64,000 nt of DNA from Gracilaria domingensis (lineage: Eukaryota; Rhodophyta; Florideophyceae; Gracilariales; Gracilariaceae), in contig VCMS01000004.1 in NCBI GenBank assembly GCA_022539475.1, forward strand, positions 372,001 to 436,000, written 5' to 3'. The translations under genes and the position numbers were made by a program. Positions 1 through 64,000 of this stretch are shown here, one piece after another (the stretch's first letter is position 1; each line of letters begins with the position of its first letter). The notes beneath the pieces were generated by a model, which was given only the letters and a program-made list of their open reading frames with translations, made no database searches and was not told the DNA's origin.

Positions 1-507
1 ACCAAGACTGGCGAAGAAGATGAGGACGTGCTCTTCAAGATGCGAGCAAAACTGTTCCGATTCAGCAAGGACCCTAGAGAGTGGAAGGAAAGGGGAACCG
101 GAGACGTCCGCATCCTCAAGCACAAGCAAACCAAGAAGATCCGTTTGCTTATGCGTCGCGAAAAGACCCTCAAGATCTGCATGAACCAATATGTCAACCC
201 GAACACCGAGCTTAGGGAAAACGTTGGTTCTGAACGATCTTGGGTGTGGCACGCGATTGACTACGCCGATGATGAACGTGATCAGGCTTTGCTAGCTATT
301 CGTTTCCGTGATTCCAAAGATGCAAAGGCCTTTAAGGATGCGTACGACATCGCTCGTCAGCACATGGCTACCCTTCGTGAACAAGATCCTAGTGCAAGTC
401 CAAAAGCAGAAGGAAACGGTTCCGCAGCCGCCGAAACCACCACTGAAACCAAGACCAAGGACTGCTGCTGTGCTACCAAGGAAACCGCCGAACCAAAGAG
501 TTCGTAA
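1..507 (+). CDS. RANBP1: Ran-binding protein 1 (RanBP1), 5' end cut by window
   Basis: The frame is open from base 1, so the true start lies outside the window. About 168 residues are visible. They form most of a Ran-binding domain: an acidic lead-in, then the KLFRF and WKERGTGDVRILKH segments, RLLMRR, the WVWHAIDYAD core and a closing F..AYDIAR helix. RanBP1 binds Ran-GTP in the cytoplasm, stimulates RanGAP and helps release export and import complexes. The last 40 or so residues are a low-complexity Ala/Thr/Lys tail with a CCC run. The family identity is clear from the motif order; the missing N-terminus prevents a length comparison. Confidence 0.93.
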   Translation, partial: TKTGEEDEDVLFKMRAKLFRFSKDPREWKERGTGDVRILKHKQTKKIRLLMRREKTLKICMNQYVNPNTELRENVGSERSWVWHAIDYADDERDQALLAIRFRDSKDAKAFKDAYDIARQHMATLREQDPSASPKAEGNGSAAAETTTETKTKDCCCATKETAEPKSS

Positions 508-1477
508 ATATTTGCCTACTCATTTGCTTTCGGTATGTGTTCTTTTGGTTTTTCTTTAACATTGATCTTGTCTGTTATGTGCCCCTAACGGAGTCAGATA
601 CGCCCCTTACACATGTGCATCAGTTAACAAGCTTACGCCTCACGCTTTGCAAGTGCCACAATCTCATTTAAACACATCCTCTTCTCCAACGCTTTGTCAG
701 GTTGTGGGGCGGCGCTCTTGCATTTCGCAGCGATGTGATAGAATTGGTCGAGACGAGTACAGGATAGACAGTGTAGAACACCTGCTTGAATAAAGTGCGC
801 TCTCTCAGTTCAGGTGGAGCTATCTACGTCTATCGAGCTCGGTTCGTGAAAGTTGGCAGCATGTGCCGCACAGGTTTCATTTCGGTTTGAGTGACTTTCA
901 GAGTAACTTTGGCGTGTTGATCAGTCATCTCCATTCAACGGAGTCCACTGGCGCAGGCATCATGTCGCCATCAACATTGAATGTCGATGATGCAGATGAA
1001 CTCGTCGTGGGAAACCGCGTTACGCGGACAGGGGTAACTTAATTCCATGAGATACAGAGGATATCTCCTCGAATATGCAAAAAAAAATCTGCATCAGCTT
1101 GATCAATGATGGCAGATCTCTGTATCACATCGCCGGTACAGCGGGGCATAATGATCAGATCTCTCTTGCCTTTGTTTGTCTGAAGGTCATCCCCAGGTAC
1201 CGTCGTACACGTACCGAGGTACCGTCGTACTTGTCGATCTGAACTCTGATATCAACGTTAACGACAACGCGTCGTCAACGCTTGTTAAGACAGGGCCTCA
1301 CAGGGCCGATAACGATCACAGCGTATTGCAAGACACCATTTCCGGGTATAACGTTCGCGCAGAGACGCTAATCCGGAAGCATTCCGATCCAGAACGGCAA
1401 TTACATAATCGACTTGAGATTCACGTCGGGACCGATCATCTTTGGACGTCATCACAGTCCTGGAAAAGCGACTAGAG
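508..1477. other. Intergenic region with a 14-bp direct repeat
   Basis: Between RanBP1 and the pyruvate kinase gene I see no convincing gene. Short open frames here have no family features. A 14-base word, AGGTACCGTCGTAC, occurs at 1195-1208 and 1217-1230 with a 22-bp period. Its exact reverse complement recurs at 16021-16034. The second half presumably carries the pyruvate kinase promoter. Confidence 0.5.
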
Positions 1478-3511
1478 ATGATGGACACACCTCTAGCGTT
1501 CGTCAATCCTGTCTGTATTGGCAAACACAACTGCCTATGGACTCCCCCAATTTGCACGCACTTCGAACCTTCAAAGGTTAGGCATGGCTATCGTTCTATT
1601 GTAAGCGCAGCCGTAGATGGTGCCAGCGCACCCTCAAAGATGGCAAATGTCTTCGAATCCGTTCCAGCTCAATTTCGTAGTGCTTTGCTACGGCTTCCTG
1701 AAGATGCAGAAATACCAAACGTCGGAGAACGCCACACAAAAATCGTAGGCACCGTTGGACCTTCCACCTATGATCCAGATAATTTGTTACGTCTCATTGC
1801 CGGCGGTGTCAACCTTGTTCGCCTCAACCTTTGTCATGGTGATTACGAATGGCATAGCAGTGTTATCGAAAACATTCGTGACATTAACCTTAATACTTCT
1901 TTCGTAGCTGGTGTTATGATTGACTTGGGCTCTTTCGACTCCGTTCGACTTGGTGAATTTGCCCGAAACCCAAAACTTGAGGTTGGGGACTCCTTCACGC
2001 TTACCGTTCGTCACGAAGCGGAATATCCGCCTGGAGTTTCTGAAGTTAGCTTAGATGGATTTATTGATTTGGTGGAAAAGGGAGATATGATCCAATGTCA
2101 GGCCGAAAGAGGCGGAATCGTCGAGCTTCTCGTCAAGGAGATCGCGGGTCTGGATGTTGCGTGTGAGGTTGTCAATCCCGGAGAACTGCGCTCTCGCGGC
2201 ACGATTAACATTCGAGGAAAATCTCTCAATCTAACTCCCAGAACTGAGAATGAAGATTTAAACACTTCCATCGCACGAGCTGTGTTGGGATGCCCACCGG
2301 ACCAGCTTGAGTTTGCAATTAGTGAGCGTGTGGAGTATGTTGCTTTGTCTTTCGTTGAATCTGCCGACCAGGTTTTAGCCGTTCGCAACCTCTTGAGAAA
2401 CAGGCGTGCCAACATTGGTGTCATTGCGAAAATTGAATCTCCGATTGCTCTGCGAAACTTGGAAAGTATAACAGACGCAGCCGATGGAATTATGGTTGCT
2501 CGTGGTGATTTGGGAACAGCGATTCAGTTCGAGAAGGTACCCTATTGGCAGCAGCAGATCGCTGACGTCTGTCGTCGCTATGGGAAACCATGTATGGTTT
2601 CAACACATTTTCTAGAAAGCATGGTACTTTATCCAACGCCGACGCGAGCAGAAGTCACTGACATGACCGAAGCTGCAAAGCAACGGGTTGATGCGCTGGT
2701 TCTTACTGCAGAAACTGCTAGCGGAAAGTTTCCTTTCAAAGCGCTGTCGACTATGAATTCTGTTCTTCTTCGCATCCAAGAGCGCATTCACGAGCTTGAG
2801 CAAACCGCTGACGATTCTGTTGCAGAAATCCCACCCCTAGTCAAGGATACTACGTGGTGGACCCCAGGTGTAGGTGATGTGGCAGAGAACATTGCGAACA
2901 GCGCTGCAGTGTTAGCAAATCAACAGAACGCTGCAGCCATTTTGGTTTTTACGCAGAAAGGCTTGATGGCCACGCTCATGTCTCGGTACAGACCCCGTGC
3001 CCCCATCTATGCGTTTACCGCAACTCCAGTAGTTCGGAATAAGATGAATCTTCTTTATGGTGTCCGACCCTTCCGCATTCCTTTTGAAGATGATCCAGAA
3101 GAGACTATTCAGAACGCCATGAACGCTTTGAAGGAAAGACAGGTCGTCAAAGATGGTGACCTGGTCGTTATTTTGGCAGACGTGCTTGGGGGTCGAGAAA
3201 AGGCCACGGAGGCGGAGCTTCTTTCTGCGTTTTCGGAGATTTCCAAAGGCAATCGGTTTATTACTGCGTCTGAAACTCGAAACGCGCTACGAATTCTTGG
3301 ACTCAAGCTTAGTGATAAACTTGAAGCTCAACTGGGTATGCGTGATGTAGATATCGCAGAAGTGGGAAGGGAAACTCGCATCAAGAACGAGGAACCAACA
3401 GAATCTCTTGCCACAGACATAGGGGGACGTTATGATTTCCAGAGGTTTCATGAGTTTGCCTCTCAGGCTAAGGAGATCGTGCACACTTTGCAGCTTCGCA
3501 ATATAAAGTAA
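1478..3511 (+). CDS. Pyruvate kinase, probable plastid form, with C-terminal extension
   Basis: The frame runs upstream, but the first ATG is at 1478 (677 aa). The N-terminus, MMDTPLAFVNP, then a Ser/Ala-rich basic stretch, looks like a red-algal plastid transit peptide. The catalytic barrel starts near residue 87 (TKIVGTVGPS). The active-site Lys and metal-binding Glu are kept in VIAKIES (about 317), the second metal ligand in ARGDLG (about 341), and the Thr in STHFLESM (about 375). Several usually invariant motifs are altered: NFSHG is NLCHG, DTKGPEIR is DLGSFDSVR, ATQM is STHF, and SGETAKG is TAETASG. A PK C-terminal domain (RYRPRAPIYAFT) is followed by about 90 extra residues that resemble a degenerate EF-hand pair. 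It may be active with changed K+ or effector dependence, or a regulatory paralogue. Confidence 0.85.
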   Translation: MMDTPLAFVNPVCIGKHNCLWTPPICTHFEPSKVRHGYRSIVSAAVDGASAPSKMANVFESVPAQFRSALLRLPEDAEIPNVGERHTKIVGTVGPSTYDPDNLLRLIAGGVNLVRLNLCHGDYEWHSSVIENIRDINLNTSFVAGVMIDLGSFDSVRLGEFARNPKLEVGDSFTLTVRHEAEYPPGVSEVSLDGFIDLVEKGDMIQCQAERGGIVELLVKEIAGLDVACEVVNPGELRSRGTINIRGKSLNLTPRTENEDLNTSIARAVLGCPPDQLEFAISERVEYVALSFVESADQVLAVRNLLRNRRANIGVIAKIESPIALRNLESITDAADGIMVARGDLGTAIQFEKVPYWQQQIADVCRRYGKPCMVSTHFLESMVLYPTPTRAEVTDMTEAAKQRVDALVLTAETASGKFPFKALSTMNSVLLRIQERIHELEQTADDSVAEIPPLVKDTTWWTPGVGDVAENIANSAAVLANQQNAAAILVFTQKGLMATLMSRYRPRAPIYAFTATPVVRNKMNLLYGVRPFRIPFEDDPEETIQNAMNALKERQVVKDGDLVVILADVLGGREKATEAELLSAFSEISKGNRFITASETRNALRILGLKLSDKLEAQLGMRDVDIAEVGRETRIKNEEPTESLATDIGGRYDFQRFHEFASQAKEIVHTLQLRNIK

Positions 3512-3697
3512 TTAGTGCACAGCGGCGTAAGTGTGGGCTGAAGTCCTCGTTCGTGATAATGTTTCCATTTTCTCTGCAGTTCAAACTTTCATGGAGTTTA
3601 AGAGTCTAGCTAGTTTAGAATCTGATCATTGATGACATTGGTGGCGAGTGATCTCTGGCATTCTGCCTCATTCAAACCAATCCGGCCCACCGGGCCT

Positions 3698-4486
3698 CTA
3701 TATCGAACGAAATTCCGTGTCCCTCCCATCCCACGAAGATCCTTCCCATATTTGCTCGATGGAAGTTCTTTCCAAGCGCGTATGTTCTTTCATCATGTAC
3801 TTCCTAAAGTGTTCTATCTTGACACTATCCTCGCCAAGAGATGTTATGTTTCTCCGAATGGCATCTCTCATGACATCACTATCTTCCCAACCCTCGTCGA
3901 AGGCCATAGCGAGACCAAAAAACATTTGCTCGCATTCTTTGACCCACTTTCCACTTGTGATCAACGTCATGTTATGGTCCTTTATCATCCGGGAACGCAC
4001 ATCGCTCCAGAACACGTCAAATAAGCATTGCATTGCGGTTTTCACATTGTTTTCGTACACGCTTCCTTTCTCGGCTCGGAGTCTTCGCAACGTTAAGTAA
4101 ATATGGACCGATACCATTTCGAACCAAGTCGAAAAGCTTAACTTCTCGTCAAACTCAACCACGGCTATTGCATCTGCTCTTTCCAGAGCCTGATAATAAA
4201 GAGACTTTCCTGCCCCCAACGCCCGACTTTCCGCAGAATAATAACCCAAAGCTTTCAAGAGTGGATTCTGTCCCGAGCTATCAACTGCGAGCACCCGTTC
4301 CAGGAAACTACGCTTTTTCTTTGACGAGGTTGAGTTTGCGTGCTTTTGTTCCACATTGCTCTTCACAGAAAAAGCACGAGTATTGAATCCGTCATTGAAA
4401 CATGCTCTCGGCAGTGGTGGATAGCGAATTCGGAAAAACCTTGACGCACTAGCTGCACTTCTCGTCAGAAAGTATCGCGATGACAT
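3698..4486 (-). CDS. UQCC1: Mitochondrial complex III assembly chaperone CBP3/UQCC1
   Basis: This 262-aa protein starts with a basic, Ser/Arg-rich, acid-poor segment (MSSRYFLTRSAASASRFF) typical of mitochondrial import. The ubiquinol-cytochrome c chaperone domain fills residues of about 90 to 250. It has the family pattern FSTWFEMVSVHIYLTLRRLR, a middle helix with FDVFWSDVRSRM, and FFGLAMAFDEG. The yeast homologue Cbp3 (with Cbp6) binds mitoribosomes, receives newly made cytochrome b and passes it into complex III. A CBP6 partner is not in this window. The gene converges on pyruvate kinase, 186 bp apart, and is divergent from the zeta-COP gene. The family call is strong because the domain is nearly full length. 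Confidence 0.85.
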   Translation of the reverse strand: MSSRYFLTRSAASASRFFRIRYPPLPRACFNDGFNTRAFSVKSNVEQKHANSTSSKKKRSFLERVLAVDSSGQNPLLKALGYYSAESRALGAGKSLYYQALERADAIAVVEFDEKLSFSTWFEMVSVHIYLTLRRLRAEKGSVYENNVKTAMQCLFDVFWSDVRSRMIKDHNMTLITSGKWVKECEQMFFGLAMAFDEGWEDSDVMRDAIRRNITSLGEDSVKIEHFRKYMMKEHTRLERTSIEQIWEGSSWDGRDTEFRSI

Positions 4487-4993
4487 TCTGATTCTCAGTT
4501 CCTTGGGTAAATCGTTTCACATACGACGTTGAGTGTCCTTCACATCGGTGAGAGAAGAAAGGAAATGTCACGAATCGCTGCAGAAATCATTCGGGTCTTG
4601 CAACAGAAGTGTTTTAATCGAGATGGTTGATCATTTATCAACATCGTACACTTTCGCATTGTACTCCGTACATGCGTACAAGATCCAAAATCATTTTCTC
4701 AAATTCATTCGCTTTATGAAATTTGTGCTGCAAGCAGCGAAGTCGCTCCTGCACTATCTATCCACAAACCGGTGCATGGCTGCTGCAGTGCTTGAACCGG
4801 TGGGTTCAACATGAACCGGTCAATGTGTTCGCATTGGCCTTGCGTTTGCTCTCAATGTTATCGCGGGCGCAAGTGCTGTTCATTTCGTAATCCTTTTGGC
4901 ACGAATTAGCAACCGCGTTTTGTTTTGTAACTAAAACGCACAAAGCATCTGTGGAAACACTGCTTCGGTTCTTATAATTGGCAAGGTGCAAGC
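4487..4993. other. Divergent promoter region, CBP3 / zeta-COP
   Basis: This 507-bp gap separates two head-to-head genes and probably holds both promoters. It is AT-rich compared with other divergent gaps here and has no E2F-like word. No further gene is evident. Confidence 0.45.
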
Positions 4994-5473
4994 ATGATCG
5001 TTTCAGTTGTAATTGTTTCCTACACTACAGGTGGGGTCATTTTCTCAAGGTTCTATGGACACGAGCTTCGCTCAGAACAACAGCAGGCCAAATGGCTGAA
5101 GAAGCTGCGTGACGCGACGGCAACTGATTGGGTTCTTCTGAAGGAAGACCATCCCGAACAAGTAGCGACAGTGGGAGAGGTTCAGATAGTATACAAGCTG
5201 ATGGGCGATGCTGTTCTAATGCTAGCGGGTGTAGAAGAACACGATGCCTTGCTTTTATTAGAACTTGCAAGATCGATGGATGGGTCCATCCGAGGCGCAT
5301 GCAAAATTCCGGAGAACAGGCAGCAGCAGACTACAGTCTCCGCGGAGCGCAGAATTCTGCAGCACTATGCCAACCTTTGTCTTATCGTAGATGAGCAAAT
5401 TGATGACGGTGATATAGACCATCTCGACCCCAAGGTCATACTAAAGCTTATTCGGATGAAACCTACTCGATGA
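4994..5473 (+). CDS. COPZ: Coatomer subunit zeta (COPI)
   Basis: A 159-aa longin-type small coat subunit. It opens directly with the first strand of the fold (MIVSVVIVSYTTGGVIFSRFYG), so no N-terminal extension is expected. Further family landmarks are QIVYKLMGDAVLMLAG in the middle, then LLLLELARSMDGSIRG and ANLCLIVDEQIDDGDIDHLD near the end. In COPI, zeta pairs with gamma-COP in the cytosolic F-subcomplex that coats Golgi-to-ER vesicles. AP-complex sigma subunits share the fold, but LCLIVDEQIDDG followed by DPK fits zeta better. The sequence is rather divergent, so the distinction rests on these motifs. Confidence 0.85.
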   Translation: MIVSVVIVSYTTGGVIFSRFYGHELRSEQQQAKWLKKLRDATATDWVLLKEDHPEQVATVGEVQIVYKLMGDAVLMLAGVEEHDALLLLELARSMDGSIRGACKIPENRQQQTTVSAERRILQHYANLCLIVDEQIDDGDIDHLDPKVILKLIRMKPTR

Positions 5474-5549
5474 AGGATAACTTCGAAACGATGATATTCA
5501 GACCAATGGCGTTTCCGGACAGTATGCCGCAAGCTCTCTCGGAGACTAG

Positions 5550-6380
5550 CTATGAAACATGCGCAAGCAGCTTTCGCAATGACGGGTGGACAGAATTCGA
5601 CGTATCGCGAAGCATTAAAGTTTCTAAACGGCGTGGTGCCTTCAGTGCGCATTGAACGCCCTCGATCTGAGTTGTAGCCAAAGGAAAAACATCATCAGTT
5701 TTGGCAAGACAAACCATGCAATCGCATGTTTTCTTGGAGCAGGCACCTACACTGTTTGGTACACAATCGCAGCAATGGCTCACAACATGGTCTTCTTCTT
5801 CTCTGAAGTAGACAACATCAATAAATGGTCTACGGAAATCATATCGTGTGTCTTCGTATCCGGACTCCAAGAACATGCGAAGACCGAAGTAAGATTCGAC
5901 TGCGATTATCCCTTGAGATTGCAACAATGTCTGAACCTGGATTACTTTCATTAGATCGTCTTGAAATATACCCAAGTCCACCCCTTCATGCCATGGCGTT
6001 AGTTTTCCAATGACGCGTCCATCCCCGTCTTCGTTCGAAGGGGGTAGAAGATTCAAACCAGGCAAGAGCCAGTAAGTGATATGGTCGCTCTCAAAGGCTT
6101 TGACCACCACTTCCAGTAACTCTGCCAGCGACAGGGGGGCGATTGAATTTCGAAGAGATTCCCTTGCCTTGTATGTAACTCCTGTGGTAAGAGTTTGCGC
6201 ACTCAGGTTGTTCCCATCTCCGTTTAGAGAAAGTAAAATAACGAATGACAAAACTAGCAACAGCGATACCTGTGTAGCAGCAAGAGCTCTCAGAATAACA
6301 GAATCTATCTGGCCCTTCTGATTTCGTGGCGCAAGGATGCTCGACCCGCTTTCGGCGCGGTGTGAAGTCCTTCTCCTCAT
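5550..6380 (-). CDS. LicD/fukutin-like type II membrane protein
   Basis: This 276-aa protein has a basic N-terminus, then one hydrophobic segment (residues about 30-52) that should act as a Golgi signal anchor. The luminal part has the LicD/fukutin pattern: YWLLPGLNLL, then LTPWHEGVDLGIFQDD (compare the family W-D/E-x-D-x-D-I-G-I acidic site), DVVYFREEED, and a terminal VFPLATTQIEGV. LicD proteins move phosphocholine in bacteria; animal fukutin and FKRP transfer ribitol-phosphate to glycans. The substrate here is unknown. A Cys-rich insert (CCDCVP...CSKKTCDCMVC) is unusual and could form disulfides. The family call is good, the reaction is inferred only. Confidence 0.7.
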   Translation of the reverse strand: MRRRTSHRAESGSSILAPRNQKGQIDSVILRALAATQVSLLLVLSFVILLSLNGDGNNLSAQTLTTGVTYKARESLRNSIAPLSLAELLEVVVKAFESDHITYWLLPGLNLLPPSNEDGDGRVIGKLTPWHEGVDLGIFQDDLMKVIQVQTLLQSQGIIAVESYFGLRMFLESGYEDTRYDFRRPFIDVVYFREEEDHVVSHCCDCVPNSVGACSKKTCDCMVCLAKTDDVFPLATTQIEGVQCALKAPRRLETLMLRDTSNSVHPSLRKLLAHVS

Positions 6381-6696
6381 CCTTTTCGCGAGTGTAGAAT
6401 GCGGACTTCACAGAGGAGTAGATTTAATTTCTAATTGAAACAATGGGCTGCTTTTTATTGCGGTTCATGAATCATCACTCTCCTTGAGGATACCAATTGT
6501 ATATTGTGAATGAGCCTGACGCGATGTGTGCGGAAAAATCACAGTGCGACACAATATAAATATGTACTCCAGAGTAGCCACCCACCTTCTATCGTGAGAT
6601 GGTTCAACATCCAATGTTCGCTCCCTTCGTTCTTTCCTCTCCTGACTCCGAACGTATCTCATATTGCTCAGTTTATTTCCAAGATATCTGCAAGAA

Positions 6697-7611
6697 TTAG
6701 AAGCATACAAGAAATTCCACACCGGGTTTCGATGATGGGGAAGATATTGTTAGTTCTGCTATTGCACTGCAGATAGATTCGACCGTGGGAATAAAACGGA
6801 TAGGCATCCGTGGTGCTGAAGATATTGTTAGTTCTGCTACACCACGGGAGATAGACTCGACCGTAGGAATAAAACTCTTGGAAAGCACTGGAAGGAACGA
6901 AAGTGAGGAGGGGCGATGCCATGCCTCGGTCGAGTGCCTGTAGGGATCGAGACGGCGCCGCTTTCCCGGCCTTTGATCGTCTACCCTCTTCCTCTTCGTT
7001 CCAGCATAACGTACCTCTGATTCGTGGGAGTCAGACTGTGACTCTTCTTCGAGATGCTCTGATCCCGAAGATTGGCAGTCCTCGCCCGACGAATCGTCTC
7101 CAAGGGGAGCGAAATTCATAGAAGGCTCTGAAAGGAATGGGAGTGAAGAAGTAAGAAAGCACTCTTCAGTAGAGTGCCTACTGGGATCCAGACGGGGTCG
7201 CTTTCGAGGCCCCTCTTCTTCTTCCCTCTTTCTCTTCACTCCAGAAAAGCTTACCTCGGGTTCAGAAGAGTCAGATTGTGACTCTTCATCATCATACTCG
7301 GTGTCCGATGGTTCAGACTCAGAAGAGTCAGATAGTGACTCTTCCCCATCATCATCGGTGTCCGAAAGAAATTCAGAAGAGTCAGATTGTGACTCGTTCT
7401 CATCATTCTCGGTGTCCGAAACTTCCCCCGCTTCGGACATTGAATCGTTTTCTGGGTGGGGCAGAAGCTGTGCTTCATTTTCGAGACCCGTAACCCGGCG
7501 ATTTTGTCGAGAATCGCTATCCGACTCGTCCTCATGAGTGAGAAGATCCTGCGACTCTTCCGGGACTTGATGAGGCTGATCAATTTCCATGATAGAGGTT
7601 TCAGGCTTCAT
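6697..7611 (-). CDS. Acidic Ser/Asp-rich nuclear-type protein with internal duplications
   Basis: The frame is open to 7653, but the first ATG is at 7609-7611 (304 aa). I do not recognise a family. Three repeat types are visible. An acidic ESQSDSSE-type motif occurs four or more times, in a casein-kinase-2-like Ser/Asp/Glu context. A basic module, KRKR...G.RKR.RLDP.RHSTE, occurs twice and looks like a nuclear localisation signal. Near the C-terminus the motif FIPTVESI..(A/V)AELTISS occurs twice. The last pair is also clear in the DNA, about 80 bp apart near 6740 and 6820, so the gene grew by tandem duplication. A TATAAA-like word lies about 120 bp upstream near 7731. Confidence 0.6.
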   Translation of the reverse strand: MKPETSIMEIDQPHQVPEESQDLLTHEDESDSDSRQNRRVTGLENEAQLLPHPENDSMSEAGEVSDTENDENESQSDSSEFLSDTDDDGEESLSDSSESEPSDTEYDDEESQSDSSEPEVSFSGVKRKREEEEGPRKRPRLDPSRHSTEECFLTSSLPFLSEPSMNFAPLGDDSSGEDCQSSGSEHLEEESQSDSHESEVRYAGTKRKRVDDQRPGKRRRLDPYRHSTEAWHRPSSLSFLPVLSKSFIPTVESISRGVAELTISSAPRMPIRFIPTVESICSAIAELTISSPSSKPGVEFLVCF

Positions 7612-7724
7612 TTGAGAGTGAAGAAGTCGAAGTGAACCAAAGAGAATATACAAAAAAAGAGCCCAAGAAACAAATAGAATGATTGAGGTTAGGAAAGAAA
7701 GAAGGTTTGCGTGAGGGAGGGAGG

Positions 7725-7740
7725 GCTTTATAAAGGAAGG
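7725..7740 (-). promoter_or_regulatory. Possible TATA box for the repeat-protein gene
   Basis: CTTTATAAAG lies about 120 bp upstream of the minus-strand ATG at 7611. Position and sequence fit a TATA element, but the word is palindromic and no transcript start can be seen. Confidence 0.3.
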
Positions 7741-10088
7741 TAGACAACAAGATAATCAGAGGAGAGTTTTAAGTTCCTGAATGGGGTCCGCTGACACGAA
7801 ATAGGTCATGAGATCGTAATGCTTTTGCTTCCTGGACGGTCAGCATTTGCAGTAGGCTCCGATCGACTCTCCCCGATTTGAACTACTCTTTGTGATGCAT
7901 AACAATAAATTCAATATGTTCAACAAGTTCTCTCTCTCTCTGACTGCAATGAATTCGCAAGCGGGAGTTGTCAGGTACTAGGTCGAAGAAGAAGATATAT
8001 TACTGATATTTCGATTGCAGAGGATATTCATCGGCTATCGCCAATCTGAAGCACTCTTGCGATGTCTAACCGTAAACGCACCATGTTCAACCAGCTCCAA
8101 ATAATTTCTTCTTCTTCTTTGGTATAGTCCTCTACTCTTTATTTTGAAGTAATGGGAGAGCTCCACTGTCAGATATAAACCTCTAAATGCAATCCCACAA
8201 CTCAGGTCAGAATATGTCTGTGTCTTCCAAATCATAAGTCTACAGCACAGTTGAACGAAACGTTGAGCGTTTGTCTGTTGCACACCACACTTTGCAAGGA
8301 AGAAGTAAAAATCTAGATAGAGCGGCACGATACTACATAAAGTATTGTCAGACATTCTACCTGATCGAAGCAACAAAGAAAATCATTTCCGTTCATGTCT
8401 TCTTCTTTAGTGTGAGGCACTATACGCTCATTACTGGTAGCGGGTGGGGTTTGCTAAGAACCCTGTACAGCCCATAAGACTTTCATCAAAAAATATAGCC
8501 ACCGACTACGAGTATGTGACCGCGTTACGCACGTTGAGCAGCTGTTAGTTATTCTAAGAAAGCATTAGATCTCTCAGGTGTTCCCTTTTCTGTTCCGAGC
8601 TATGTTTCTTGCTCTCTTATGAGAGTTCAGAACCATCAGGATATATATAGAACTTTTAAGAACTCCAACTATGTTACGCACCAAAATACATAGCTGCTTG
8701 CTTAGCCTTACATCTTCATTCTGGAGCTCTCGGCATAGGTCATAAGCAGATAAATACAACATGAGAATTAACGTTGTACGGAAACTTGAGCCGTCTCTCT
8801 AGACCATTCACTCACTCAATGTGAAGAAAAGGGGCAGTTAGATTGTTTGATCATCTCGGATGATACATTCATGCTTCCATACCTTGGACAAGTACCAGAC
8901 CTTCAGCATTTTGTCGTGTTAATCGCCAATGGCACTTGGGGCTCAGACATCAGGAATTGTCGACTTCAAACAACCTTCAAAGTACTCTTTTGCTGTAGTG
9001 CTCAACAGCACCTGTATCATTAGGAGCTTGGGCTTCGATTTTGCAGTTCTCTACTAGCTCGTCATCTGGGGACAGAATCTCATCTATAATAGAATACTAC
9101 TGAAGAAGCCATAAACAGCTTGCTTATCCGGAACGTTTCCTTCAAGTTCGACTTCTTACTCTTTTCGACTTCTTTCGATTGTCTGCTTCAGTATCTACAG
9201 AGCCATCTCTGCATCTTGAAACTCAGCTCGGTGCGATTAAGCTTTATCTCTTTCAAATTGGTGATTTATGCTGCCGCAGTTCTAGGATTAAGTTTCGACC
9301 AGCGTTTACTGGAGCTGAAGTTGAAATGAAAGCGAATCTGGCCGTTTTCCAATCGGCTCTCGCGGAATGCGATACAAATGAAGACATCTATCTGTGCGCA
9401 AGTCTGCTCAATGAGATGTCTGCACCGCCGACTTAAGCAAATGAATTTTGCAGATCTACCTTTGTAGCCAAAAAGCAGAGCAAGAGAGACTTTTCGTTCA
9501 TGTTGTGATGAAGAAGAGAGGGCCGATGTCAACATCACTCAACATGTACACAGACATGGAGAGCCTAATGTAGGCTCTCCATGTCTGTGTACATGTTGAG
9601 TGCTTTTTGCGGTAACACAAAACCACTAGGCCACATGTCCGGTGTGTATGGTAGGCAGTCAGCAGCTGTGTCACGTACTGAGGACGTACGCCCACACTTC
9701 TGATGCTCGTGTGGAAGAAACTGTCTTGATCCAGGAAACTGCAGGAAACTGTCTCTTGACGAAAATTCACGAATTTTGTCTCGTTGGAACTGTTCGACAA
9801 AGCTTTCCATTTTACTTCATTTTAAATTGCAGTTTCGATGGCTTTTGGAGAAAACTTTGTAGAATGAAAGAAAACACGATGACCGACGCGCGACGACGAA
9901 ACCCGTGCGCTGCTCAATGCGACTGCTGTTCATAGATTGCTACAGTTGTCAACGGGAACAAGAAATTTGGGACGTAACAGGCAGCAGGGAGATGAGCGGC
10001 TTTGAAGGTGAAGAGTAACTCTCGAATAGCTGTCTAACGTGAGGCTTGCTCTCAGCAGAAGACGAACGTTCTTCTCCCGTTTTGAAAT
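7741..10088. other. Gene-poor region
   Basis: About 2.3 kb of AT-richer DNA with only short frames. They lack ATG starts or any domain features. It includes a short TC-rich microsatellite near 7931 and the perfect inverted repeat at 9536-9602. The last part should carry the RRP15 promoter. Confidence 0.5.
9536..9602. repeat. Perfect inverted repeat, 32-bp arms, 3-nt loop
   Basis: Bases 9536-9567 and 9571-9602 are exact reverse complements, with ATG as the loop. The arms include GACATGGAGAGCCTA and TAGGCTCTCCATGTC. Pairing stops at 9535/9603. No open frame uses it. As RNA it would form a long uninterrupted hairpin; as DNA, a cruciform. Possible origins are a foldback element, a small-RNA precursor or a recent local duplication in inverted orientation. 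Confidence 0.95.
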
Positions 10089-10844
10089 ATGGCTGCTAGT
10101 GAGCCACCGAAGGAAATCCTTAAGGCTGAGAATCCTGCCATCCTCAGCAAAGGGGCCAGTCTTGCACTCGGGAATGTATTTAAGCGTTTAGTTGATTCGG
10201 AAACGCGGAAGCGGACTGCCGAGCAGACCAGGAAGAGGCCAAAAACCGCGATCTTAGGACAGAATGAACAAGTAGAGAAGGCTTTGGCAGAGCAAGCAGA
10301 GGAAAGAAAGCGGCTGAAGAAAGCGAAGAAAGAGAGGATTGCATTTGAGAACAACGCTCGTGTCATCCCAGATGCGGCTACTGGAGCGGCTTTGGAAAAG
10401 GAATTTCTTGCAACAGCTACTAAAGGAGCTGTTGCCCTATTCAACGCGGTTTCTAAAGCTCAAAAGTCTCTGGATGAGGAGGAGGACGTTGCAAAAAACA
10501 AGAAGAAAGGGCCACCAGTCAGCAGGGAAAGTTTCATGGAGATAATGAGGGCAAGCTTGAAAAACAGTGCACCAGGTGCCGTGAAACGGGACAGAAGGAA
10601 AGACGTGGATAATGAGGATGAGGATAAAAGCGAGGGCGATGCAAACGTGGTTCGATCGAAAGCGAGTTGGTTGAAAGACGACTACATGACAAAAGGCTCA
10701 AGCACTCTGAAAGATTGGGATAGAAGAAAAGATGAGAAAGCCTCTGACGAGGATTCTGAATCGGATGCTGGGAATCCCAACCAAGCTGATGATGCCGATG
10801 ATATCTCGTGTGAGGACAGTAGCGATGGATCTACCTCGTCATAG
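10089..10844 (+). CDS. RRP15: RRP15-like ribosome biogenesis protein
   Basis: A 251-aa basic and acidic protein with the Rrp15 core in order: a Lys/Glu-rich helix, EKEFLATATKGAVALFNAV with the following KAQKS, VSRESFMEIM, and the closing WLKDDYMTKGSSTLKDWD. In yeast, Rrp15 is a nucleolar factor of pre-60S particles needed for 27S pre-rRNA processing. The C-terminal 50 residues are acidic (EDSESDAG, DDADDISCEDSSDG), common in nucleolar proteins. ATG 10089 gives a plausible start (MAASEPP). The gene converges with CDC45, leaving 166 bp between stops. The closing LKDWD motif makes the family call firm. Confidence 0.88.
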   Translation: MAASEPPKEILKAENPAILSKGASLALGNVFKRLVDSETRKRTAEQTRKRPKTAILGQNEQVEKALAEQAEERKRLKKAKKERIAFENNARVIPDAATGAALEKEFLATATKGAVALFNAVSKAQKSLDEEEDVAKNKKKGPPVSRESFMEIMRASLKNSAPGAVKRDRRKDVDNEDEDKSEGDANVVRSKASWLKDDYMTKGSSTLKDWDRRKDEKASDEDSESDAGNPNQADDADDISCEDSSDGSTSS

Positions 10845-11010
10845 AAGTAAAGAATGAGGAAGAACGCGTGCTGGAAAACATGTCCCATTTAACCGTATGA
10901 CGTTCTTCTTGTTGAGTTTGGGGATGACCTATCGTGAATGCGAACCTGTGTACCTTGCGGATAACTACTGTCTACCTGATAATTTACAAATCCAACGAAG
11001 ACATAAAGCA

Positions 11011-13278
11011 TCACCGCATAACGTCATGAAGATATCTTACGAACTCAATTTCTTGACCGTCCGGTATTTCACATACTGAAGAATCAAAACCGTCATATGT
11101 TACCTGGCTTCCATTCTTTTCAGCCGCTCTTATGAATCGCTGGCCAAAGTCGTTTTTCTGACCGTATGTGACTGCTGATACTGCTATCCAGATCCGACGA
11201 GCCGAGTCTGGGGCGAGAATGATAAACGGCTTGTCTTTTGCCCCCTGTCGAGATAGAGCACTCTTCAGGAACTGTGCCAGCCTTCTGAGCAGAAGTGGGT
11301 TTCTTAAGAATTCCTTGAATTGCTGATCTCGAAGGAAAACGTATCTGAATGGCCCACTCGGGACAAACTTCCGACGTTCGATTACTTCACCCCCAATTTC
11401 CGCCGTCAGTTGCTGAGCAGAAATTGCCATGTCAAGTCCAGCTTCTAACAAAACCGTCTTCCGAGGGTCTAAAGCATCGTATGCTCTCCAAAATCTATCG
11501 AGAAGAAGAGAATCATAGCTAGTTCTGGGAGATGCCTTTTGAGATGGCTCATCGAATTCAAGAAGTGCAGTGACGGCATAAACAAAATCCGAAGCAGAAA
11601 TATCACCCCTGTGACCCGGCAAGCTTCTCACAAAGCTGTCATACTTGACGGCATATCCGAGGTCGAAGCGCTCCACAGCCTTCTGCAGCCGGTTTTCAAG
11701 AGCAAGCTTGTGTGTTTGCTTCATATAACACCATCTCTGCTGGCTATCGCGGAGAGGGATGCCGAGTGTTGCTAGCATTTCTAGCATTCTGCGTTTTCCC
11801 GTTTGTCGCCAAGTCGCGAGTCTCGTGCATGTGTATGAACTATACAAGAGGGAATGATATAGACTCCAGTGGCGAAGAAGATCCAATCGTAGCTCAGCAC
11901 TTTCTGCTATTCTGTTCACTGCGCCGCTGTGGCACTTCGGAATGTAGGCAGCGTTCTGATTGTCCGAATTGTCCCGATCATTGTCGCCGTCATCTTCCAA
12001 CGTATCATTCAAAAGCTGCACTTGTCCTCGATAGGGAGTAAGATATTCATTGAGAGCTTCCTCGGAGACGTCACTCGTGAAGTGCTGGCTGGTGGCCCCA
12101 ACGATAGCCATCCAGAGTGTGTCAATGTTTCCCCTCTTTAGCGAATCAGCAATTCTGTGACAGAGGCATGCCGAGCTCAATGCTAAACTTGACGAAGAAT
12201 AGTATTCTCGCAGTCGTTTACGCTCTTCAACTTCTGCTTGGTGATGGAAACGCGAACGTCGCGATCTGCGTTTCCTCTTACGAGTTCGCAGATGTTGGGA
12301 GCTGGATTGGGTAGGTTGAGCGCGTCGTTTCCGATTGCCACGGCGAATGTTCTCCTCCTCAGACTCCGAGTCGCTGGCTTCAGGGGCGCCACCTCCCAGA
12401 TCAACGTCATCCTCAATCACTTGTTCCAGGTATGCTTCTCGCTCGCTATCGTCCGACTCATCTTGATCTACGTGATTCTGTTCTGCAGGGGATGCTCCCG
12501 ATTGAAGTTGTGACTCGGCAGGGCCGGCTGTGTCGCCCGCAGTAGACGAAGCTCTCTCTGTGGCATGAAAGCGTTGACGCTGGTGTGAACGATCGGTGCG
12601 TTGGGAATGTCTGATTGTGGGCTCGCTATCATCAACGACAAAACCTTCGAGATTGGCGTCAGGTTCATCGTGTTGCTCTGGGTCGGATTCGGCGGAATGC
12701 TGAGAGTAGTAGCCATCCTCCTCGTCGGAGGAATCGATATCAGGGACGAAACCCCACTCATTTTCTAAGCCAAGAGTGATAGGCAAGTGCGCATGGTTGA
12801 AATCCTCCTGATGGTCAAAGATGATAATGCGTTCGCTATGAATGTTGGCGAGATGGTACGGACGGTGACTGTCAATGACAAAGACCTTGAAATCAGCCTC
12901 AAGCGGGTCGCCTTGCTCAGGGCTCAGCCCTAAAATGGACTGGATGTCAACAGCGGCGGCGCAATTGACGCACAGGACGGCACGGGGTTCAACGGCATCA
13001 TCACCACGCACAAGAACATTGAACTTGTCACGTAGATGCGAATAACCAGCGACAGGGTGCACTTCGTAGCGCAGCAGATCCGCTTTCAAGAGCGCGGTGA
13101 GGGTACGAACGGATGCCAATGCGTCAGGGTCTGCCGCAGCGGTGAAGATGAGGACGGGGCCCTGTGTGAGCGCGGAGCGTGAGGGAGTGATGGAGCGGGC
13201 TCTGTTGCTGGCTGGGGGAATGCGACCGCAGACGAGCTCCCAAGCGTCGGCGGACTCGCTCGCGGGGAACACGACCAT
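11011..13278 (-). CDS. CDC45: CDC45, replication helicase component
   Basis: The frame stays open to 13452 but without ATG; the first ATG at 13276-13278 gives 755 aa starting MVVFPASESADAWEL. The N-terminal half has the DHH-phosphoesterase-like fold of CDC45 (VLIFTAAADPDALASVRTLT, then VFVIDSHRPYHLANI and IIIFDHQEDF). A long acidic insert with NLS-like KRKRRSRRSR follows, then the conserved C-terminal half (LATWRQTGKRRMLEMLATLGIPL, FVYAVTALLE). With MCM2-7 and GINS it forms the CMG replicative helicase. The CDC45/CKS1 bidirectional promoter carries three E2F-like words. The GINS subunit Psf1 lies 7 kb away. Confidence 0.95.
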   Translation of the reverse strand: MVVFPASESADAWELVCGRIPPASNRARSITPSRSALTQGPVLIFTAAADPDALASVRTLTALLKADLLRYEVHPVAGYSHLRDKFNVLVRGDDAVEPRAVLCVNCAAAVDIQSILGLSPEQGDPLEADFKVFVIDSHRPYHLANIHSERIIIFDHQEDFNHAHLPITLGLENEWGFVPDIDSSDEEDGYYSQHSAESDPEQHDEPDANLEGFVVDDSEPTIRHSQRTDRSHQRQRFHATERASSTAGDTAGPAESQLQSGASPAEQNHVDQDESDDSEREAYLEQVIEDDVDLGGGAPEASDSESEEENIRRGNRKRRAQPTQSSSQHLRTRKRKRRSRRSRFHHQAEVEERKRLREYYSSSSLALSSACLCHRIADSLKRGNIDTLWMAIVGATSQHFTSDVSEEALNEYLTPYRGQVQLLNDTLEDDGDNDRDNSDNQNAAYIPKCHSGAVNRIAESAELRLDLLRHWSLYHSLLYSSYTCTRLATWRQTGKRRMLEMLATLGIPLRDSQQRWCYMKQTHKLALENRLQKAVERFDLGYAVKYDSFVRSLPGHRGDISASDFVYAVTALLEFDEPSQKASPRTSYDSLLLDRFWRAYDALDPRKTVLLEAGLDMAISAQQLTAEIGGEVIERRKFVPSGPFRYVFLRDQQFKEFLRNPLLLRRLAQFLKSALSRQGAKDKPFIILAPDSARRIWIAVSAVTYGQKNDFGQRFIRAAEKNGSQVTYDGFDSSVCEIPDGQEIEFVRYLHDVMR

Positions 13279-13397
13279 GTCGTGGCGAGGATGGGGAGCG
13301 CAAGGGAGTGGGCAAGGCGCGCTCGGGAGGCGGTGAGCGGCGAGGGGCGGGGCTGCGGCTTCGTGGACGTTATCAGGCTGTGGCGCATGGTGGCCGC

Positions 13398-13446
13398 GCG
13401 CCAAAGTGCGCGAAGAGCAGTTTCGGTTTGGCGCGTTTTGGCGGGA
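13398..13446. promoter_or_regulatory. Three E2F-like sites between CDC45 and CKS1
   Basis: GCGCCAAA (13398-13405), TTTGGCGCG (13427-13435) and TTTTGGCGGGA (13436-13446) match the E2F/DP consensus TTTSSCGC on either strand. They lie about 120-170 bp upstream of the CDC45 ATG and about 275-320 bp upstream of the CKS1 ATG. Both genes are S-phase or cell-cycle genes, so shared control is likely. Confidence 0.6.
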
Positions 13447-13720
13447 GAGCAAGCCGCGACGTGTGACTCACTGAGTGCAGCGCACAGTGTAAGACGGTGC
13501 GATGTTCGTGTAAAACAAGCTGTAAGATAAGGGGGCGGCAGCTTGTTTGAACAGCAGGCGGGAGCGTTTTCGTATTTGAAGCATGCAACTGCGCGCATAG
13601 CTCCATGCGACTGCGCCACCGCCGACTCGCAAGAACGACTCAGGTATTACTGCGGTAGTCAGCATTGCCGCCTGTTGACGCTTTCGCCTGCAGACTGCAG
13701 TCGTCCGCGAGGCGTTCGCC

Positions 13721-14062
13721 ATGCCCACCCACCAGATTCAGTACTCCGACAAGTACTACGACGATGTGTATGAGTACAGGTAAGCGCCCATGCTGCCAGT
13801 GTCTGCTCCGTGTCTTGCGCTCACCGCAGTATGCGCCACACGCTCTTCTTCCGTGCTGACCGTCCCCTGTGCATCTCTTGCGAACAGACATGTCATCCTG
13901 CCGTCGGACATAGCTAAGCACGTGCCCAAGAATCGTTTATTAGCCGAGAATGAGTGGCGCTCTATTGGAGTGCAGCAGAGTCGAGGCTGGGTTCACTACG
14001 CTATTCATCGTCCGGAACCGCACATTCTGCTGTTCAGACGACCGAAGGATGGAAAGTATTGA
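13721..14062 (+). CDS. CKS1: CKS1, cyclin-dependent kinase regulatory subunit (one intron)
   Basis: Two exons, 13721-13779 and 13888-14062, encode 77 aa. The intron (108 bp) runs from GTAAGC to CGAACAG and splits an Arg codon. The product has the whole CKS signature: [35 protein letters not shown] and [17 protein letters not shown]. The phosphate pocket residues (Lys, Arg, Ser, Trp, Arg) and the hinge HRPEPHI are present. CKS1 binds CDKs, adds affinity for phosphorylated substrates and in animals helps SCF(Skp2). It shares a divergent promoter with CDC45. Length and sequence leave little doubt. Confidence 0.96.
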
Positions 14063-14305
14063 GGCCTCCGGGCTTTTTTGTACCTTTGTACCGTCTACCT
14101 TCGTGTCGAGCTGTGCGCCTCTGCCTTGCCTAAATACTTCGTCAATGCTTTCTTGCAAGTGTTCTCGTGTTTCGTTTCGACAGCCGTCGTAGTGCGCGCC
14201 GCCGTGTGCGGTTTCAGCCCCACGTAGAGTTGCATCTTTCGTAAAATGGTCTTTTTGTCTCTTCTAACTATCAGTTGTCGAATTGGTTTTCTCGCCAAAC
14301 ATGCT

Positions 14306-15466
14306 CTACACCCTGGAACGGGCTCCATCTTCTGGTCTCTGTAAATCAGACGATTCTTGCTTGTTTCCGGGTGAGAGCTCAATTGCTAGATACTCTTTCT
14401 TACCCACATTGTTTTTACCACGTGCCCATTGTCTCAACTGCCCGCTTGGCTTATCATCCCCAGTATCGTATGCAAAATGTCTCAGGCTGATGGGTAGGTT
14501 ATCCATATTTCCTGTCTTCTTCTTAGTCAAACTCTTGCAACATGCTACCCACATTGCAATTGCCACTATCACTGCTAATACTCCAATACCAATACCAGCA
14601 CCGATAACAGCCTTTCGGAGTCCGTCACCTTTGAACTTCTCTCGAAGCATATCGACCTCCCTCGCGCAGGTCCGGCTGTTCGGACATTCCGCACTTCCCG
14701 TTGGAGCAATGCCTCGAAAATAGAACACAGTTGTAGCGGGCTTAATGTTTGTTGCGTTACCGCCATGCGTCACTTGAATCTTATGAAAAGCAATAGAAGT
14801 GTTTGTCAGACTTCGGATTTGAAAGTCTGATGTTTTCTTCACTGGTGAATCATTATATGTCATTTCTGCCGAGTAATGCAAAGAAAACGTGGCCTGAAGA
14901 CTTCGTACGTATTGAGCTGATTTCCCACCAGGGCTCCACTTGACAATCTGGTAGGTAACACCTTCCTCATCCTCAAACTCATCCTTAGTCACATCGCATG
15001 GCTGGTAGAATTCTACCCCACGCACAACTACATAGTGAAGTCTGATGAGTAAAGGTTGTTCCGATGTCGAAATACGGAGGGTGATGGCTGTATTCGTTCC
15101 AGAAGAGTCTGGAGTCAATTCGGCAGAAGCTACATCTTTCAGCACGCCGTTCTTAAATTCAGTTGCTTGAACATCTGATATGAACTGATTTGCTTGATGG
15201 GGAACATATCGCACTAAACGCCCGGCAGACCAAGGTGGTTCAATGATTTCTTCCACATGAGTCCTACAGCCCCGAGTTATATTAATATTAGCATGCAACT
15301 GGCACCAAAACGTAGGTTCTCTCTTAAAATCTGCGTCATCCGGAGGTTGGCAGATTTGCCCACTTGCTCTAGTAGTGAGTAGACCCCAAATCAAGAGTAG
15401 AATAATTGTTCTACATAAAGAAGTTCTTCTCTCATCCAATGCGGCGCACAGAAACTGTCTCGACAT
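14306..15466 (-). CDS. Single-pass type I membrane protein of unknown function
   Basis: The first ATG, at 15464-15466, gives 386 aa. The N-terminus has basic residues followed by a hydrophobic stretch (TIILLLIWGLLTT) and a likely signal cleavage site after RASG. About 260 luminal or extracellular residues follow with six or more Cys and NxS/T sites (NIT, NTS, NAT). A Gly-rich transmembrane helix (about 285-305, GAGIGIGVLAVIVAIAMW) precedes a basic CCKSLTKKK stop-transfer and an 80-residue cytoplasmic tail. The arrangement suggests a surface or endomembrane receptor-like protein. I recognise no family. A weak likeness to DUF2207-type beta domains is not enough to name it. Confidence 0.65.
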   Translation of the reverse strand: MSRQFLCAALDERRTSLCRTIILLLIWGLLTTRASGQICQPPDDADFKREPTFWCQLHANINITRGCRTHVEEIIEPPWSAGRLVRYVPHQANQFISDVQATEFKNGVLKDVASAELTPDSSGTNTAITLRISTSEQPLLIRLHYVVVRGVEFYQPCDVTKDEFEDEEGVTYQIVKWSPGGKSAQYVRSLQATFSLHYSAEMTYNDSPVKKTSDFQIRSLTNTSIAFHKIQVTHGGNATNIKPATTVFYFRGIAPTGSAECPNSRTCAREVDMLREKFKGDGLRKAVIGAGIGIGVLAVIVAIAMWVACCKSLTKKKTGNMDNLPISLRHFAYDTGDDKPSGQLRQWARGKNNVGKKEYLAIELSPGNKQESSDLQRPEDGARSRV

Positions 15467-16458
15467 ATCGTGCAGAATGCAAGAGACAAGCCTCGTCAAA
15501 GCCTTGTATGCACCCGAAAAGACCGAGAAAGAGAGAGAGAAAACCCCTCAAAATGCTTATTCGCCGCCGGCTTTTATCGGCTGCGGAATCGTGCGCAGGT
15601 TGTGACAGAGTAGAACTACAAGTCGTTCCAGACTGAAAGAACGGCGGAAAATCCCCCGGAAGGGATATTGAAGATGCAGAGATGTATAGGCATTCTACTA
15701 CACGTACGAAGGTATCTGGAGCAAAATTACATTGCACATAGCAGCATGTATCCATGATCCCGAAACGAGAAACAGCTCTGTCTCAAAAACGGTTGCATGG
15801 CAGGCATCGGAAGACCGTCACAATTCATGGCGTCGCCCGATACAATGTTATGCTGCTTGGTTTTATGTCTTTAACACGTGCCTCGCCCGTTTATGTACTT
15901 GGCTGTTTCAGCGGTTGTGCTTGTCATAAAACTACTCATTCATTTAAGCTGCAAGGGATTATTCGGGAAAATGGCACAGTTCAAGTGCGACGGTACGACG
16001 GGAGGGCTACCTTCGTACTTGTACGACGGTACCTTTGGTACCTTGTACCTACAGCTTATTCAAGGCGTGAATATGACATGAATATATTCCCGATATGATT
16101 CTAACCCAGTTCGAAAGACCGTTAGTTTGCAGGTAGGCAGCAGAATACACAGGTGGTTTACAAAATAAAACAAAGTACCCGAGGGTACAGAGTACAGAAC
16201 AGATAGCACAAGATAGTCGGGGTACAGTACGAAAAAGCACAAGAGGCCACTAGAAAGTCAGGTAGAATCGGTCGTCTCCTTGGAGACGATTGAGATGAGG
16301 ACGGCAGGAGCAGTAGTACAACTACCACGTCATAGTGAGAATTAGAGCTTAGCATGTGCATGGCGCAAGAAGTTGTATGAGCACACATTGCGTAAATCGT
16401 TCACACACAGCCAGTCGTGACGCAGAAGGATACAGAAGCGGTTATAGGGCAAGGTGAA
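15467..16458. other. Intergenic region with GGTACC-rich repeat words
   Basis: About 1 kb without a supportable gene. Around 15990-16050 lie several overlapping words (GCGACGGTACGACGGGAG, GTACGACGGTACCT, TTTGGTACCTTGTACC). GTACGACGGTACCT at 16021-16034 is the exact reverse complement of the repeat near 1.2 kb. The far end holds the 3' flank of the CDF-like gene. Confidence 0.5.
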
Positions 16459-17319
16459 TTACAAACGGTGGTGGTCATCTTCCGGACGAAAGCTCTCCAC
16501 CTGGATGGTGAGGTCGTCGACTATACCATCCAATGCACGAGCGGTTCTCTCGAGCACCCATGACTTGCTGACATGAGGGTCGACAAGCACGCATATGGTA
16601 CCAACGATAATGCCTTCACCTTCTTCCCAGATATGAATGTCTCCACACTGCAGAACTCCGTCGAGCTTCATGACGGCCTCCCTTCTGGCGCCAATAGTGG
16701 ATGCAACCCCAAACGGGGCGGCATGCATGAGGATGCGGGTAGTATGTCTGAATTGTGGTATGACGACGAGGATGGTAAATATTGAGGCAAAGGTGTCGAA
16801 GATTGCAGATGGAATGGCAGAGTGAGCCATGAGTCCGATTGCATCAGAGGAATTAGCAAGAGTGGCGGCAACGGCATGTATGTACATTGCACGAATAGCT
16901 GGCGTGTGCGGCACGGCATGCTTGGTGGAGGCGGGCGACACTAGCGTTCGCAAAGCAAAGACGGCGGAAAGCGTGACAAGCAAGCGCGACAGTACAATGA
17001 TAGGATGGAGACGGAACACAACTCGACGCAAGTCATAGAACAAAACTTCAAGCGCCGTAAGAACCCTCAAGACGGCGTCCACCAGCAGGGCGAGACAAAC
17101 CAAAAAGGCGGCTAGCACCGGCCATCGAAAGCGCAACGTGCTCCCTCTGGGCACGCGTCTGCACGCGGGCAAGAGCGCCACAGCGGTAACGAGCTGCAGC
17201 GCCGCCCTGGCTATGGCGTGCGGATGGTCATCGCGCACGGAGACATGCAGCAACAGCGTCGCGAACAAGAGACTGAGCGACGCATAAAGCTGCGCTGAAG
17301 ACGGCGGCAAGACGGGCAT
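16459..17319 (-). CDS. CDF-family protein resembling ZnT6/SLC30A6, metal site lost
   Basis: The frame continues upstream across GC-rich DNA, but the part resembling a CDF protein begins at the ATG at 17317-17319 (286 aa, MPVLPPSSAQLY). There are about five to six hydrophobic segments, then a cytosolic C-terminal domain: KLDGVLQCGDIHIWEEGEG, VGTICVLVDP, and DDLTIQVES. This matches the C-terminal part of animal ZnT6. In active CDF zinc transporters two HxxxD pairs bind metal; here the second reads HAVAA and the first is absent. ZnT6 also lacks these residues and works as a partner of ZnT5 in the early secretory pathway. A similar non-transporting partner role is an inference. Confidence 0.6.
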   Translation of the reverse strand: MPVLPPSSAQLYASLSLLFATLLLHVSVRDDHPHAIARAALQLVTAVALLPACRRVPRGSTLRFRWPVLAAFLVCLALLVDAVLRVLTALEVLFYDLRRVVFRLHPIIVLSRLLVTLSAVFALRTLVSPASTKHAVPHTPAIRAMYIHAVAATLANSSDAIGLMAHSAIPSAIFDTFASIFTILVVIPQFRHTTRILMHAAPFGVASTIGARREAVMKLDGVLQCGDIHIWEEGEGIIVGTICVLVDPHVSKSWVLERTARALDGIVDDLTIQVESFRPEDDHHRL

Positions 17320-17686
17320 GGACGTTTGACGGGGCCGGTACACGCGAGAAGGGACATCAACGTCGCCACACGTGCTGGGGGGCGGAAGGGCGGGCGCGCC
17401 GGGCGTCGCGGCACTGCCGCTTATGGCTGCTGGAGCGAGCGCGTGAGAGGGGCGCAGCGGCGGGCGGCGTCGGCGGCGGCGCCCCGCGCTGACGCGCGTG
17501 GAGCCGTGTCGTGGCGCGCGCTTCCAATTGCAGCCGTTTTGGCTGCGTGCTCGCAGCTGCTGCCGCTGCTGGCGCACGCCACACAGTGCGCCGCGCGCCG
17601 TTAGCGTGGCCCGTGCAATGACGTGCCGGCTCCGCTGTCGTGCTGGCATTGTTCCCGCCACGCGCGAGCGATCCCATTCGCCGCTC

Positions 17687-18814
17687 ATGCTCGCCTTCCT
17701 CGCCGCCCCCTTCGTCGTCCAGCCTCCAACACCACTCGCAGCGGCGCTCTTCCACCGCGCAGTCGGCGCCGCGCTCCCCCGCGTCCCCATGGGCCGCACA
17801 AAGCTCCCCCCGCGTCGCGTCATCCACAAGCGCCACAGCGGATCAAAACCGGCGCGCATCGTGCTCGGCGCTGACCGTGGCCCGCCGTGCGACGTATTCC
17901 AGTCGTCCGCTGAGGTGCGAGCTGAGGTGCTGCGCATACTGCCTGAGACCAAAGCCAAGCCGCACACGCACCTGCTGCTTGCGCCCGGTAATCCTGGCGT
18001 CATTGAGTATTACCGCCCACTTCTTCGCAAGTTGCACGCGCGCATTCCGAGCGATATCCGAGCCCACTTCTCACTGCACGCGCTTGGATTGCCTGGCCAT
18101 GACTTGCGGCATCTCAATGGCCAATCCACTTTTGCAATCCACGACCACGTCGCACTCTATCAAGACTATGTGCGCCAAATCTCCGAGCCTGATGATGGCT
18201 TCATATTTATGGGTCACTCGTATGGCTCTTTTTTGCTGCTTCGTCTCATGGACGAGCTCGGCGCCCATTTTCTGGCGAACACCCACTTCGTTATGCTCAT
18301 GCCTTGCTTATGGCACATGAAGTACTGCTGTGGTCCATTGCTGCGTGTCCTTGCCCGTGACAGTTTTGGACTCACTTCGTCCACTAGCTGGCTTGCGACA
18401 GCATTCATTCCACCAATTCTTCGAAACAGCTTGCTGGAGCTCGTTCAACACGATCCAAGCATCATAGACGTCAGCCGTACAGTTTTGGATGGCCAGAGAA
18501 GAGCGCTGTACGCCAATGTAACCACTCTAGCTCGAGACGAAATGAAACGAATCACGGAAGTGCAGTCATCGCACTCTGCAAAGTCTCTCCTAGTCTGGGT
18601 CGATCAAGATCAGTGGTGTCCTGTCGAAGCCAAACAGCGCATTTGTGAGCACTTTTCGGAGCGCTTGGAGGTCGAAAAGTTGGACAATGTCACACATGCG
18701 TTTGTTTTGAAGGACTTTGAGACCGACCGCGTTGTTCGGTCTGTAGCGCCCTGGATCTGCAGCAGACTGTTTGAGTCGCTCAAGACGCAGTCGAACGGAA
18801 TAATCTCTCGATAA
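17687..18814 (+). CDS. LDAH: Lipid-droplet-associated hydrolase (LDAH) family
   Basis: An alpha/beta hydrolase with the LDAH opening LLLAPGNPGVIEYYRPLL, nucleophile elbow GHSYGS (Ser about 178), acid WVDQDQW and His in VTHAFVL. LDAH proteins sit on lipid droplets and affect neutral lipid and sterol ester turnover. The start is uncertain. In-frame ATGs are at 17618, 17687 and 17789. I chose 17687 (375 aa) because MLAFLAAPFVV resembles red-algal plastid presequences; 17789 would give a protein closer to animal length. The gene is head-to-head with the ZnT6-like gene in a GC-rich promoter region. Confidence 0.8.
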   Translation: MLAFLAAPFVVQPPTPLAAALFHRAVGAALPRVPMGRTKLPPRRVIHKRHSGSKPARIVLGADRGPPCDVFQSSAEVRAEVLRILPETKAKPHTHLLLAPGNPGVIEYYRPLLRKLHARIPSDIRAHFSLHALGLPGHDLRHLNGQSTFAIHDHVALYQDYVRQISEPDDGFIFMGHSYGSFLLLRLMDELGAHFLANTHFVMLMPCLWHMKYCCGPLLRVLARDSFGLTSSTSWLATAFIPPILRNSLLELVQHDPSIIDVSRTVLDGQRRALYANVTTLARDEMKRITEVQSSHSAKSLLVWVDQDQWCPVEAKQRICEHFSERLEVEKLDNVTHAFVLKDFETDRVVRSVAPWICSRLFESLKTQSNGIISR

Positions 18815-19211
18815 GCATGCATGTGCTATACCGGTCAACGTTTTGACTGTCTGTCACCAAATCTTCGAAGATGAGATTCGTACCAAAGTAAGAGACAGTC
18901 CTTGCTCTACTTTCTTTTTGAGTTCAATTCAATAACTCTACCTTCGTCACGCGGCATGTAGCAGTGATATCTTCGCTGAAAGGGTTTTTGTCAAAATTGT
19001 GTTCAACTCTTAAACTTGAGAGCCCTACGAAAAATATCACAGCGGATAGGTATACTCCATATTACAGAATCCGTAACGACAAATGTAATTGAGCACTGCT
19101 GACAATAGCTCGGTTTTCTCAGCACTTCGTACCCCTCTTCGGCAGGAAGCCAGTGCATGGGGAACCTCGAGAGGGTACGTAGTGATTAGATGAGGAATCT
19201 CTTCCACTAAC
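18815..19211. other. Intergenic region, LDAH to sulfotransferase
   Basis: About 400 bp, AT-richer than its flanks, with no open frame of interest. It should hold the LDAH 3' end and the sulfotransferase promoter. Confidence 0.4.
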
Positions 19212-20270
19212 ATGCTTTCCTCGAATGGAGCATATCGACGGAGAATGAAATGGGCATCTCTATTCCAAAAGCGGTATCGTGTTGCTCTTCCTCGGTTGGC
19301 TCAGTTTTCCTTTCTTTGCCTGTTCATAATATTTTTCTTCAAAACGAACTCATTCACACCGTCGTTGAAGGTTCACCTACAAAAACTTCCCGAACCGAAT
19401 TCAATTGAATGCCTGAAAAGCAGACCGCTCTACATTTTTCTGCATCTGCACAAGACCGGTGGCAACAGTCTGAAGGATGCCCTGTACGCTTTTGCGAAGA
19501 AGAACAAGCTTCATCTCTTTCACACCTGTCATCGTTCACATGTGGACTCTGGTTTTCAGGCTTGGTATTTTCACCGCGAAAAAGATGGTCACGGGACGGA
19601 CTGCAACCTAGAGCATTTGGTACAGCTTGATGCGTCGGAGCGGGCGGATATTGATATAATAATGGGACATCAGTTCTTTGGTGTTCATGAGCTGTTTCCA
19701 AATCGTAACGCACACTATTTCACATTTGTACGACATCCTCTACTCAGGAAAATGTCCCATTACCATCACTTCGAATCAACCGATACCGAAAAGAAGGATG
19801 ATGACCTCTACCAATATCTTCTGCATAAGAACCTTAATTATATGGTCAAACGACTTTCCACTGATGGCGTTGTTAATGAAGTCTGGACTGACATTCGTTC
19901 CCAGCTGATGGATAGAGACAGCCATTCAAGATATGCGGCCTTAGTTGAAGCCAAGCGTCACTTAGTGGATTACTTTTTCTTCGTTGGTCTTTATGAACGA
20001 TATGCACAATCCGCCTGCGTACTGTCAACGTTGCTGAACTCTGCTTGTGGTAGACGTGGAATCCTAGGCAAAAGGGTAAAGACAGGTCCAAAAAACATGA
20101 CCAGGATTCGAAGAAACGTTCGTAGTCATCGAATGTTGAAGCGAATCCCGGAAAACATACGAAACAATACGCTACAAATGGAAGACGTAGACCTCAAGCT
20201 TTACGATTTCGCAAAAATGTTATTCTTCCAGAGTTTACATGAAGCACCGCAATGTGAGCAGTCATCTTGA
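19212..20270 (+). CDS. Golgi carbohydrate sulfotransferase (PAPS-dependent)
   Basis: A 352-aa type II membrane protein. Residues about 27-46 (ALPRLAQFSFLCLFIIFFF) are the signal anchor after a basic tail. The 5'-phosphosulfate loop is IFLHLHKTGGNSLKDAL (about 75-91) and the 3'-phosphate segment is FTFVRHPLLRKMSHYHHF (about 171-188). This pairing fits the sulfotransferase 2 superfamily that includes heparan sulfate 2-O- and galactose sulfotransferases. Red algae make heavily sulfated galactans, so a role in cell-wall or extracellular polysaccharide sulfation is a reasonable inference; the acceptor is not shown by the sequence. The stop lies 13 bp from the stop of the convergent GINS1 gene. Confidence 0.85.
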   Translation: MLSSNGAYRRRMKWASLFQKRYRVALPRLAQFSFLCLFIIFFFKTNSFTPSLKVHLQKLPEPNSIECLKSRPLYIFLHLHKTGGNSLKDALYAFAKKNKLHLFHTCHRSHVDSGFQAWYFHREKDGHGTDCNLEHLVQLDASERADIDIIMGHQFFGVHELFPNRNAHYFTFVRHPLLRKMSHYHHFESTDTEKKDDDLYQYLLHKNLNYMVKRLSTDGVVNEVWTDIRSQLMDRDSHSRYAALVEAKRHLVDYFFFVGLYERYAQSACVLSTLLNSACGRRGILGKRVKTGPKNMTRIRRNVRSHRMLKRIPENIRNNTLQMEDVDLKLYDFAKMLFFQSLHEAPQCEQSS

Positions 20271-20283
20271 TACACTTTCTTCT

Positions 20284-20922
20284 CTATACAATGTGTTCAA
20301 GAGCACCCTGCCGAATGAGATGTTCAACGTCGGAGCGCTTTATGAAGTGGGCAGTTCCGGGCTTGAGGGCAACTGGACCAGAATCAGTGAGAACGGAACC
20401 ACAGTCGTGTTTGACGCGTACTTCAATGAAGAGGTCGCGCGGAGGTTGAGCATCAGCTGTTAGATCAAGATTAAGTGTCTGAGAGTAGCGTCCGATAAGG
20501 TTGTTGTACTCCTTCAAGAAGTGAGCTTCAGGTGCAGACATGTTATCAGCAAGATGTGCTGCTGCACATGCGCCCATTTCCCATCGGTATTGCTGAATTC
20601 GCCGTATACGGTTTATTAAATAAGCTAGTGCACATCGCTTATTTCGCTGAATAGAACGGAAGAAGACAACGGCACCCATGTGATAGTAGTCACTTTCCCG
20701 TAATGACCTACCATGGTTTTGCATGATTTCCAGAAAAGGTTCGATTAACTCCTTAATCTCGGCGGCAACTTGTCGCAGTCCACCATCCTGCAAAAGAAAT
20801 CGGTGTTAGGTGGACAGGGGTGCATGTTCGAAGGGGAGTGAGCGACTTACGCTGTAGGGCGGGAGCCACTTGGTCTTACGAAGTTCAACTAGGAGCTGTG
20901 AAGCTTTCCGGCCGTACTGCAT
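20284..20922 (-). CDS. GINS1: GINS complex subunit 1 (Psf1), one intron
   Basis: Two exons, 20851-20922 and 20284-20787, encode 191 aa. The 63-bp intron has GTAAGTCG at its donor and TTTCTTTTGCAG at its acceptor. Exon 1 supplies MQYGRKASQLLVELR, matching the Psf1 N-terminus (family M-[FY]-G...L..EL). Exon 2 starts SDGGLRQ and ends with the C-terminal B domain (LFIEVRVKHDCGSVLT, RSDVEHLIRQGALEHI). Psf1 is one of four GINS proteins joining MCM2-7 and CDC45 in the CMG helicase. An E2F palindrome-like site lies 210 bp upstream. The 3' end almost meets the sulfotransferase gene. Confidence 0.95.
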
Positions 20923-21131
20923 TGGAAACCTGTTGAGTCGGGAGGTAAGAAGCGCCAGACCCAGTGATAAGCCACAAGCGCCAGATTCAACGTGCAGGTA
21001 GATTGTCGGCAGCGGCGCGGACGCACAAATTTCGTCCTTGGGACAGAGCCGGCTATCAACTTAAACTGTTTCACGCCATTGACGATGGTTCTCCTTTGCA
21101 TCCGGTTTGGGGTTCGACTGCCGGTCCGTAG

Positions 21132-21145
21132 TTTTGGCGCGAAAA
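21132..21145. promoter_or_regulatory. E2F-type site upstream of GINS1 and CDC26
   Basis: TTTTGGCGCGAAAA is an almost ideal E2F/DP site readable on both strands. It lies 210 bp upstream of the GINS1 ATG and about 330 bp upstream of the CDC26 ATG, so it could serve both divergent cell-cycle genes. Confidence 0.6.
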
Positions 21146-21303
21146 CGTTTTGTTTCGATTTGGGCGCCATGGAACCGTGTATCTGGTTGCCACGCTCTGA
21201 AACCATTAGTTCATCTCGGTAGCCTTTTACGTGTACGTGTCGTCCTCCCTTTCATTTCACCGGTCCACTGAAAGTTTTTTGATCAAAGCTCCCGTCTTGC
21301 CCC

Positions 21304-21328
21304 TGTACGTGTAGAGGCTACACGTACA
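21304..21328. repeat. 11-bp inverted repeat in the GINS1/CDC26 promoter gap
   Basis: TGTACGTGTAG (21304-21314) and CTACACGTACA (21318-21328) are exact reverse complements around AGG. A related GTGTACGTGT lies near 21231. It could be a protein-binding dyad or a 5' UTR hairpin for CDC26. Confidence 0.7.
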
Positions 21329-21475
21329 CCCACTCACACATCATCCCAGTTCGAAGTCTTGATTCCTCAATCCTCTTTTGGTGGTATTCATGCTTTCTTC
21401 GGTGTGAGCCTCAAGACTCTTGGGGCCCATCAGAGGCGAATCGAGCAGTGTGCAGAACAATCGTGTATTGCAATT

Positions 21476-21706
21476 ATGTTACGTCGCAAGCCTACGTTCC
21501 TCGAGATCGATCAGGCTGATATCGAGGAGCTTGATCAGTCGAGGAGACAAATGCGAGAAAAGCTCGAGCAAGAAGCTAAAGGAAAGGATCAACATCACCC
21601 AGCTGTGTTCGAGGACCGTACTGCCCGCGAAAAAGCAGTTTTGGGAATGTCTTTGCGTGAACGACTGGGCCTCACGAAGGACAGTGCTTCGCAAGGCCAG
21701 ATTTAG
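21476..21706 (+). CDS. CDC26: CDC26/APC12, anaphase-promoting complex subunit
   Basis: A 76-aa protein starting at ATG 21476: MLRRKPTFLEIDQADIEELD. This is the CDC26 signature, where the extreme N-terminus (M-[LI]-R-R-x-P-T-x-[LI]-E-[LI]) is buried in the TPR groove of the APC6/CDC16 subunit and stabilises it. The rest is a charged helix (RRQMREKLEQEAKGKDQ) and a REKAVLGMSLRERLGL tail. An upstream extension of the frame is open, but the family needs the initiator Met next to RRKPT, so the ATG at 21476 is the start. It is divergent from GINS1. Confidence 0.85.
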   Translation: MLRRKPTFLEIDQADIEELDQSRRQMREKLEQEAKGKDQHHPAVFEDRTAREKAVLGMSLRERLGLTKDSASQGQI

Positions 21707-22185
21707 CGCTAAGCGCTCCATGAGGCTCAAGAGGAAACGACTGATCGTAGTCAACTCAATGACTTCCTCTTTCCACCCAATATTGGAGTCTATCGTCCAC
21801 CCCATTCGTGCAAGTTGCACCGCGTTTCACCCATTTAATTCGTATGAGTTGATTCAAGCTGCTGGTGTTGAAATCAAGTCTCCTCTTCATGTACAGAGAA
21901 GCAGTTCATCCAGGGGGATATAAACGTCACCAGGACCGTTCAGGTGTTTAGCGTTACCCGTGTGATCCGTGACGCCTTTTAGCTCAATACGCTTTGAGAA
22001 CCTTCCTAGACTCTTTTAACCTGATGTATGTGTGAACACCGCTCAAATATGCATCATGCACAACAGGGTATCAAGCGAATAGATTAGTGTCTGCCGTTTC
22101 TCAAAACCGTTCGCGTAAACGCACCTCAATTCTTTACATTACTCGCACTGCAGATGATTTTACGATCCAAGTCCTATAGCTCGGC
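21707..22185. other. 3' flanks of CDC26 and NOT4
   Basis: A convergent gap of about 480 bp. Frames here lack any family features. Nothing else is evident. Confidence 0.4.
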
Positions 22186-25100
22186 TCAAGTCCTAACATT
22201 ATCGTAACTACGGATCCTCCTTTGCAATTCAAGAAGCTTATCCTGAAGTTGTGCTTCCCTTGCTCTGGCAGCCTCTACTTCTCTTTCAAGCTCTGAAACA
22301 GACATGTACTTGCCAGGGTCCTCTGATAGCTTCGAAGAAATTAGAACAACAGCTGAATCCTCCTTGGATGCCTGGACTTGAGGGTCCTTCTGCGGATCCT
22401 TAGCTACAGATATGTCTTGCGCGGCCTCAGGAACAAGTTCTGGCTTTTGCAACTTCGACGTCGCCGCAGACTTGGCTGGTAATGTCCTCAACGACTCTAT
22501 CTCTGCATCTCCTCTGGTTCGCGGCACCTGCTGCACCGGTTTAGTCACCTTGACAGGCTGAGCTGGTTGTACAGACTGGGACGGTTGAGACTGCACCCCT
22601 TTCGCGGAGTTCGCAGTATGATGAGGCTGAGTAACTTTCACCGGTTGAGTAACCTGAACAGGATGTACCGTCGGTGTGGAGGAAATAGATCTTCCATTCT
22701 TTTGCTTCGCTTCTGCATTACTGTTTCGTTCCGTTGATTCTCGTGGTTGTCCGCCTTTCTTTTCCCGTTTCCGCTGAGTCCTGGTCCTCCTCCGATCATC
22801 TTCGTGACTATCGGTTCCTGAGCTCACTGATTCTTCTACATAATGGCTTTCTTTTTTTGAAGTCGAACTTTCTCCGCCAGATGCCACATTCTTAGCCACG
22901 CCCGAGGTTGTCGAAGATTTCTCGACTTTAGTGGATTCCGGCGAAATGCCAGGCGTGGCCTCCCTAAAACCCGGGGGAGGCATTGAGGATTGGCGAGGGT
23001 GCAATATGTCTGGCACACGAGACTTTTCCTTTGCCACTACTTGGGTCGCTTGGGTCGTGGAGCGAAAAGACCGATGCGAGTCATCAAGTGCTACTGGCTT
23101 AGAAGGGATCACTGCAATGTTGGGGTTACCAAGAGGATCGATATGGGCATCAAAAGTTGGCATGGGCGGAAGTGCTTCTCCTGACATCTGAGCTGAGTTA
23201 AATATGGAGGCGAGCTTCTCTTGCGTTGAGAGCTGCGCTAACGAGGCAATCGAGTCGTTCTGGTTCACATGACCTCTAGCCGTACGAGGGACATTTGTCG
23301 GAGGCGCACTGCTATTCCTTCGGATGGATCGTGGAGGATAGTTCGCATTCTGTGGTTGTGCACCATGATCCGCGAAATCAAATCGTGACCTATTCTGCCT
23401 TGATGCTCCTTGCACAACTGCTTTAGGAGGTTTGGCCGCATGCAATAGATCATTCATAAAAGATCGCTCTTGGCGAACATCACTTTCCGTCTGAGTTCGA
23501 CCAAATATTTCTGGTGGGGGGGAGGAAGCCGTGAATTTCGCGGGGGGGGTACTCATCTGGAAAGAGGCAGACTTTGGTTGAAACGAAGCTGCCCGTGGTG
23601 CCATTGACTGAGGTATATCCGCGGCACCTTCCCGTTGGGCGAACATGAAGCGAGAAGTGTGTCGTCGTGGCGAGGCCATAGGTACTTGAGACGCTCGGGA
23701 GGCTAGAGATTTCTGAGCGAATGTATTAGAACATGTGTTTGCAAACGCCGTTCTATAAGCGGGTGTCGAAGGAGGAGCAATGGGATTGGCAATAGCTGTA
23801 GCGGACGGAAAGGGTGTTGTCGGAGCTGAGTAACCCATGGTCGTGGCTTGGTTTCCAAATAAAGAGCCCAGCCGGGCTGGAGCACCTACCGGTGTGAACT
23901 TCGTATTTCGACTACTTCCGATTGGGTTGGGTGCGTATCGACCTAATCTTGCTTGCATCACCTTCGACTGCACGCTTTGCATGCGTTTAACTTCGCTGGC
24001 GACGCCCAGGTCCCCTCCGATTTTCGCCAGGACCTGAGCCAAATCTGATCGAGAGTCGGGGTTATCTTTAGGCATAGGAGTTGCCTCTCGCCCGAATTGA
24101 CCAACAAAATCGTTCCGCTGACGCTTGTCTTTCGCCGAAAATACTTCATCGGAAGCCGCCTCCTGCGCCCAAGCAGCAGCAACATCGTTCACCGTCGTTT
24201 GCTTCGCATCTATGGGTTGTGAAGCGGCAGCAGGACCAAAACCAGGCGGGTGAGACATTGCAGAGGATGATACTGTCTTACCCACCTCCTTTTCCACCTT
24301 CCTATCGCGAGCTGTGCCAACATTCGTTTTAGCATCGCTGGATACTGAAGAGACGGGTACATCAAATCCAGGCGGTTTCGATGGTACTGCGGCCGAATTG
24401 TTCGTGGCGTTCTCAAATCCAGGCGGCGGGGACGGCTCGCGCGAACGCCTTGGCTGAAGCCGCAGTTTAGGTCTGGAGCTCGTGGCATCGTCAAAGGTTG
24501 TTGATTGGCCATGTCTGGGTGAGGATCTGGAGGTTGATAGCGCCTGTGATGACGCCCATCCCGCGGAAGAAGGAAGGGGAATTGATGCAACCGGGGGCGG
24601 CTTCGAAGAAGTTGATGTGGGTGAAGATCGTGGGTACTTGTTTGTTGGAACCGGCTCTCGAGAAGCAGGAGATCGCTGGAGGCGTGCAGTTGGTCTACGG
24701 GTGTCTCTAGGAGACGGTGGGGGTGTTCCATTGGGATAAGAAAGTTGATGAGTATCGGGATTCGCAGATCGTCTCGGAGAACTTGATTCTGTTGTCAGGT
24801 TACCGGTGGAAGAGTTGGGGTTTTGCGATGAGGTAAGACCAGCATTTAGAGATGGAACAGGCAGAGAAGGCAATGAAGAGGAGGGAGGATGAGCTGAAGA
24901 AGGGGCAGAGGAAGGCGGGAGGACTGAACTGGAGCTAAGAACGGACGAGCGTGTTGTGGCTCGGTTTGCGGGCACAAGCCCGGATGCAACAGAATGAGCA
25001 GCCAATCTAGGATGAATCGATTGAGTGCCGTTTGCAGGTCTCCCATTTGGCACCGCTGGCAAGAAGAGATGACCAGGAGGCGGCGGTCCCAGCTGACGCG

Positions 25101-25863
25101 CTAGGACTTCCTCTCGTGTGAGGGTGTCTTCCGTGCACAACGAATGATAGTACATGCAGTTCTGATTCCCACAATAGTGAGCAGCTGTGGGATCCAACGA
25201 GGTTGCGGCATTTCGCACAAACGCATCGCAGTACTTGGTGGTGGCTATAGCGCATCGGATCTCCCTACCATCCAAAACAGCGTTATTCATTCCGCGCACT
25301 GCTGCAGACGCATCAGAATCTCTGGCATACTGCACATACGCAGAAATGCTAGGACCGCCCGGAGCATCGGCGTTGAAAGGGTGAGATCGATTAACAAGGA
25401 TTCGAAGCATTCTACCGAATTTGCCAAACATGTCGGCACGACGAATTGCCTCTTCGCGAGCCAGTGTCAGACTAAGACCAATGACATAAACCAGGTTCTT
25501 CTGTAGAATGCGGGCATGCTTGAGGTTGCTCTTCGCCTTTTGCAAGGACGCAGCAGCCGCTCTTGCCCTCTCTTTCTCAATTTCCTTCATCTTCTCCCTA
25601 CGTTCGCGTTCCTTCTTCGCCGTGGCACGCTCCTTCGCTTCCTTGGCTGCTTCCTCAGGATTAACCTGTGCGTACTTGAAGTTCTGCTCTTGATAAGGGG
25701 TTCGACAAGCGGGGCAGAGACTGTTAAGCTGCTCTCTGATGTGGTGCAGGCACCAGAGGCATATTTGGTAGCCACACTGGCAAGCTTCGACGGCTCGGTC
25801 GGTGGAATCGAGCTCTTCGAGGCACAGTGGGCACTGGGGGACGTCTTCCTCCTCTTCAGCCAT
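22186..25863 (-). CDS. CNOT4: CCR4-NOT E3 ubiquitin ligase NOT4/CNOT4
   Basis: 1225 aa, single exon. Residues 11-54 form a C4C4 RING with no His (CPLCLEEL...CQCGYQICLWCLHHI...CPACRTPY), the NOT4 hallmark. A Lys/Glu/Arg coiled linker and an RRM (about 120-215, NLVYVIGLSLTLAREE...FGKFGRM) follow, then a C3H1 finger with CGNQNCMYYHSL. NOT4 ubiquitinates stalled-ribosome and decay targets within CCR4-NOT. The remaining 900 residues are Ser/Pro-rich and disordered. They carry four PPGF motifs (about 478, 496, 540, 962) and end in a coiled coil (ELEREVEAARAREAQLQDKL). The length is about twice that of the animal protein. Confidence 0.95.
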   Translation of the reverse strand: MAEEEEDVPQCPLCLEELDSTDRAVEACQCGYQICLWCLHHIREQLNSLCPACRTPYQEQNFKYAQVNPEEAAKEAKERATAKKERERREKMKEIEKERARAAAASLQKAKSNLKHARILQKNLVYVIGLSLTLAREEAIRRADMFGKFGRMLRILVNRSHPFNADAPGGPSISAYVQYARDSDASAAVRGMNNAVLDGREIRCAIATTKYCDAFVRNAATSLDPTAAHYCGNQNCMYYHSLCTEDTLTREEVLARQLGPPPPGHLFLPAVPNGRPANGTQSIHPRLAAHSVASGLVPANRATTRSSVLSSSSVLPPSSAPSSAHPPSSSLPSLPVPSLNAGLTSSQNPNSSTGNLTTESSSPRRSANPDTHQLSYPNGTPPPSPRDTRRPTARLQRSPASREPVPTNKYPRSSPTSTSSKPPPVASIPLPSSAGWASSQALSTSRSSPRHGQSTTFDDATSSRPKLRLQPRRSREPSPPPGFENATNNSAAVPSKPPGFDVPVSSVSSDAKTNVGTARDRKVEKEVGKTVSSSAMSHPPGFGPAAASQPIDAKQTTVNDVAAAWAQEAASDEVFSAKDKRQRNDFVGQFGREATPMPKDNPDSRSDLAQVLAKIGGDLGVASEVKRMQSVQSKVMQARLGRYAPNPIGSSRNTKFTPVGAPARLGSLFGNQATTMGYSAPTTPFPSATAIANPIAPPSTPAYRTAFANTCSNTFAQKSLASRASQVPMASPRRHTSRFMFAQREGAADIPQSMAPRAASFQPKSASFQMSTPPAKFTASSPPPEIFGRTQTESDVRQERSFMNDLLHAAKPPKAVVQGASRQNRSRFDFADHGAQPQNANYPPRSIRRNSSAPPTNVPRTARGHVNQNDSIASLAQLSTQEKLASIFNSAQMSGEALPPMPTFDAHIDPLGNPNIAVIPSKPVALDDSHRSFRSTTQATQVVAKEKSRVPDILHPRQSSMPPPGFREATPGISPESTKVEKSSTTSGVAKNVASGGESSTSKKESHYVEESVSSGTDSHEDDRRRTRTQRKREKKGGQPRESTERNSNAEAKQKNGRSISSTPTVHPVQVTQPVKVTQPHHTANSAKGVQSQPSQSVQPAQPVKVTKPVQQVPRTRGDAEIESLRTLPAKSAATSKLQKPELVPEAAQDISVAKDPQKDPQVQASKEDSAVVLISSKLSEDPGKYMSVSELEREVEAARAREAQLQDKLLELQRRIRSYDNVRT

Positions 25864-26671
25864 GGCGGAAAGATGACGGATGGGAGGGGGGCCGCAATGT
25901 TGGGTGAAGGGGCTGCACCGGTGCGGCAGAAAGGGGCGAAGGGAGGAGAGGAAGGGATGTGGGGAGGGGGACGGAGGGGTCGGAATGGGAGGGAGAACGG
26001 AACGGATTATTTACACTTGAACGAAAGGAAAGGGGAGGGCGGCATGAAAGCGACGCGCAGGCTCCGTGCGAGCGGATTCTATCTAGGCGACGCTGTTGCG
26101 GACGTGCGCTTCCACGCTTGACGATGTGCGCCACGGCTTGTGAAGCGGCCCGCGCAGCGCACGAGCGCAACCCTGCACAGCTGTGTGCCGCGTGGCGCGG
26201 GCGAGCCGCCGGGGCAGCCGCGGTCCAGTGACGGTGGACCCAGCGCACGCGTGCGAAGGCTACTGGCGCAACAACAGCCACGAAGCGCTATCTAATAGCG
26301 GCGCCCTTCCGCCAGTGGACGAGAGCCGTCCGGACGTGGACACGTGCCCGATGCGTAATCGGCGCGCGAAACGCGGGGGCGCGACGCGGAGGCGCACGGC
26401 ACGGGCCGTCACGCTCGAAAGCGTGCTCGAAGCGTGCGGTTGTCGAGCGACGAACCTGCCAATGCACGTGCCACTGGCAACGCTCCGACTGCACCTCTTC
26501 CGCGCCTACTAGAGTACTTGCTGCATCTCCATCTCTTGTGCGGCCGGCCGATTCCAGATGGCCCCCGCCTCAACCGCCAGTCCCCGTCATTCTTCACGCA
26601 CGCAATCGCTGATTCACAAAATCCTCCCCGTAGCCAGGGCCGCCGCATCTTCCGCGCCAGCTACCAACATG
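25864..26671. other. GC-rich divergent promoter, NOT4 / HHL1-like
   Basis: About 800 bp, rising to very high GC and CpG density near 26.1-26.4 kb. Long frames occur on both strands because stop codons are rare in such DNA; none shows a domain. An in-frame ATG at 26558 upstream of the HHL1-like start is possible but less likely. Confidence 0.5.
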
Positions 26672-27226
26672 ATGTGCACACAGGCCTTTGTTCCCCACCA
26701 GCCCCTCCGTTTGCTGGTCGCAGTCCACACTCAAACGTGTGTCAACCATGCCCCCCACTCCGTTGTGCGCATGAACGCCGCCCCCAAGAAAGGCTTTGGC
26801 GCTTCCCCCAGCAGGCCCGAGCGCACCCCGTCAGCCGGTGAACAGCGCCGCAAGAGTGCCGCCTCGCGTTACGACGAGATGGCCGGCGCTGGCCTGCCAG
26901 AGTACACCGTCTGGATGAGACTCAAGCAGGGTGGCGTCGAGGGCGAAGACGAAACCATGCCTTGGCTTCCCGTTGGTTGCATTTCCGTCCCTCGCAGCAG
27001 TCAAGTTGCGGACGCTCTGTTTGACGCTGAAGAAGACTTGATGCAGGGCGCAATTCGTCTGTATCCCAATCTCACAAACGAACCGAGAGACAATATTGAG
27101 TTCGGCTATCAGCTTCGACAGTTCGATGATGAAGAAATCCAAGTCGCAAGTCGCCAGAACTACACTGGAATCCAGGGCACTCTTCGGAAGTGGTTTAGAC
27201 AACTTCAGAATCCAATGAATGTATAG
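26672..27226 (+). CDS. HHL1/DUF6523-like plastid protein
   Basis: Starts at the second of two adjacent ATGs (26669, 26672; 184 aa). MCTQAFVPHQPLRLLVAV carries the red-algal AFV transit motif. After KKGFG, a motif that opens the cyanobacterial DUF6523 proteins, comes the conserved domain: YTVWMRLKQ, PWLPVGCISVPRSSQVADAL, AEEDLMQGAIRLYPNL and IEFGYQLRQFDDEEI. The Arabidopsis relative HHL1 is a thylakoid protein linked to photosystem II protection and repair in high light. I infer a similar role. An upstream ATG at 26558 in the same frame would add 38 residues and hide the transit motif. Confidence 0.7.
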   Translation: MCTQAFVPHQPLRLLVAVHTQTCVNHAPHSVVRMNAAPKKGFGASPSRPERTPSAGEQRRKSAASRYDEMAGAGLPEYTVWMRLKQGGVEGEDETMPWLPVGCISVPRSSQVADALFDAEEDLMQGAIRLYPNLTNEPRDNIEFGYQLRQFDDEEIQVASRQNYTGIQGTLRKWFRQLQNPMNV

Positions 27227-27325
27227 TAGCTCTGTTCATCTTTGTTCATCTCCATTGTCAACCTCTGTCCCGTGATCTCTGTCAACACTGTTACGTAGCG
27301 TTCGCCGTATGATACATTGAACTGT

Positions 27326-30300
27326 TCAGGACTCAAAGAAAGAGTCCGATGCCACCACCTCGGGCATCTTTCCCCGACTTCCAGACCCATCTCCTTTTTG
27401 TTCGCCTCCCACGACTGCCTTCATATCTGAAGCACAACAACTTACAACTGCACGGCATGGTCGAATGACAATCTGCATGTACTCGTCCACATTTTCATAT
27501 GTCGATAACGGCAACCCTCGTCCATCGTTTGTGTACAGTCTTAAGCTTGGAACCCGGTGCCGACCACAGCGTAACGGGATCATTGTAGTACTTCCTTTAC
27601 CCGTGATCACATCTGAGATCATCATTTGGCCGCGGCGTCTCCCCACTACTAACCATACAGAGGGGTCAGCGTCTATTTCGTAGTGCAACGCAACCACTTC
27701 GTGCTTCTCATCCTCACCGCTGAAGCATCCAAAAATGCTCGAAACGGCAAACTTCAGCGTCATGAGCTTTCCGCTTTCGGCTTCAGAGCTGACACGTCTT
27801 TCTACTCTGTAGCGCTTTCTAAACACTCTGAGCGCGGCGAGAGAGATCTTCTGCTCAATGTAAGCGTCACCGTCCACCCCACTAACATTGAGATCAAGCC
27901 TCAAGGTTGCTGTCGTGGCAGACATTGGCAAACCCTGCGGAAGGATCGGCGGAGTCAACATCCCAGAGGGCGCGTCCTGCGATTCTTCTCCAGGAGTTGA
28001 CAGGTCAACAACGTCGCGGGCTTCCTTCAGTTCTAATGTCTCTTCCGTACTCAGAGTACCGTGAGAATTTTGCTCGACCTTATCCAGTTCATTACCAGCG
28101 AGGGAGGGGACAGTTTGCTCGTCATCCTTGCTCCTCTTATCCGCGAACTCAAGTCCTCCGGGTTTGACTTGGTCTTCCTTGACAGAACTATGTTCTCCAT
28201 CTGCTCCCCAGTCTCCAAAATCATCCTGACTTTCCGATATGTCAGGGGACTTGATTATTTTTCTCGATAGCCTCCTTCGCAAGAACCCTTTCCTGAGACT
28301 AAGATCCTCCACAGATCTTGGAGTTGTTTCAATACCATCATCTTGGACAACCACAAAATCGCGAACGAGTAAGTCAAAGGAGCAGACAAAGACTGAGCTC
28401 CCTCGCAGTACAGATGGAATGAGTTGTGACTGAAGACTTGGATCTTCCTGTCTTTGTTCTAGCCACTGAGGTGTGTCTAGCGAGACCTTTGTGATACAAG
28501 CTTCTTCGTCCCATCCCAGAAGACTTTGCACCGAGCAAAGCAAAGTCCCACCGTCTTCTAATGTGTTTTCGTTGTAACCAATAGCTTTCGATCCATCTTC
28601 TTCATAACATTCGCATCTCGTCTCTAAACGTGCGCTTATATCCAACATTGGAGCAAAAACCAGTGGCAGTTCACCCTGGCAGCTAAATTCTCTATGTCTT
28701 TGATCCCGACTCTCGCTGCAAATGTATGTTGCGAGCAGTACACACCGTCTCCCTCGCCCTCTCTCGCATTCTAGCTGCCCTTCGTCACAATCTTCATCGA
28801 CAAGTTGCTTCAGATCAAACCGCAACTGCAGCTCTTCGTTGGGTTCTAAAGCGTTTTGAATATCAATCTCAAGCACCTCGTTAGCGTCTTCTATTTTCCG
28901 ATGGCTTTCGACGACGATATCTCTTTGTAAACTCGATGAAGCAACTACCGCTTTGTCCGCAAACTGAACGAATAAAGACTTCGAATGCGACCGCCTTCTC
29001 GTGAACTCGTTAAGAGTGCAACTAAATTTTGAACTTTGTCGCACACCATTGACGCCCACTTTGACCTTCACCCCGAGATGTTGTAAAGCGTTGCCCAATA
29101 GAAAAAGCTTTGGAACATGTACAAACTCAAGCGACGCGCTTGGCAGTCTAGGTGCTGCAAAAAGGGGAGGATACTTCACTTCTCCTTCAATGACTTCAGA
29201 AATTGGTATCGTTATCGCAGTTTGCGAGGGGATATCGCCATTCTTCATTGTCACAATCGGTTGACTCTGTGTCTTGGACGCGGCTTGAACCAGCTTCAGA
29301 TTTCCGAGGAATAGTGAGATAAGCGTTACTTTGTAGCACCCAGCCCGGGGAACTTCATCGACCGACACTGAAATATCATTCACACCAGGGTGGAGTAGTA
29401 TATCTCCGGAACTTTTTAGTACAACAACGTCCGAAAGCTCAGGATTCCAGGAAGAAGACTCAGCATGAAATAATCCCCTCTCAGCAGCTGACAGAGACGG
29501 GTCCTCCGAGGCTTGCTTGTCGTATTCATCTTCTCGCGATCGCAGAGACGGCTTTCGTCCGTCTCGAATATCGACAGACCGACATTCCAGCATGACAATG
29601 TCAATGCCTATTGCGACAGGTATGTCAGATTTCACTCTGACTATTGCGGTTCCAGGATCACCTTCGTACCACTTCTTGCGGTTTGGGAGCACAGACACAT
29701 CAAATAACCTTTCGGCTTTGTACTTCATAACACGCGGGAGAAGAGCCGCGGCTCGTTTTGTTTCAGAAGCCCAGAAACCAAGCTGCTTCCGAGTTACTTC
29801 GATATCTTGAAATATTGGGCGATGGCTTATTACTCGAGACTCTCGATGTATGTAAAGAATAGATAGGCAACTAACAAGATATTCCTGTACTTTGTCGAGC
29901 GCCTTTTCGACCATTGCGAGTTCCACTCGCTGTCTTCTATGAAGATCGTCCCATCCGTTGTCATTCGTATACCTCGAACACTGGGCACTCAAAAGTGTTT
30001 CAGCTTCGGCGTAGTTTTTATTCTTTAGCCGAACGATGCCTGCATCGCCATCCAGCGCCGCAGCCCCTCTCGCTCTTCCACCCATTTCATAAAGACTCGC
30101 AGCTGCGTTAGCTATCTCCGAGTGAAGAATTTGCGCGTTTTCTGGACTAGAAAGAGCGCTTTGGAGCTTTAAACTTGACGTTGCCATGGCCTCTTCTGCA
30201 AGCTTTTCCAACTCTTTAGGACTCTTTTCCGAGCCCACTGAAGACAGGCAACCCGGCAGAACAACATGGGCAAGCCCTTGAAATGCCTTTAGCGCGTTGA

Positions 30301-31504
30301 CATGAAAACCGGCTACCAGTCGAGCAGTGTGTCTCTCTCGGGGAGTCGAAAGCTGAGCGGATAATGAGTGCTCTGCTTCTGTTACTGTAGGAATAGATGG
30401 AGCAAGGATTGAAGACAAGAGCCTGGACGTGACAAACACCCAGGTATCCCGGAAGACACCTGAAACATCTGGGTTACCCGTGAGGGCTTCTTCTGCGCAC
30501 CTCCTCGCTACGACAGTGATAAACTTTAGTCCGCGTTCAGCGATCTCCGAAAACTTGCGGTCATGAAGCAGTAAAGTCACTTGTCGGGCAAACAGATAAG
30601 TACGAATATCAAGTTCGGTGATGATTCCTTTCAGCATCATAGATCTGTAGTCTTTTGCGTCCGCGTTCGTGGACCCCATTGCAATATCAGCCGCTGGTTG
30701 GTCACAGAAACGAATGATTTCTACGATGTCAAGATCATTCATCGCTTTTTGGAGCTCATCGTACAGCTTGAGGCACAAGTCCCTCCTACCAAGATGAAGA
30801 AAGACGAAGACCAAACCTTCCTTCAGAACGAAAAACTTTGGGAAGGACCATGAAGCATTGGACCTACTCAGATACGATCGTGTTATCACGTCGTCATATG
30901 CCATAATTCGCGCATCCACTCCAGTCCGCAGAACCTCGCGCAGTTTCACAAGAAGCTCTTGGTGACCTTGTGAGTGATGAAGGTTGGTAATGGGCTTCGC
31001 AAGCTCCGGAGAAAACGCTGGAGACAATACCAGCAATCGCTCAGGGCCGCGAGAAACAAGGTTGATCTCAGTTCTTAATTTGTCCACAACTCGTTTATGT
31101 TTCGTAGCTTCCGTTTCCGTAGCAGCCAAAATGAAAAGATACTCGTAGCTCTTCTCTCTGCATCGATCCACAAAATCGCGAACACGACGCCAACTGTCTT
31201 CCTCAACGTGATTGAGTTCCGTGATGGAAGTTACATATACGAATGCATAGGGGTTTCCGAACCAAACGCATGGGTTTTCGCTGAGCTCCGGCAGAGTGTT
31301 AGAATTTGAGTTTGAGAGACGAAAAGAAACGCGGACTGAGGTAGAGGAGTCGCGAAGCATAGCTCCACGCGACCTCCATTTCCATTCCAGTCGCCCGAGT
31401 GGAATAGTCTGAGCTATTCTCAAAGATGACCATAGTTGGTGAGAATCGTTCACCCATACTGGCAAGCCGTCGGGAATAGAGGAGCCTGGTTTTTCATCCT
31501 GCAT
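27326..31504 (-). CDS. TRAPPC10: TRAPPII subunit TRAPPC10/Trs130
   Basis: 1392 aa in one exon from a clear ATG (31502-31504). The N-terminal half has the Trs130/TRAPPC10 pattern: W..L, PLGRLEWKWRSRG near the start, AFVYVTSITEL followed by VRDFVDRCREKSYEYLFIL, and the landmark SFPKFFVLKEGLVFVFLHLGR with KLYDEL. Middle helices and C-terminal beta-sandwich segments follow (YHINDISVSVDEVPRAG-like region, then VRIRPCR near the end). In yeast and plants this subunit makes TRAPPII an exchange factor for Rab11/Ypt31 at the late Golgi. An acidic linker lies around residues 1100-1200. It converges on the HHL1-like gene with 99 bp between stops. Confidence 0.85.
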   Translation of the reverse strand: MQDEKPGSSIPDGLPVWVNDSHQLWSSLRIAQTIPLGRLEWKWRSRGAMLRDSSTSVRVSFRLSNSNSNTLPELSENPCVWFGNPYAFVYVTSITELNHVEEDSWRRVRDFVDRCREKSYEYLFILAATETEATKHKRVVDKLRTEINLVSRGPERLLVLSPAFSPELAKPITNLHHSQGHQELLVKLREVLRTGVDARIMAYDDVITRSYLSRSNASWSFPKFFVLKEGLVFVFLHLGRRDLCLKLYDELQKAMNDLDIVEIIRFCDQPAADIAMGSTNADAKDYRSMMLKGIITELDIRTYLFARQVTLLLHDRKFSEIAERGLKFITVVARRCAEEALTGNPDVSGVFRDTWVFVTSRLLSSILAPSIPTVTEAEHSLSAQLSTPRERHTARLVAGFHVNALKAFQGLAHVVLPGCLSSVGSEKSPKELEKLAEEAMATSSLKLQSALSSPENAQILHSEIANAAASLYEMGGRARGAAALDGDAGIVRLKNKNYAEAETLLSAQCSRYTNDNGWDDLHRRQRVELAMVEKALDKVQEYLVSCLSILYIHRESRVISHRPIFQDIEVTRKQLGFWASETKRAAALLPRVMKYKAERLFDVSVLPNRKKWYEGDPGTAIVRVKSDIPVAIGIDIVMLECRSVDIRDGRKPSLRSREDEYDKQASEDPSLSAAERGLFHAESSSWNPELSDVVVLKSSGDILLHPGVNDISVSVDEVPRAGCYKVTLISLFLGNLKLVQAASKTQSQPIVTMKNGDIPSQTAITIPISEVIEGEVKYPPLFAAPRLPSASLEFVHVPKLFLLGNALQHLGVKVKVGVNGVRQSSKFSCTLNEFTRRRSHSKSLFVQFADKAVVASSSLQRDIVVESHRKIEDANEVLEIDIQNALEPNEELQLRFDLKQLVDEDCDEGQLECERGRGRRCVLLATYICSESRDQRHREFSCQGELPLVFAPMLDISARLETRCECYEEDGSKAIGYNENTLEDGGTLLCSVQSLLGWDEEACITKVSLDTPQWLEQRQEDPSLQSQLIPSVLRGSSVFVCSFDLLVRDFVVVQDDGIETTPRSVEDLSLRKGFLRRRLSRKIIKSPDISESQDDFGDWGADGEHSSVKEDQVKPGGLEFADKRSKDDEQTVPSLAGNELDKVEQNSHGTLSTEETLELKEARDVVDLSTPGEESQDAPSGMLTPPILPQGLPMSATTATLRLDLNVSGVDGDAYIEQKISLAALRVFRKRYRVERRVSSEAESGKLMTLKFAVSSIFGCFSGEDEKHEVVALHYEIDADPSVWLVVGRRRGQMMISDVITGKGSTTMIPLRCGRHRVPSLRLYTNDGRGLPLSTYENVDEYMQIVIRPCRAVVSCCASDMKAVVGGEQKGDGSGSRGKMPEVVASDSFFES

Positions 31505-31521
31505 GGCGCATCGTTTGCCCC

Positions 31522-31856
31522 AATGTTGTCCAACTGGATCTCTAGGCGCTTGAGAGCTGAGGAGTGTCGTTCCAGTGCCGTGTCAGAAGCTGTGCTCGTG
31601 GATATGCAGACAAGTTGTGGGTCTTGGCAGTTCACTGCTGGGGGGTGACATACAAAGGGCAGATGCAACACCAAATTTGCGCACAAAAGGAAAACGCCAA
31701 ATCCGCCTCTGCGCTGCAGTCCGTTGCGAAGTTCCGCAATGCGAATCGGTCATCTATGTGGGTCAACGCAACGTCTGCTTTGGGCACACAGTTCCCATGC
31801 AGAGCACGACAAACGGGCACTGGGTGGCAAAGTTAAGAGAGAAGGGCTCACCATAA
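31522..31856 (+). CDS. Possible small Cys/His-finger protein, exon structure unresolved
   Basis: A frame ending at 31856 encodes VRCEVPQCESVIYV followed by GQRNVCFGHT, giving C-x4-C-x11-C-x2-H. This spacing resembles the short WRKY19-like fingers that recur in oomycete and algal proteins. A basic RTKGKRQIR segment precedes it. The frame has no ATG. An ATG at 31522 opens another frame (MLSNWISRRLRAEECRSS) that stops at 31648, so a short intron near 31615-31660 would be needed to join them. I cannot fix the junction. It lies head-to-head with TRAPPC10. It may be a real small gene or chance. Confidence 0.3.
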
Positions 31857-32188
31857 GCAGCATCACAAGGCTTTCCGGGTGGCACTACCAGGAGACCGAA
31901 TATCAGAACCCGTCTGCGACCCTCTAACGCGCACAGAAATGAATTGAGAGAATGGAAACCGGTTTACTTTCAACTGTTTCTCATAACTAAGATAGGAAAA
32001 CTAAGAGGATGGCCAGACGCAAAGATTGCATCAGTTACAGAAAGAAGAGACCAGTTGTTCGCTCGCACGCGATAGAGTAGATACGACGACTTTGTGAGTG
32101 CACTGGAATGAACGCCTGCATTCATTCGCCAAGGCAACAGGTTAGTCCCTGCTGGCAACACGGGACAGACACAACCCCGAACCCAGTC
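31857..32188. other. Gap before RPABC4
   Basis: About 330 bp with no supportable gene. It probably holds the 3' flanks of the doubtful Cys/His gene and of RPABC4. Confidence 0.4.
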
Positions 32189-32404
32189 TTAGCGGGCTTC
32201 ATACTGAACGACCTTCTTGGTGCGAAGCTTCCACAGAATGCGGCTTCCGCACGAGTTGCATTTGACTTGGGCACCAGCAGCAAGGTCAATGATCTGTCCA
32301 CATCCCTGTGCAGCACATCGTGAGAGCAAAAAGGTTAGTTACCGTTCGACAATTTCATCTTTACCGCGTTGTAAGTATTCACGTACTCCGCAGCGGTAGT
32401 TCAT
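32189..32404 (-). CDS. RPB12: RPABC4/Rpb12, shared RNA polymerase subunit (one intron)
   Basis: Two exons, 32387-32404 (only six codons, MNYRCG) and 32189-32305, encode 44 aa. The 81-bp intron starts GTACGT and ends GCTGCACAG. The joined product has the full Rpb12 zinc ribbon: YRCGGCGQII, then KCNSCGSRILWKLRTKKV and the invariant end EAR. Rpb12 is common to RNA polymerases I, II and III and bridges the two largest subunits' anchors. The protein is shorter than animal (58 aa) or yeast (70 aa) forms because the N-terminal tail is missing. The Cys pattern and the C-terminus make the call firm despite the tiny first exon. Confidence 0.92.
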
Positions 32405-32879
32405 CTTGATAAGTCTTGATTAGCAGAATTTGTTTAGGTCGGACGAAGAAAACGCAGATGCTGGCGTCAAAAGCAACTTTTTCTCGCGTTTGATGGCGAA
32501 CGACAGAACGCAGGCGGGAGGGTGGCTCCCATGATGGCCTCTGAATCAGAGGCTCTGAGGATGAGTCGCGTTGTGCTTCGAAAGAAATGCAGCGACCAAT
32601 AACCTGGTTACAGCTTGCGTCCAGCTTCAGTTTGACTACACGTACAAACCTTGTAGCTTTTATACCAAAAGTTTGGGTCACCTCCCCGTGGCTATCAGAT
32701 TTTGATCTCCGTTTAGAGCCGATAGAAATGCAGCTGTGATGATCAGTGCGCCATCCCGGCCCATAGACGAAGCACTTGCATCAGCATTCTGTTATCCGTT
32801 CCTTCATCAACCGTCATAACAGAGCCCTGATTTCAAGTTCTTTGTTTTACCGAGGTGCGTTCATTTGTATTCGGTTCAG
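32405..32879. other. Divergent promoter, RPABC4 / plastid repeat protein
   Basis: A 475-bp head-to-head gap. Short frames only. No recognised element. Confidence 0.4.
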
Positions 32880-34082
32880 ATGGGCAAACATATGTCAATG
32901 GCTTTTGTTGCTCCACTGTATCGAGCGCTATTCGCTAATCACAGCACTTCTCTCAAACTTTCTACGCAACAGAAAAGAAGTGTTTGCAATCGCCAGAGAC
33001 CTGTCGCAACGATATCTATACCAGATGAAGCATCTCATGCTCCGAATATCGATTATGATGAGCTTGTCTCAGATGATACACATGTTGTACTAGACAGCTC
33101 TCAGATTGGCGCTGTTTTGGAAAAGCTCAAAGCGAATGGTCGTGATTCTGCTCTGGATTTAGACTGGGAAGATTTTCTGACTCTTGCTGAGGAAGAAGTT
33201 GATGAGCAATCAGATGAAGCTCAATTAGAGGAAACTCAATCAGAGGAAACTCAATCAGAGGAAACTCCATTAAAGGAAGCTCAATTAGAGGAAGTTCAAT
33301 CAGAAGAAGCTCAGTCAGAGGAAGCTCGATCAGAAGAAGCTCAATCAAAAGAAGCTCAACCAGAAGAAGCTCAACCAGAAGAAGCTCAATCGGAGGAAGC
33401 TCAGTCAGAGGAAGCCCGGTCCAGAGCTAAAGTAATAGAAGAAATAGAACGTGAAACCTCTGCAAACGGCCAGGTCTTGGGCAAAGGCACTATGAATTAC
33501 TTTACTAAGGAAAATGTCTCCTATATGCCGCGATGGCTTCGAGAAATGTACGACAATGGCTCTTACGAGGAGTTGGAAAAAGGTGCTGAGGAATTTTGTA
33601 ACAAGCAAAGACTGCATGATATTGTTGCTCGAAAGAAGGATCTAAATCCCGAAAATGTTGCGAAAGGGGATGGTATTGTGGACTGCTCTGTCGGAGATGT
33701 TGCCGATGATTATTCTGTTCCAGTCGAATTCGTGGTGGACGCTATGCTCGCGTATGGCGTGCCAGTTCCAATCACGCAATCCACAAGTGTGCGTAACAGC
33801 ATGACGACTGAAGAAATTCAAAAGCTGTTGAAGCTCATCACAAGTTTTGATGCAGTTGACTTGGCGGAAAGATACAGCGACGACAGTTTAGCAGAACTTG
33901 CGGATGCATACGACATTGATGTGAGCCGTTTTGTTGACGTATGTGAGAAAGAAGGCTTGTACCTTTGCCGTGGGGAACATACGCGGTTATCCTTGGTGAG
34001 GGAGAATCGAGTTTTAGATATACTGTTTAAGGGAGCAGATATGGGCCAACCTTACCCACCTCTGTTACAAGGTCTGGACTGA
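32880..34082 (+). CDS. Plastid-targeted protein with EEAQS repeats and two HTH-like segments
   Basis: First ATG 32880 (400 aa); ATG 32898 would start exactly at MAFVAPLYRALF. Either way the presequence is a textbook red-algal plastid transit peptide. Residues about 110-185 are some 14 copies of a five-residue unit like EEAQS, encoded by 15-bp repeats at 33214-33419. A conserved-looking block follows (YMPRWLREMYDNGSYEELE). Two related 35-residue segments come next: SVGDVADDYSVPVEFVVDAM and, about 80 residues later, SLAELADAYDIDVSRFVDVC, each ending in a beta-like turn. They look like duplicated helix-turn-helix units. I do not recognise the family; a nucleic-acid-binding role in the plastid is a guess. 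Confidence 0.7.
   Translation: MGKHMSMAFVAPLYRALFANHSTSLKLSTQQKRSVCNRQRPVATISIPDEASHAPNIDYDELVSDDTHVVLDSSQIGAVLEKLKANGRDSALDLDWEDFLTLAEEEVDEQSDEAQLEETQSEETQSEETPLKEAQLEEVQSEEAQSEEARSEEAQSKEAQPEEAQPEEAQSEEAQSEEARSRAKVIEEIERETSANGQVLGKGTMNYFTKENVSYMPRWLREMYDNGSYEELEKGAEEFCNKQRLHDIVARKKDLNPENVAKGDGIVDCSVGDVADDYSVPVEFVVDAMLAYGVPVPITQSTSVRNSMTTEEIQKLLKLITSFDAVDLAERYSDDSLAELADAYDIDVSRFVDVCEKEGLYLCRGEHTRLSLVRENRVLDILFKGADMGQPYPPLLQGLD
33214..33419 (+). repeat. 15-bp coding minisatellite (about 14 copies)
   Basis: The unit is close to GAAGCTCAATCAGAG, encoding E-E-A-Q-S with point variants (T for A, P or L for S). All variants keep the frame, as expected for an in-gene minisatellite that can change copy number without shifting the reading frame. 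Confidence 0.9.
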
Positions 34083-34306
34083 AGAACTATTGAAGACTCC
34101 CTTCATATATATTAACAAGATAAATTGCAAATCCAGATGAACGAAAGAACAGCAGGGGCGACGCAAATCTACTCGATTCTATGTCGAACTGTAAAAGCTT
34201 CCCCTCGTTGCCATCACGCGATGTATGTACATGCTCTCTGCGAATATCTTAAACACAGGACTAGTATAAATCCTGCTCACAGGCTTTCGTGCCTGCGAGT
34301 CATATG

Positions 34307-35362
34307 CTATGACACGGCATCCTCAAAACGACGACGTTTCTTTTTTAATCGTGCTGACGTCGAGAGTCCGTTCGAATGTTGCACTGATCGCTTCTCATCT
34401 TCGCACTTTAAGTCAAGGGCTACGCAATCATGAGTATGAGCTTCAGGAGAAGCTGGTCTTGAACTGCAGCCTTCTTTAGCTGTTTCTTCTTCAAAGCGCC
34501 TCTTCTTCATTTCATGCTTGGTTTGGCCCGCGGCTTTTTCTTCAAGCTTTACCGAAAAGTGTTCAAGAACAGTTGAGTTAGAAAAGTTCCTGTAGCAGGA
34601 CTTTTCGATAGGATGTTCATAAAGATCTTTTAGATACTTTGCAAGACGTTGACATTCTTCGGTGCTCGATCCAAGAACATGTTCCCACCCCTCAGGCAGA
34701 GTACCTTCACAATGTGAAGTTGCGAGAGAAATGCATGCACATGCTAGTACCTCCGGTGCTTCACGTACACAAATTTGATCAATAAGCAAATCATTCGCAT
34801 AGTCCCATGCTGCCTGTAACAAGGTATTAAATGGTCCGTGGCCTTCTGACCATCCTGGGGCTCCTGCTTTGTCACGGAGAGTATTGACAAATATTAAAAC
34901 GAAGTTGTGCGGAAGTTCCACTGCTAGGCGAAAGCCTAGTTCCTTGAGAACATGGCGCTCAGTCTCAATGAGAGCATTTTTCCAGTCATAGCCTTCAGCT
35001 CCGTAAAAATTAAGTGGACGACGGTAATTTCGTCCTTCAATGGCAACGGTTTCAACGCACACATTTTGACGGTCAACTAAACGATCGTAAAGTACATTAG
35101 CTACGTGCCGTAGCGATCGCGGTTCATCGGCAAGCTTCGCAGAGAGATTGACACATGCTCCAGCAGCCCATACAGTATTGTGCGCGATGAGCGAGACTTG
35201 GGTGTAAAAGCGATGCAGCAACATTTGAGAATTGGCGCAAACACGCTGAGACAGGGAAAGTGCAAGGCATGACTCACGAACAAAGTCTGAGGCGAAGGCC
35301 AATTGACGACGTTCTTCTTCGGGAGGTATACCGTCAAGGACGGATGGAGACGTGAAAGGCAT
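34307..35362 (-). CDS. Cyclin L-like cyclin
   Basis: 351 aa from the ATG at 35360-35362. The first cyclin fold aligns with cyclin L: FTSPSVLDGIP (compare TPSM.DGL), QMLLHRFY, VWAAGACVNLSAKLADEPR, RHVANVLYDR, then ERHVLKELGFRLAVELPHNF, LLQAAWDYANDLL and EVLACACISLA. Cyclin L partners CDK10/11-type kinases and acts in pre-mRNA splicing and transcription. The C-terminus has two copies of a KK(K)RRRFE motif instead of the long animal RS domain. Its ATG overlaps the stop of the upstream ycf20-like gene by one base (TGATG). Only eight residues precede the conserved block, so a missing 5' exon is possible but not required. Confidence 0.85.
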   Translation of the reverse strand: MPFTSPSVLDGIPPEEERRQLAFASDFVRESCLALSLSQRVCANSQMLLHRFYTQVSLIAHNTVWAAGACVNLSAKLADEPRSLRHVANVLYDRLVDRQNVCVETVAIEGRNYRRPLNFYGAEGYDWKNALIETERHVLKELGFRLAVELPHNFVLIFVNTLRDKAGAPGWSEGHGPFNTLLQAAWDYANDLLIDQICVREAPEVLACACISLATSHCEGTLPEGWEHVLGSSTEECQRLAKYLKDLYEHPIEKSCYRNFSNSTVLEHFSVKLEEKAAGQTKHEMKKRRFEEETAKEGCSSRPASPEAHTHDCVALDLKCEDEKRSVQHSNGLSTSARLKKKRRRFEDAVS

Positions 35363-35955
35363 CAAGTAGTAAGCTTGAGAGCATCAACAGTCATTCCATA
35401 TATGAGACCAATCTTAAATGCATTTATGATTTGCAAAATGCGGGATGGCCGTTCCGAAGTATAATAGTACTTGGTGAACGACTCGGTCCAAATAAGCAAA
35501 ACGGCAGCAGCCAGCGGATCCCAATCGGCAACAGAGCCGATAATCGTAGCTGCAGAAGTGGCAGAGAAGAATCCAAAGAGTATTGCAAGTGCCGCTGCCG
35601 AGATGAGATGGATTGGGTTAGACAAATACTTGTCAATGCTCGGGCTGAGATCGCGACGCAAATAGTTGAAAATGCTTGTGAGCTGACTCTCGCTATCAGC
35701 AAGATTGGGTGCCGGCTTTCCAGATAGCCCAAAAATGGTCGAGGAGGAAATGATATCTTCTGGGATAGCGTTGAGACGACTGAGCAAATCGTCTTCTCTT
35801 CGCCACGACTGTTTGGGATCTTCAGATGGCTCTTTGCTTTGGAGCGCAATAGGCGGCGCGTAACAGGGCGGACGGCAGATAGATGGCTTTGCGTTTTCAG
35901 GGAAAGATTTCCGGTGCGGAAAGACTGTGATGAAGCACACGGAGGGTGAATTCAT
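35362..35955 (-). CDS. ycf20: Ycf20-like (DUF565) plastid membrane protein
   Basis: The frame is open further upstream, but the first ATG is at 35953-35955 (197 aa, MNSPSVCFITVF). The first 70 residues look like a transit peptide. The DUF565/Ycf20 domain fills the C-terminal 90: a transmembrane helix around SAAALAILFGFFSATSAA, GSVADWDPLAAAVLLIW, ESFTKYYY and the signature NAFKIGLIYGMTVDALKL. In Chlamydomonas and Arabidopsis, Ycf20 proteins affect non-photochemical quenching. Many red-algal plastid genomes carry their own ycf20, so this nuclear copy is either a transferred gene or a paralogue. The stop overlaps the cyclin L start. Confidence 0.82.
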   Translation of the reverse strand: MNSPSVCFITVFPHRKSFPENAKPSICRPPCYAPPIALQSKEPSEDPKQSWRREDDLLSRLNAIPEDIISSSTIFGLSGKPAPNLADSESQLTSIFNYLRRDLSPSIDKYLSNPIHLISAAALAILFGFFSATSAATIIGSVADWDPLAAAVLLIWTESFTKYYYTSERPSRILQIINAFKIGLIYGMTVDALKLTT

Positions 35956-36651
35956 GACAAAAGAGGAGCTGTCGAAGAGAAGAATCCCGTCAAGTGTTGT
36001 CTTCGCTTCTTTCCATGCGAATGCATTGTTCTTCCTGGCTCCCGCGCAGAAAGTGGTCCGCACAGGACCGCGGACCGCGAAACGACATTGCAGTGAAGGA
36101 CGAGCTGTAAATCCTTTCGTTTTCGAATACCCGCAGAGAACTTTGCAGCCAGCCCAACTTGGACCGTGTCCAACTCGTCGCCGTGTCAAGACCTGCCCTG
36201 GCGTTGGTGTCGTCTGGTGTTACACCAGTGGTGTTGTTGCTCGACAGCTGCCGCAACGCGTCATAAACAGTGAAGGTCCGGAGCCGACGTCACCAGCTGC
36301 TACGTGTACTGTACATGCATCCCGATTGGCTGATGCGACGTATGGATACCGCAATACCAATTTGGCGCCAAATTGTTGTAGATGAGAAGAGAAACCAAGC
36401 CGTCGAACAGTGCTTTCTCCTCGACAGTTTTGCGGCGCAGCGTTCGCCCTTGGCAGTATCATTGCCTTCGCACCGCCCATTGCGACAGCATCTGCAAGTA
36501 TCAGTCTGCTTCTCACCGACACACACGAAACCATCTCCCTAGTCCAGGACGCAAAGAATGCCCAACATGAAATCGGTTGTCTCCGAGGACGAAATAACAC
36601 CAATGGTGCGCGAGATTCTGATAGGTAAAGACCTCAGCAGGAACCGGCAAA
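35956..36651. other. Divergent promoter, ycf20-cyclin L / HIRIP3-like
   Basis: About 700 bp between head-to-head transcription units. It contains the 18-bp E2F-type palindrome at 36358-36375. Short frames on both strands have no family features. Confidence 0.5.
36358..36375. promoter_or_regulatory. 18-bp perfect palindrome containing an E2F site
   Basis: CAATTTGGCGCCAAATTG reads the same on both strands and centres on TTTGGCGCCAAA, which satisfies the E2F consensus in both directions. It lies 277 bp upstream of the histone-chaperone ATG and about 400 bp upstream of ycf20. Confidence 0.6.
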
Positions 36652-37613
36652 ATGGTTCGGGAGCGCATCATTGAGCAACTTGGCGACCGCATACAGCCAG
36701 ATGACTTGAACGCGGTCAAAGCTGCTGTGAAGTCAGCTCTCAAGGTCGTTCTTCGACAAGGCTCGAATCCAGCTGCACCTGAAGCCTCTGCCCCACCTCA
36801 ACCGCCGTCAGGGGATGACGCCGCCAACCAGCCGTCTACTGAACACACAACTGAATCTGCTCATCCCACCACACAGACTGAGCCACCTGGAGATCAACTA
36901 GATGAGGAGGAAAGTCAACCAAACAATTCGAAATCTGAGAGTGAGTACGACGATGGTCACGAGGAGCAAGTAAAGCCTTCATCAAAAAAGAGAACTCGAA
37001 AGGTAGTAAGCTCCGACTCAGAATCAAATTCAGACTCAGACTCGGAACCGCAACCGAAGCCCCGGCGTAGGAAGAACCCCACCGCTTCTGTTCAGAAACG
37101 CGCAAAGAATCAACAAAGTTCCGCGGGGCAACGACGTTTAGATCAGCTCAAGAAATTGTGCCGTCAACTAGGATGCCCGGTTCCGCCTGGAAAGCAACGA
37201 GGTGCTGACCCTCGTGAAAAGTACGATAATGTCCTTGAGTATCTTCGATCAAAGGGTGTACGAGAGGCACATCCCCTCGACATGTCGTCTCATGAAATTT
37301 CCAAGCATCGCAAACGCCTCGCCAGAGAAAAGGAACTAGAAGGCCTGGATGTGAAGTAAGTTGTACAAGATGACTGCTATACAGAGCCTAAACTTTACTT
37401 GACATACTGACGAGCTTCATTCTGTTTCATCATATTTCATCCAACAACAGAAACATAATCGACGATGGAGGCAGATCAAGGCGACGTGCTTCAAAGCCAG
37501 CAAGACAACTAAACGACAAGTTGCCGTCGGACTTGAGCGGTGCAGAACTTTCAGAAGATTCGGAAAGTGCGGAGAGCGAAGGTTATGCTGCACCTTCTGA
37601 TGGTTCCGAGTGA
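36652..37613 (+). CDS. HIRIP3/CHZ-like histone chaperone (one intron)
   Basis: Exons 36652-37355 and 37451-37613 encode 288 aa. The 95-bp intron (GTAAGT to CAACAACAG) splits a Lys codon, so the product reads ELEGLDVKNIIDDGG across the junction. ELEGLD..NII is the CHZ motif that binds H2A-H2B dimers. The N-terminus (MVRERIIEQLGDRIQ) forms a DEK-C-like helical bundle. A long acidic, Ser-rich, disordered middle with KKRTRK and RRRK nuclear signals follows, and then a conserved helical block (LDQLKKLCRQLGCPVPPG, KYDNVLEYLRSKGV). HIRIP3 proteins handle H2A-H2B in chromatin assembly. An E2F palindrome lies upstream. Confidence 0.85.
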
Positions 37614-37653
37614 AGTAGCTGATAAGGATAAGAATCCTGTCTGCAACGCATAT

Positions 37654-37675
37654 CTACTGTTCACGTGAACAGTAG
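37654..37675. repeat. 22-bp perfect palindrome between convergent genes
   Basis: Arms CTACTGTTCAC and GTGAACAGTAG meet at a CACGTG core with no loop. It sits in the 3' gap between the HIRIP3-like and UBLCP1 stops, so it may be transcribed as part of a 3' UTR, or be a bidirectional terminator or a G-box-like protein site. Confidence 0.8.
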
Positions 37676-37798
37676 GCAGCACATTCTATGGACATTTTCC
37701 CGCAAGTGCATTGGCATTTGACTCATGGATATGACTCTCAAAGAAAACAAAAAAGACAAACTTAGTACAATAGCCTTCCTCTGTTCCCAGGGAAGTGT

Positions 37799-38962
37799 TC
37801 AAGAGTTTGAAGGGCTCTCCGAAGGGGTTTGGCTCAAGTGCGCGTCAATGAATCCTTCAGGATTGTGGTTCCAGAGGTACTTTTTCCACTCGTTGTGATT
37901 CAAAGAGGTGAAGTCGGTCTCTCTTTCGGCTATAAGCTTTAGGTACAAATCAAGCATATACAGTTCTCGGTCACTGTGCCGAGCAACTTGTGCATTACGG
38001 AAAGGCTTGATCTTCAGTCCGCTCTGAGGATTAAGTGCGAAGTTCTTGGCAAGGTCGTCTACATGAATGGTGTTGGTAGCGTTCCACTCGGGAAAACTGC
38101 GCCAGATTATTTCCAGGGCTTTCACCTCATGACGGTGCGTCGTACTTCCTCTGCGAAACTTGACACTGAACATTGAACTCTTGTCGAGAACAAAAGAGAC
38201 TTTGTAGTTGGAAGCGAATAACATAGACAAGCCAGTTAGCTTTGCTTCCAACCAACGCCAAGACGTCTGCGACCATATGACAATATCATAAGAACGATAC
38301 ACAGAGGCCAAAAATAGATGCAAACCAGGACGACCCCAGTCGGCTACTTCAGAACTTTTTCCTCTGCTGTCAAGTAACGTGTAGTCCAAATCTAGAACCA
38401 ACAGCTTCTTGCCCGGCCTCGGGGCGTTCATAATCCGAAACTCTGTGGACTCGATGCGACGCTCTAGCTTTTTGTTAAACATTCGCCGTAGTTTAGCAGG
38501 ATCGTTAGGCATCTCAAAGTCGAGATCATCGATAACTTCATTTTGATGAGACAAGTAGCCGTTGTTAAGCGCATCGATATCCTCTTCACGCGTACCAATC
38601 ATCATAATCTTCTGCTCGGCTTTCAATGACAGCTGACCAAGAGGCTGCATGTCTTGAGGAGGGCGACCAGACGACGAGGGGAGGCCAATGACCTTCTGAC
38701 GTTTCGGCAATACATCTGTAAGTTCAAAAAGCCTTGCCTTAAGGTCAGTAACAGTTTCTTGTGGAGAGAGTTCTACAATGTACGTAGAGCTTCTCCACTT
38801 GACACGCAGGACAATTTCCTGGTCGTCGTCGTCCAGCAGCTCGATGTTATCGACATCGACGGGTGCAAGTGATTGCTGCGCGCTACTAGATGCAATAGCG
38901 GCCGATGTACAAGTCTGCCGCGTCTCGGACTCAGTGAGGGGCTGAGTTAAGTCGGGAGCCAT
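37799..38962 (-). CDS. UBLCP1: UBLCP1, ubiquitin-like domain CTD phosphatase
   Basis: First ATG at 38960-38962 gives 387 aa (MAPDLTQP). A ubiquitin-like domain spans about 45-125 (IVLRVKWRSSTYIVEL, ETVTDLKARLFELTDV, KVIGLP). A HAD/FCP1-type phosphatase domain follows, with nucleophile motif DLDYTLLD (about 191-198), then RPGLHLFLASVYRSYDIVIWSQT, HVDDLAKNFALNP and the final KYLWNHNPEG. UBLCP1 removes Ser5 phosphate from the RNA polymerase II CTD and dephosphorylates 26S proteasomes in the nucleus. Domain order and length fit the family closely. It converges on the histone-chaperone gene. Confidence 0.93.
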   Translation of the reverse strand: MAPDLTQPLTESETRQTCTSAAIASSSAQQSLAPVDVDNIELLDDDDQEIVLRVKWRSSTYIVELSPQETVTDLKARLFELTDVLPKRQKVIGLPSSSGRPPQDMQPLGQLSLKAEQKIMMIGTREEDIDALNNGYLSHQNEVIDDLDFEMPNDPAKLRRMFNKKLERRIESTEFRIMNAPRPGKKLLVLDLDYTLLDSRGKSSEVADWGRPGLHLFLASVYRSYDIVIWSQTSWRWLEAKLTGLSMLFASNYKVSFVLDKSSMFSVKFRRGSTTHRHEVKALEIIWRSFPEWNATNTIHVDDLAKNFALNPQSGLKIKPFRNAQVARHSDRELYMLDLYLKLIAERETDFTSLNHNEWKKYLWNHNPEGFIDAHLSQTPSESPSNS

Positions 38963-40759
38963 GTGAGAGAAAAAGAAAAACAAGACTTGAGTCTTTGTAG
39001 CAACTGGTACGGGTGGAGTGCTGTTCGGATTCGTGTAAGGAATCTTTGTCGTCGTACGCCGTCAAATGACTCTTTCAGACTGTGGCGTTGGCGAGTTACT
39101 TGGTAAAACGATGTGTGCACTTGACCTCAGGGCACAGTTTTTGAAAAGCGAAACGTTTCGATTGCGAGCGCCTAATAACTTATTAGCCAGCCGCGGCCGG
39201 TTACCGCACTACACGGAATCAATGGGCAAGCAATTCCACGCTGCACTCGACCGACACGACGCACGGCGACACCAAATAAGGAACTGTTCACGAGTCCTCC
39301 GCTTGTCTTACATTGACAAAGTGGTACAAACGACCGTTGCCGGCGCATCATCAACCCGAAAGCTGCCAAAAGCTAGCTCCGCACAGAACAACGTGGCTGG
39401 ATATCGTAGCCATGCTCAAATCTGACACACCAATGGCAGCGGTAAGCAGACGAATCAGCACGCGCACAAATTCAGCGGACAGACCGGCACATTCATTCTA
39501 TCTACGAAGGGCAGGCCCAAGAGTCCTTTTTTATTGCATGTATGCTCGAAATGCGTTGTATGATACTGTCTCTCTCTCTGCCTACCGCTGCAAGTTTGAA
39601 TGAGTCTCACTGAAGTCAACGAAAGTCTGCGCACGATTAGCGGTGAGCTCGTATCTATCCGACAAAGTATTAGTCTTGGCCTTGAAGGCTGGGTTAGCTC
39701 CCAGAGCTATAAGGATAACGAACAAAAGTTATGACCTCTTCCGACTCGGAAGTTCCGAGGTATTAATCCTGATGCGGCGGAACTTATTCGTGTATCTCAA
39801 ATTAGAAGATACACGACTGAATTCCATTGTCTCCGCCTTGGAAGTTCCAATGCCGAAACGGTGTTCATTGGTTGGTTTGATTCTTCAGCATTGAAAGCTT
39901 GAAGAAATGCTAGATAGTCCTCGAAGGATATTATCATCAAGATGTTCATTTTCTTGACATCAAAATCTCGTTCGTTTGTTCTAGACATGAGAGTCAAACG
40001 TTAATGAGGTCTATCCCTCTTATTCCTCTCACCCCTTTCAACTTTCAACCTTACATCAAGGAAGACGAAATGTAAGTACGTGTAGTGCAACGGCTTGCGA
40101 GGCCTCGTTGCGAAGTCAACTGAGAAACATTCTGTGTAGCTCTGTGTATCTCAACAGTGGTTTCAAGATTTTGACGGTCAATAGGGTACACAAACAGAGG
40201 GTGAGAGAGTATCGTCGGACTCTCATCTCATCTTCGTTCTTCTCAACCTATAATGGCAGCCGCGTCCGTGAGTGACACAATATAAGCCATAGATGCGGCA
40301 CTTTGTGAACGTGGCGCTCCATTCTCTGACTATTCTTGCAAGACGGTATCTTGGGAGTCCCAGTTGGGACGATGTTTCCCCGCGGAACTGTCGCCGGCTC
40401 TCTCTCATGCTGGGGGGCCAATATCGCAGACAGCTATCTTAAGGCCAAAGACGGTACCTCACTCTTCACCGTCCAACCTGATAACTAGAACGAGAAGCCG
40501 GGCGTCGTGCGCGCAACAGACATTGCGCTTCTGGTTGGTAATTGCGATGACACAAGGTCTAAGAATGGTTCTCCTGTACTCCGCAACGTCACACCACAAC
40601 AATTCCTGCAAAACCGTGCTGCTTGCGGTGCTGCATACGCGTCCATCTCCCCCGATGTGATCCTTGACGCTCCTATGATGGACACGAAAGTATCCATTCG
40701 TTTCCAGACAGTGTTTCTCCCAGTTTCTTCCTCCAGAACGAAGCGGCAGACCATCCAAT
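38963..40759. other. Gene-poor region with one possible 44-codon frame
   Basis: About 1.8 kb. The only frame with some character starts at ATG 39601 (SLTEVNESLRTISGEL then VSIRQSISLGLEGW) and stops at 39735; it is an amphipathic helix of 44 codons and may be chance or an exon. A short dyad, GTGTATCT/AGATACAC, lies near 39791-39815. Part of this stretch should hold the UBLCP1 promoter and the 5' part of the next gene. Confidence 0.35.
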
Positions 40760-41548
40760 TTGGCGACAGAGGCATACAATTATAACACAACCAGTGATGA
40801 AGACCCTCGGAACCTCATTTTGCTCGCCACGACACAGGGTCTCACCGTGCAGGCCGATGGAGCCGGCAAGAAACGTCTTCTACATCATGCAAGAGACGCA
40901 TCAACCAAGACTAGTTGGCATCATTGGCTCGAAGCCGAGCGTAGCGACCATGCATTGGGAGGACCACAAGTAGAATCTGTAGAAGAACGCAAAGATGCCA
41001 AACGGAGAAAGAAGGATACAGCAGAGGTTCTAGGTATCAAAGCTATGGGGAAAAGGTTTAGCACTCTAATGACTGCTCAGATACCTGTGTGCAGACAGGT
41101 TGTCTCATCTGCTTCATCTGATGATGGTGAAGAAGAAGAGTCGATGCCGCTCTTTTCTACCGAATGTCATCCGAAGAGGCGCCGGAAAGTGCTTGCGTAT
41201 AAGGCGGCCAGGAAAGGCGCCGGTATCTCAACTGCAGCAAGAGTGTCACGCGGTACGAAGCACGGTATATTTAGTGGATTGAAGTTAAAGGAACCGAGGC
41301 GAAACATTAATGAGCACGTGACTGTTCCGGTGGTATTCTACAATACCGATGCGGCCGGTGTACCTGCCGCCGAAGATATTTCCGCCGCTGAAGACATAGA
41401 GAGACTGCTCCGTGCATGCAGCCAGAGCGGTCGTTTACGTAATGCTGCGTTTCGCTTCATTAAACAAGAGCTCAAGGTTTCGGATATGATTCAAATTGCA
41501 GGTAAGGTTACAACCCAGCCGCGTGCATCGACTGCGACTGATAGCTAG
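40760..41548 (+). CDS. Unrecognised basic/acidic protein, 5' end unresolved
   Basis: A frame open from about 40679 to the stop at 41546-41548 has no ATG until 41042, deep in the protein. A spliced 5' exon is therefore likely; possible acceptors are GGCGACAG near 40768 and CACAACCAG near 40793, but I cannot choose. About 255 residues can be read. They have a charged N-terminal half with KRRKKD, an acidic run (SSDDGEEEES), a second basic patch (HPKRRRKV) and a more ordered end (IERLLRACSQSGRLRNAAFRFIKQELKVSDM). The pattern suggests a nuclear protein. I recognise no family. Confidence 0.5.
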   Translation: MATEAYNYNTTSDEDPRNLILLATTQGLTVQADGAGKKRLLHHARDASTKTSWHHWLEAERSDHALGGPQVESVEERKDAKRRKKDTAEVLGIKAMGKRFSTLMTAQIPVCRQVVSSASSDDGEEEESMPLFSTECHPKRRRKVLAYKAARKGAGISTAARVSRGTKHGIFSGLKLKEPRRNINEHVTVPVVFYNTDAAGVPAAEDISAAEDIERLLRACSQSGRLRNAAFRFIKQELKVSDMIQIAGKVTTQPRASTATDS

Positions 41549-41968
41549 AACCTAAGGATAAAAGTCTATCGCTTGTGGAGTTGGAATTGTTCCCAAGACC
41601 GCTTGAATGCGGGAGAGCGAGAACACCTTCGTCCCAAGGGCATATACCAAGGGCATCTCAACAGAGCAAGTTGAAGAAAGAAAATGAAGAAAAATTCTTG
41701 CGAGTGGCCCCAATCCAGATTGAATCACGTCGATCACGGCCCTCTGATCGACGTCATCCAATTGCAGAATCATCTGGATCGTTCCCACGTAAGTTACGTG
41801 ACGCAACATTCCAGGTGCCCCACGTGGCTCATACCGCCGCCGCCGACGCCGTCCTTAGCGAAACCCCCAAGCTTCACCGCTCCCGCCGCTCCGAAGCTGT
41901 CGACTGCGGAAAACAGCTTTCCGTCCTATCCCTTAGGTCTTTGAAGACGCGATCCGCCCACAACAAAA
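41549..41968. other. eS26 promoter region
   Basis: About 420 bp ahead of the ribosomal protein gene. Open frames here on both strands show no domain. No distinctive element was seen. Confidence 0.35.
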
Positions 41969-42331
41969 ATGACCGTGAAGCGCCGAAATCACGGCCGGAA
42001 CCGTCATGGCCGCAATCACACCCGTCTCGTCGACTGCGACGGCTGTGGCTGCAAGCCGGCCAAGGACAAGGCCATCAAGCGTTTCACCGTTCGTAACATC
42101 GTGGACAAGTCTTCGCTTCGCGATCTCAACGACGCTTGCATCGTCGATGATTATGAGCTCCCCAAGTTCTATGTCAAGCTCCACTATTGCGTCTCCTGCG
42201 CCGTGCATAGGAAGACTGTTCGCCCGAGGGCCAAGGTTATGAGAACCCAGCGTATTACCTCGCGACATGGTGATAGGTATCGCTCCCAAGGTGACAAGTC
42301 GGGAGCTCGTCCAGGTGGCGCTGGCAAGTAA
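41969..42331 (+). CDS. RPS26: Small ribosomal subunit protein eS26
   Basis: 120 aa from ATG 41969 (CAACAAAAATG). It has the eS26 pattern throughout: MTVKRRNHGRNRHGRNHTRL, a zinc-binding CDGCGCKPAKDKAIKRF, VRNIVDKSSLRDLNDACIVD, and the second Cys pair in YVKLHYCVSCAVHRKTVR. eS26 sits at the mRNA exit channel of the 40S subunit and contacts mRNA upstream of the start codon. One difference: the first zinc motif reads CDGC rather than C-x-N-C. The C-terminal tail (GDKSGARPGGAGK) is basic and Gly-rich. No intron is needed. Confidence 0.96.
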   Translation: MTVKRRNHGRNRHGRNHTRLVDCDGCGCKPAKDKAIKRFTVRNIVDKSSLRDLNDACIVDDYELPKFYVKLHYCVSCAVHRKTVRPRAKVMRTQRITSRHGDRYRSQGDKSGARPGGAGK

Positions 42332-43818
42332 GCTTGATCTTTGGCTTCAATCTCCGCAAGATGTGTTCAGTAATTTGTGTGTTGCGCTGCGAAGACTGTT
42401 TCTGTGCGTTAATGGTGCGGGGACGTGTGTTTTCTTTGTTCTATGTTTAATGGCCTTACTTCATGCATGCTGGTGTACCTATTGGAACATAGCTCAAGTT
42501 GAAACTCAGCGCCGTCATTCATGTTCTCTGCGTACGTAACATAATCGTAGTTCTACAAGTTTGGTATCCACATACTTATAAACTCTCCTTGCCGATATGC
42601 ATTTGCTATTCTCTGTTGTAACTATTTTCTCTCAGTGAGGTAGCTGTTTCGTTTTGACACAGACTTGACTTGAACCATCTCGAGAACGAGATGAAAGTGG
42701 TGCCATTTCCACATCACAGTCGCTTCACATCATGTCTATCAGCATGTGAAGACACCTGCTCTCTCTCGTATGGGTACAATAGTTCAATTTATACTTTTTG
42801 CAGAGCGTATCAGTTCAAAGAAACGCTCTCACTAGAAAACCCAGCGAAAGAGACCATTTCAAAGAAGCAAAACTCTTGTTTCTCGTAGAAGAAATCCCAG
42901 GCATTTGTCTTCAACTGAAGCGGTTTTGTTCTGGATGAAGGGCTACCGTTGCAGTCTTCTTAACAACGATCATGTGCGATATCGTCCTATTCGAATGGCC
43001 AACACGTCTGAATTGCTCGCAAAGCAGCGATCGCTGCTCACGCGCCACGACGAACGAACCGATTTCAGAACAATCTTCATTTACTAGTTTCTACTCTACC
43101 ACAAGAGTGCATCACGCACTATACGTAATGTATACGTAATGGGGTATACGAGGCGAGCAGATAGATGGATCGCCCTCGACAACACGTCGGCCGGTGGCCA
43201 AACTCAATCTCCTTCTCTTTCTGGTTGCTCGCCTCAGTCCATCTCCTTAAAGAGTCGTTATCAAACATTCTACCCGCGTCCAAGTGTATGAATAGAATAC
43301 ATTCACACATGGGATCTTTTCCCATTTCTTTAACATATGGAACTGTGCAGTAATGATGGTAAAGCACTATATACTTATCTTGGGAAGCCGAGAGTCTGCA
43401 CTATCCAAGACATCTCGATCTTTCTTTGGTGAAGATGAATTAATGCTGTAGGGTATATATTCTGCTCTTTCAGACAGCAGTTCAGTTAACAAATTCACAA
43501 GTGTGTAGGATCCGCGTATCCACTGTGCATCAAGCTCAATACTGTTCAACAAGAGATCAAGCGCGAACTTGGCTATGACCGATCTCATAAAAAAGAGCTC
43601 TTCAATGACATTGGCGGAACCCCACGTAGGAGAACATACAAAAAAATCCTTTCACCCACAACTACCACGTGCTTCGGCTGTTCAACTTCAAATAGCATTT
43701 CATCCAAGTGGGCAAGTGAGAGAGAGATACTGATGACAATTAGGCGGACGAAAAAAAAGAAGAGTACTTTCAACCCGTCCATTGCGTTCCAACGACCACA
43801 AGTGTCGCCGAAACCACA
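42332..43818. other. Gene-poor region between eS26 and Pumilio
   Basis: About 1.5 kb, AT-rich. No frame has an ATG start with domain features on either strand. It includes a tandem TACGTAATG near 43120-43140 and the 3' flanks of two convergent genes. Confidence 0.4.
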
Positions 43819-46800
43819 TTAGTCGTAATAAAAATAGCTGTGGGACGAGGACGGAAGACCTTGGCTCGTTCCAACAGATACGACAGACGGTCCCACATTT
43901 CGCTCCACCCTTGGAACTGATCCCATGTTTCCGCTCTGCGGATGGACCGCGTGTCCAGTGGTGAAGCCTGCAGTGGACGCAACTTGATGCTCCTCAAGTC
44001 GTGCTATGATGTGCTTCCCGTACGAGTACTTCTTGATCGCAGGCACTTGTGCCCTAAGAATTGAAACAACGCGCTCTCGTTGGGGAGTGAGGGCCACATC
44101 AAGCACTCGTTGGACAACATAGTTACCAAACTGATCGCGAACAAGGTGGGTCAGCGGAGAGGCACTACCTCCGCCCTCACCAACAATAAGGATCTCTATA
44201 AGGATTTCTTGTTCCTTCAAAGACCCAAATTGCAGACAACGTTCCACGACATTCGAAGCAAATTTGTGTTGAGACAGTTGGCATACCTCGGCGACAACGA
44301 GCTTCATAATCACACCACGCTCGGTAACGGTACCGTGCTCAACAACATGCTGAATCACATAATTTCCATACTGATCCTTGATCAGATCAGGAATGCTGGA
44401 CATGATCTCAGACATGATGGGCGCTTTCTGCTTCGCAGCGCCATGCTCCAAAATACGTTGAACCACTCGACATCCGTACGAATGTCCTGCGAGAATTACT
44501 GCTTGACCAAGAACGGCATCTACAATGAATTGCACCGACTCCGACTCAACAAGTTCGACACATTTCTGAATCACATGATTTCCGTTTTGGTCCCGTATAC
44601 ATTTGAGTACATGTCCATTCAGCTCCCGAACTAGAGCTGCTCTGGCAGCCGAGTCAAGTACTTCCAAAGCCTTTTGTACAACTCTACACCCGTACATATG
44701 TAGAGACAACACGAGCATCCGCCCCTCGAGCTCCCCAGCAATGAGCTTGACCGCATTGTGACCTCCGTGTTCGAGTAACTTCTGGACAACATAGTTTCCA
44801 AAAACATCCGTCATCAGGCGTTGGGCATCAGTGAGCGCCTGCTTCAAAATAGAATCCTTCTCTTCTTGTGTCGCCGTTTCAAGCTTTTGCTGAATAAAAC
44901 GCGATCCATGTTGATCAGTTGCAAACTCAACAACGTTGTTCTCAATCTCGGAGAGCTGCCACTCTCGTCCATTAGGAACATGTCCCAAATTACCGTACGC
45001 CCCCGACATTGTAAGATCGCTCATGGAACCAAAACCACGACCAATGGAGTTTGACGTAGCTCGGAACTCCTCAAGCAAAGCAGAGCGACTATGACTCGAG
45101 TCCTGAATCGTGCCACCAACGACAGATGATCCCATACCAACCCGTTCGCTAGGCTTCTGTCCAGAAACGAAGGAGACCTCATCCTGAGAACGATGACTTC
45201 GTCGGTTACGTCCATTGCGAGACTTGTGACTTTGCTCCATCGAATTTGACTTCTTACTTCCAAGATGAGCACTGCCTCCGCGATGCTGGTCATAGTGATG
45301 CTTCCCACGAGGGGCTGGACGATGTGGTGCCACAGAAGAGTTCCATGGCGTTCGTGGATGAGATGAATGCCCACTACTTCCTATATGGTGGAACGGATTT
45401 GAAATGCCTGCAAAAGCATTTGGATTACTGATACCCGTGTTGCCAGTCAACGCAGCCATATGAGCGACATGAGCGGCGTAGAGCTGTTGCTGAGCGTTAA
45501 GGAAAGCTGCCATTTGCAAGCCCATGTTCTTCAAATTATCCACCGCAGCAAGTCCGTCACGGAAACTGTCCGAGTAAGACGGAGTTCCTGCTGCGCCAAT
45601 GCCCATATTGGTGTTCGAAAAGGGGGATGGAAACAAGCCAACGCCATTAAATATGTTCCCATAATCCGTACTGCCTTGCAACTGCTGCATGTGTGACGAG
45701 CCACCGAGCAAATCTGTCTGTGTAGACGGAAATCCAGCAACGGAAGCCGCAGTCTGGGGGAAAGTATGATTTGCAGGCTGGACATTCGCGGAAAGATTTG
45801 GTACCGGCGATTCCCGAGTTTCCTGATACAGGTGCTCGTAATCATGAAGGGTGGGAAACGAAAGATCATCCACTCGCGGCAGGTGAGAATCGGGGACATT
45901 CGATGAAGGAAATGATTTCTGAGTCACAGCCTGAGGACGAGAGGAAAAAGAGCTGTTAACAGATTGTCGGTGAGATTGCGATGTCGGTATCGGATTAGCG
46001 GCAGAAGAAGGAATGGGAGCCGAAAGACCCGGGTGTGACGACGTTGCGGCCGCAACGGGGGTATTCGGCTCCGGAGAAGTAGACTCAGATTTGGTCACAG
46101 CAGACGAAGACTGCGAAGTGATTCCAGACGATGAGTGCAGCAACTGATCGGAAGTGTTCGTGAACAAAGACGATGTGGGGTCATTGTTGTTGAGCAAATT
46201 CGGTCGCGATGCACTGCGCGGGATCTCTGCAGCTAAGGACTCCAAGTTGCCCGTCCAATTAACAGAAACGGAGCGACGGTGTCGAGGAACGGAAGAATTG
46301 TCTGAGCGAAATATATCGTTGTGGTTCAACGACGGCGGTTCCGGCGGGGTGTTATTGGCGGGTTCGGTTGGGTCGCCAATGGCCAAACGATTCAAATCCA
46401 AGTCCAACGAAGCAGTAGAAGCCAAACGCGAACGACGATGAGCCACAGGCTTGACATGGGTCGAAGCACGGTGCGCAGAAGCGTTGGGCGGCAAAGAAGG
46501 CTGCCGAGTGGAAGGCGGTAGCGAAGCAATAGCAGGAGCAGGGGTCTCCGGAAAATCGTTTTGAATCATGTCAAACACAGACCAATCACGAAAAGCGGAC
46601 TTGGAATGCGTAGTAGCATCATTGGCTGGCGATGAAAGAGGTTTAGACGTGAGCGGCTTGATGGGAGACAAACGAGGCGGAAACGGATTGCGATTGTGCG
46701 AAGCATTGACTATCTCGGCAAGCTCAATAGAGGAAACAGAGCGCGACGCTAAGGGCTTGTTGTTGTGTATGGAGTTGGCGGTGACATTGTTGTTGGCATT

Positions 46801-47415
46801 GTTGATGTTGGGGTTGAGATTATTGGAGTTGTTAGAAGGATGCGGAGGTTTTCTCTGACTCGGAAGCGAAAGGCTGTTGTTGGAGGGAGAAGAAGAAAGA
46901 GAAGTGGAAGGGGGGTGATGAGCATGGCGCGACACATTGATCGGACGCGGAATGCTAAACGGATCCAAGTCAGGAGAAGAAGCCAGTGAAAGGTTGTTGA
47001 AATCGGCGGTGAAGGAATGATCGAAGAGGTCGAGCGGGGCGCTCTCACTGCGCACAAGCGAATGGTGTTGGTGCGGGAGCGAACGCTTGGGCATGTCAAA
47101 GATGGAGGCGGCGGAGTGCGACGGCTGCGACGGCACATTTGGCGGGAGGGGGCTGTCGGCGGGAAGATGGGCGAGGGAAGCAGAGGTGGATGCGGCGGCT
47201 CCGGGGTTAAGCGAGGGCGGAGAGAGCAGGGCGGCGGCGGAGGTGGAGAGAGGGGGTGGGGATTGGTGGGGATGCGGCTGCGGGGGGTTGGGCGGACGTG
47301 TGGCGCGGGGAGCCGGGGGGGGTCGAACCTGAGCGTGGTCGCGATCGGAGAAGGTGAGCGGGGTTGACCAGGCTGAGGAAGGGGGGATTTGGGGCTGCTT
47401 CGGCACGACCTCCAT
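43819..47415 (-). CDS. PUM: Pumilio/PUF-family RNA-binding protein
   Basis: 1198 aa, single exon from ATG 47413-47415. The N-terminal 800 residues are Pro/Ser/Asn-rich and disordered. From about 815 to 1150 lies a complete PUM homology domain with eight repeats. Their RNA-reading motifs, in order, are SRFIQ, NYVVQ, CRVVQ, NHVIQ, CRVVQ, NYVIQ, SNVVE and NYVVQ. These edge residues equal those of human PUM1, so the predicted target is UGUANAUA. PUF proteins repress or localise mRNAs via 3' UTR sites, often by recruiting CCR4-NOT; NOT4 is also in this window. The 5' end lies in a GC-rich promoter shared with BRX1. Confidence 0.95.
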   Translation of the reverse strand: MEVVPKQPQIPPSSAWSTPLTFSDRDHAQVRPPPAPRATRPPNPPQPHPHQSPPPLSTSAAALLSPPSLNPGAAASTSASLAHLPADSPLPPNVPSQPSHSAASIFDMPKRSLPHQHHSLVRSESAPLDLFDHSFTADFNNLSLASSPDLDPFSIPRPINVSRHAHHPPSTSLSSSPSNNSLSLPSQRKPPHPSNNSNNLNPNINNANNNVTANSIHNNKPLASRSVSSIELAEIVNASHNRNPFPPRLSPIKPLTSKPLSSPANDATTHSKSAFRDWSVFDMIQNDFPETPAPAIASLPPSTRQPSLPPNASAHRASTHVKPVAHRRSRLASTASLDLDLNRLAIGDPTEPANNTPPEPPSLNHNDIFRSDNSSVPRHRRSVSVNWTGNLESLAAEIPRSASRPNLLNNNDPTSSLFTNTSDQLLHSSSGITSQSSSAVTKSESTSPEPNTPVAAATSSHPGLSAPIPSSAANPIPTSQSHRQSVNSSFSSRPQAVTQKSFPSSNVPDSHLPRVDDLSFPTLHDYEHLYQETRESPVPNLSANVQPANHTFPQTAASVAGFPSTQTDLLGGSSHMQQLQGSTDYGNIFNGVGLFPSPFSNTNMGIGAAGTPSYSDSFRDGLAAVDNLKNMGLQMAAFLNAQQQLYAAHVAHMAALTGNTGISNPNAFAGISNPFHHIGSSGHSSHPRTPWNSSVAPHRPAPRGKHHYDQHRGGSAHLGSKKSNSMEQSHKSRNGRNRRSHRSQDEVSFVSGQKPSERVGMGSSVVGGTIQDSSHSRSALLEEFRATSNSIGRGFGSMSDLTMSGAYGNLGHVPNGREWQLSEIENNVVEFATDQHGSRFIQQKLETATQEEKDSILKQALTDAQRLMTDVFGNYVVQKLLEHGGHNAVKLIAGELEGRMLVLSLHMYGCRVVQKALEVLDSAARAALVRELNGHVLKCIRDQNGNHVIQKCVELVESESVQFIVDAVLGQAVILAGHSYGCRVVQRILEHGAAKQKAPIMSEIMSSIPDLIKDQYGNYVIQHVVEHGTVTERGVIMKLVVAEVCQLSQHKFASNVVERCLQFGSLKEQEILIEILIVGEGGGSASPLTHLVRDQFGNYVVQRVLDVALTPQRERVVSILRAQVPAIKKYSYGKHIIARLEEHQVASTAGFTTGHAVHPQSGNMGSVPRVERNVGPSVVSVGTSQGLPSSSHSYFYYD

Positions 47416-48791
47416 GGGGGATGGAGGTGAGGGAAAACAGCGGAAGGGGGCGGTTGGGGGCGGAGGGGGAGGAATTTTTTTTTTGGTTTTGTACGGGAGG
47501 GGGGGAAGCGAAAGGGGGGAAGCGAAAGGGGGGAAGCGAAAGGGGGGGAGCGGCGAAGGGAAAGAGCGAAGGAGAAGGGGGGGCGGCGGTGGAGGCGGGG
47601 GAAGCGAAAGGGGAGGGGATGGCGGGAAGAAAAGAGGGCGAACGGGAGAAGGCGGGCGGTGGGGTGAGATGGGAGGGGGTGGGGGGGGTGTGTGGTGGAG
47701 GGCGGGGGCAGGGGGCGGGGGGGGGGGGGGGGGTCAGCGTATGGGCAGAAGCGGTGGCGCCGGAGCTGTGAAGAAAGGCGCGGCGCGACGGTCGAGCGGT
47801 GCCATGTACTGCGCGGCGGCGCGGAGTGCAATTCGGCGGTGGCAGCGGGGCGCGGTGGAGGGCGTGGGCGCAACGGATGCGGGCGACGCGCTATGAACAA
47901 CGTCTGCCTACGTAGATACGAGAGACGGAGGCGCGGCGCGGGCTGGTGGCACACACACAGCCCGCCGCGAGCGCGCTTCGACGCGCGTCGTCAAGCCATG
48001 GCGTGGTGCGCCCGAAAATGCGCCCATCAATTTTGCCAAAGCGCGTGCTTACAGCGCGCGTCGCCAACGCGCTTCCAGCGCGCGCGCGCGTTGGCTGAAC
48101 GCGTGCAAGTGGGCGCGTGCCCTTCAGCGCTGCGCTCAACGTGCCCCGCTGTAAGCGCCGGGGCCGGAAGCGCCCGCCATGTGTCACACGCGCGGGGCGC
48201 CAGCGCCGCCGCGCGCGCGCGCGTGCGGCGCGCGCGCGCGGCTCGACGGCGCGCCGCGCGCGCGCGCCACGCGCGACGCGCCGAGTTGCGCGCGGACACG
48301 CGCGCGCGGCGGCGGCGCGCCGCCAAACTGCCGCCCCGCGCGACGCGGTGGCGCCACGCACGGCGCCGCTGGCGCTTGCGCGCGAGTCCCCCCCTCCCGT
48401 CCTCCGCGCGTCCCCCTCCCCCCACCGCCCGCCCACGTCGGCGGCATCCCAATCACGTCATCTTGTACGCCCGCGCCCGCCCCGCGCCCCGCGCCCCACG
48501 CCCGCGCGCGCCTGCCGACAGCGTCGCACCCGCGCCGTTTGAAAACGCGCGCGTCCGCACTCAGCGTCGCGCTGTCATCACCCCCCCCCCCCCCACCGCC
48601 CCGCGGTAGCCGCCGGTAGCGCCGCCTCCCCCACCACTCCCCCGGCCCGCTGCCCGTCGCCTCCCGCCCACCCCCTCCCTGCCCCGCGCACGATATTCCC
48701 CTCCCCCCGCTCGTTCCCTCCCGATTCACCTCACCCTACTCTTTACACACACCGCCGCGTCTCTTCACCGCGCGATCTCCACCTCACTGCC
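47416..48791. other. Extremely GC- and CpG-rich divergent promoter block
   Basis: About 1.4 kb between PUM and BRX1. It contains a 14-bp tandem unit near GGGGGAAGCGAAAG (47500-47550), a 17-base G run (47717-47733), a dense CGCG block (48050-48360) and a 14-base C run (48581-48594). Long frames on both strands reflect the lack of AT-rich stop codons, and I see no protein in them. G-quadruplex or Z-DNA formation is possible. Confidence 0.6.
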
Positions 48792-49661
48792 ATGCGCCGC
48801 TCAGCCGACGCCCCGCTGCGTTCTGCCAATCACCATGAGCCCCAGCAAAACCCCTCGCAGCAACCGCCGCCTCCGAGAAACTCCACCAGGGTGCTCATGC
48901 TTTCCACGCGCGGCGTCACCACCCGTTTCCGCCACCTCATGGCAGACCTGCAACGTCTGCTCCCACACGCAAAGAAGGAGTCTAAGCTCGACGCCAAGGA
49001 TCGCCTCCACTTAGCCAACGAGGTAGCTGAGCTTCGAAACTGCGACACAATTCTTTTGTTCGAGTCCCGCAGGCGCCAGGATCTCTACCTCTGGCTCGCC
49101 AAATCCCCCTTCGGGCCATCCGTAAAGTTTCATGTGGCCAACCTACACACAATGCAAGAGCTGGCCTTCCCGGGCAACAACCTTATGCATTCGCGACCTC
49201 TACTCACGTTTGATGCCCACTTTGATTCATCCCCCATACTCAAGCTCATCAAGGAATTGCTGTCGCACGCATTCTGTTCGCCCGCCTCACACCGCCGAAC
49301 CAAGCCCTTTATCGATCACGTCATATCCTTTTCCATTGTTGACGGTCGCATATGGTTTCGACACTACCAGATCGTCGATGCTGCGCTCAACGAAAAGAAC
49401 CTCAACAAGAGCGTTGACTCCACGCTGGTCGAGATCGGGCCGCGATTCGTCATGGCCCCTATCAAATGCTTCTCAGGTGTCTTTCAGGGAGCCACCTTGT
49501 GGCAGAATCAGTCCTACATCGGTCCAAATGAGATACGACGTGCCATGCGCAAACGTGCCGCGGACAAGAACATCAATCGTGCCGAACAGAGACAAAAACG
49601 TGCCAAACACCAACAGAACAATGCTATTGTACATGACCACGTTCACAAAGTGTTTCGTTGA
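48792..49661 (+). CDS. BRX1: BRX1, Brix-domain ribosome biogenesis factor
   Basis: 289 aa from ATG 48792. The Brix domain covers most of the protein: VLMLSTRGVTTRFRHLMADL, KDRLHLANEVAELRNCDTIL, FESRRRQDLYLWLAKSPFGP, VKFHVANLHTMQEL, NLMHSRPLLTFD, and FSIVDGRIWFRHYQIVD. The order RQDLYLWLAKSPFGPS and RIWFRNYQI-like end are specific to BRX1 rather than RPF2, IMP4 or PPAN. BRX1 works with EBP2 in pre-60S assembly in the nucleolus. The basic tail (RAEQRQKRAKHQQ) is usual for the family. It is divergent from PUM across the GC-rich block. Confidence 0.94.
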   Translation: MRRSADAPLRSANHHEPQQNPSQQPPPPRNSTRVLMLSTRGVTTRFRHLMADLQRLLPHAKKESKLDAKDRLHLANEVAELRNCDTILLFESRRRQDLYLWLAKSPFGPSVKFHVANLHTMQELAFPGNNLMHSRPLLTFDAHFDSSPILKLIKELLSHAFCSPASHRRTKPFIDHVISFSIVDGRIWFRHYQIVDAALNEKNLNKSVDSTLVEIGPRFVMAPIKCFSGVFQGATLWQNQSYIGPNEIRRAMRKRAADKNINRAEQRQKRAKHQQNNAIVHDHVHKVFR

Positions 49662-51000
49662 GCCAACTTATAAACCTCCCTGCACCCACCGCCACGCCTT
49701 CGCCGTTTCCATTTCGCTGTGCCCCACAGACCGTTTCGACTCGCATTTGATTTCGCTACTTGGCGCCCTCCGGTTAAATCGCTGTCCCTTTTTCCCCACC
49801 GTCTGTTGTAACGTGACAACCCCGTGCGAATCGCACGGTGCGATACTGCGATGCGTACTTGTACGATGCATAACAGATTGCTGCGCCCAGCTCAGCTCCT
49901 AATTTCTATTTCGTACACCTCAGTTCAATGTTATTATTATCTCAGCAGCTAGCGCGCTCCTTATATCTGCCCCGTAGGCGTGGTTCCCGTAACGAGTAAC
50001 GGTATTTTACTACTACACTGCTTCTCAATGACGCGCCGTCCTGATAGCAAACGTCAAGCCCATGACAAGGCCCGCCTTTCTCTAACGGCTTAGCCCGCCC
50101 ATTATCAAACGGCGGGCGACGTGATCGTTGATTCAGTGCTAAACCCCAAAACTCTAGCTCACTGCTCCTTCTTCCGAACACTCACGAGAACGTGGCGATC
50201 AGAGGAGTGTCTTCACAAACGAACGGCATCTAAGGTTGCGATTCTTTGCAACGTTTGATCGTTGCATCACACCTGATTTTTTGCAACACTTGAACTTTAC
50301 AACGAATCAAAGACTATTGTGTCAAAATGGGGTAGTCCTCGCCTTCGTTTTGTATGCTTCTCGTGTTCGCCTGCTAGATATTCGCCACAACTTGTGTGGT
50401 TCACCGTCCAGCTGATAGAAAACGCCATTCACCCAGGAGAGAAAACAGGTGTTCTCTCCCAGGGGAATGGTGAGCCACAGAGCCACACGCTTGTTGAGCA
50501 AAGAGTAGAGTCACTGCGCAGAGGGCTCGTTCAGAGTCAGTGCTTCTATTCGCACAGGAGATGCAGAGCTGCGGGCATATTCAATTGCGCAATATGAAAA
50601 ACTCTGCACATCATCATCAATCAGAGGAACATGATGCAACCATTCACAAGCGTGCTGCGCTGAGAAAAATCTCGACATGCCCGTAGATGTGTGTGAAGCT
50701 TTGCAAGAGGGTCGGAGATATGCTCGTCTCACCCTTATCTCATTGGCGAACGAGACGATTTGCGTGTATCAGATGTACACGATACTCTTGGTCTCTCGCT
50801 TGTCAGTCTCTGCCCACTTCCAAGCGCACTGCGGCACCAACTCATGTGATCCGTGTTTAATTTGTACGAGTTTCTATCCAACACTTGAACCAGCCTTTTG
50901 GTCAAGAAAGGTGCTTCAGTTCCGCAGCCATCAAGATCTATTGCAAGTTCATCCAAACAGCTAATCTCTCCTGAAGTTGAAAGAGGCCCTTCTAAGAAAG
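49662..51000. other. Intergenic region between BRX1 and GTPase gene
   Basis: About 1.3 kb without a convincing gene. A TGCGATACTGCGATGCGTAC stretch near 49844 and CGTACTTGTACGATGCAT nearby form short dyads. The rest has short frames only. Confidence 0.4.
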
Positions 51001-52155
51001 ATGGAGAACAAAGTGATCATGTTGGTAAGTTCATCGTGAAATTCTTTCTCGCATCTTTTCCGTGGCGCTTCTATTGTGAGCCTCGTAGGCAACTTGAGCT
51101 GACGTCTAATCCCTACTGGGACCACTTGTGAATTGGTTCTTACTTGACACATCGGGTTTTCACTCGGTCAGGGTAACCCCGGATGTGGCAAGAGTACTCT
51201 CCTGAATACCGCTCTAGGTGCCGTGTACTTCGATTCCGGGACAAGCGTTGGCCACGGAATTCTACCATCAAGAGAAGAAGTGAGAGATGGACCTACAACA
51301 TACGTTGACACTCCTGGGTTAGACGATCCAGGTCTAAGGCAGCAGGCAGCTCAATATATTAGCAACCAACTATCGAATGAAGGAATCGTGAAACTGGTGT
51401 TTGTCATGAAATGTGACGACCTCAGGATAAGAGGGTCAGATCAGGCAGCGCTGAAAATGGTACTGGACGCTCTGAAAGATAGAGGAATCGACTGCAATAT
51501 GCGTTTCAGTATCATCATAAACCAGCTGTTCGATTACGAGATCGACACGATTCGGCAGGACCCTGCAGTACAGACCAAGATCTTGTCATTCATCAACGGG
51601 GGATACAAAGTCAGGCATGTTGGGTGGTTGCCCATGGAAGCGGGTGCAAAGGGGAAGTCTGGTGCTCTTCTCAGCTGTCGCGAGAGGATCTTGGCCTTCT
51701 TCGATGCTGCACCGTATATCACAATGCCAAGAGGAGTGCAGGTTAACATAAAGCACGAACGTTTCGAGGAAATGCGGTCGCAGATGTCAAACGTGATTCG
51801 AGGTCTACAAAATGACGTAAACAAGCAGAACCAGTTGCTCCAAGAAAGGGATAGCATGCTGGTAAAAGTGAAAGATGAAACAAGGCATCAGCTTCAGAAT
51901 CTCAAGGAGGAATCTCTGATGTTGCTGCGCAACATGGAGATGCAGATGCAGCGGTCGAGAAGGCAAATGCTACAGCGACAGCATGAGGAAAAAAAAATGG
52001 CTGACACTTTTGAGAAGGAAGCGAGGAATCCAGTTGGTTCACTCCCATCGAAAGGAAGAAAGAGAGCTATATTCGCAGGTGCTTGCACTGGTTCAGCTGC
52101 CGGAGCCATTATCGGAAAAGTAATCGCAAACCTTGGTAATGGATACTTGCTTTAG
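51001..52155 (+). CDS. AIG1/GIMAP-like GTPase with coiled coil and Gly-zipper tail
   Basis: Exons 51001-51024 (MENKVIML) and 51172-52155 give 335 aa; the 147-bp intron runs GTAAGT to CGGTCAG. An in-frame TAA at 50962 supports the start. The P-loop GNPGCGKST is at 9-17, split only by the junction before its first Gly. The switch II motif DTPGL is at 54-58. The usual G4 NKxD is replaced by INQLFDY. The GTPase part ends near 190. A long coiled coil follows (about 195-285, ending KKMADTFEKEA), then a Gly-rich hydrophobic tail (GACTGSAAGAIIGKVIANLG) that could insert in membrane. Similar plant AIG1 and animal GIMAP proteins act in defence and on organelle membranes. The exact family is uncertain. 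Confidence 0.75.
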
Positions 52156-52849
52156 CTGAACAGACTACCATTCCGTGTTTGCACAGAGTTTGCAATTGTA
52201 CATGGTACCGGCGGTACTTCATTTCATAATGCACAGATACAGGTCTGCAAGTTTGGTTGAGGTACGAGCGATTGCATTCGTAGATTGCTCTCTTCTAGGT
52301 TCAGCCTTCTTAAGCCATTTCGAAATTATCATGATGATGATGATAGTAAAATAGATAGAGCTTTGGTAACCTGAAAAGCTAAAGGTGATTACTGTACTTC
52401 ACCTGAGCTCTAAATCCTATAAGAGCAAACGTTCGGTCATCCAAAGGGCAGCCTTTTATGTTATTCATCAACTCCACCGGAAGCCCTGTGGATTGTCAGC
52501 CATATCCATCGCTACACAATTCTTCTCCATAATTAACTCCATGCTCTCACACTATTTCCCTATATTGTTCTCTGCATTCAAGCCCCCTTTTCCTTTTCAA
52601 ACTCATCTTCGTGAATGGGAACGAGAATACAGAAGCTTTTGCGTCAATAAGAATGTACCCCCGTTTCAACCTCAGAACTGATTGCTACCAGATAGCACGG
52701 CACCTTTTGGATTCCGAGTATGAGAGGGCGCGGAGTAAACAGCAACGGGATTTTAAACATCGGAAGAAAATAGATAAACTGAAGGCAGTCGAATTGAAAC
52801 AACGTCTGCTCACAACTCTCACTTGTCGGAGGAAAGGAAAAGCTCTTCA
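52156..52849. other. Convergent gap, GTPase / NDRG, with a doubtful frame
   Basis: A plus-strand frame from ATG 52653 (MYPRFNLRTDCYQIAR, then a charged helix with KQQRDFKHRKKIDKLKAVE) continues antisense into the NDRG gene to 53225. The part before 52850 looks protein-like, the overlapping part does not. GGTACCGGCGGTAC-like words occur near 52204. I leave it unassigned. Confidence 0.25.
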
Positions 52850-53800
52850 TCAACAGTACCCTGTAAAGCCTTGCAAAAACAAAGAAACTGATTCAGCAAC
52901 CTTCTCTGGAAACTCGTCATGCGCAAGCGACCCAGAATCGATAATGTCAACCCACGAAGTTGTCTCTGGATCGAAAGAAGCAAATAGATCGGCCGTGTGC
53001 TCTCTCAGTGCGCTCTCCTTTCCAGTGATGAGCAGCACCTTTGCCTTGACATCAGATATACATTGCTCCACACCGGTGCGCCACATGTCAGTTTCGAAGA
53101 ATCGCAACACATTTCGAGAGTTCAAGCGGTCCAGGCCTTCCTCGAGAGACTGGGAAACGCTAAAGTTTGATTCACGAATATCATCGCTCAGCCATCTGTA
53201 CAAAAACCTGTCCTTGGTACGCTGAGTAAGTCCAAAGCCAAGATTCTTTGAAAAGAAACCTTCAACGGATGTACCCAACCTCTCGAAGCGCGTTGCCGGA
53301 TGAAAAACCGGCGAGATGAGAATAAGACCCGCAAACGCTTTTGGCCTTGTCGCAGCAGCCTGAACAAGAACTGCGGCACCCAACCCAATGCCAAACGCAA
53401 CCAAGCGAGGAATCTGCATTCGATCAATGAGCTCAAGCACAGCGCTGACCATGTCATCCACGCCAAAGCCTACATTCGCTCCGCAATCTGGTTCATCAGG
53501 AAGATGACCCGGTGCGGTTAGGTGATAATGTGCACTTGCGGTGTCGATATGAGGGTGAACACGGCGAAAGTTTGAAAAGAATGGTCCGAAGGCTATAGCG
53601 GCGTTTTGACCTACGTCGTGAAACGTCAGAATAGGTGGACCTACGGTCTTGCCGGATTCCCGAGGTCGTATATGCACCTGTACTGTTACATCTCGTACGA
53701 GGAATGTGTCAGTGGTCCAGTCATGAGGCACTTCTAACGTCTGCACGCCGGGTTGGGATTCTACGACGACGTTGAAGAACCCTGCATCGTGATTTGACAT
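52850..53800 (-). CDS. NDRG-family alpha/beta-hydrolase-like protein
   Basis: First ATG at 53798-53800 gives 316 aa (MSNHDAGFFNVVV). The NDR pattern is clear: PPILTFHDVGQNAAIAFGPF, then HYHLTAPGHLPDEPD and VDDMVSAVLELIDRM, and an elbow FGIGLGAAVLVQAA followed by FAGLILISPV. The nucleophile position is Gly, not Ser (G-I-G-L-G), so like other NDRG proteins it should have no hydrolase activity. Animal NDRGs work in stress responses, differentiation and lipid or vesicle trafficking; plant NDLs bind G-beta. The precise role here is unknown. The length is a little short of the 350-390 aa of animal forms, lacking the C-terminal phospho-repeats. Confidence 0.88.
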   Translation of the reverse strand: MSNHDAGFFNVVVESQPGVQTLEVPHDWTTDTFLVRDVTVQVHIRPRESGKTVGPPILTFHDVGQNAAIAFGPFFSNFRRVHPHIDTASAHYHLTAPGHLPDEPDCGANVGFGVDDMVSAVLELIDRMQIPRLVAFGIGLGAAVLVQAAATRPKAFAGLILISPVFHPATRFERLGTSVEGFFSKNLGFGLTQRTKDRFLYRWLSDDIRESNFSVSQSLEEGLDRLNSRNVLRFFETDMWRTGVEQCISDVKAKVLLITGKESALREHTADLFASFDPETTSWVDIIDSGSLAHDEFPEKVAESVSLFLQGFTGYC

Positions 53801-56800
53801 GTTGCGCTTGTGCGGAGTGGAGATATTGGTTCCCAATTGGGGGTTCAATATGGTTGCCTGGAACGATGGGTTGATTGAAAACAGTTCCGCGAAAGTTTGC
53901 TCTCATGCCATGCGCGCTTGTAGCTCGCAAACCGCAGCCAAGCTAGACACAATCCGGGATGCTAGCTCATAGGGGGTCAAGTGGCAAAGCTCGAGATGAA
54001 AGCTCGCTTCGACAGCCTCATGCTCAAAAGTTTAATTCATTTCCCACCAATCAAATGTCAACGAAAAATGATCGTCAACAACGATGATCGTTTCCCTTGA
54101 TCCCGAACAGTCGCACATAAAGAGCAGGATGGATTATCCACACAGCTCTGCAACAGAGTCTACATGTCTCCCATTATCTTCTTGGCCGGGGCCCAAACTT
54201 CATAGAGAGATACACTTTGCTGCCATTTCTGGTTCTTTCCGGTCAGCAATGAGGTCATGGAAACAGAGTCAACATCAAAAAGAGGGAATAAATGTTTTAC
54301 AATGCAACTCTCCCTCTCTCTCTGTTTATGGATGCATCAGCCGAAGTCCGGCGTGCTACAGAACGTTTCTGTTGAAAGAAGAGTTCTCTCACGAGGAAGT
54401 CCATGTATACTAACCGCTAGATCCTGTCGATAACTTAGAGCGGGCAAACACAAGCGTCGAGACAAGGTTCTCGTTGGGCATCTCAGAAGAGTAATACTCA
54501 GCTGTATTCAATACTCCAGGTCCGCAACGGCAAAACAGCCTCTTGCCTTGCAGATGAGTACCTAAAGGATGCAAATATACTGGATGTCAAACATAAAGCT
54601 GTGCCACCGTAGTTTCCGCTTCTCATTGTGTTAATGCAACTGATGTGTTTTTTTCTTTCTCCCTCTGCAGCAATATGGGCACACAAGCCCAATTCTAACT
54701 ACTGCAGTTACCGCAAAGTATTTATGTAAAAAGAAAGCCCCCTTCAGGGAAACCTTTGCCCCCATTTCTTTCTCTACCTCCATTGTACCACAATAATTGT
54801 ACTTTATTGTTCGGAAATGCTCGCGGTGGTCAGTCTAGTTCCCTTTCCGGAGAATCCGAAAGAGGGGTTTATCATCTGTGGGCTAACCAATGGCACTGGG
54901 CGAACTTGCTCGTTGTGAACGGAGTTCTGGGTTTCCTCCTCCTCCTTTATGGAACGGTTTTTGAAGCTAATTACGCTTCTACCAGTGGGTTTGCTAAAGA
55001 CCCAACGACCTATAATACCTCTACACCGCAGCCACTAACTACTAACCAGTAGCTGCACTACACTTGCTGGACTACGATGAGATAGAATTAGATATCTTAG
55101 GTGTTTCCGACCGCGGGCGTTTTGCTACCGACGCTTATCGCCATCTTAACCCTTTCATCTCTTCATTCATCCTCTAGAGACCGTCGGCAGAGGGGCACAC
55201 CACGACAAGGCGCTCCGCATGTACCACGTTGGCCACTCAAGAAACCATGAGCGACGTTCTTTTCACCCAATCCTCATATCATCGGCGAAACCAGGTGCAA
55301 GAACCAGTCCGTAGCCTCTCACCGTCGTCCAACCCTAGTGTAGTCCGTCCGGGAAAACCCTGGAAAAAACCCCCGTCCAGTGGCTCCGTTGGAGCACTTC
55401 CTTCAGAGGGAAAAATTCAGGGAAACGGCGGTAGGATCTTTCTCCGATGCCCTGCTCGTGACCTACTGCGAACGTGCAGCTAGACGGGGGCATTTTAGCG
55501 ACCTACCACCCAGGTCCATGAGAGCGACCAGCAAGCTGACCGATCGCTCGGACGAGTTTAACGACCTCCCGGGTCCTTCTGGGTTTCAGTTTTGGAACCA
55601 TATGATTCTACAATGAAGATACAATGTATACGTAAATTTTCTTCATTGATAAAACATTGTCATAAGCTGACTCATAAGCTAACCCCTGCGTACCCCAAAT
55701 TGCATTCTTTGACAAGGACACATAAAGACTCTTTACAATAAAGTCTTTATTAAAGAGCGATACATGAAGTGATTATCAGGCGAGAAGATTCTCTAGAATC
55801 TCATTTTCAGCAGAAAACGATGTTCATTGTGAAGCCCTAGATTCTAGGGCCTAGAAGATGGACACCAGATCTTGTTATTGAGAGTGACCCCCGGATACCA
55901 GAACGCGTTCTCCATGTTTATATTCTAAGCCCCCCTCTTTCTTTCCACAATACGTTAGTCTTTCCTTACCTATAATCTGCAGAGCGTATGCTGCTCTGTC
56001 ATTCAACCGAAGCAATGTGCGCAAACCTTTCTTGTAGAGAAGGTAAAATTGGAGCGTTATTGTAAACAACTTCTATACGATGCCGTTCCATTGTGGCTCC
56101 TCATTATTTGAACATGGATCGTTTTACATGGCTCAATTCTAATCTGACCCTGCGATTGGTTCGAACTTTTGAGAAGACAAAGACGAGAAAGCTGGGAAAA
56201 CAAAACAATACAATGGACGAAAAGGAACCACCAACAGCTGTGCTCATGAACTAGTCTTATGAGTCTTCTGAGGTGTGCCTTTTCATATCCTTCGTCAAAG
56301 AACTTTTCTCCTCTGCATTTGATTCGATCACATGCAAGGCTACTCTTGCGATGAGCACTTTGGGCTCCAATGTACGCGAAACAGTAAGATTTATACCTTT
56401 TAACTATCGATATCGCGATTGGACGATGTTCTCATCGTATCAATGTGCCAGCTGTTTAGCTTTTGTGATGGGAAAGAACGAAGTAGAGATTTTGTACTAG
56501 AGACCACATATTGTGATAACTATCGTGAGGTAGGCTGCCCTTGGTACCAATTTATCTTCGATAATGCGAAGGAGAGGAAGCTTTTGAATTGTTTTGGAGG
56601 AACGACGTTCGTCCCTCCAAAAACCACATGGTGTCGGAATTATAGATACATGTCAGTTATAAGCCGAAAACAAAAGAACGATGAAAAAAAAAAACATATC
56701 GATACGGCTGCCATTATGCTCTGTCGCAGGGGAACTGGAAAATGCGGTTACTAGGGTGTAAGGGTGCGAATCTACTGTAGAAAGGTGAAATTTCCAGAGA

Positions 56801-57090
56801 AGCATGACACATAGATAGGTGTCATGCATCTCTGCAAATTCCACCCTTCTAGCTACATTGTACCGTCGGTACATGGTAGACTCTACAAGCGTATCATACA
56901 GATGAACGAACGTCGTGTGTATCGAGCACACGATTCCGTCGTTGTTAGGTGCATGTCATAATTCGATAGTCCTGAGCAACAATCTTGCTTTGGTAGCGCA
57001 GGAAAACTTTATCGTTGTATCTAGTAGGGAATGCATCGAAGCGCCAGTGACAGGTCTCCAGAACATCAGGCGATCTAGAATGTCACCATC
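53801..57090. other. 3.3-kb gene desert with palindromes
   Basis: The largest gap in the window. No frame shows a domain. Coding-like fragments at 54756-55052 (a hydrophobic NLLVVNGVLGFLLLLYG segment), 55049-55168 (DYDEIELDILGVSDRGRF) and 55229-55616 lie in different frames and could be the remains of a decayed gene or mobile element. Palindromes at 55786-55801 and 55834-55850 share the word TCTAGAATC. A hairpin lies at 56774-56858 and a TGTACCG/CGGTACA dyad at 56859-56873. Confidence 0.4.
56774..56858. repeat. Imperfect inverted repeat (hairpin) of about 36-bp arms
   Basis: Left arm about 56774-56810 and right arm 56819-56858 pair with few mismatches around the 8-base loop ATAGATAG. The inner 22 bp, AATTTCCAGAGAAGCATGAC in part, pair with only two mismatches. 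The shape is like a microRNA precursor or a small foldback element. Confidence 0.7.
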
Positions 57091-58539
57091 ATGTCGCAAG
57101 ACGAGTCGTTCTGGACTCGAATGAACCATGCATCTTCCGCGCATGATTTACCGCAGATGTCAGCCACGCCTAAGGCGCCGGCCATCCCCCCTATCGAAGT
57201 CATCATCTGCACTCAAGCCGGAAAGCCTCTTGCACACTTCACATTTCCTCCCGATCTTCCCCGACGTCCATTGCAGTCACTGATCACATTGTCGGCCACT
57301 CTCGTCGCGTTTCAGGCTCAAAACGATGTTCGAGATATTACCACGCCGGACGGAAGGCTTGTGTCAGTCATTCATAAATGTTTCCACGCCATTGCCTTCA
57401 CGCATGATGTGCGCTTTCCAATCCCGCTTCTCAGGACTCTCGTGAGGAGTGCTCTCACAATTGTGTACACCACTCTGTCATCGGCGATCATAGCTCATCT
57501 TGAAGCTTTCCCCAATGCCGATACAAGTAATCTAACACCGATGGTCACCCCCTTGCTCAACACTGTGCTAGTCGACGTAATAACACATCCACTGCCGCAC
57601 GTCACTCAAAAACTTGTTAGCTTACCAGCTCCAGTTACATCCATGCGATCGCCAGTAGCTCCATTGCTCCATTCTGCTCTCGTCAAGTTTCCATCGATAT
57701 CACACGCATTGGTAATGACTGCGTGCGCTCCGTTCCCACGTCGTCTGGTTTCAGTCGCGCACCCAGCCAATTTTCAACTTTCGGACGCCGATTTGCTCAC
57801 AGTCATGAGCATCCCACCCTATCGTACGAACGCAAAATGCGAAGTCCCTAGCAGCTTGTTCCTACACACAGGGGGCTTTCGCACGCCCTTCAAAGCATAC
57901 GCCCGCGCTTTCGAATTGCGGCTTGATCCAGATGATTACGAAGCGTTTAAAGAAGCGGTCGGAGGTTCTGAATGGCGCCCAGAGTGGACTTCAGCTGGTG
58001 GTGATACCGTCTGGCTCGTTGCACTTTCAACTCCAAGCTCTGATGAGGGCGACAGATTTCTGGACCACGTTGAGCAGCTTCTTGATCGTTCAACCGCAGC
58101 ACGTGACTTGATGATAAGCATGGAGAGGAGGTGGACTCTGGATGACATTTATGGGATCGCTGATGTCAAGCAACATATTAGAGGCATCGTTCTGATTAAC
58201 GAGCATCGTATTGTGGGTACAATTGGAGCGTTCACGCATGCAAACGGGATTGCAATGGTGCATTGCTTGCTGCAACCTGGGGAGGTGGGGGTCGAACGAA
58301 GCCAGCACTGGACGGCCGTCTATCTGGACCACCTTAATCTCCGAGCGCTTTGTTGGGAGAAAAGATATATTGTGTGCACCGAAGTTTGCATGAGTGTGCA
58401 GGACGTGGTTCGCGTGATGCAGGGAATAATCGTTCCCTGGCTGAAGAAGTTTACCGATTCGCTTGTGCCGGACCAAGATCGTATCACTGTTCAGCCAGCG
58501 ACGCCCTTATCCGGATTGCTTTCCCCATTTGACTCATGA
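57091..58539 (+). CDS. MON1: MON1-like vacuolar fusion protein (Rab7 exchange factor subunit)
   Basis: 482 aa from ATG 57091. The first longin domain begins EVIICTQAGKPLAHF (compare MON1 skaGKPI), followed by ITLSATLVAFQAQNDV and FHAIAFTHDVRFPI. A second longin-like region has HALVMTACAPFPRRLVSVAH and FRTPFKAYARAF-type segments, and the third ends with DVVRVMQGIIVPWL. MON1 with CCZ1 forms the GEF that loads Rab7 on late endosomes and vacuoles and replaces Rab5. CCZ1 is not in this window. The sequence is diverged; the trilongin arrangement and N-terminal motif support the call. It converges on the aminotransferase, 98 bp apart. Confidence 0.72.
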   Translation: MSQDESFWTRMNHASSAHDLPQMSATPKAPAIPPIEVIICTQAGKPLAHFTFPPDLPRRPLQSLITLSATLVAFQAQNDVRDITTPDGRLVSVIHKCFHAIAFTHDVRFPIPLLRTLVRSALTIVYTTLSSAIIAHLEAFPNADTSNLTPMVTPLLNTVLVDVITHPLPHVTQKLVSLPAPVTSMRSPVAPLLHSALVKFPSISHALVMTACAPFPRRLVSVAHPANFQLSDADLLTVMSIPPYRTNAKCEVPSSLFLHTGGFRTPFKAYARAFELRLDPDDYEAFKEAVGGSEWRPEWTSAGGDTVWLVALSTPSSDEGDRFLDHVEQLLDRSTAARDLMISMERRWTLDDIYGIADVKQHIRGIVLINEHRIVGTIGAFTHANGIAMVHCLLQPGEVGVERSQHWTAVYLDHLNLRALCWEKRYIVCTEVCMSVQDVVRVMQGIIVPWLKKFTDSLVPDQDRITVQPATPLSGLLSPFDS

Positions 58540-58637
58540 TACGCCTAAGTTGCTGCTGCGAGAACGGCAACACAAGGGGGTATGACAAGTATGGGGAGGT
58601 ACATGTAAGGTGGATATAGGGGAACGCACGTGGTGCA

Positions 58638-60002
58638 TCACTGAGCATCTTGATCATAGTTTCTAATTGCTTCTCCGATACGTCGAACACCTTCAAGTAT
58701 GTCCTCCTCGCTGAGAAAAGCAAAGCAGAGACGAATGCAATTATGAAAACTGTCACCGTCACTTGAAAAATGACGCCCCGTAAAGAAGAAGACGCCGTGC
58801 TTCTCCTTGGCAAGTTTGAGCAGCTTTTCCGAATTGATTCGCTTCGGAAGTATTATGAAGCAGAAGAAGCCACCTTGAGGTCTGTGGTAGTGCATAACTT
58901 CACCTTCTCGCAAAGCGGGACGAATGTATTTTTCAATTGCGTCGCAAAGTGTACTTGAAGTGTCTTGATAATGAGTACGAAGCGCATCGACTTGGTCGTG
59001 CACAGCGTTAGATTCCATCATCTCGCTGATGACGGCAGATGCGAAAGGGTTCAATCCACCTCCGGATTGGATGGGACCGCTGTCAAGTATGCGTTGAATG
59101 TGGTGGCGGTTTGTGGTTAGCCAGCCGACGCGAAGGCCCGGACCTAGAAGCTTGCTAAAGGAATTGATTGCGAACACGGTTGGGTTGTCGGGGTGATCGT
59201 ATTCGTACAAACTGGTTGGCAACTGGCTGTCAAAGGTCAAGAATTGATACACTTCATCAGAAGCTGATGCAAAAGACACAACAGACAATACAGTCAGAAT
59301 AGCGAAGAAATGGGGTGAGGGCCGGATGAAGGGAGGGGAAGGCGGCAACTAACCAATCTTGAAGCCGTATTGGCGCGAAAGCTCTACAAGCTTTTGCTTT
59401 CTCGGTTCAGACATGGAGACGCCCGTCGGATTGTTGGCTATAGGTACGGTGTACACTAAAGCAGGGCGCTCTCCGCTGCTGAGTCGCTTCTCAACAGCAT
59501 CTACGTCCAGTCCATGTTGATCGGTTGGGACCTGCACAACATTAAGATTGCAGTCTTTGAAGGAATAGTAAGCTAGAAAGTAGCCCGGAGAATCTACAAA
59601 AACGGTGTCTCCAGGCTTGGAGAAGAGCTGACAGACGAGCGCAAGCGCGGGACCAGAGCCAGTCGTGATAAGAATTTGATCCGGGCTGAGGTTGGCCGTA
59701 GGTCGCTGAGCGTGTGCAGCCACCCAATGCGCGATCTGTTCCCTGAGGCGGGGGTTGCCCTGGTTCAAGCCATACTGCATCATGGTAACGTGCGCATTGG
59801 GACGGCGTGCGGCGGCGTCGAAGGCGTTGCTCAACTCGGCGAGGGGGAGCAGGTGCGGGCTGGGATGACCCTTGCCCAGATTGATGGCCGGGCCGGTGTT
59901 GGCGGCCCACAGTGCGGCGCCGGAGGTTGCGGGACGCATGGCGTGACGCGGGGATATGGGGAGATTTCGGAGCACCGCTGAGGTGGAGACGGACAGCGGC
60001 AT
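58638..60002 (-). CDS. PLP-dependent class I/II aminotransferase (2-aminoadipate type), one intron
   Basis: Exons 59354-60002 and 58638-59263 encode 424 aa. The 90-bp intron (GTTAGT to TTTTGCATCAG) splits an Ala codon and rejoins YGFKIASDEVYQFL. Seen in order are the substrate start INLGKGHPSPHLLP, MMQYGLNQGNPRLREQIAHW, ITTGSGPALALVCQLF, PIANNPTGVSMS, DEVYQ, the Schiff-base Lys in SFSKLLGPGLRVGW, and the final Arg in NCIRLCFAF. The closest types are AADAT, the archaeal LysN and related fungal enzymes, which use 2-aminoadipate, kynurenine or aromatic amino acids. The substrate cannot be set. The N-terminus has a modest Ser/Arg presequence, possibly mitochondrial. Confidence 0.9.
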
Positions 60003-60274
60003 GGGATCGCACGGCGGGGGGTGGGGGGGGGGTTGAGAGTCTCAACTTGAGACGCGCGGAAGTGACGGCGCGCATTTCGGCACTGTCGGCGTGGGGCTGC
60101 GCGCTCTCGGGGAGATGTGACAAAATTGTGCCGAAAAGTGGGGCATCGGTCTGCAGACTCTGCACTGATTTGACGGTCCGTGTGCTCGCGTCGCCAAGAA
60201 GGGGGGGGGGTAGAAGGCTAGCCTTATAGCCCGCCGTTGCGCTCGTCGTGCGTGGCGTGGCGCTCTGCAGCAAG

Positions 60275-60709
60275 ATGTTGCACTTGGTGGCGCTGCTGGT
60301 GTCGCTCGCGTCGCCGTTCTCGTTCGCGCAGCGCGTGCATCGCAGGCTGCACAACGACGTGAAGCCGCGCCTAAGCGAGAGCGTGTCGCACGAGCCGCCC
60401 GAACTGGCGCGCGCGCTGCGGCGCGAGGCGCTCGGCGGCGACTACTGGAAGGCGAGGCGCGGCAGCCTGCGCAAGGACGTGTGGTCCGCGCGCGCGCGCG
60501 ACGCGCTGAAGCACGACGTGTGGGCGGCGCGCGGCAGAATGAAGGGCGTGGAGCGACGGCGCCAGTACATCATGCACGAGTTTGATGGCAGGGAGAGCGT
60601 GTCCGTGCGCTGGGGCGACTGGCGCCGGCGGCGCAGCTGCGCGAATGGCGCGGTGGCCGGGCGCTCGCGGGAGCGCGTGTTGCGGTCGATGGGGCTGGAT
60701 GATGTGTAA
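60275..60709 (+). CDS. Small secreted or ER protein of unknown function
   Basis: A 144-aa frame with ATG at 60275. MLHLVALLVSLASPFSFAQR is a clean signal peptide with a likely cut after SFA. The mature part is basic and Arg-rich, with a twofold motif (RKDVWSARARDALK and KHDVWAARGRMKG) and one Cys. I recognise no family. The DNA is very GC-rich, so an open frame alone is weak support; the signal peptide and the divergent position relative to the aminotransferase are the main arguments. The opposite strand is also open by composition. Confidence 0.45.
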   Translation: MLHLVALLVSLASPFSFAQRVHRRLHNDVKPRLSESVSHEPPELARALRREALGGDYWKARRGSLRKDVWSARARDALKHDVWAARGRMKGVERRRQYIMHEFDGRESVSVRWGDWRRRRSCANGAVAGRSRERVLRSMGLDDV

Positions 60710-61431
60710 GCGGCCGGCCGCACGCGCGCGGTGCGTGTGCGCGTGAGGGACGCAGCGTGAGCCACCGCGATGGTGGGGGACGGTGGGGGACGGCGGGGGA
60801 CGGCGGGGGACGGCGGGGGACGGCAAGGTGGCGGCAGCACTGGTGTGGGGGGTGGGGGTAATGCAGAGGACTGAGTTGGGGTTTATCTTACACGCCATGG
60901 TCATGATGGCGAGACTGTCCATTGGAGGGGCTCCAGAGGCGGGAAGGTAACGGCGAACGACGGAGATTGGGCGGCGACGAGTGCGCGCGCAGGAGTGCTG
61001 TGCTGACTCCTGACTCGGGAGTGGTGCGACGTTGGTGAACACGGAAGGTCCGTGACGGAACGTGTTTGCAGGCGCGGGCGCGGTACACTACTGTATCAGC
61101 TGTACTGTCGCTGGGCGCGCGCGGCGGACATACAGCTGTAGCAACTGTCAACAGATCACTTTTTGAGCAGCGCTTTCTCTCGTTTGCGCGCTGCGTGTTC
61201 GCGCGCTGCGCGTTCACCCGCTGCGCGTTCACCCGCTCCGTCGTCGCTTCTTGTTCGCGCGCGCGTCCCGTTCGCGCGCGCGTCCCGTTCGCGCGCCTGC
61301 AGCCCGCGCGCACGGCGCGCAGCGTCGGCGGTTGGAGACACAAACGGAGCCGAAGCACTTTTTCAAGCAACAGCGCCGCGCCGCCGCCAAGCGCCGCGAG
61401 CGCCGCCGCGGCGAGTGACGGCGCGCGCGCC
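60710..61431. other. GC-rich gap with 10-bp minisatellite
   Basis: About 720 bp. Five copies of a 10-bp unit near CGGCGGGGGA fill 60771-60820. A run of GCGCGCTGCGC-type repeats lies near 61190-61290. No supportable gene; the MARCH-like frame is open further upstream but without ATG. Confidence 0.45.
60771..60820. repeat. 10-bp G-rich minisatellite, 5 copies
   Basis: The copies read TGGTGGGGGA, CGGTGGGGGA, then CGGCGGGGGA three times. The regular G5 tracts could form G-quadruplexes. Confidence 0.9.
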
Positions 61432-62022
61432 ATGACGGCCGTGTGCCGCATCTGCCAGTGCGGCAGCGAGCCGCGCGCCGCGCGCGACGACGGCGGCGAC
61501 GGCGACGGCGGCGACGGCGACGGCGACGGCGACGACGCGCCGCGCGCGCGCGCGCTCATCCGCGCGTGCGGCTGCCGCGGCACGCAGGCGCACACGCACG
61601 CGCGCTGCCTCGAGCGGTGGATCCGGCGCCGCCTGTCGCGCGGCGAGCCGCTGCGGCGCGCGACGCGCTGCGAGCTGTGCCGCGCGCGCTACCGCCACGC
61701 GCTGCGGCGCGCGCCGCTGCGCCGGCTGCTGCTGGGGCGCGGCGCGGCGCGCCGCTGGCTGCACGCCGCGTGCGTCGCGCTCGCGGCGCTGCGGCTGGCG
61801 GCCGAGCTGCGCGCGGCGCGCGCGCGGCCGCGCGCGGCGGCGCGGCGGCGCGGCGCGCTGGCGGCGGCGGTGGCGCTGCACTACGTGACGGCGGCGCTGT
61901 GGCACGCGCGCGCGCTGCTGCGCTCGTGGCGCGCGTGGCGCGCCGAGAACGTGCGTGTAGTGGTGCGCGACCGCGACGCGGCGCCGCCGCCGCCGCCGCC
62001 GCCGCGCGAGAACGGCGCGTAG
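61432..62022 (+). CDS. RING-CH (MARCH-type) membrane E3 ubiquitin ligase
   Basis: 196 aa from ATG 61432 (MTAVCRICQCGSE). The C4HC3 RING-CH ligands are all present: CRIC, then CGC, H-x2-C in THARCLERWI, and CELC. A Gly/Asp run (GDGDGDGDD) is inserted between the first and second Cys pairs. Two hydrophobic segments follow (about 100-125, AACVALAALRLAAEL; 140-160, AALAAAVALHYVTAAL), the usual MARCH arrangement, ending in a Pro run. MARCH proteins ubiquitinate membrane cargo. The DNA is among the most GC-rich in the window, so codon choice is almost all GC in the third position; the ordered Cys/His pattern makes it real. Confidence 0.85.
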   Translation: MTAVCRICQCGSEPRAARDDGGDGDGGDGDGDGDDAPRARALIRACGCRGTQAHTHARCLERWIRRRLSRGEPLRRATRCELCRARYRHALRRAPLRRLLLGRGAARRWLHAACVALAALRLAAELRAARARPRAAARRRGALAAAVALHYVTAALWHARALLRSWRAWRAENVRVVVRDRDAAPPPPPPPRENGA

Positions 62023-62036
62023 CGGCGCGCGGCGGC

Positions 62037-62147
62037 GCGCCAAATCGCGGCGCGCCGTGCTCGCCGCGCCGTTTTGGCCCTAAACGGCGGAAAAAAAGGC
62101 GCCCAAACGAGCGCGCGTGGCGCCGTTTTGCGCGCGCCATTCCCGCC
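62037..62147. promoter_or_regulatory. Two E2F-like sites upstream of CDT2
   Basis: GCGCCAAA (62037-62044) and TTCCCGCC (62140-62147) match E2F half-sites, about 300 and 190 bp upstream of the CDT2 ATG. In this GC-rich DNA chance matches are more likely than elsewhere. Confidence 0.4.
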
Positions 62148-62336
62148 ACGCGCGCTTTGCGCAGCTTTGCGTTCGCGCCAACCCGCGCGCCAGCCGCCGC
62201 GCCACTTGCTTAAAACGCGCCGCCGCGCCGCCGCCGCGCTCCCGGCTCCCGCCCATCGCTCACCGCCCACTGCCCCCGTCCAGCTCGCCCAGTCCGCCGA
62301 CCCCCGCAACCACCCCCCCCCCCCCCGCCGTCTGTC

Positions 62337-63931
62337 ATGGCCTGCCCCACTAACAGTCTTTTCTCCGCCCTCCGCGCCCGTGAACACGGTTTTCGATGCC
62401 ATCGTACGTAGCGCTCTCTGCTCCCGCCTTGGTCGTTCGTTTCCTCCCCCTCCCGCAACATCGCTCTAACCTTTGCTCGCCTCACCCGTTCGCACAAACA
62501 GGACCGGACCACCATATCTTGGGCGCTCTCCGAACCACTCCGGAAGATGAATTTTCGTTCTGGAACGTGCAGCCGCCACAGCCACCGCAAGCTGTCCCCC
62601 CGTTCTCCATCTCCTTCTCCACCCGCGCGCTGCACGGCCATGCGCTCCTGGCCGCCGACGAGGATGGTGTCATCACCATCTTGGACACGCGCCGCTCCTT
62701 CCGCACACAACTTCACGCCTTCGCTAACTCGCCCGAAGCGCCGCCAGCGCGCTTCCGCGCCCACGACAACGCAATCTTCGACGCCATCTGGATCAACAAC
62801 GATGAGGAGGTGGCCACCGCATCGGGCGATACAACGGTGCGAGTGTTCGATGTGGAGAGACACATCCGCACCGCAGCGTGCCGTGGAGCGTCCGGAAGTG
62901 TCAAGGCCGTGCGTCAGTTGTCACCGTGCGTGCTGGCCTCAGCATCTCGAGATGGTGGCATCAGCGTGTTTGACACGCGGTCGCCCACGTACTGTGACAA
63001 CAGCTACGCGCGGGAAAACTATCTTGTGCCGGTGTTGCACATCGCGGACGCCCACGCCAAGCCGCGCCCCTCCTGCGCCGTCTCCGGTACCAAGAGGCGA
63101 CGGGTGCAGGAAGAGCGCACGGTTGGCGGCAGTGTTACCGCGCTGGTGACGGTGCCCAGAAGCACCAACTACTTCTTCACCGCGGGTGCAGCAGACGGGA
63201 AGATCAAGTTGTGGGATCTCCGCAAGATCAGTCGCCCGGATGAGGATCACTTGCTCTTCACAGCCCGGCCCAGCGAGCAGCCGCGGCTCGACTGCGCGCC
63301 GAGAAGAAGGCAATACGGACTGGCGGCGCTGGATGTGAACTCGGCCGGGACGCACTTGATAGCGTCCGGAACCGACAGCTCCATCTACATGTACGACATA
63401 CACAACATGGATCTGGGCTACACGAGTGTGCTTGCGGGGCACAAGCAGACATCGTTCTACATCCGCGCCAAGTTCAGTCCGTGCGGGCGGTTTGTGGGTT
63501 CCGGATCGGCGGACAGTAAGGTGTACATCTGGGACACCTTGCGGGAGACTGAGTTGGGGCGGTTGGACCCCATCCTGCAGCTTGACGGCCATCGGGGGGG
63601 AGACGCGGCCGGCGTGGATTGGTGTCGGAGCGAGCAGCACAAGCTTGTGACTTACTCGGATGACTCGACGGCGAGGGTGTGGAGGCTGCACTCGGGGTGC
63701 AGCGCGGGCGGTGTACGGCGCGCCGGGGAGCAGCCGTCCATGAGCGCGCGACGGGTGGAGGTGAAGAGACGGCGCGTCGCGGTGAGAAGACCTGTCGCGA
63801 GCAATAGAAAGCTTAGAGATTCCGATATTCGCTCGTACTTCAAGTGCGGGTCGTCGAGCCGGGGGGGGGCGCGGCGCCGCCCGACGGCGACGGGCGGTCG
63901 GAAGGTGCGGCAGTGGTGCGGAGAAATTTAA
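62337..63931 (+). CDS. CDT2: CDT2/DTL, CRL4 substrate receptor (one intron)
   Basis: Exons 62337-62403 and 62502-63931 encode 498 aa. The 98-bp intron (GTACGT to CGCACAAACAG) splits an Arg codon. Exon 1 gives MACPTNSLFSALRAREHGF, which aligns with the animal CDT2 start; an ATG at 62396 would miss this. The WD40 propeller covers about 40-420, with VPPFSISFS, ALLAADEDGVITILDTR, VATASGDTTVRVFDVE, TAGAADGKIKLWDLRK, YMYDIHNM and YSDDSTARVWRL. The repeats ending in W/F-D-x-R bind DDB1. The C-terminus has a PIP-box-like LRDSDIRSYFK. CRL4-CDT2 destroys CDT1 and other PCNA-bound proteins in S phase. Confidence 0.92.
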
Positions 63932-64000
63932 CGGGCAAGCGCGTGCTGCCGGACCGCGTGGAATAAAGATCGCAGTGTCGCTACACGTATCTATGCGGGA
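63932..64000. other. CDT2 3' flank
   Basis: The last 69 bases follow the CDT2 stop. GAATAAAG at about 63961 could serve as a polyadenylation signal. Confidence 0.3.

Follow-up and report, generated by a model that had tools for sequence, protein, structure and literature searches.

A one-base TGATG overlap of a nuclear ycf20-like gene and a cyclin L gene in the red alga Gracilaria domingensis: a putative dicistronic locus

Bicistronic nuclear mRNAs were described for green algae. There, leaky scanning is the main route to the second reading frame, start contexts of the first frame are weak, AUGs are depleted and spacers are short (PMC11892635). The pair described here, a ycf20-like gene (ORF1) and a cyclin L gene (ORF2), is comparable to the bicistrons reported there for Chlamydomonas reinhardtii and Auxenochlorella protothecoides regarding the common strand, the very short spacing and the long AUG-free stretch in ORF1. 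The shorter ORF also stands first (594 nt before 1,056 nt), as in the green algal cases, which speaks for a dicistron (PMC11892635). In contrast to the green algal spacers, with medians of 183 and 40 nt, a one-base overlap is found in the red alga; moreover, its ORF1 context is not weak, AUGs are clustered before ORF2 and the pair is known from DNA (PMC11892635).

The original prediction referred to dicistronic loci in green algae. This holds, and it can be extended to red algae, for which polycistronic nuclear transcripts were reported from Cyanidiophyceae (PMC9812998). As in our case, these are nuclear red algal genes and putative polycistrons, but Iso-Seq transcripts over two or more genes were presented for them, whereas ycf20/cyclin L is known from DNA alone. 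The Gracilariales host probably belongs to a different red algal class. About 14.5% of the Cyanidium genes were reported as polycistronic (PMC9812998), in favor of a dicistron here. Among the matches listed for open-licence PMC, this was the only paper on red algal polycistrons; for Gracilaria, Chondrus and Porphyridium, these matches included nothing on dicistronic nuclear genes, and the ycf20/cyclin L pair itself did not occur in them.

A stop and a start codon with one common base are also described for cellular UGAUG stop-restart pairs and for caliciviruses (PMC5972666). Unlike these, the red algal pair has no UGGGA within 160 nt, and both ORFs are long and belong to known families. Overlapping prokaryotic pairs of the ATGA/TGATG type have the identical junction sequence (PMC6728339), but here the genes are eukaryotic and nuclear, with products without known functional link. 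Coupled termination-reinitiation was reported for human overlapping ORFs as well (PMC3923131). In general, nuclear polycistrons and cellular UGAUG junctions are of a known kind; ycf20/cyclin L appears to be a new instance, with a putative dicistron.

The analysed window of 64 kb comprises positions 372001-436000 of contig C4, which is 545,092 bases long, within an assembly of 77.9 Mb and 680 contigs; positions without contig name refer to this window. ORF1 (35955..35362) encodes a nuclear ycf20-like protein of 197 aa with C-terminal DUF565, identified by translation and profile. ORF2 (35362..34307) encodes a cyclin L of 351 aa with a basic tail and without RS domain, identified by translation and cyclin matches. 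Both are located on the minus strand, which the prediction had not specified, and as predicted they overlap by one base in TGATG (35360..35364): the ORF1 TGA occupies 35364-35362, the ORF2 ATG 35362-35360, and only base 35362 is common. The claim that both proteins look complete could be upheld too, with DUF565 reaching the C-terminus of the first and cyclin homology beginning at residue 5 of the second. Two unrelated, complete-looking nuclear genes with a 1-nt overlap were thereby confirmed. Upstream of the ycf20 ATG, an intergenic promoter space of 696 nt (35956..36651, minus strand) extends to the ATG of a divergent gene at 36652 on the plus strand. Because the ORF2 ATG overlaps the ORF1 stop, cyclin L has no such intergenic promoter space. 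On its other side, a plus-strand gene (32880-34082) converges on cyclin L; at 33220-33430 it contains an acidic repeat built of SEEAQ-like units of about five codons. At the end of the window (60001-64000), the G+C content is 69%, compared to 45-56% in the remaining 4-kb bins, with many overlapping long low-complexity ORFs. An Rfam scan at gathering thresholds and a tRNA scan of the 64 kb were both empty.

The Pfam profile DUF565 matched ORF1 with E 3.7e-16 (59.7 bits, cut-off 27), profile positions 3-58 of 60 corresponding to residues 143-195 of 197. The C-terminus GLIYGMTVDALKLTT aligned through the last column with GIIYGLFVDAFKLGS of the plastid ycf20 from this assembly. The ycf20-like stop coincides with that of the plastid copy, in agreement with the statement that DUF565 ends at its usual place. 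The plastid-type ycf20 is located on contig C680, together with 10 of the 12 phycobilisome-domain matches of the genome; the other two were detected at C98:62890-63258 (E 1.4e-14) and C8:349437-349679 (E 2.3e-5). From the content of C680, a red alga is the simplest assignment of the host. Judged by its length, the N-terminal part of ORF1 would be sufficient for a plastid transit peptide. No match for the ycf20-like protein was found among the plasmids searched, and neither of the two proteins had an NCBIfam match.

For ORF2, the best solved relatives were Cyclin-L1 (E 8.2e-27) and Cyclin-L2 (2.1e-24), over residues 5-249, with Cyclin-L1 covering 5-248, and the match to solved cyclin K was far poorer than that to Cyclin-L1 (1.8e-9). 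Homology had been expected to start eight residues after the Met; it does start close by, but after four residues. Pfam detected Cyclin_N above the cut-off (E 3.3e-6) and Cyclin_C below it (E 0.007, 16.8 bits, cut-off 22). An Arg-Ser-rich C-terminal domain is a feature of animal and plant cyclin L. This domain was sought in ORF2 and is absent, with 3 RS/SR dipeptides in 351 aa. The search of the own genome with ORF2 gave one other match (26% identical). By its nearly equal values for cyclin K (1.8e-30) and cyclin L1 (1.4e-28), this second cyclin is classed as a cyclin K/L-type protein, and it may itself be L-like too. The segment preceding SPS, WLFTKEE in the second cyclin, is missing from ORF2, so the true start of cyclin L could lie elsewhere, which counts against a dicistron with this junction. 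Upstream of the cyclin L ATG, the frame is closed after seven codons and has no further in-frame ATG. Cyclin L relatives were also sought in IMG/VR and in prokaryote genome contigs, and none was confirmed; together with the plasmid search for ycf20, this yielded no relative carrying both genes side by side. The structure predicted for cyclin L from its sequence alone had a mean pLDDT of 38.8, too poor for use.

Gene spacing was investigated in 264 kb of contig C4 (the window with 200 kb of flanks), equal to 0.34% of the assembly. A 3-periodic coding score was trained on 67 long ORFs of this region, intron-containing genes being partly modelled. The scan gave 82 ORF genes; of their neighbour pairs, 33 are tandem, 24 convergent and 24 divergent. 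Median spacings were 433.5 nt for convergent, 1,026.5 nt for divergent and 1,691 nt for tandem pairs, the tandem series beginning with -43, -1, +139 and +249. With -1 nt, ycf20/cyclin L is the tightest of the 33 tandem pairs apart from one split gene, and the only genuine overlap among them. This value lies far outside the local tandem distribution, which favors a dicistron, as does the TGATG between complete-looking ORFs. A looser scan (ORFs of at least 50 aa, 101 of them scoring at least 10) returned the same three pairs within -60 to +200 nt, and no overlapping tandem pair was found in a further 40 kb from two other contigs with 11 ORF genes. Taken by itself, such a spacing could still be a single chance event in a genome with many closely packed gene pairs.

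The pair at -43 nt was considered as a second dicistron and rejected. It is one eIF4A-like DEAD-box helicase gene (C4:327721-328907, minus strand), split by a frame change into two ORFs that overlap by 43 nt and carry the DEAD and Helicase_C halves; it may represent an assembly indel, a pseudogene or a frameshift. The existence of small indels or true frameshifts on the same contig is the point in favor of an overlap made by assembly or sequence error. Here, such an error is hardly credible: the two protein families are unrelated, both frames are open and look complete as far as the junction, and an indel would need to spare both. A second candidate dicistron is seen at C4:488581-493755 (minus strand), where an ORF of 333 aa is followed by 249 ATG-free nt and a CAND1/TIP120 gene. 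The upstream ORF is partly of low complexity, matches no Pfam family and has the lowest ATG observed/expected ratio of the 82 genes (0.36), its roughly 1 kb containing 2 internal ATGs.

Dense packing may also be explained by two overlapping monocistronic units, with a cyclin L promoter inside the ycf20 coding sequence and a ycf20 3' UTR running into cyclin L. The one-base overlap would then be an outcome of genome compaction. This explanation is a close rival and has to be taken seriously, although we give it somewhat less weight than the dicistron. Close neighbours do occur on the contig: convergent pairs are separated by 42 and 44 nt, divergent pairs by 128-176 nt, and a further divergent pair, at -2, involves a low-complexity ORF. 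Gracilaria genes were described as mostly intron-less and red algal genomes as compact (PMC10388701). The weak start context of cyclin L could likewise be explained without a dicistron. Against two units stands the distance of 139 nt in the next-closest genuine tandem pair. TATAA is absent from the 300 nt upstream of cyclin L, which is powerless as an argument, since the motif occurs within 150 nt in only 4 of the other 81 genes. K-mer and motif searches of the regions upstream of start codons gave no usable core promoter element. As no core promoter motif stood out in the genome, a promoter of cyclin L inside ycf20 still has to be reckoned with.

As best single reading we propose that ycf20 and cyclin L are expressed from one dicistronic mRNA, by whichever route of translation, strict termination-reinitiation included; its probability is put somewhat short of even. 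While anatomy, protein identities and local spacing were observed, the single mRNA and its translation route are what we infer. A single promoter in the 696-nt gap would give an mRNA with ycf20 first and cyclin L second, and by the tight packing cyclin L would depend on transcription initiated upstream of ycf20. Most ribosomes would translate ycf20. Cyclin L, presumably needed in small amounts, would be served by a minority scanning past the ycf20 AUG. These ribosomes would cross 531 AUG-free nt and initiate in the AUG-rich last 62 nt, reaching cyclin L either directly at its own AUG or by restart at UGAUG after an in-frame stretch of 10 codons.

The start codons of ORF1 were counted on the minus strand. 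In all frames, 531 positions (35424..35954) are free of ATG starts, which is in favor of the dicistron. The distance of 532 nt from the ORF1 ATG to the next ATG in any frame is the second longest of the 82 genes; the longest (614 nt) lies in the start of a Gly-rich low-complexity ORF. In other genes, ATG-free windows of that size made up 49 of 28,772, coming from 2 genes. With the protein fixed, such a stretch was obtained in 3.0% of the recodings and 1.6% of the codon shuffles, a post hoc result, the end point having been picked after data inspection (P 0.016-0.030). The absence of Met from 176 ORF1 residues has a P of about 0.025, also post hoc. The ATG observed/expected ratio of ORF1 (0.51) is the second lowest of the 82 genes. 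On the other hand, the internal ATG total of 4 is not low compared to a mean of 5.2 in protein-fixed recodings (P = 0.34). All four lie within the last 62 nt, at 532, 556, 561 and 571 nt from the start, contrary to the preference of leaky scanning. The ATG at 561 (35394) is in the ycf20 frame, with 10 codons (35362..35394) ending on TGATG. The other three are out of frame; those at 532 and 556 (35423 and 35399) have a common frame closed at 565, and the frame of that at 571 (35384) extends beyond the cyclin L start.

Furthermore, the start contexts count against the proposed dicistron. With G at -3, that of ORF1 is at the 34th percentile of the 82 genes and not weak; with T at -3 and C at +4, that of cyclin L is nearly the worst, at the 1.2th percentile with one gene of 82 lower. 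The 696-nt gap also contains minus-strand ATGs at 36016, 36026, 36088 and 36264 (-61, -71, -133 and -309 relative to ORF1), and only a short 5' leader would leave these out. In the upstream gene of close tandem pairs (6 pairs within 400 nt, the split gene excluded), no general depletion of ATG was seen (P = 0.13), its ATG content not differing significantly from that in distant tandem pairs. Thus mixed, the translation features clearly favor neither leaky scanning nor reinitiation.

By strict termination-reinitiation, the mechanism of caliciviruses and influenza B, each cyclin L would come from a ribosome that starts again at UGAUG after translating ycf20 to its end. This route is already counted within the dicistronic reading and is not an additional one, and we regard it as unlikely. 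The junction does have the UGAUG form, and this form was discussed for cellular mRNAs, namely mouse embryonic GAD and human SLAMF1 (PMC5972666). The poor AUG context would presumably be less important if the 40S subunit is placed directly on the start. Against this route, reinitiation is documented to become less efficient as the first ORF gets longer (work cited in PMC11892635), and ORF1 comprises 197 codons. Reinitiation of the TURBS type relies on structure and on a UGGGA motif 1 located a short distance before the stop-restart site. The search close to the junction revealed none: the sole UGGGA core of the preceding 300 nt sits at -161, and the fold around the junction is not stable, being no better than that of shuffled sequences (z -0.45). 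A serial route is conceivable too, in which ribosomes miss the ycf20 AUG, initiate at AUG 35394, translate the last 10 ycf20 codons and restart at UGAUG for cyclin L. In this case ORF2 would have its short upstream ORF built into the tail of ORF1, but we hold this to be very improbable.

Alternative splicing from a shared upstream promoter would yield a ycf20 form and a form skipping most of ORF1, with cyclin L alone. It would be permitted by a donor-like GTGAG (36516) together with CAG sites within ORF1 that are rich in pyrimidines, the strongest of them at 35550 (all minus strand), and with its poor AUG and missing N-terminal segment cyclin L looks as if without an exon. Nevertheless, we consider it distinctly unlikely. 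We rejected a coding exon of cyclin L further upstream that would be joined through a good donor: among 33 frame-compatible joins, the best donor agreed with 4 of 7 positions of a consensus uncalibrated on the introns of this genome. The AG that would extend the cyclin frame upstream (CTCAAG, exon from 35373) is preceded by a poor pyrimidine tract, and in our reading the extension gives no recognisable cyclin N-terminus. A spliced leader ending at 35550 would retain four AUGs before cyclin L. An intron joining cyclin L to an upstream exon had been named as evidence against the overlap pair; with weak donors only, an in-frame coding exon of this kind is unlikely, and that none with a strong donor was found favors the dicistron. 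In principle, cyclin L with a non-coding upstream exon, or with an internal promoter, is possible.

In general, the anatomy of ycf20/cyclin L is real, clean and locally unusual, and on this anatomy dicistronic expression is plausible, at odds we would place just under even. If the promoter of cyclin L lies inside ycf20, the locus would illustrate genome compaction neatly but in an ordinary way. If both genes are expressed from one mRNA, a plastid protein would be tied by transcription to a splicing-linked cyclin. As both proteins are long and of known families, the UGAUG between them would then allow leaky scanning and reinitiation to be cleanly distinguished in a natural setting, and polycistronic nuclear expression would reach, beyond green algae and hot-spring red algae, what is probably a seaweed lineage.
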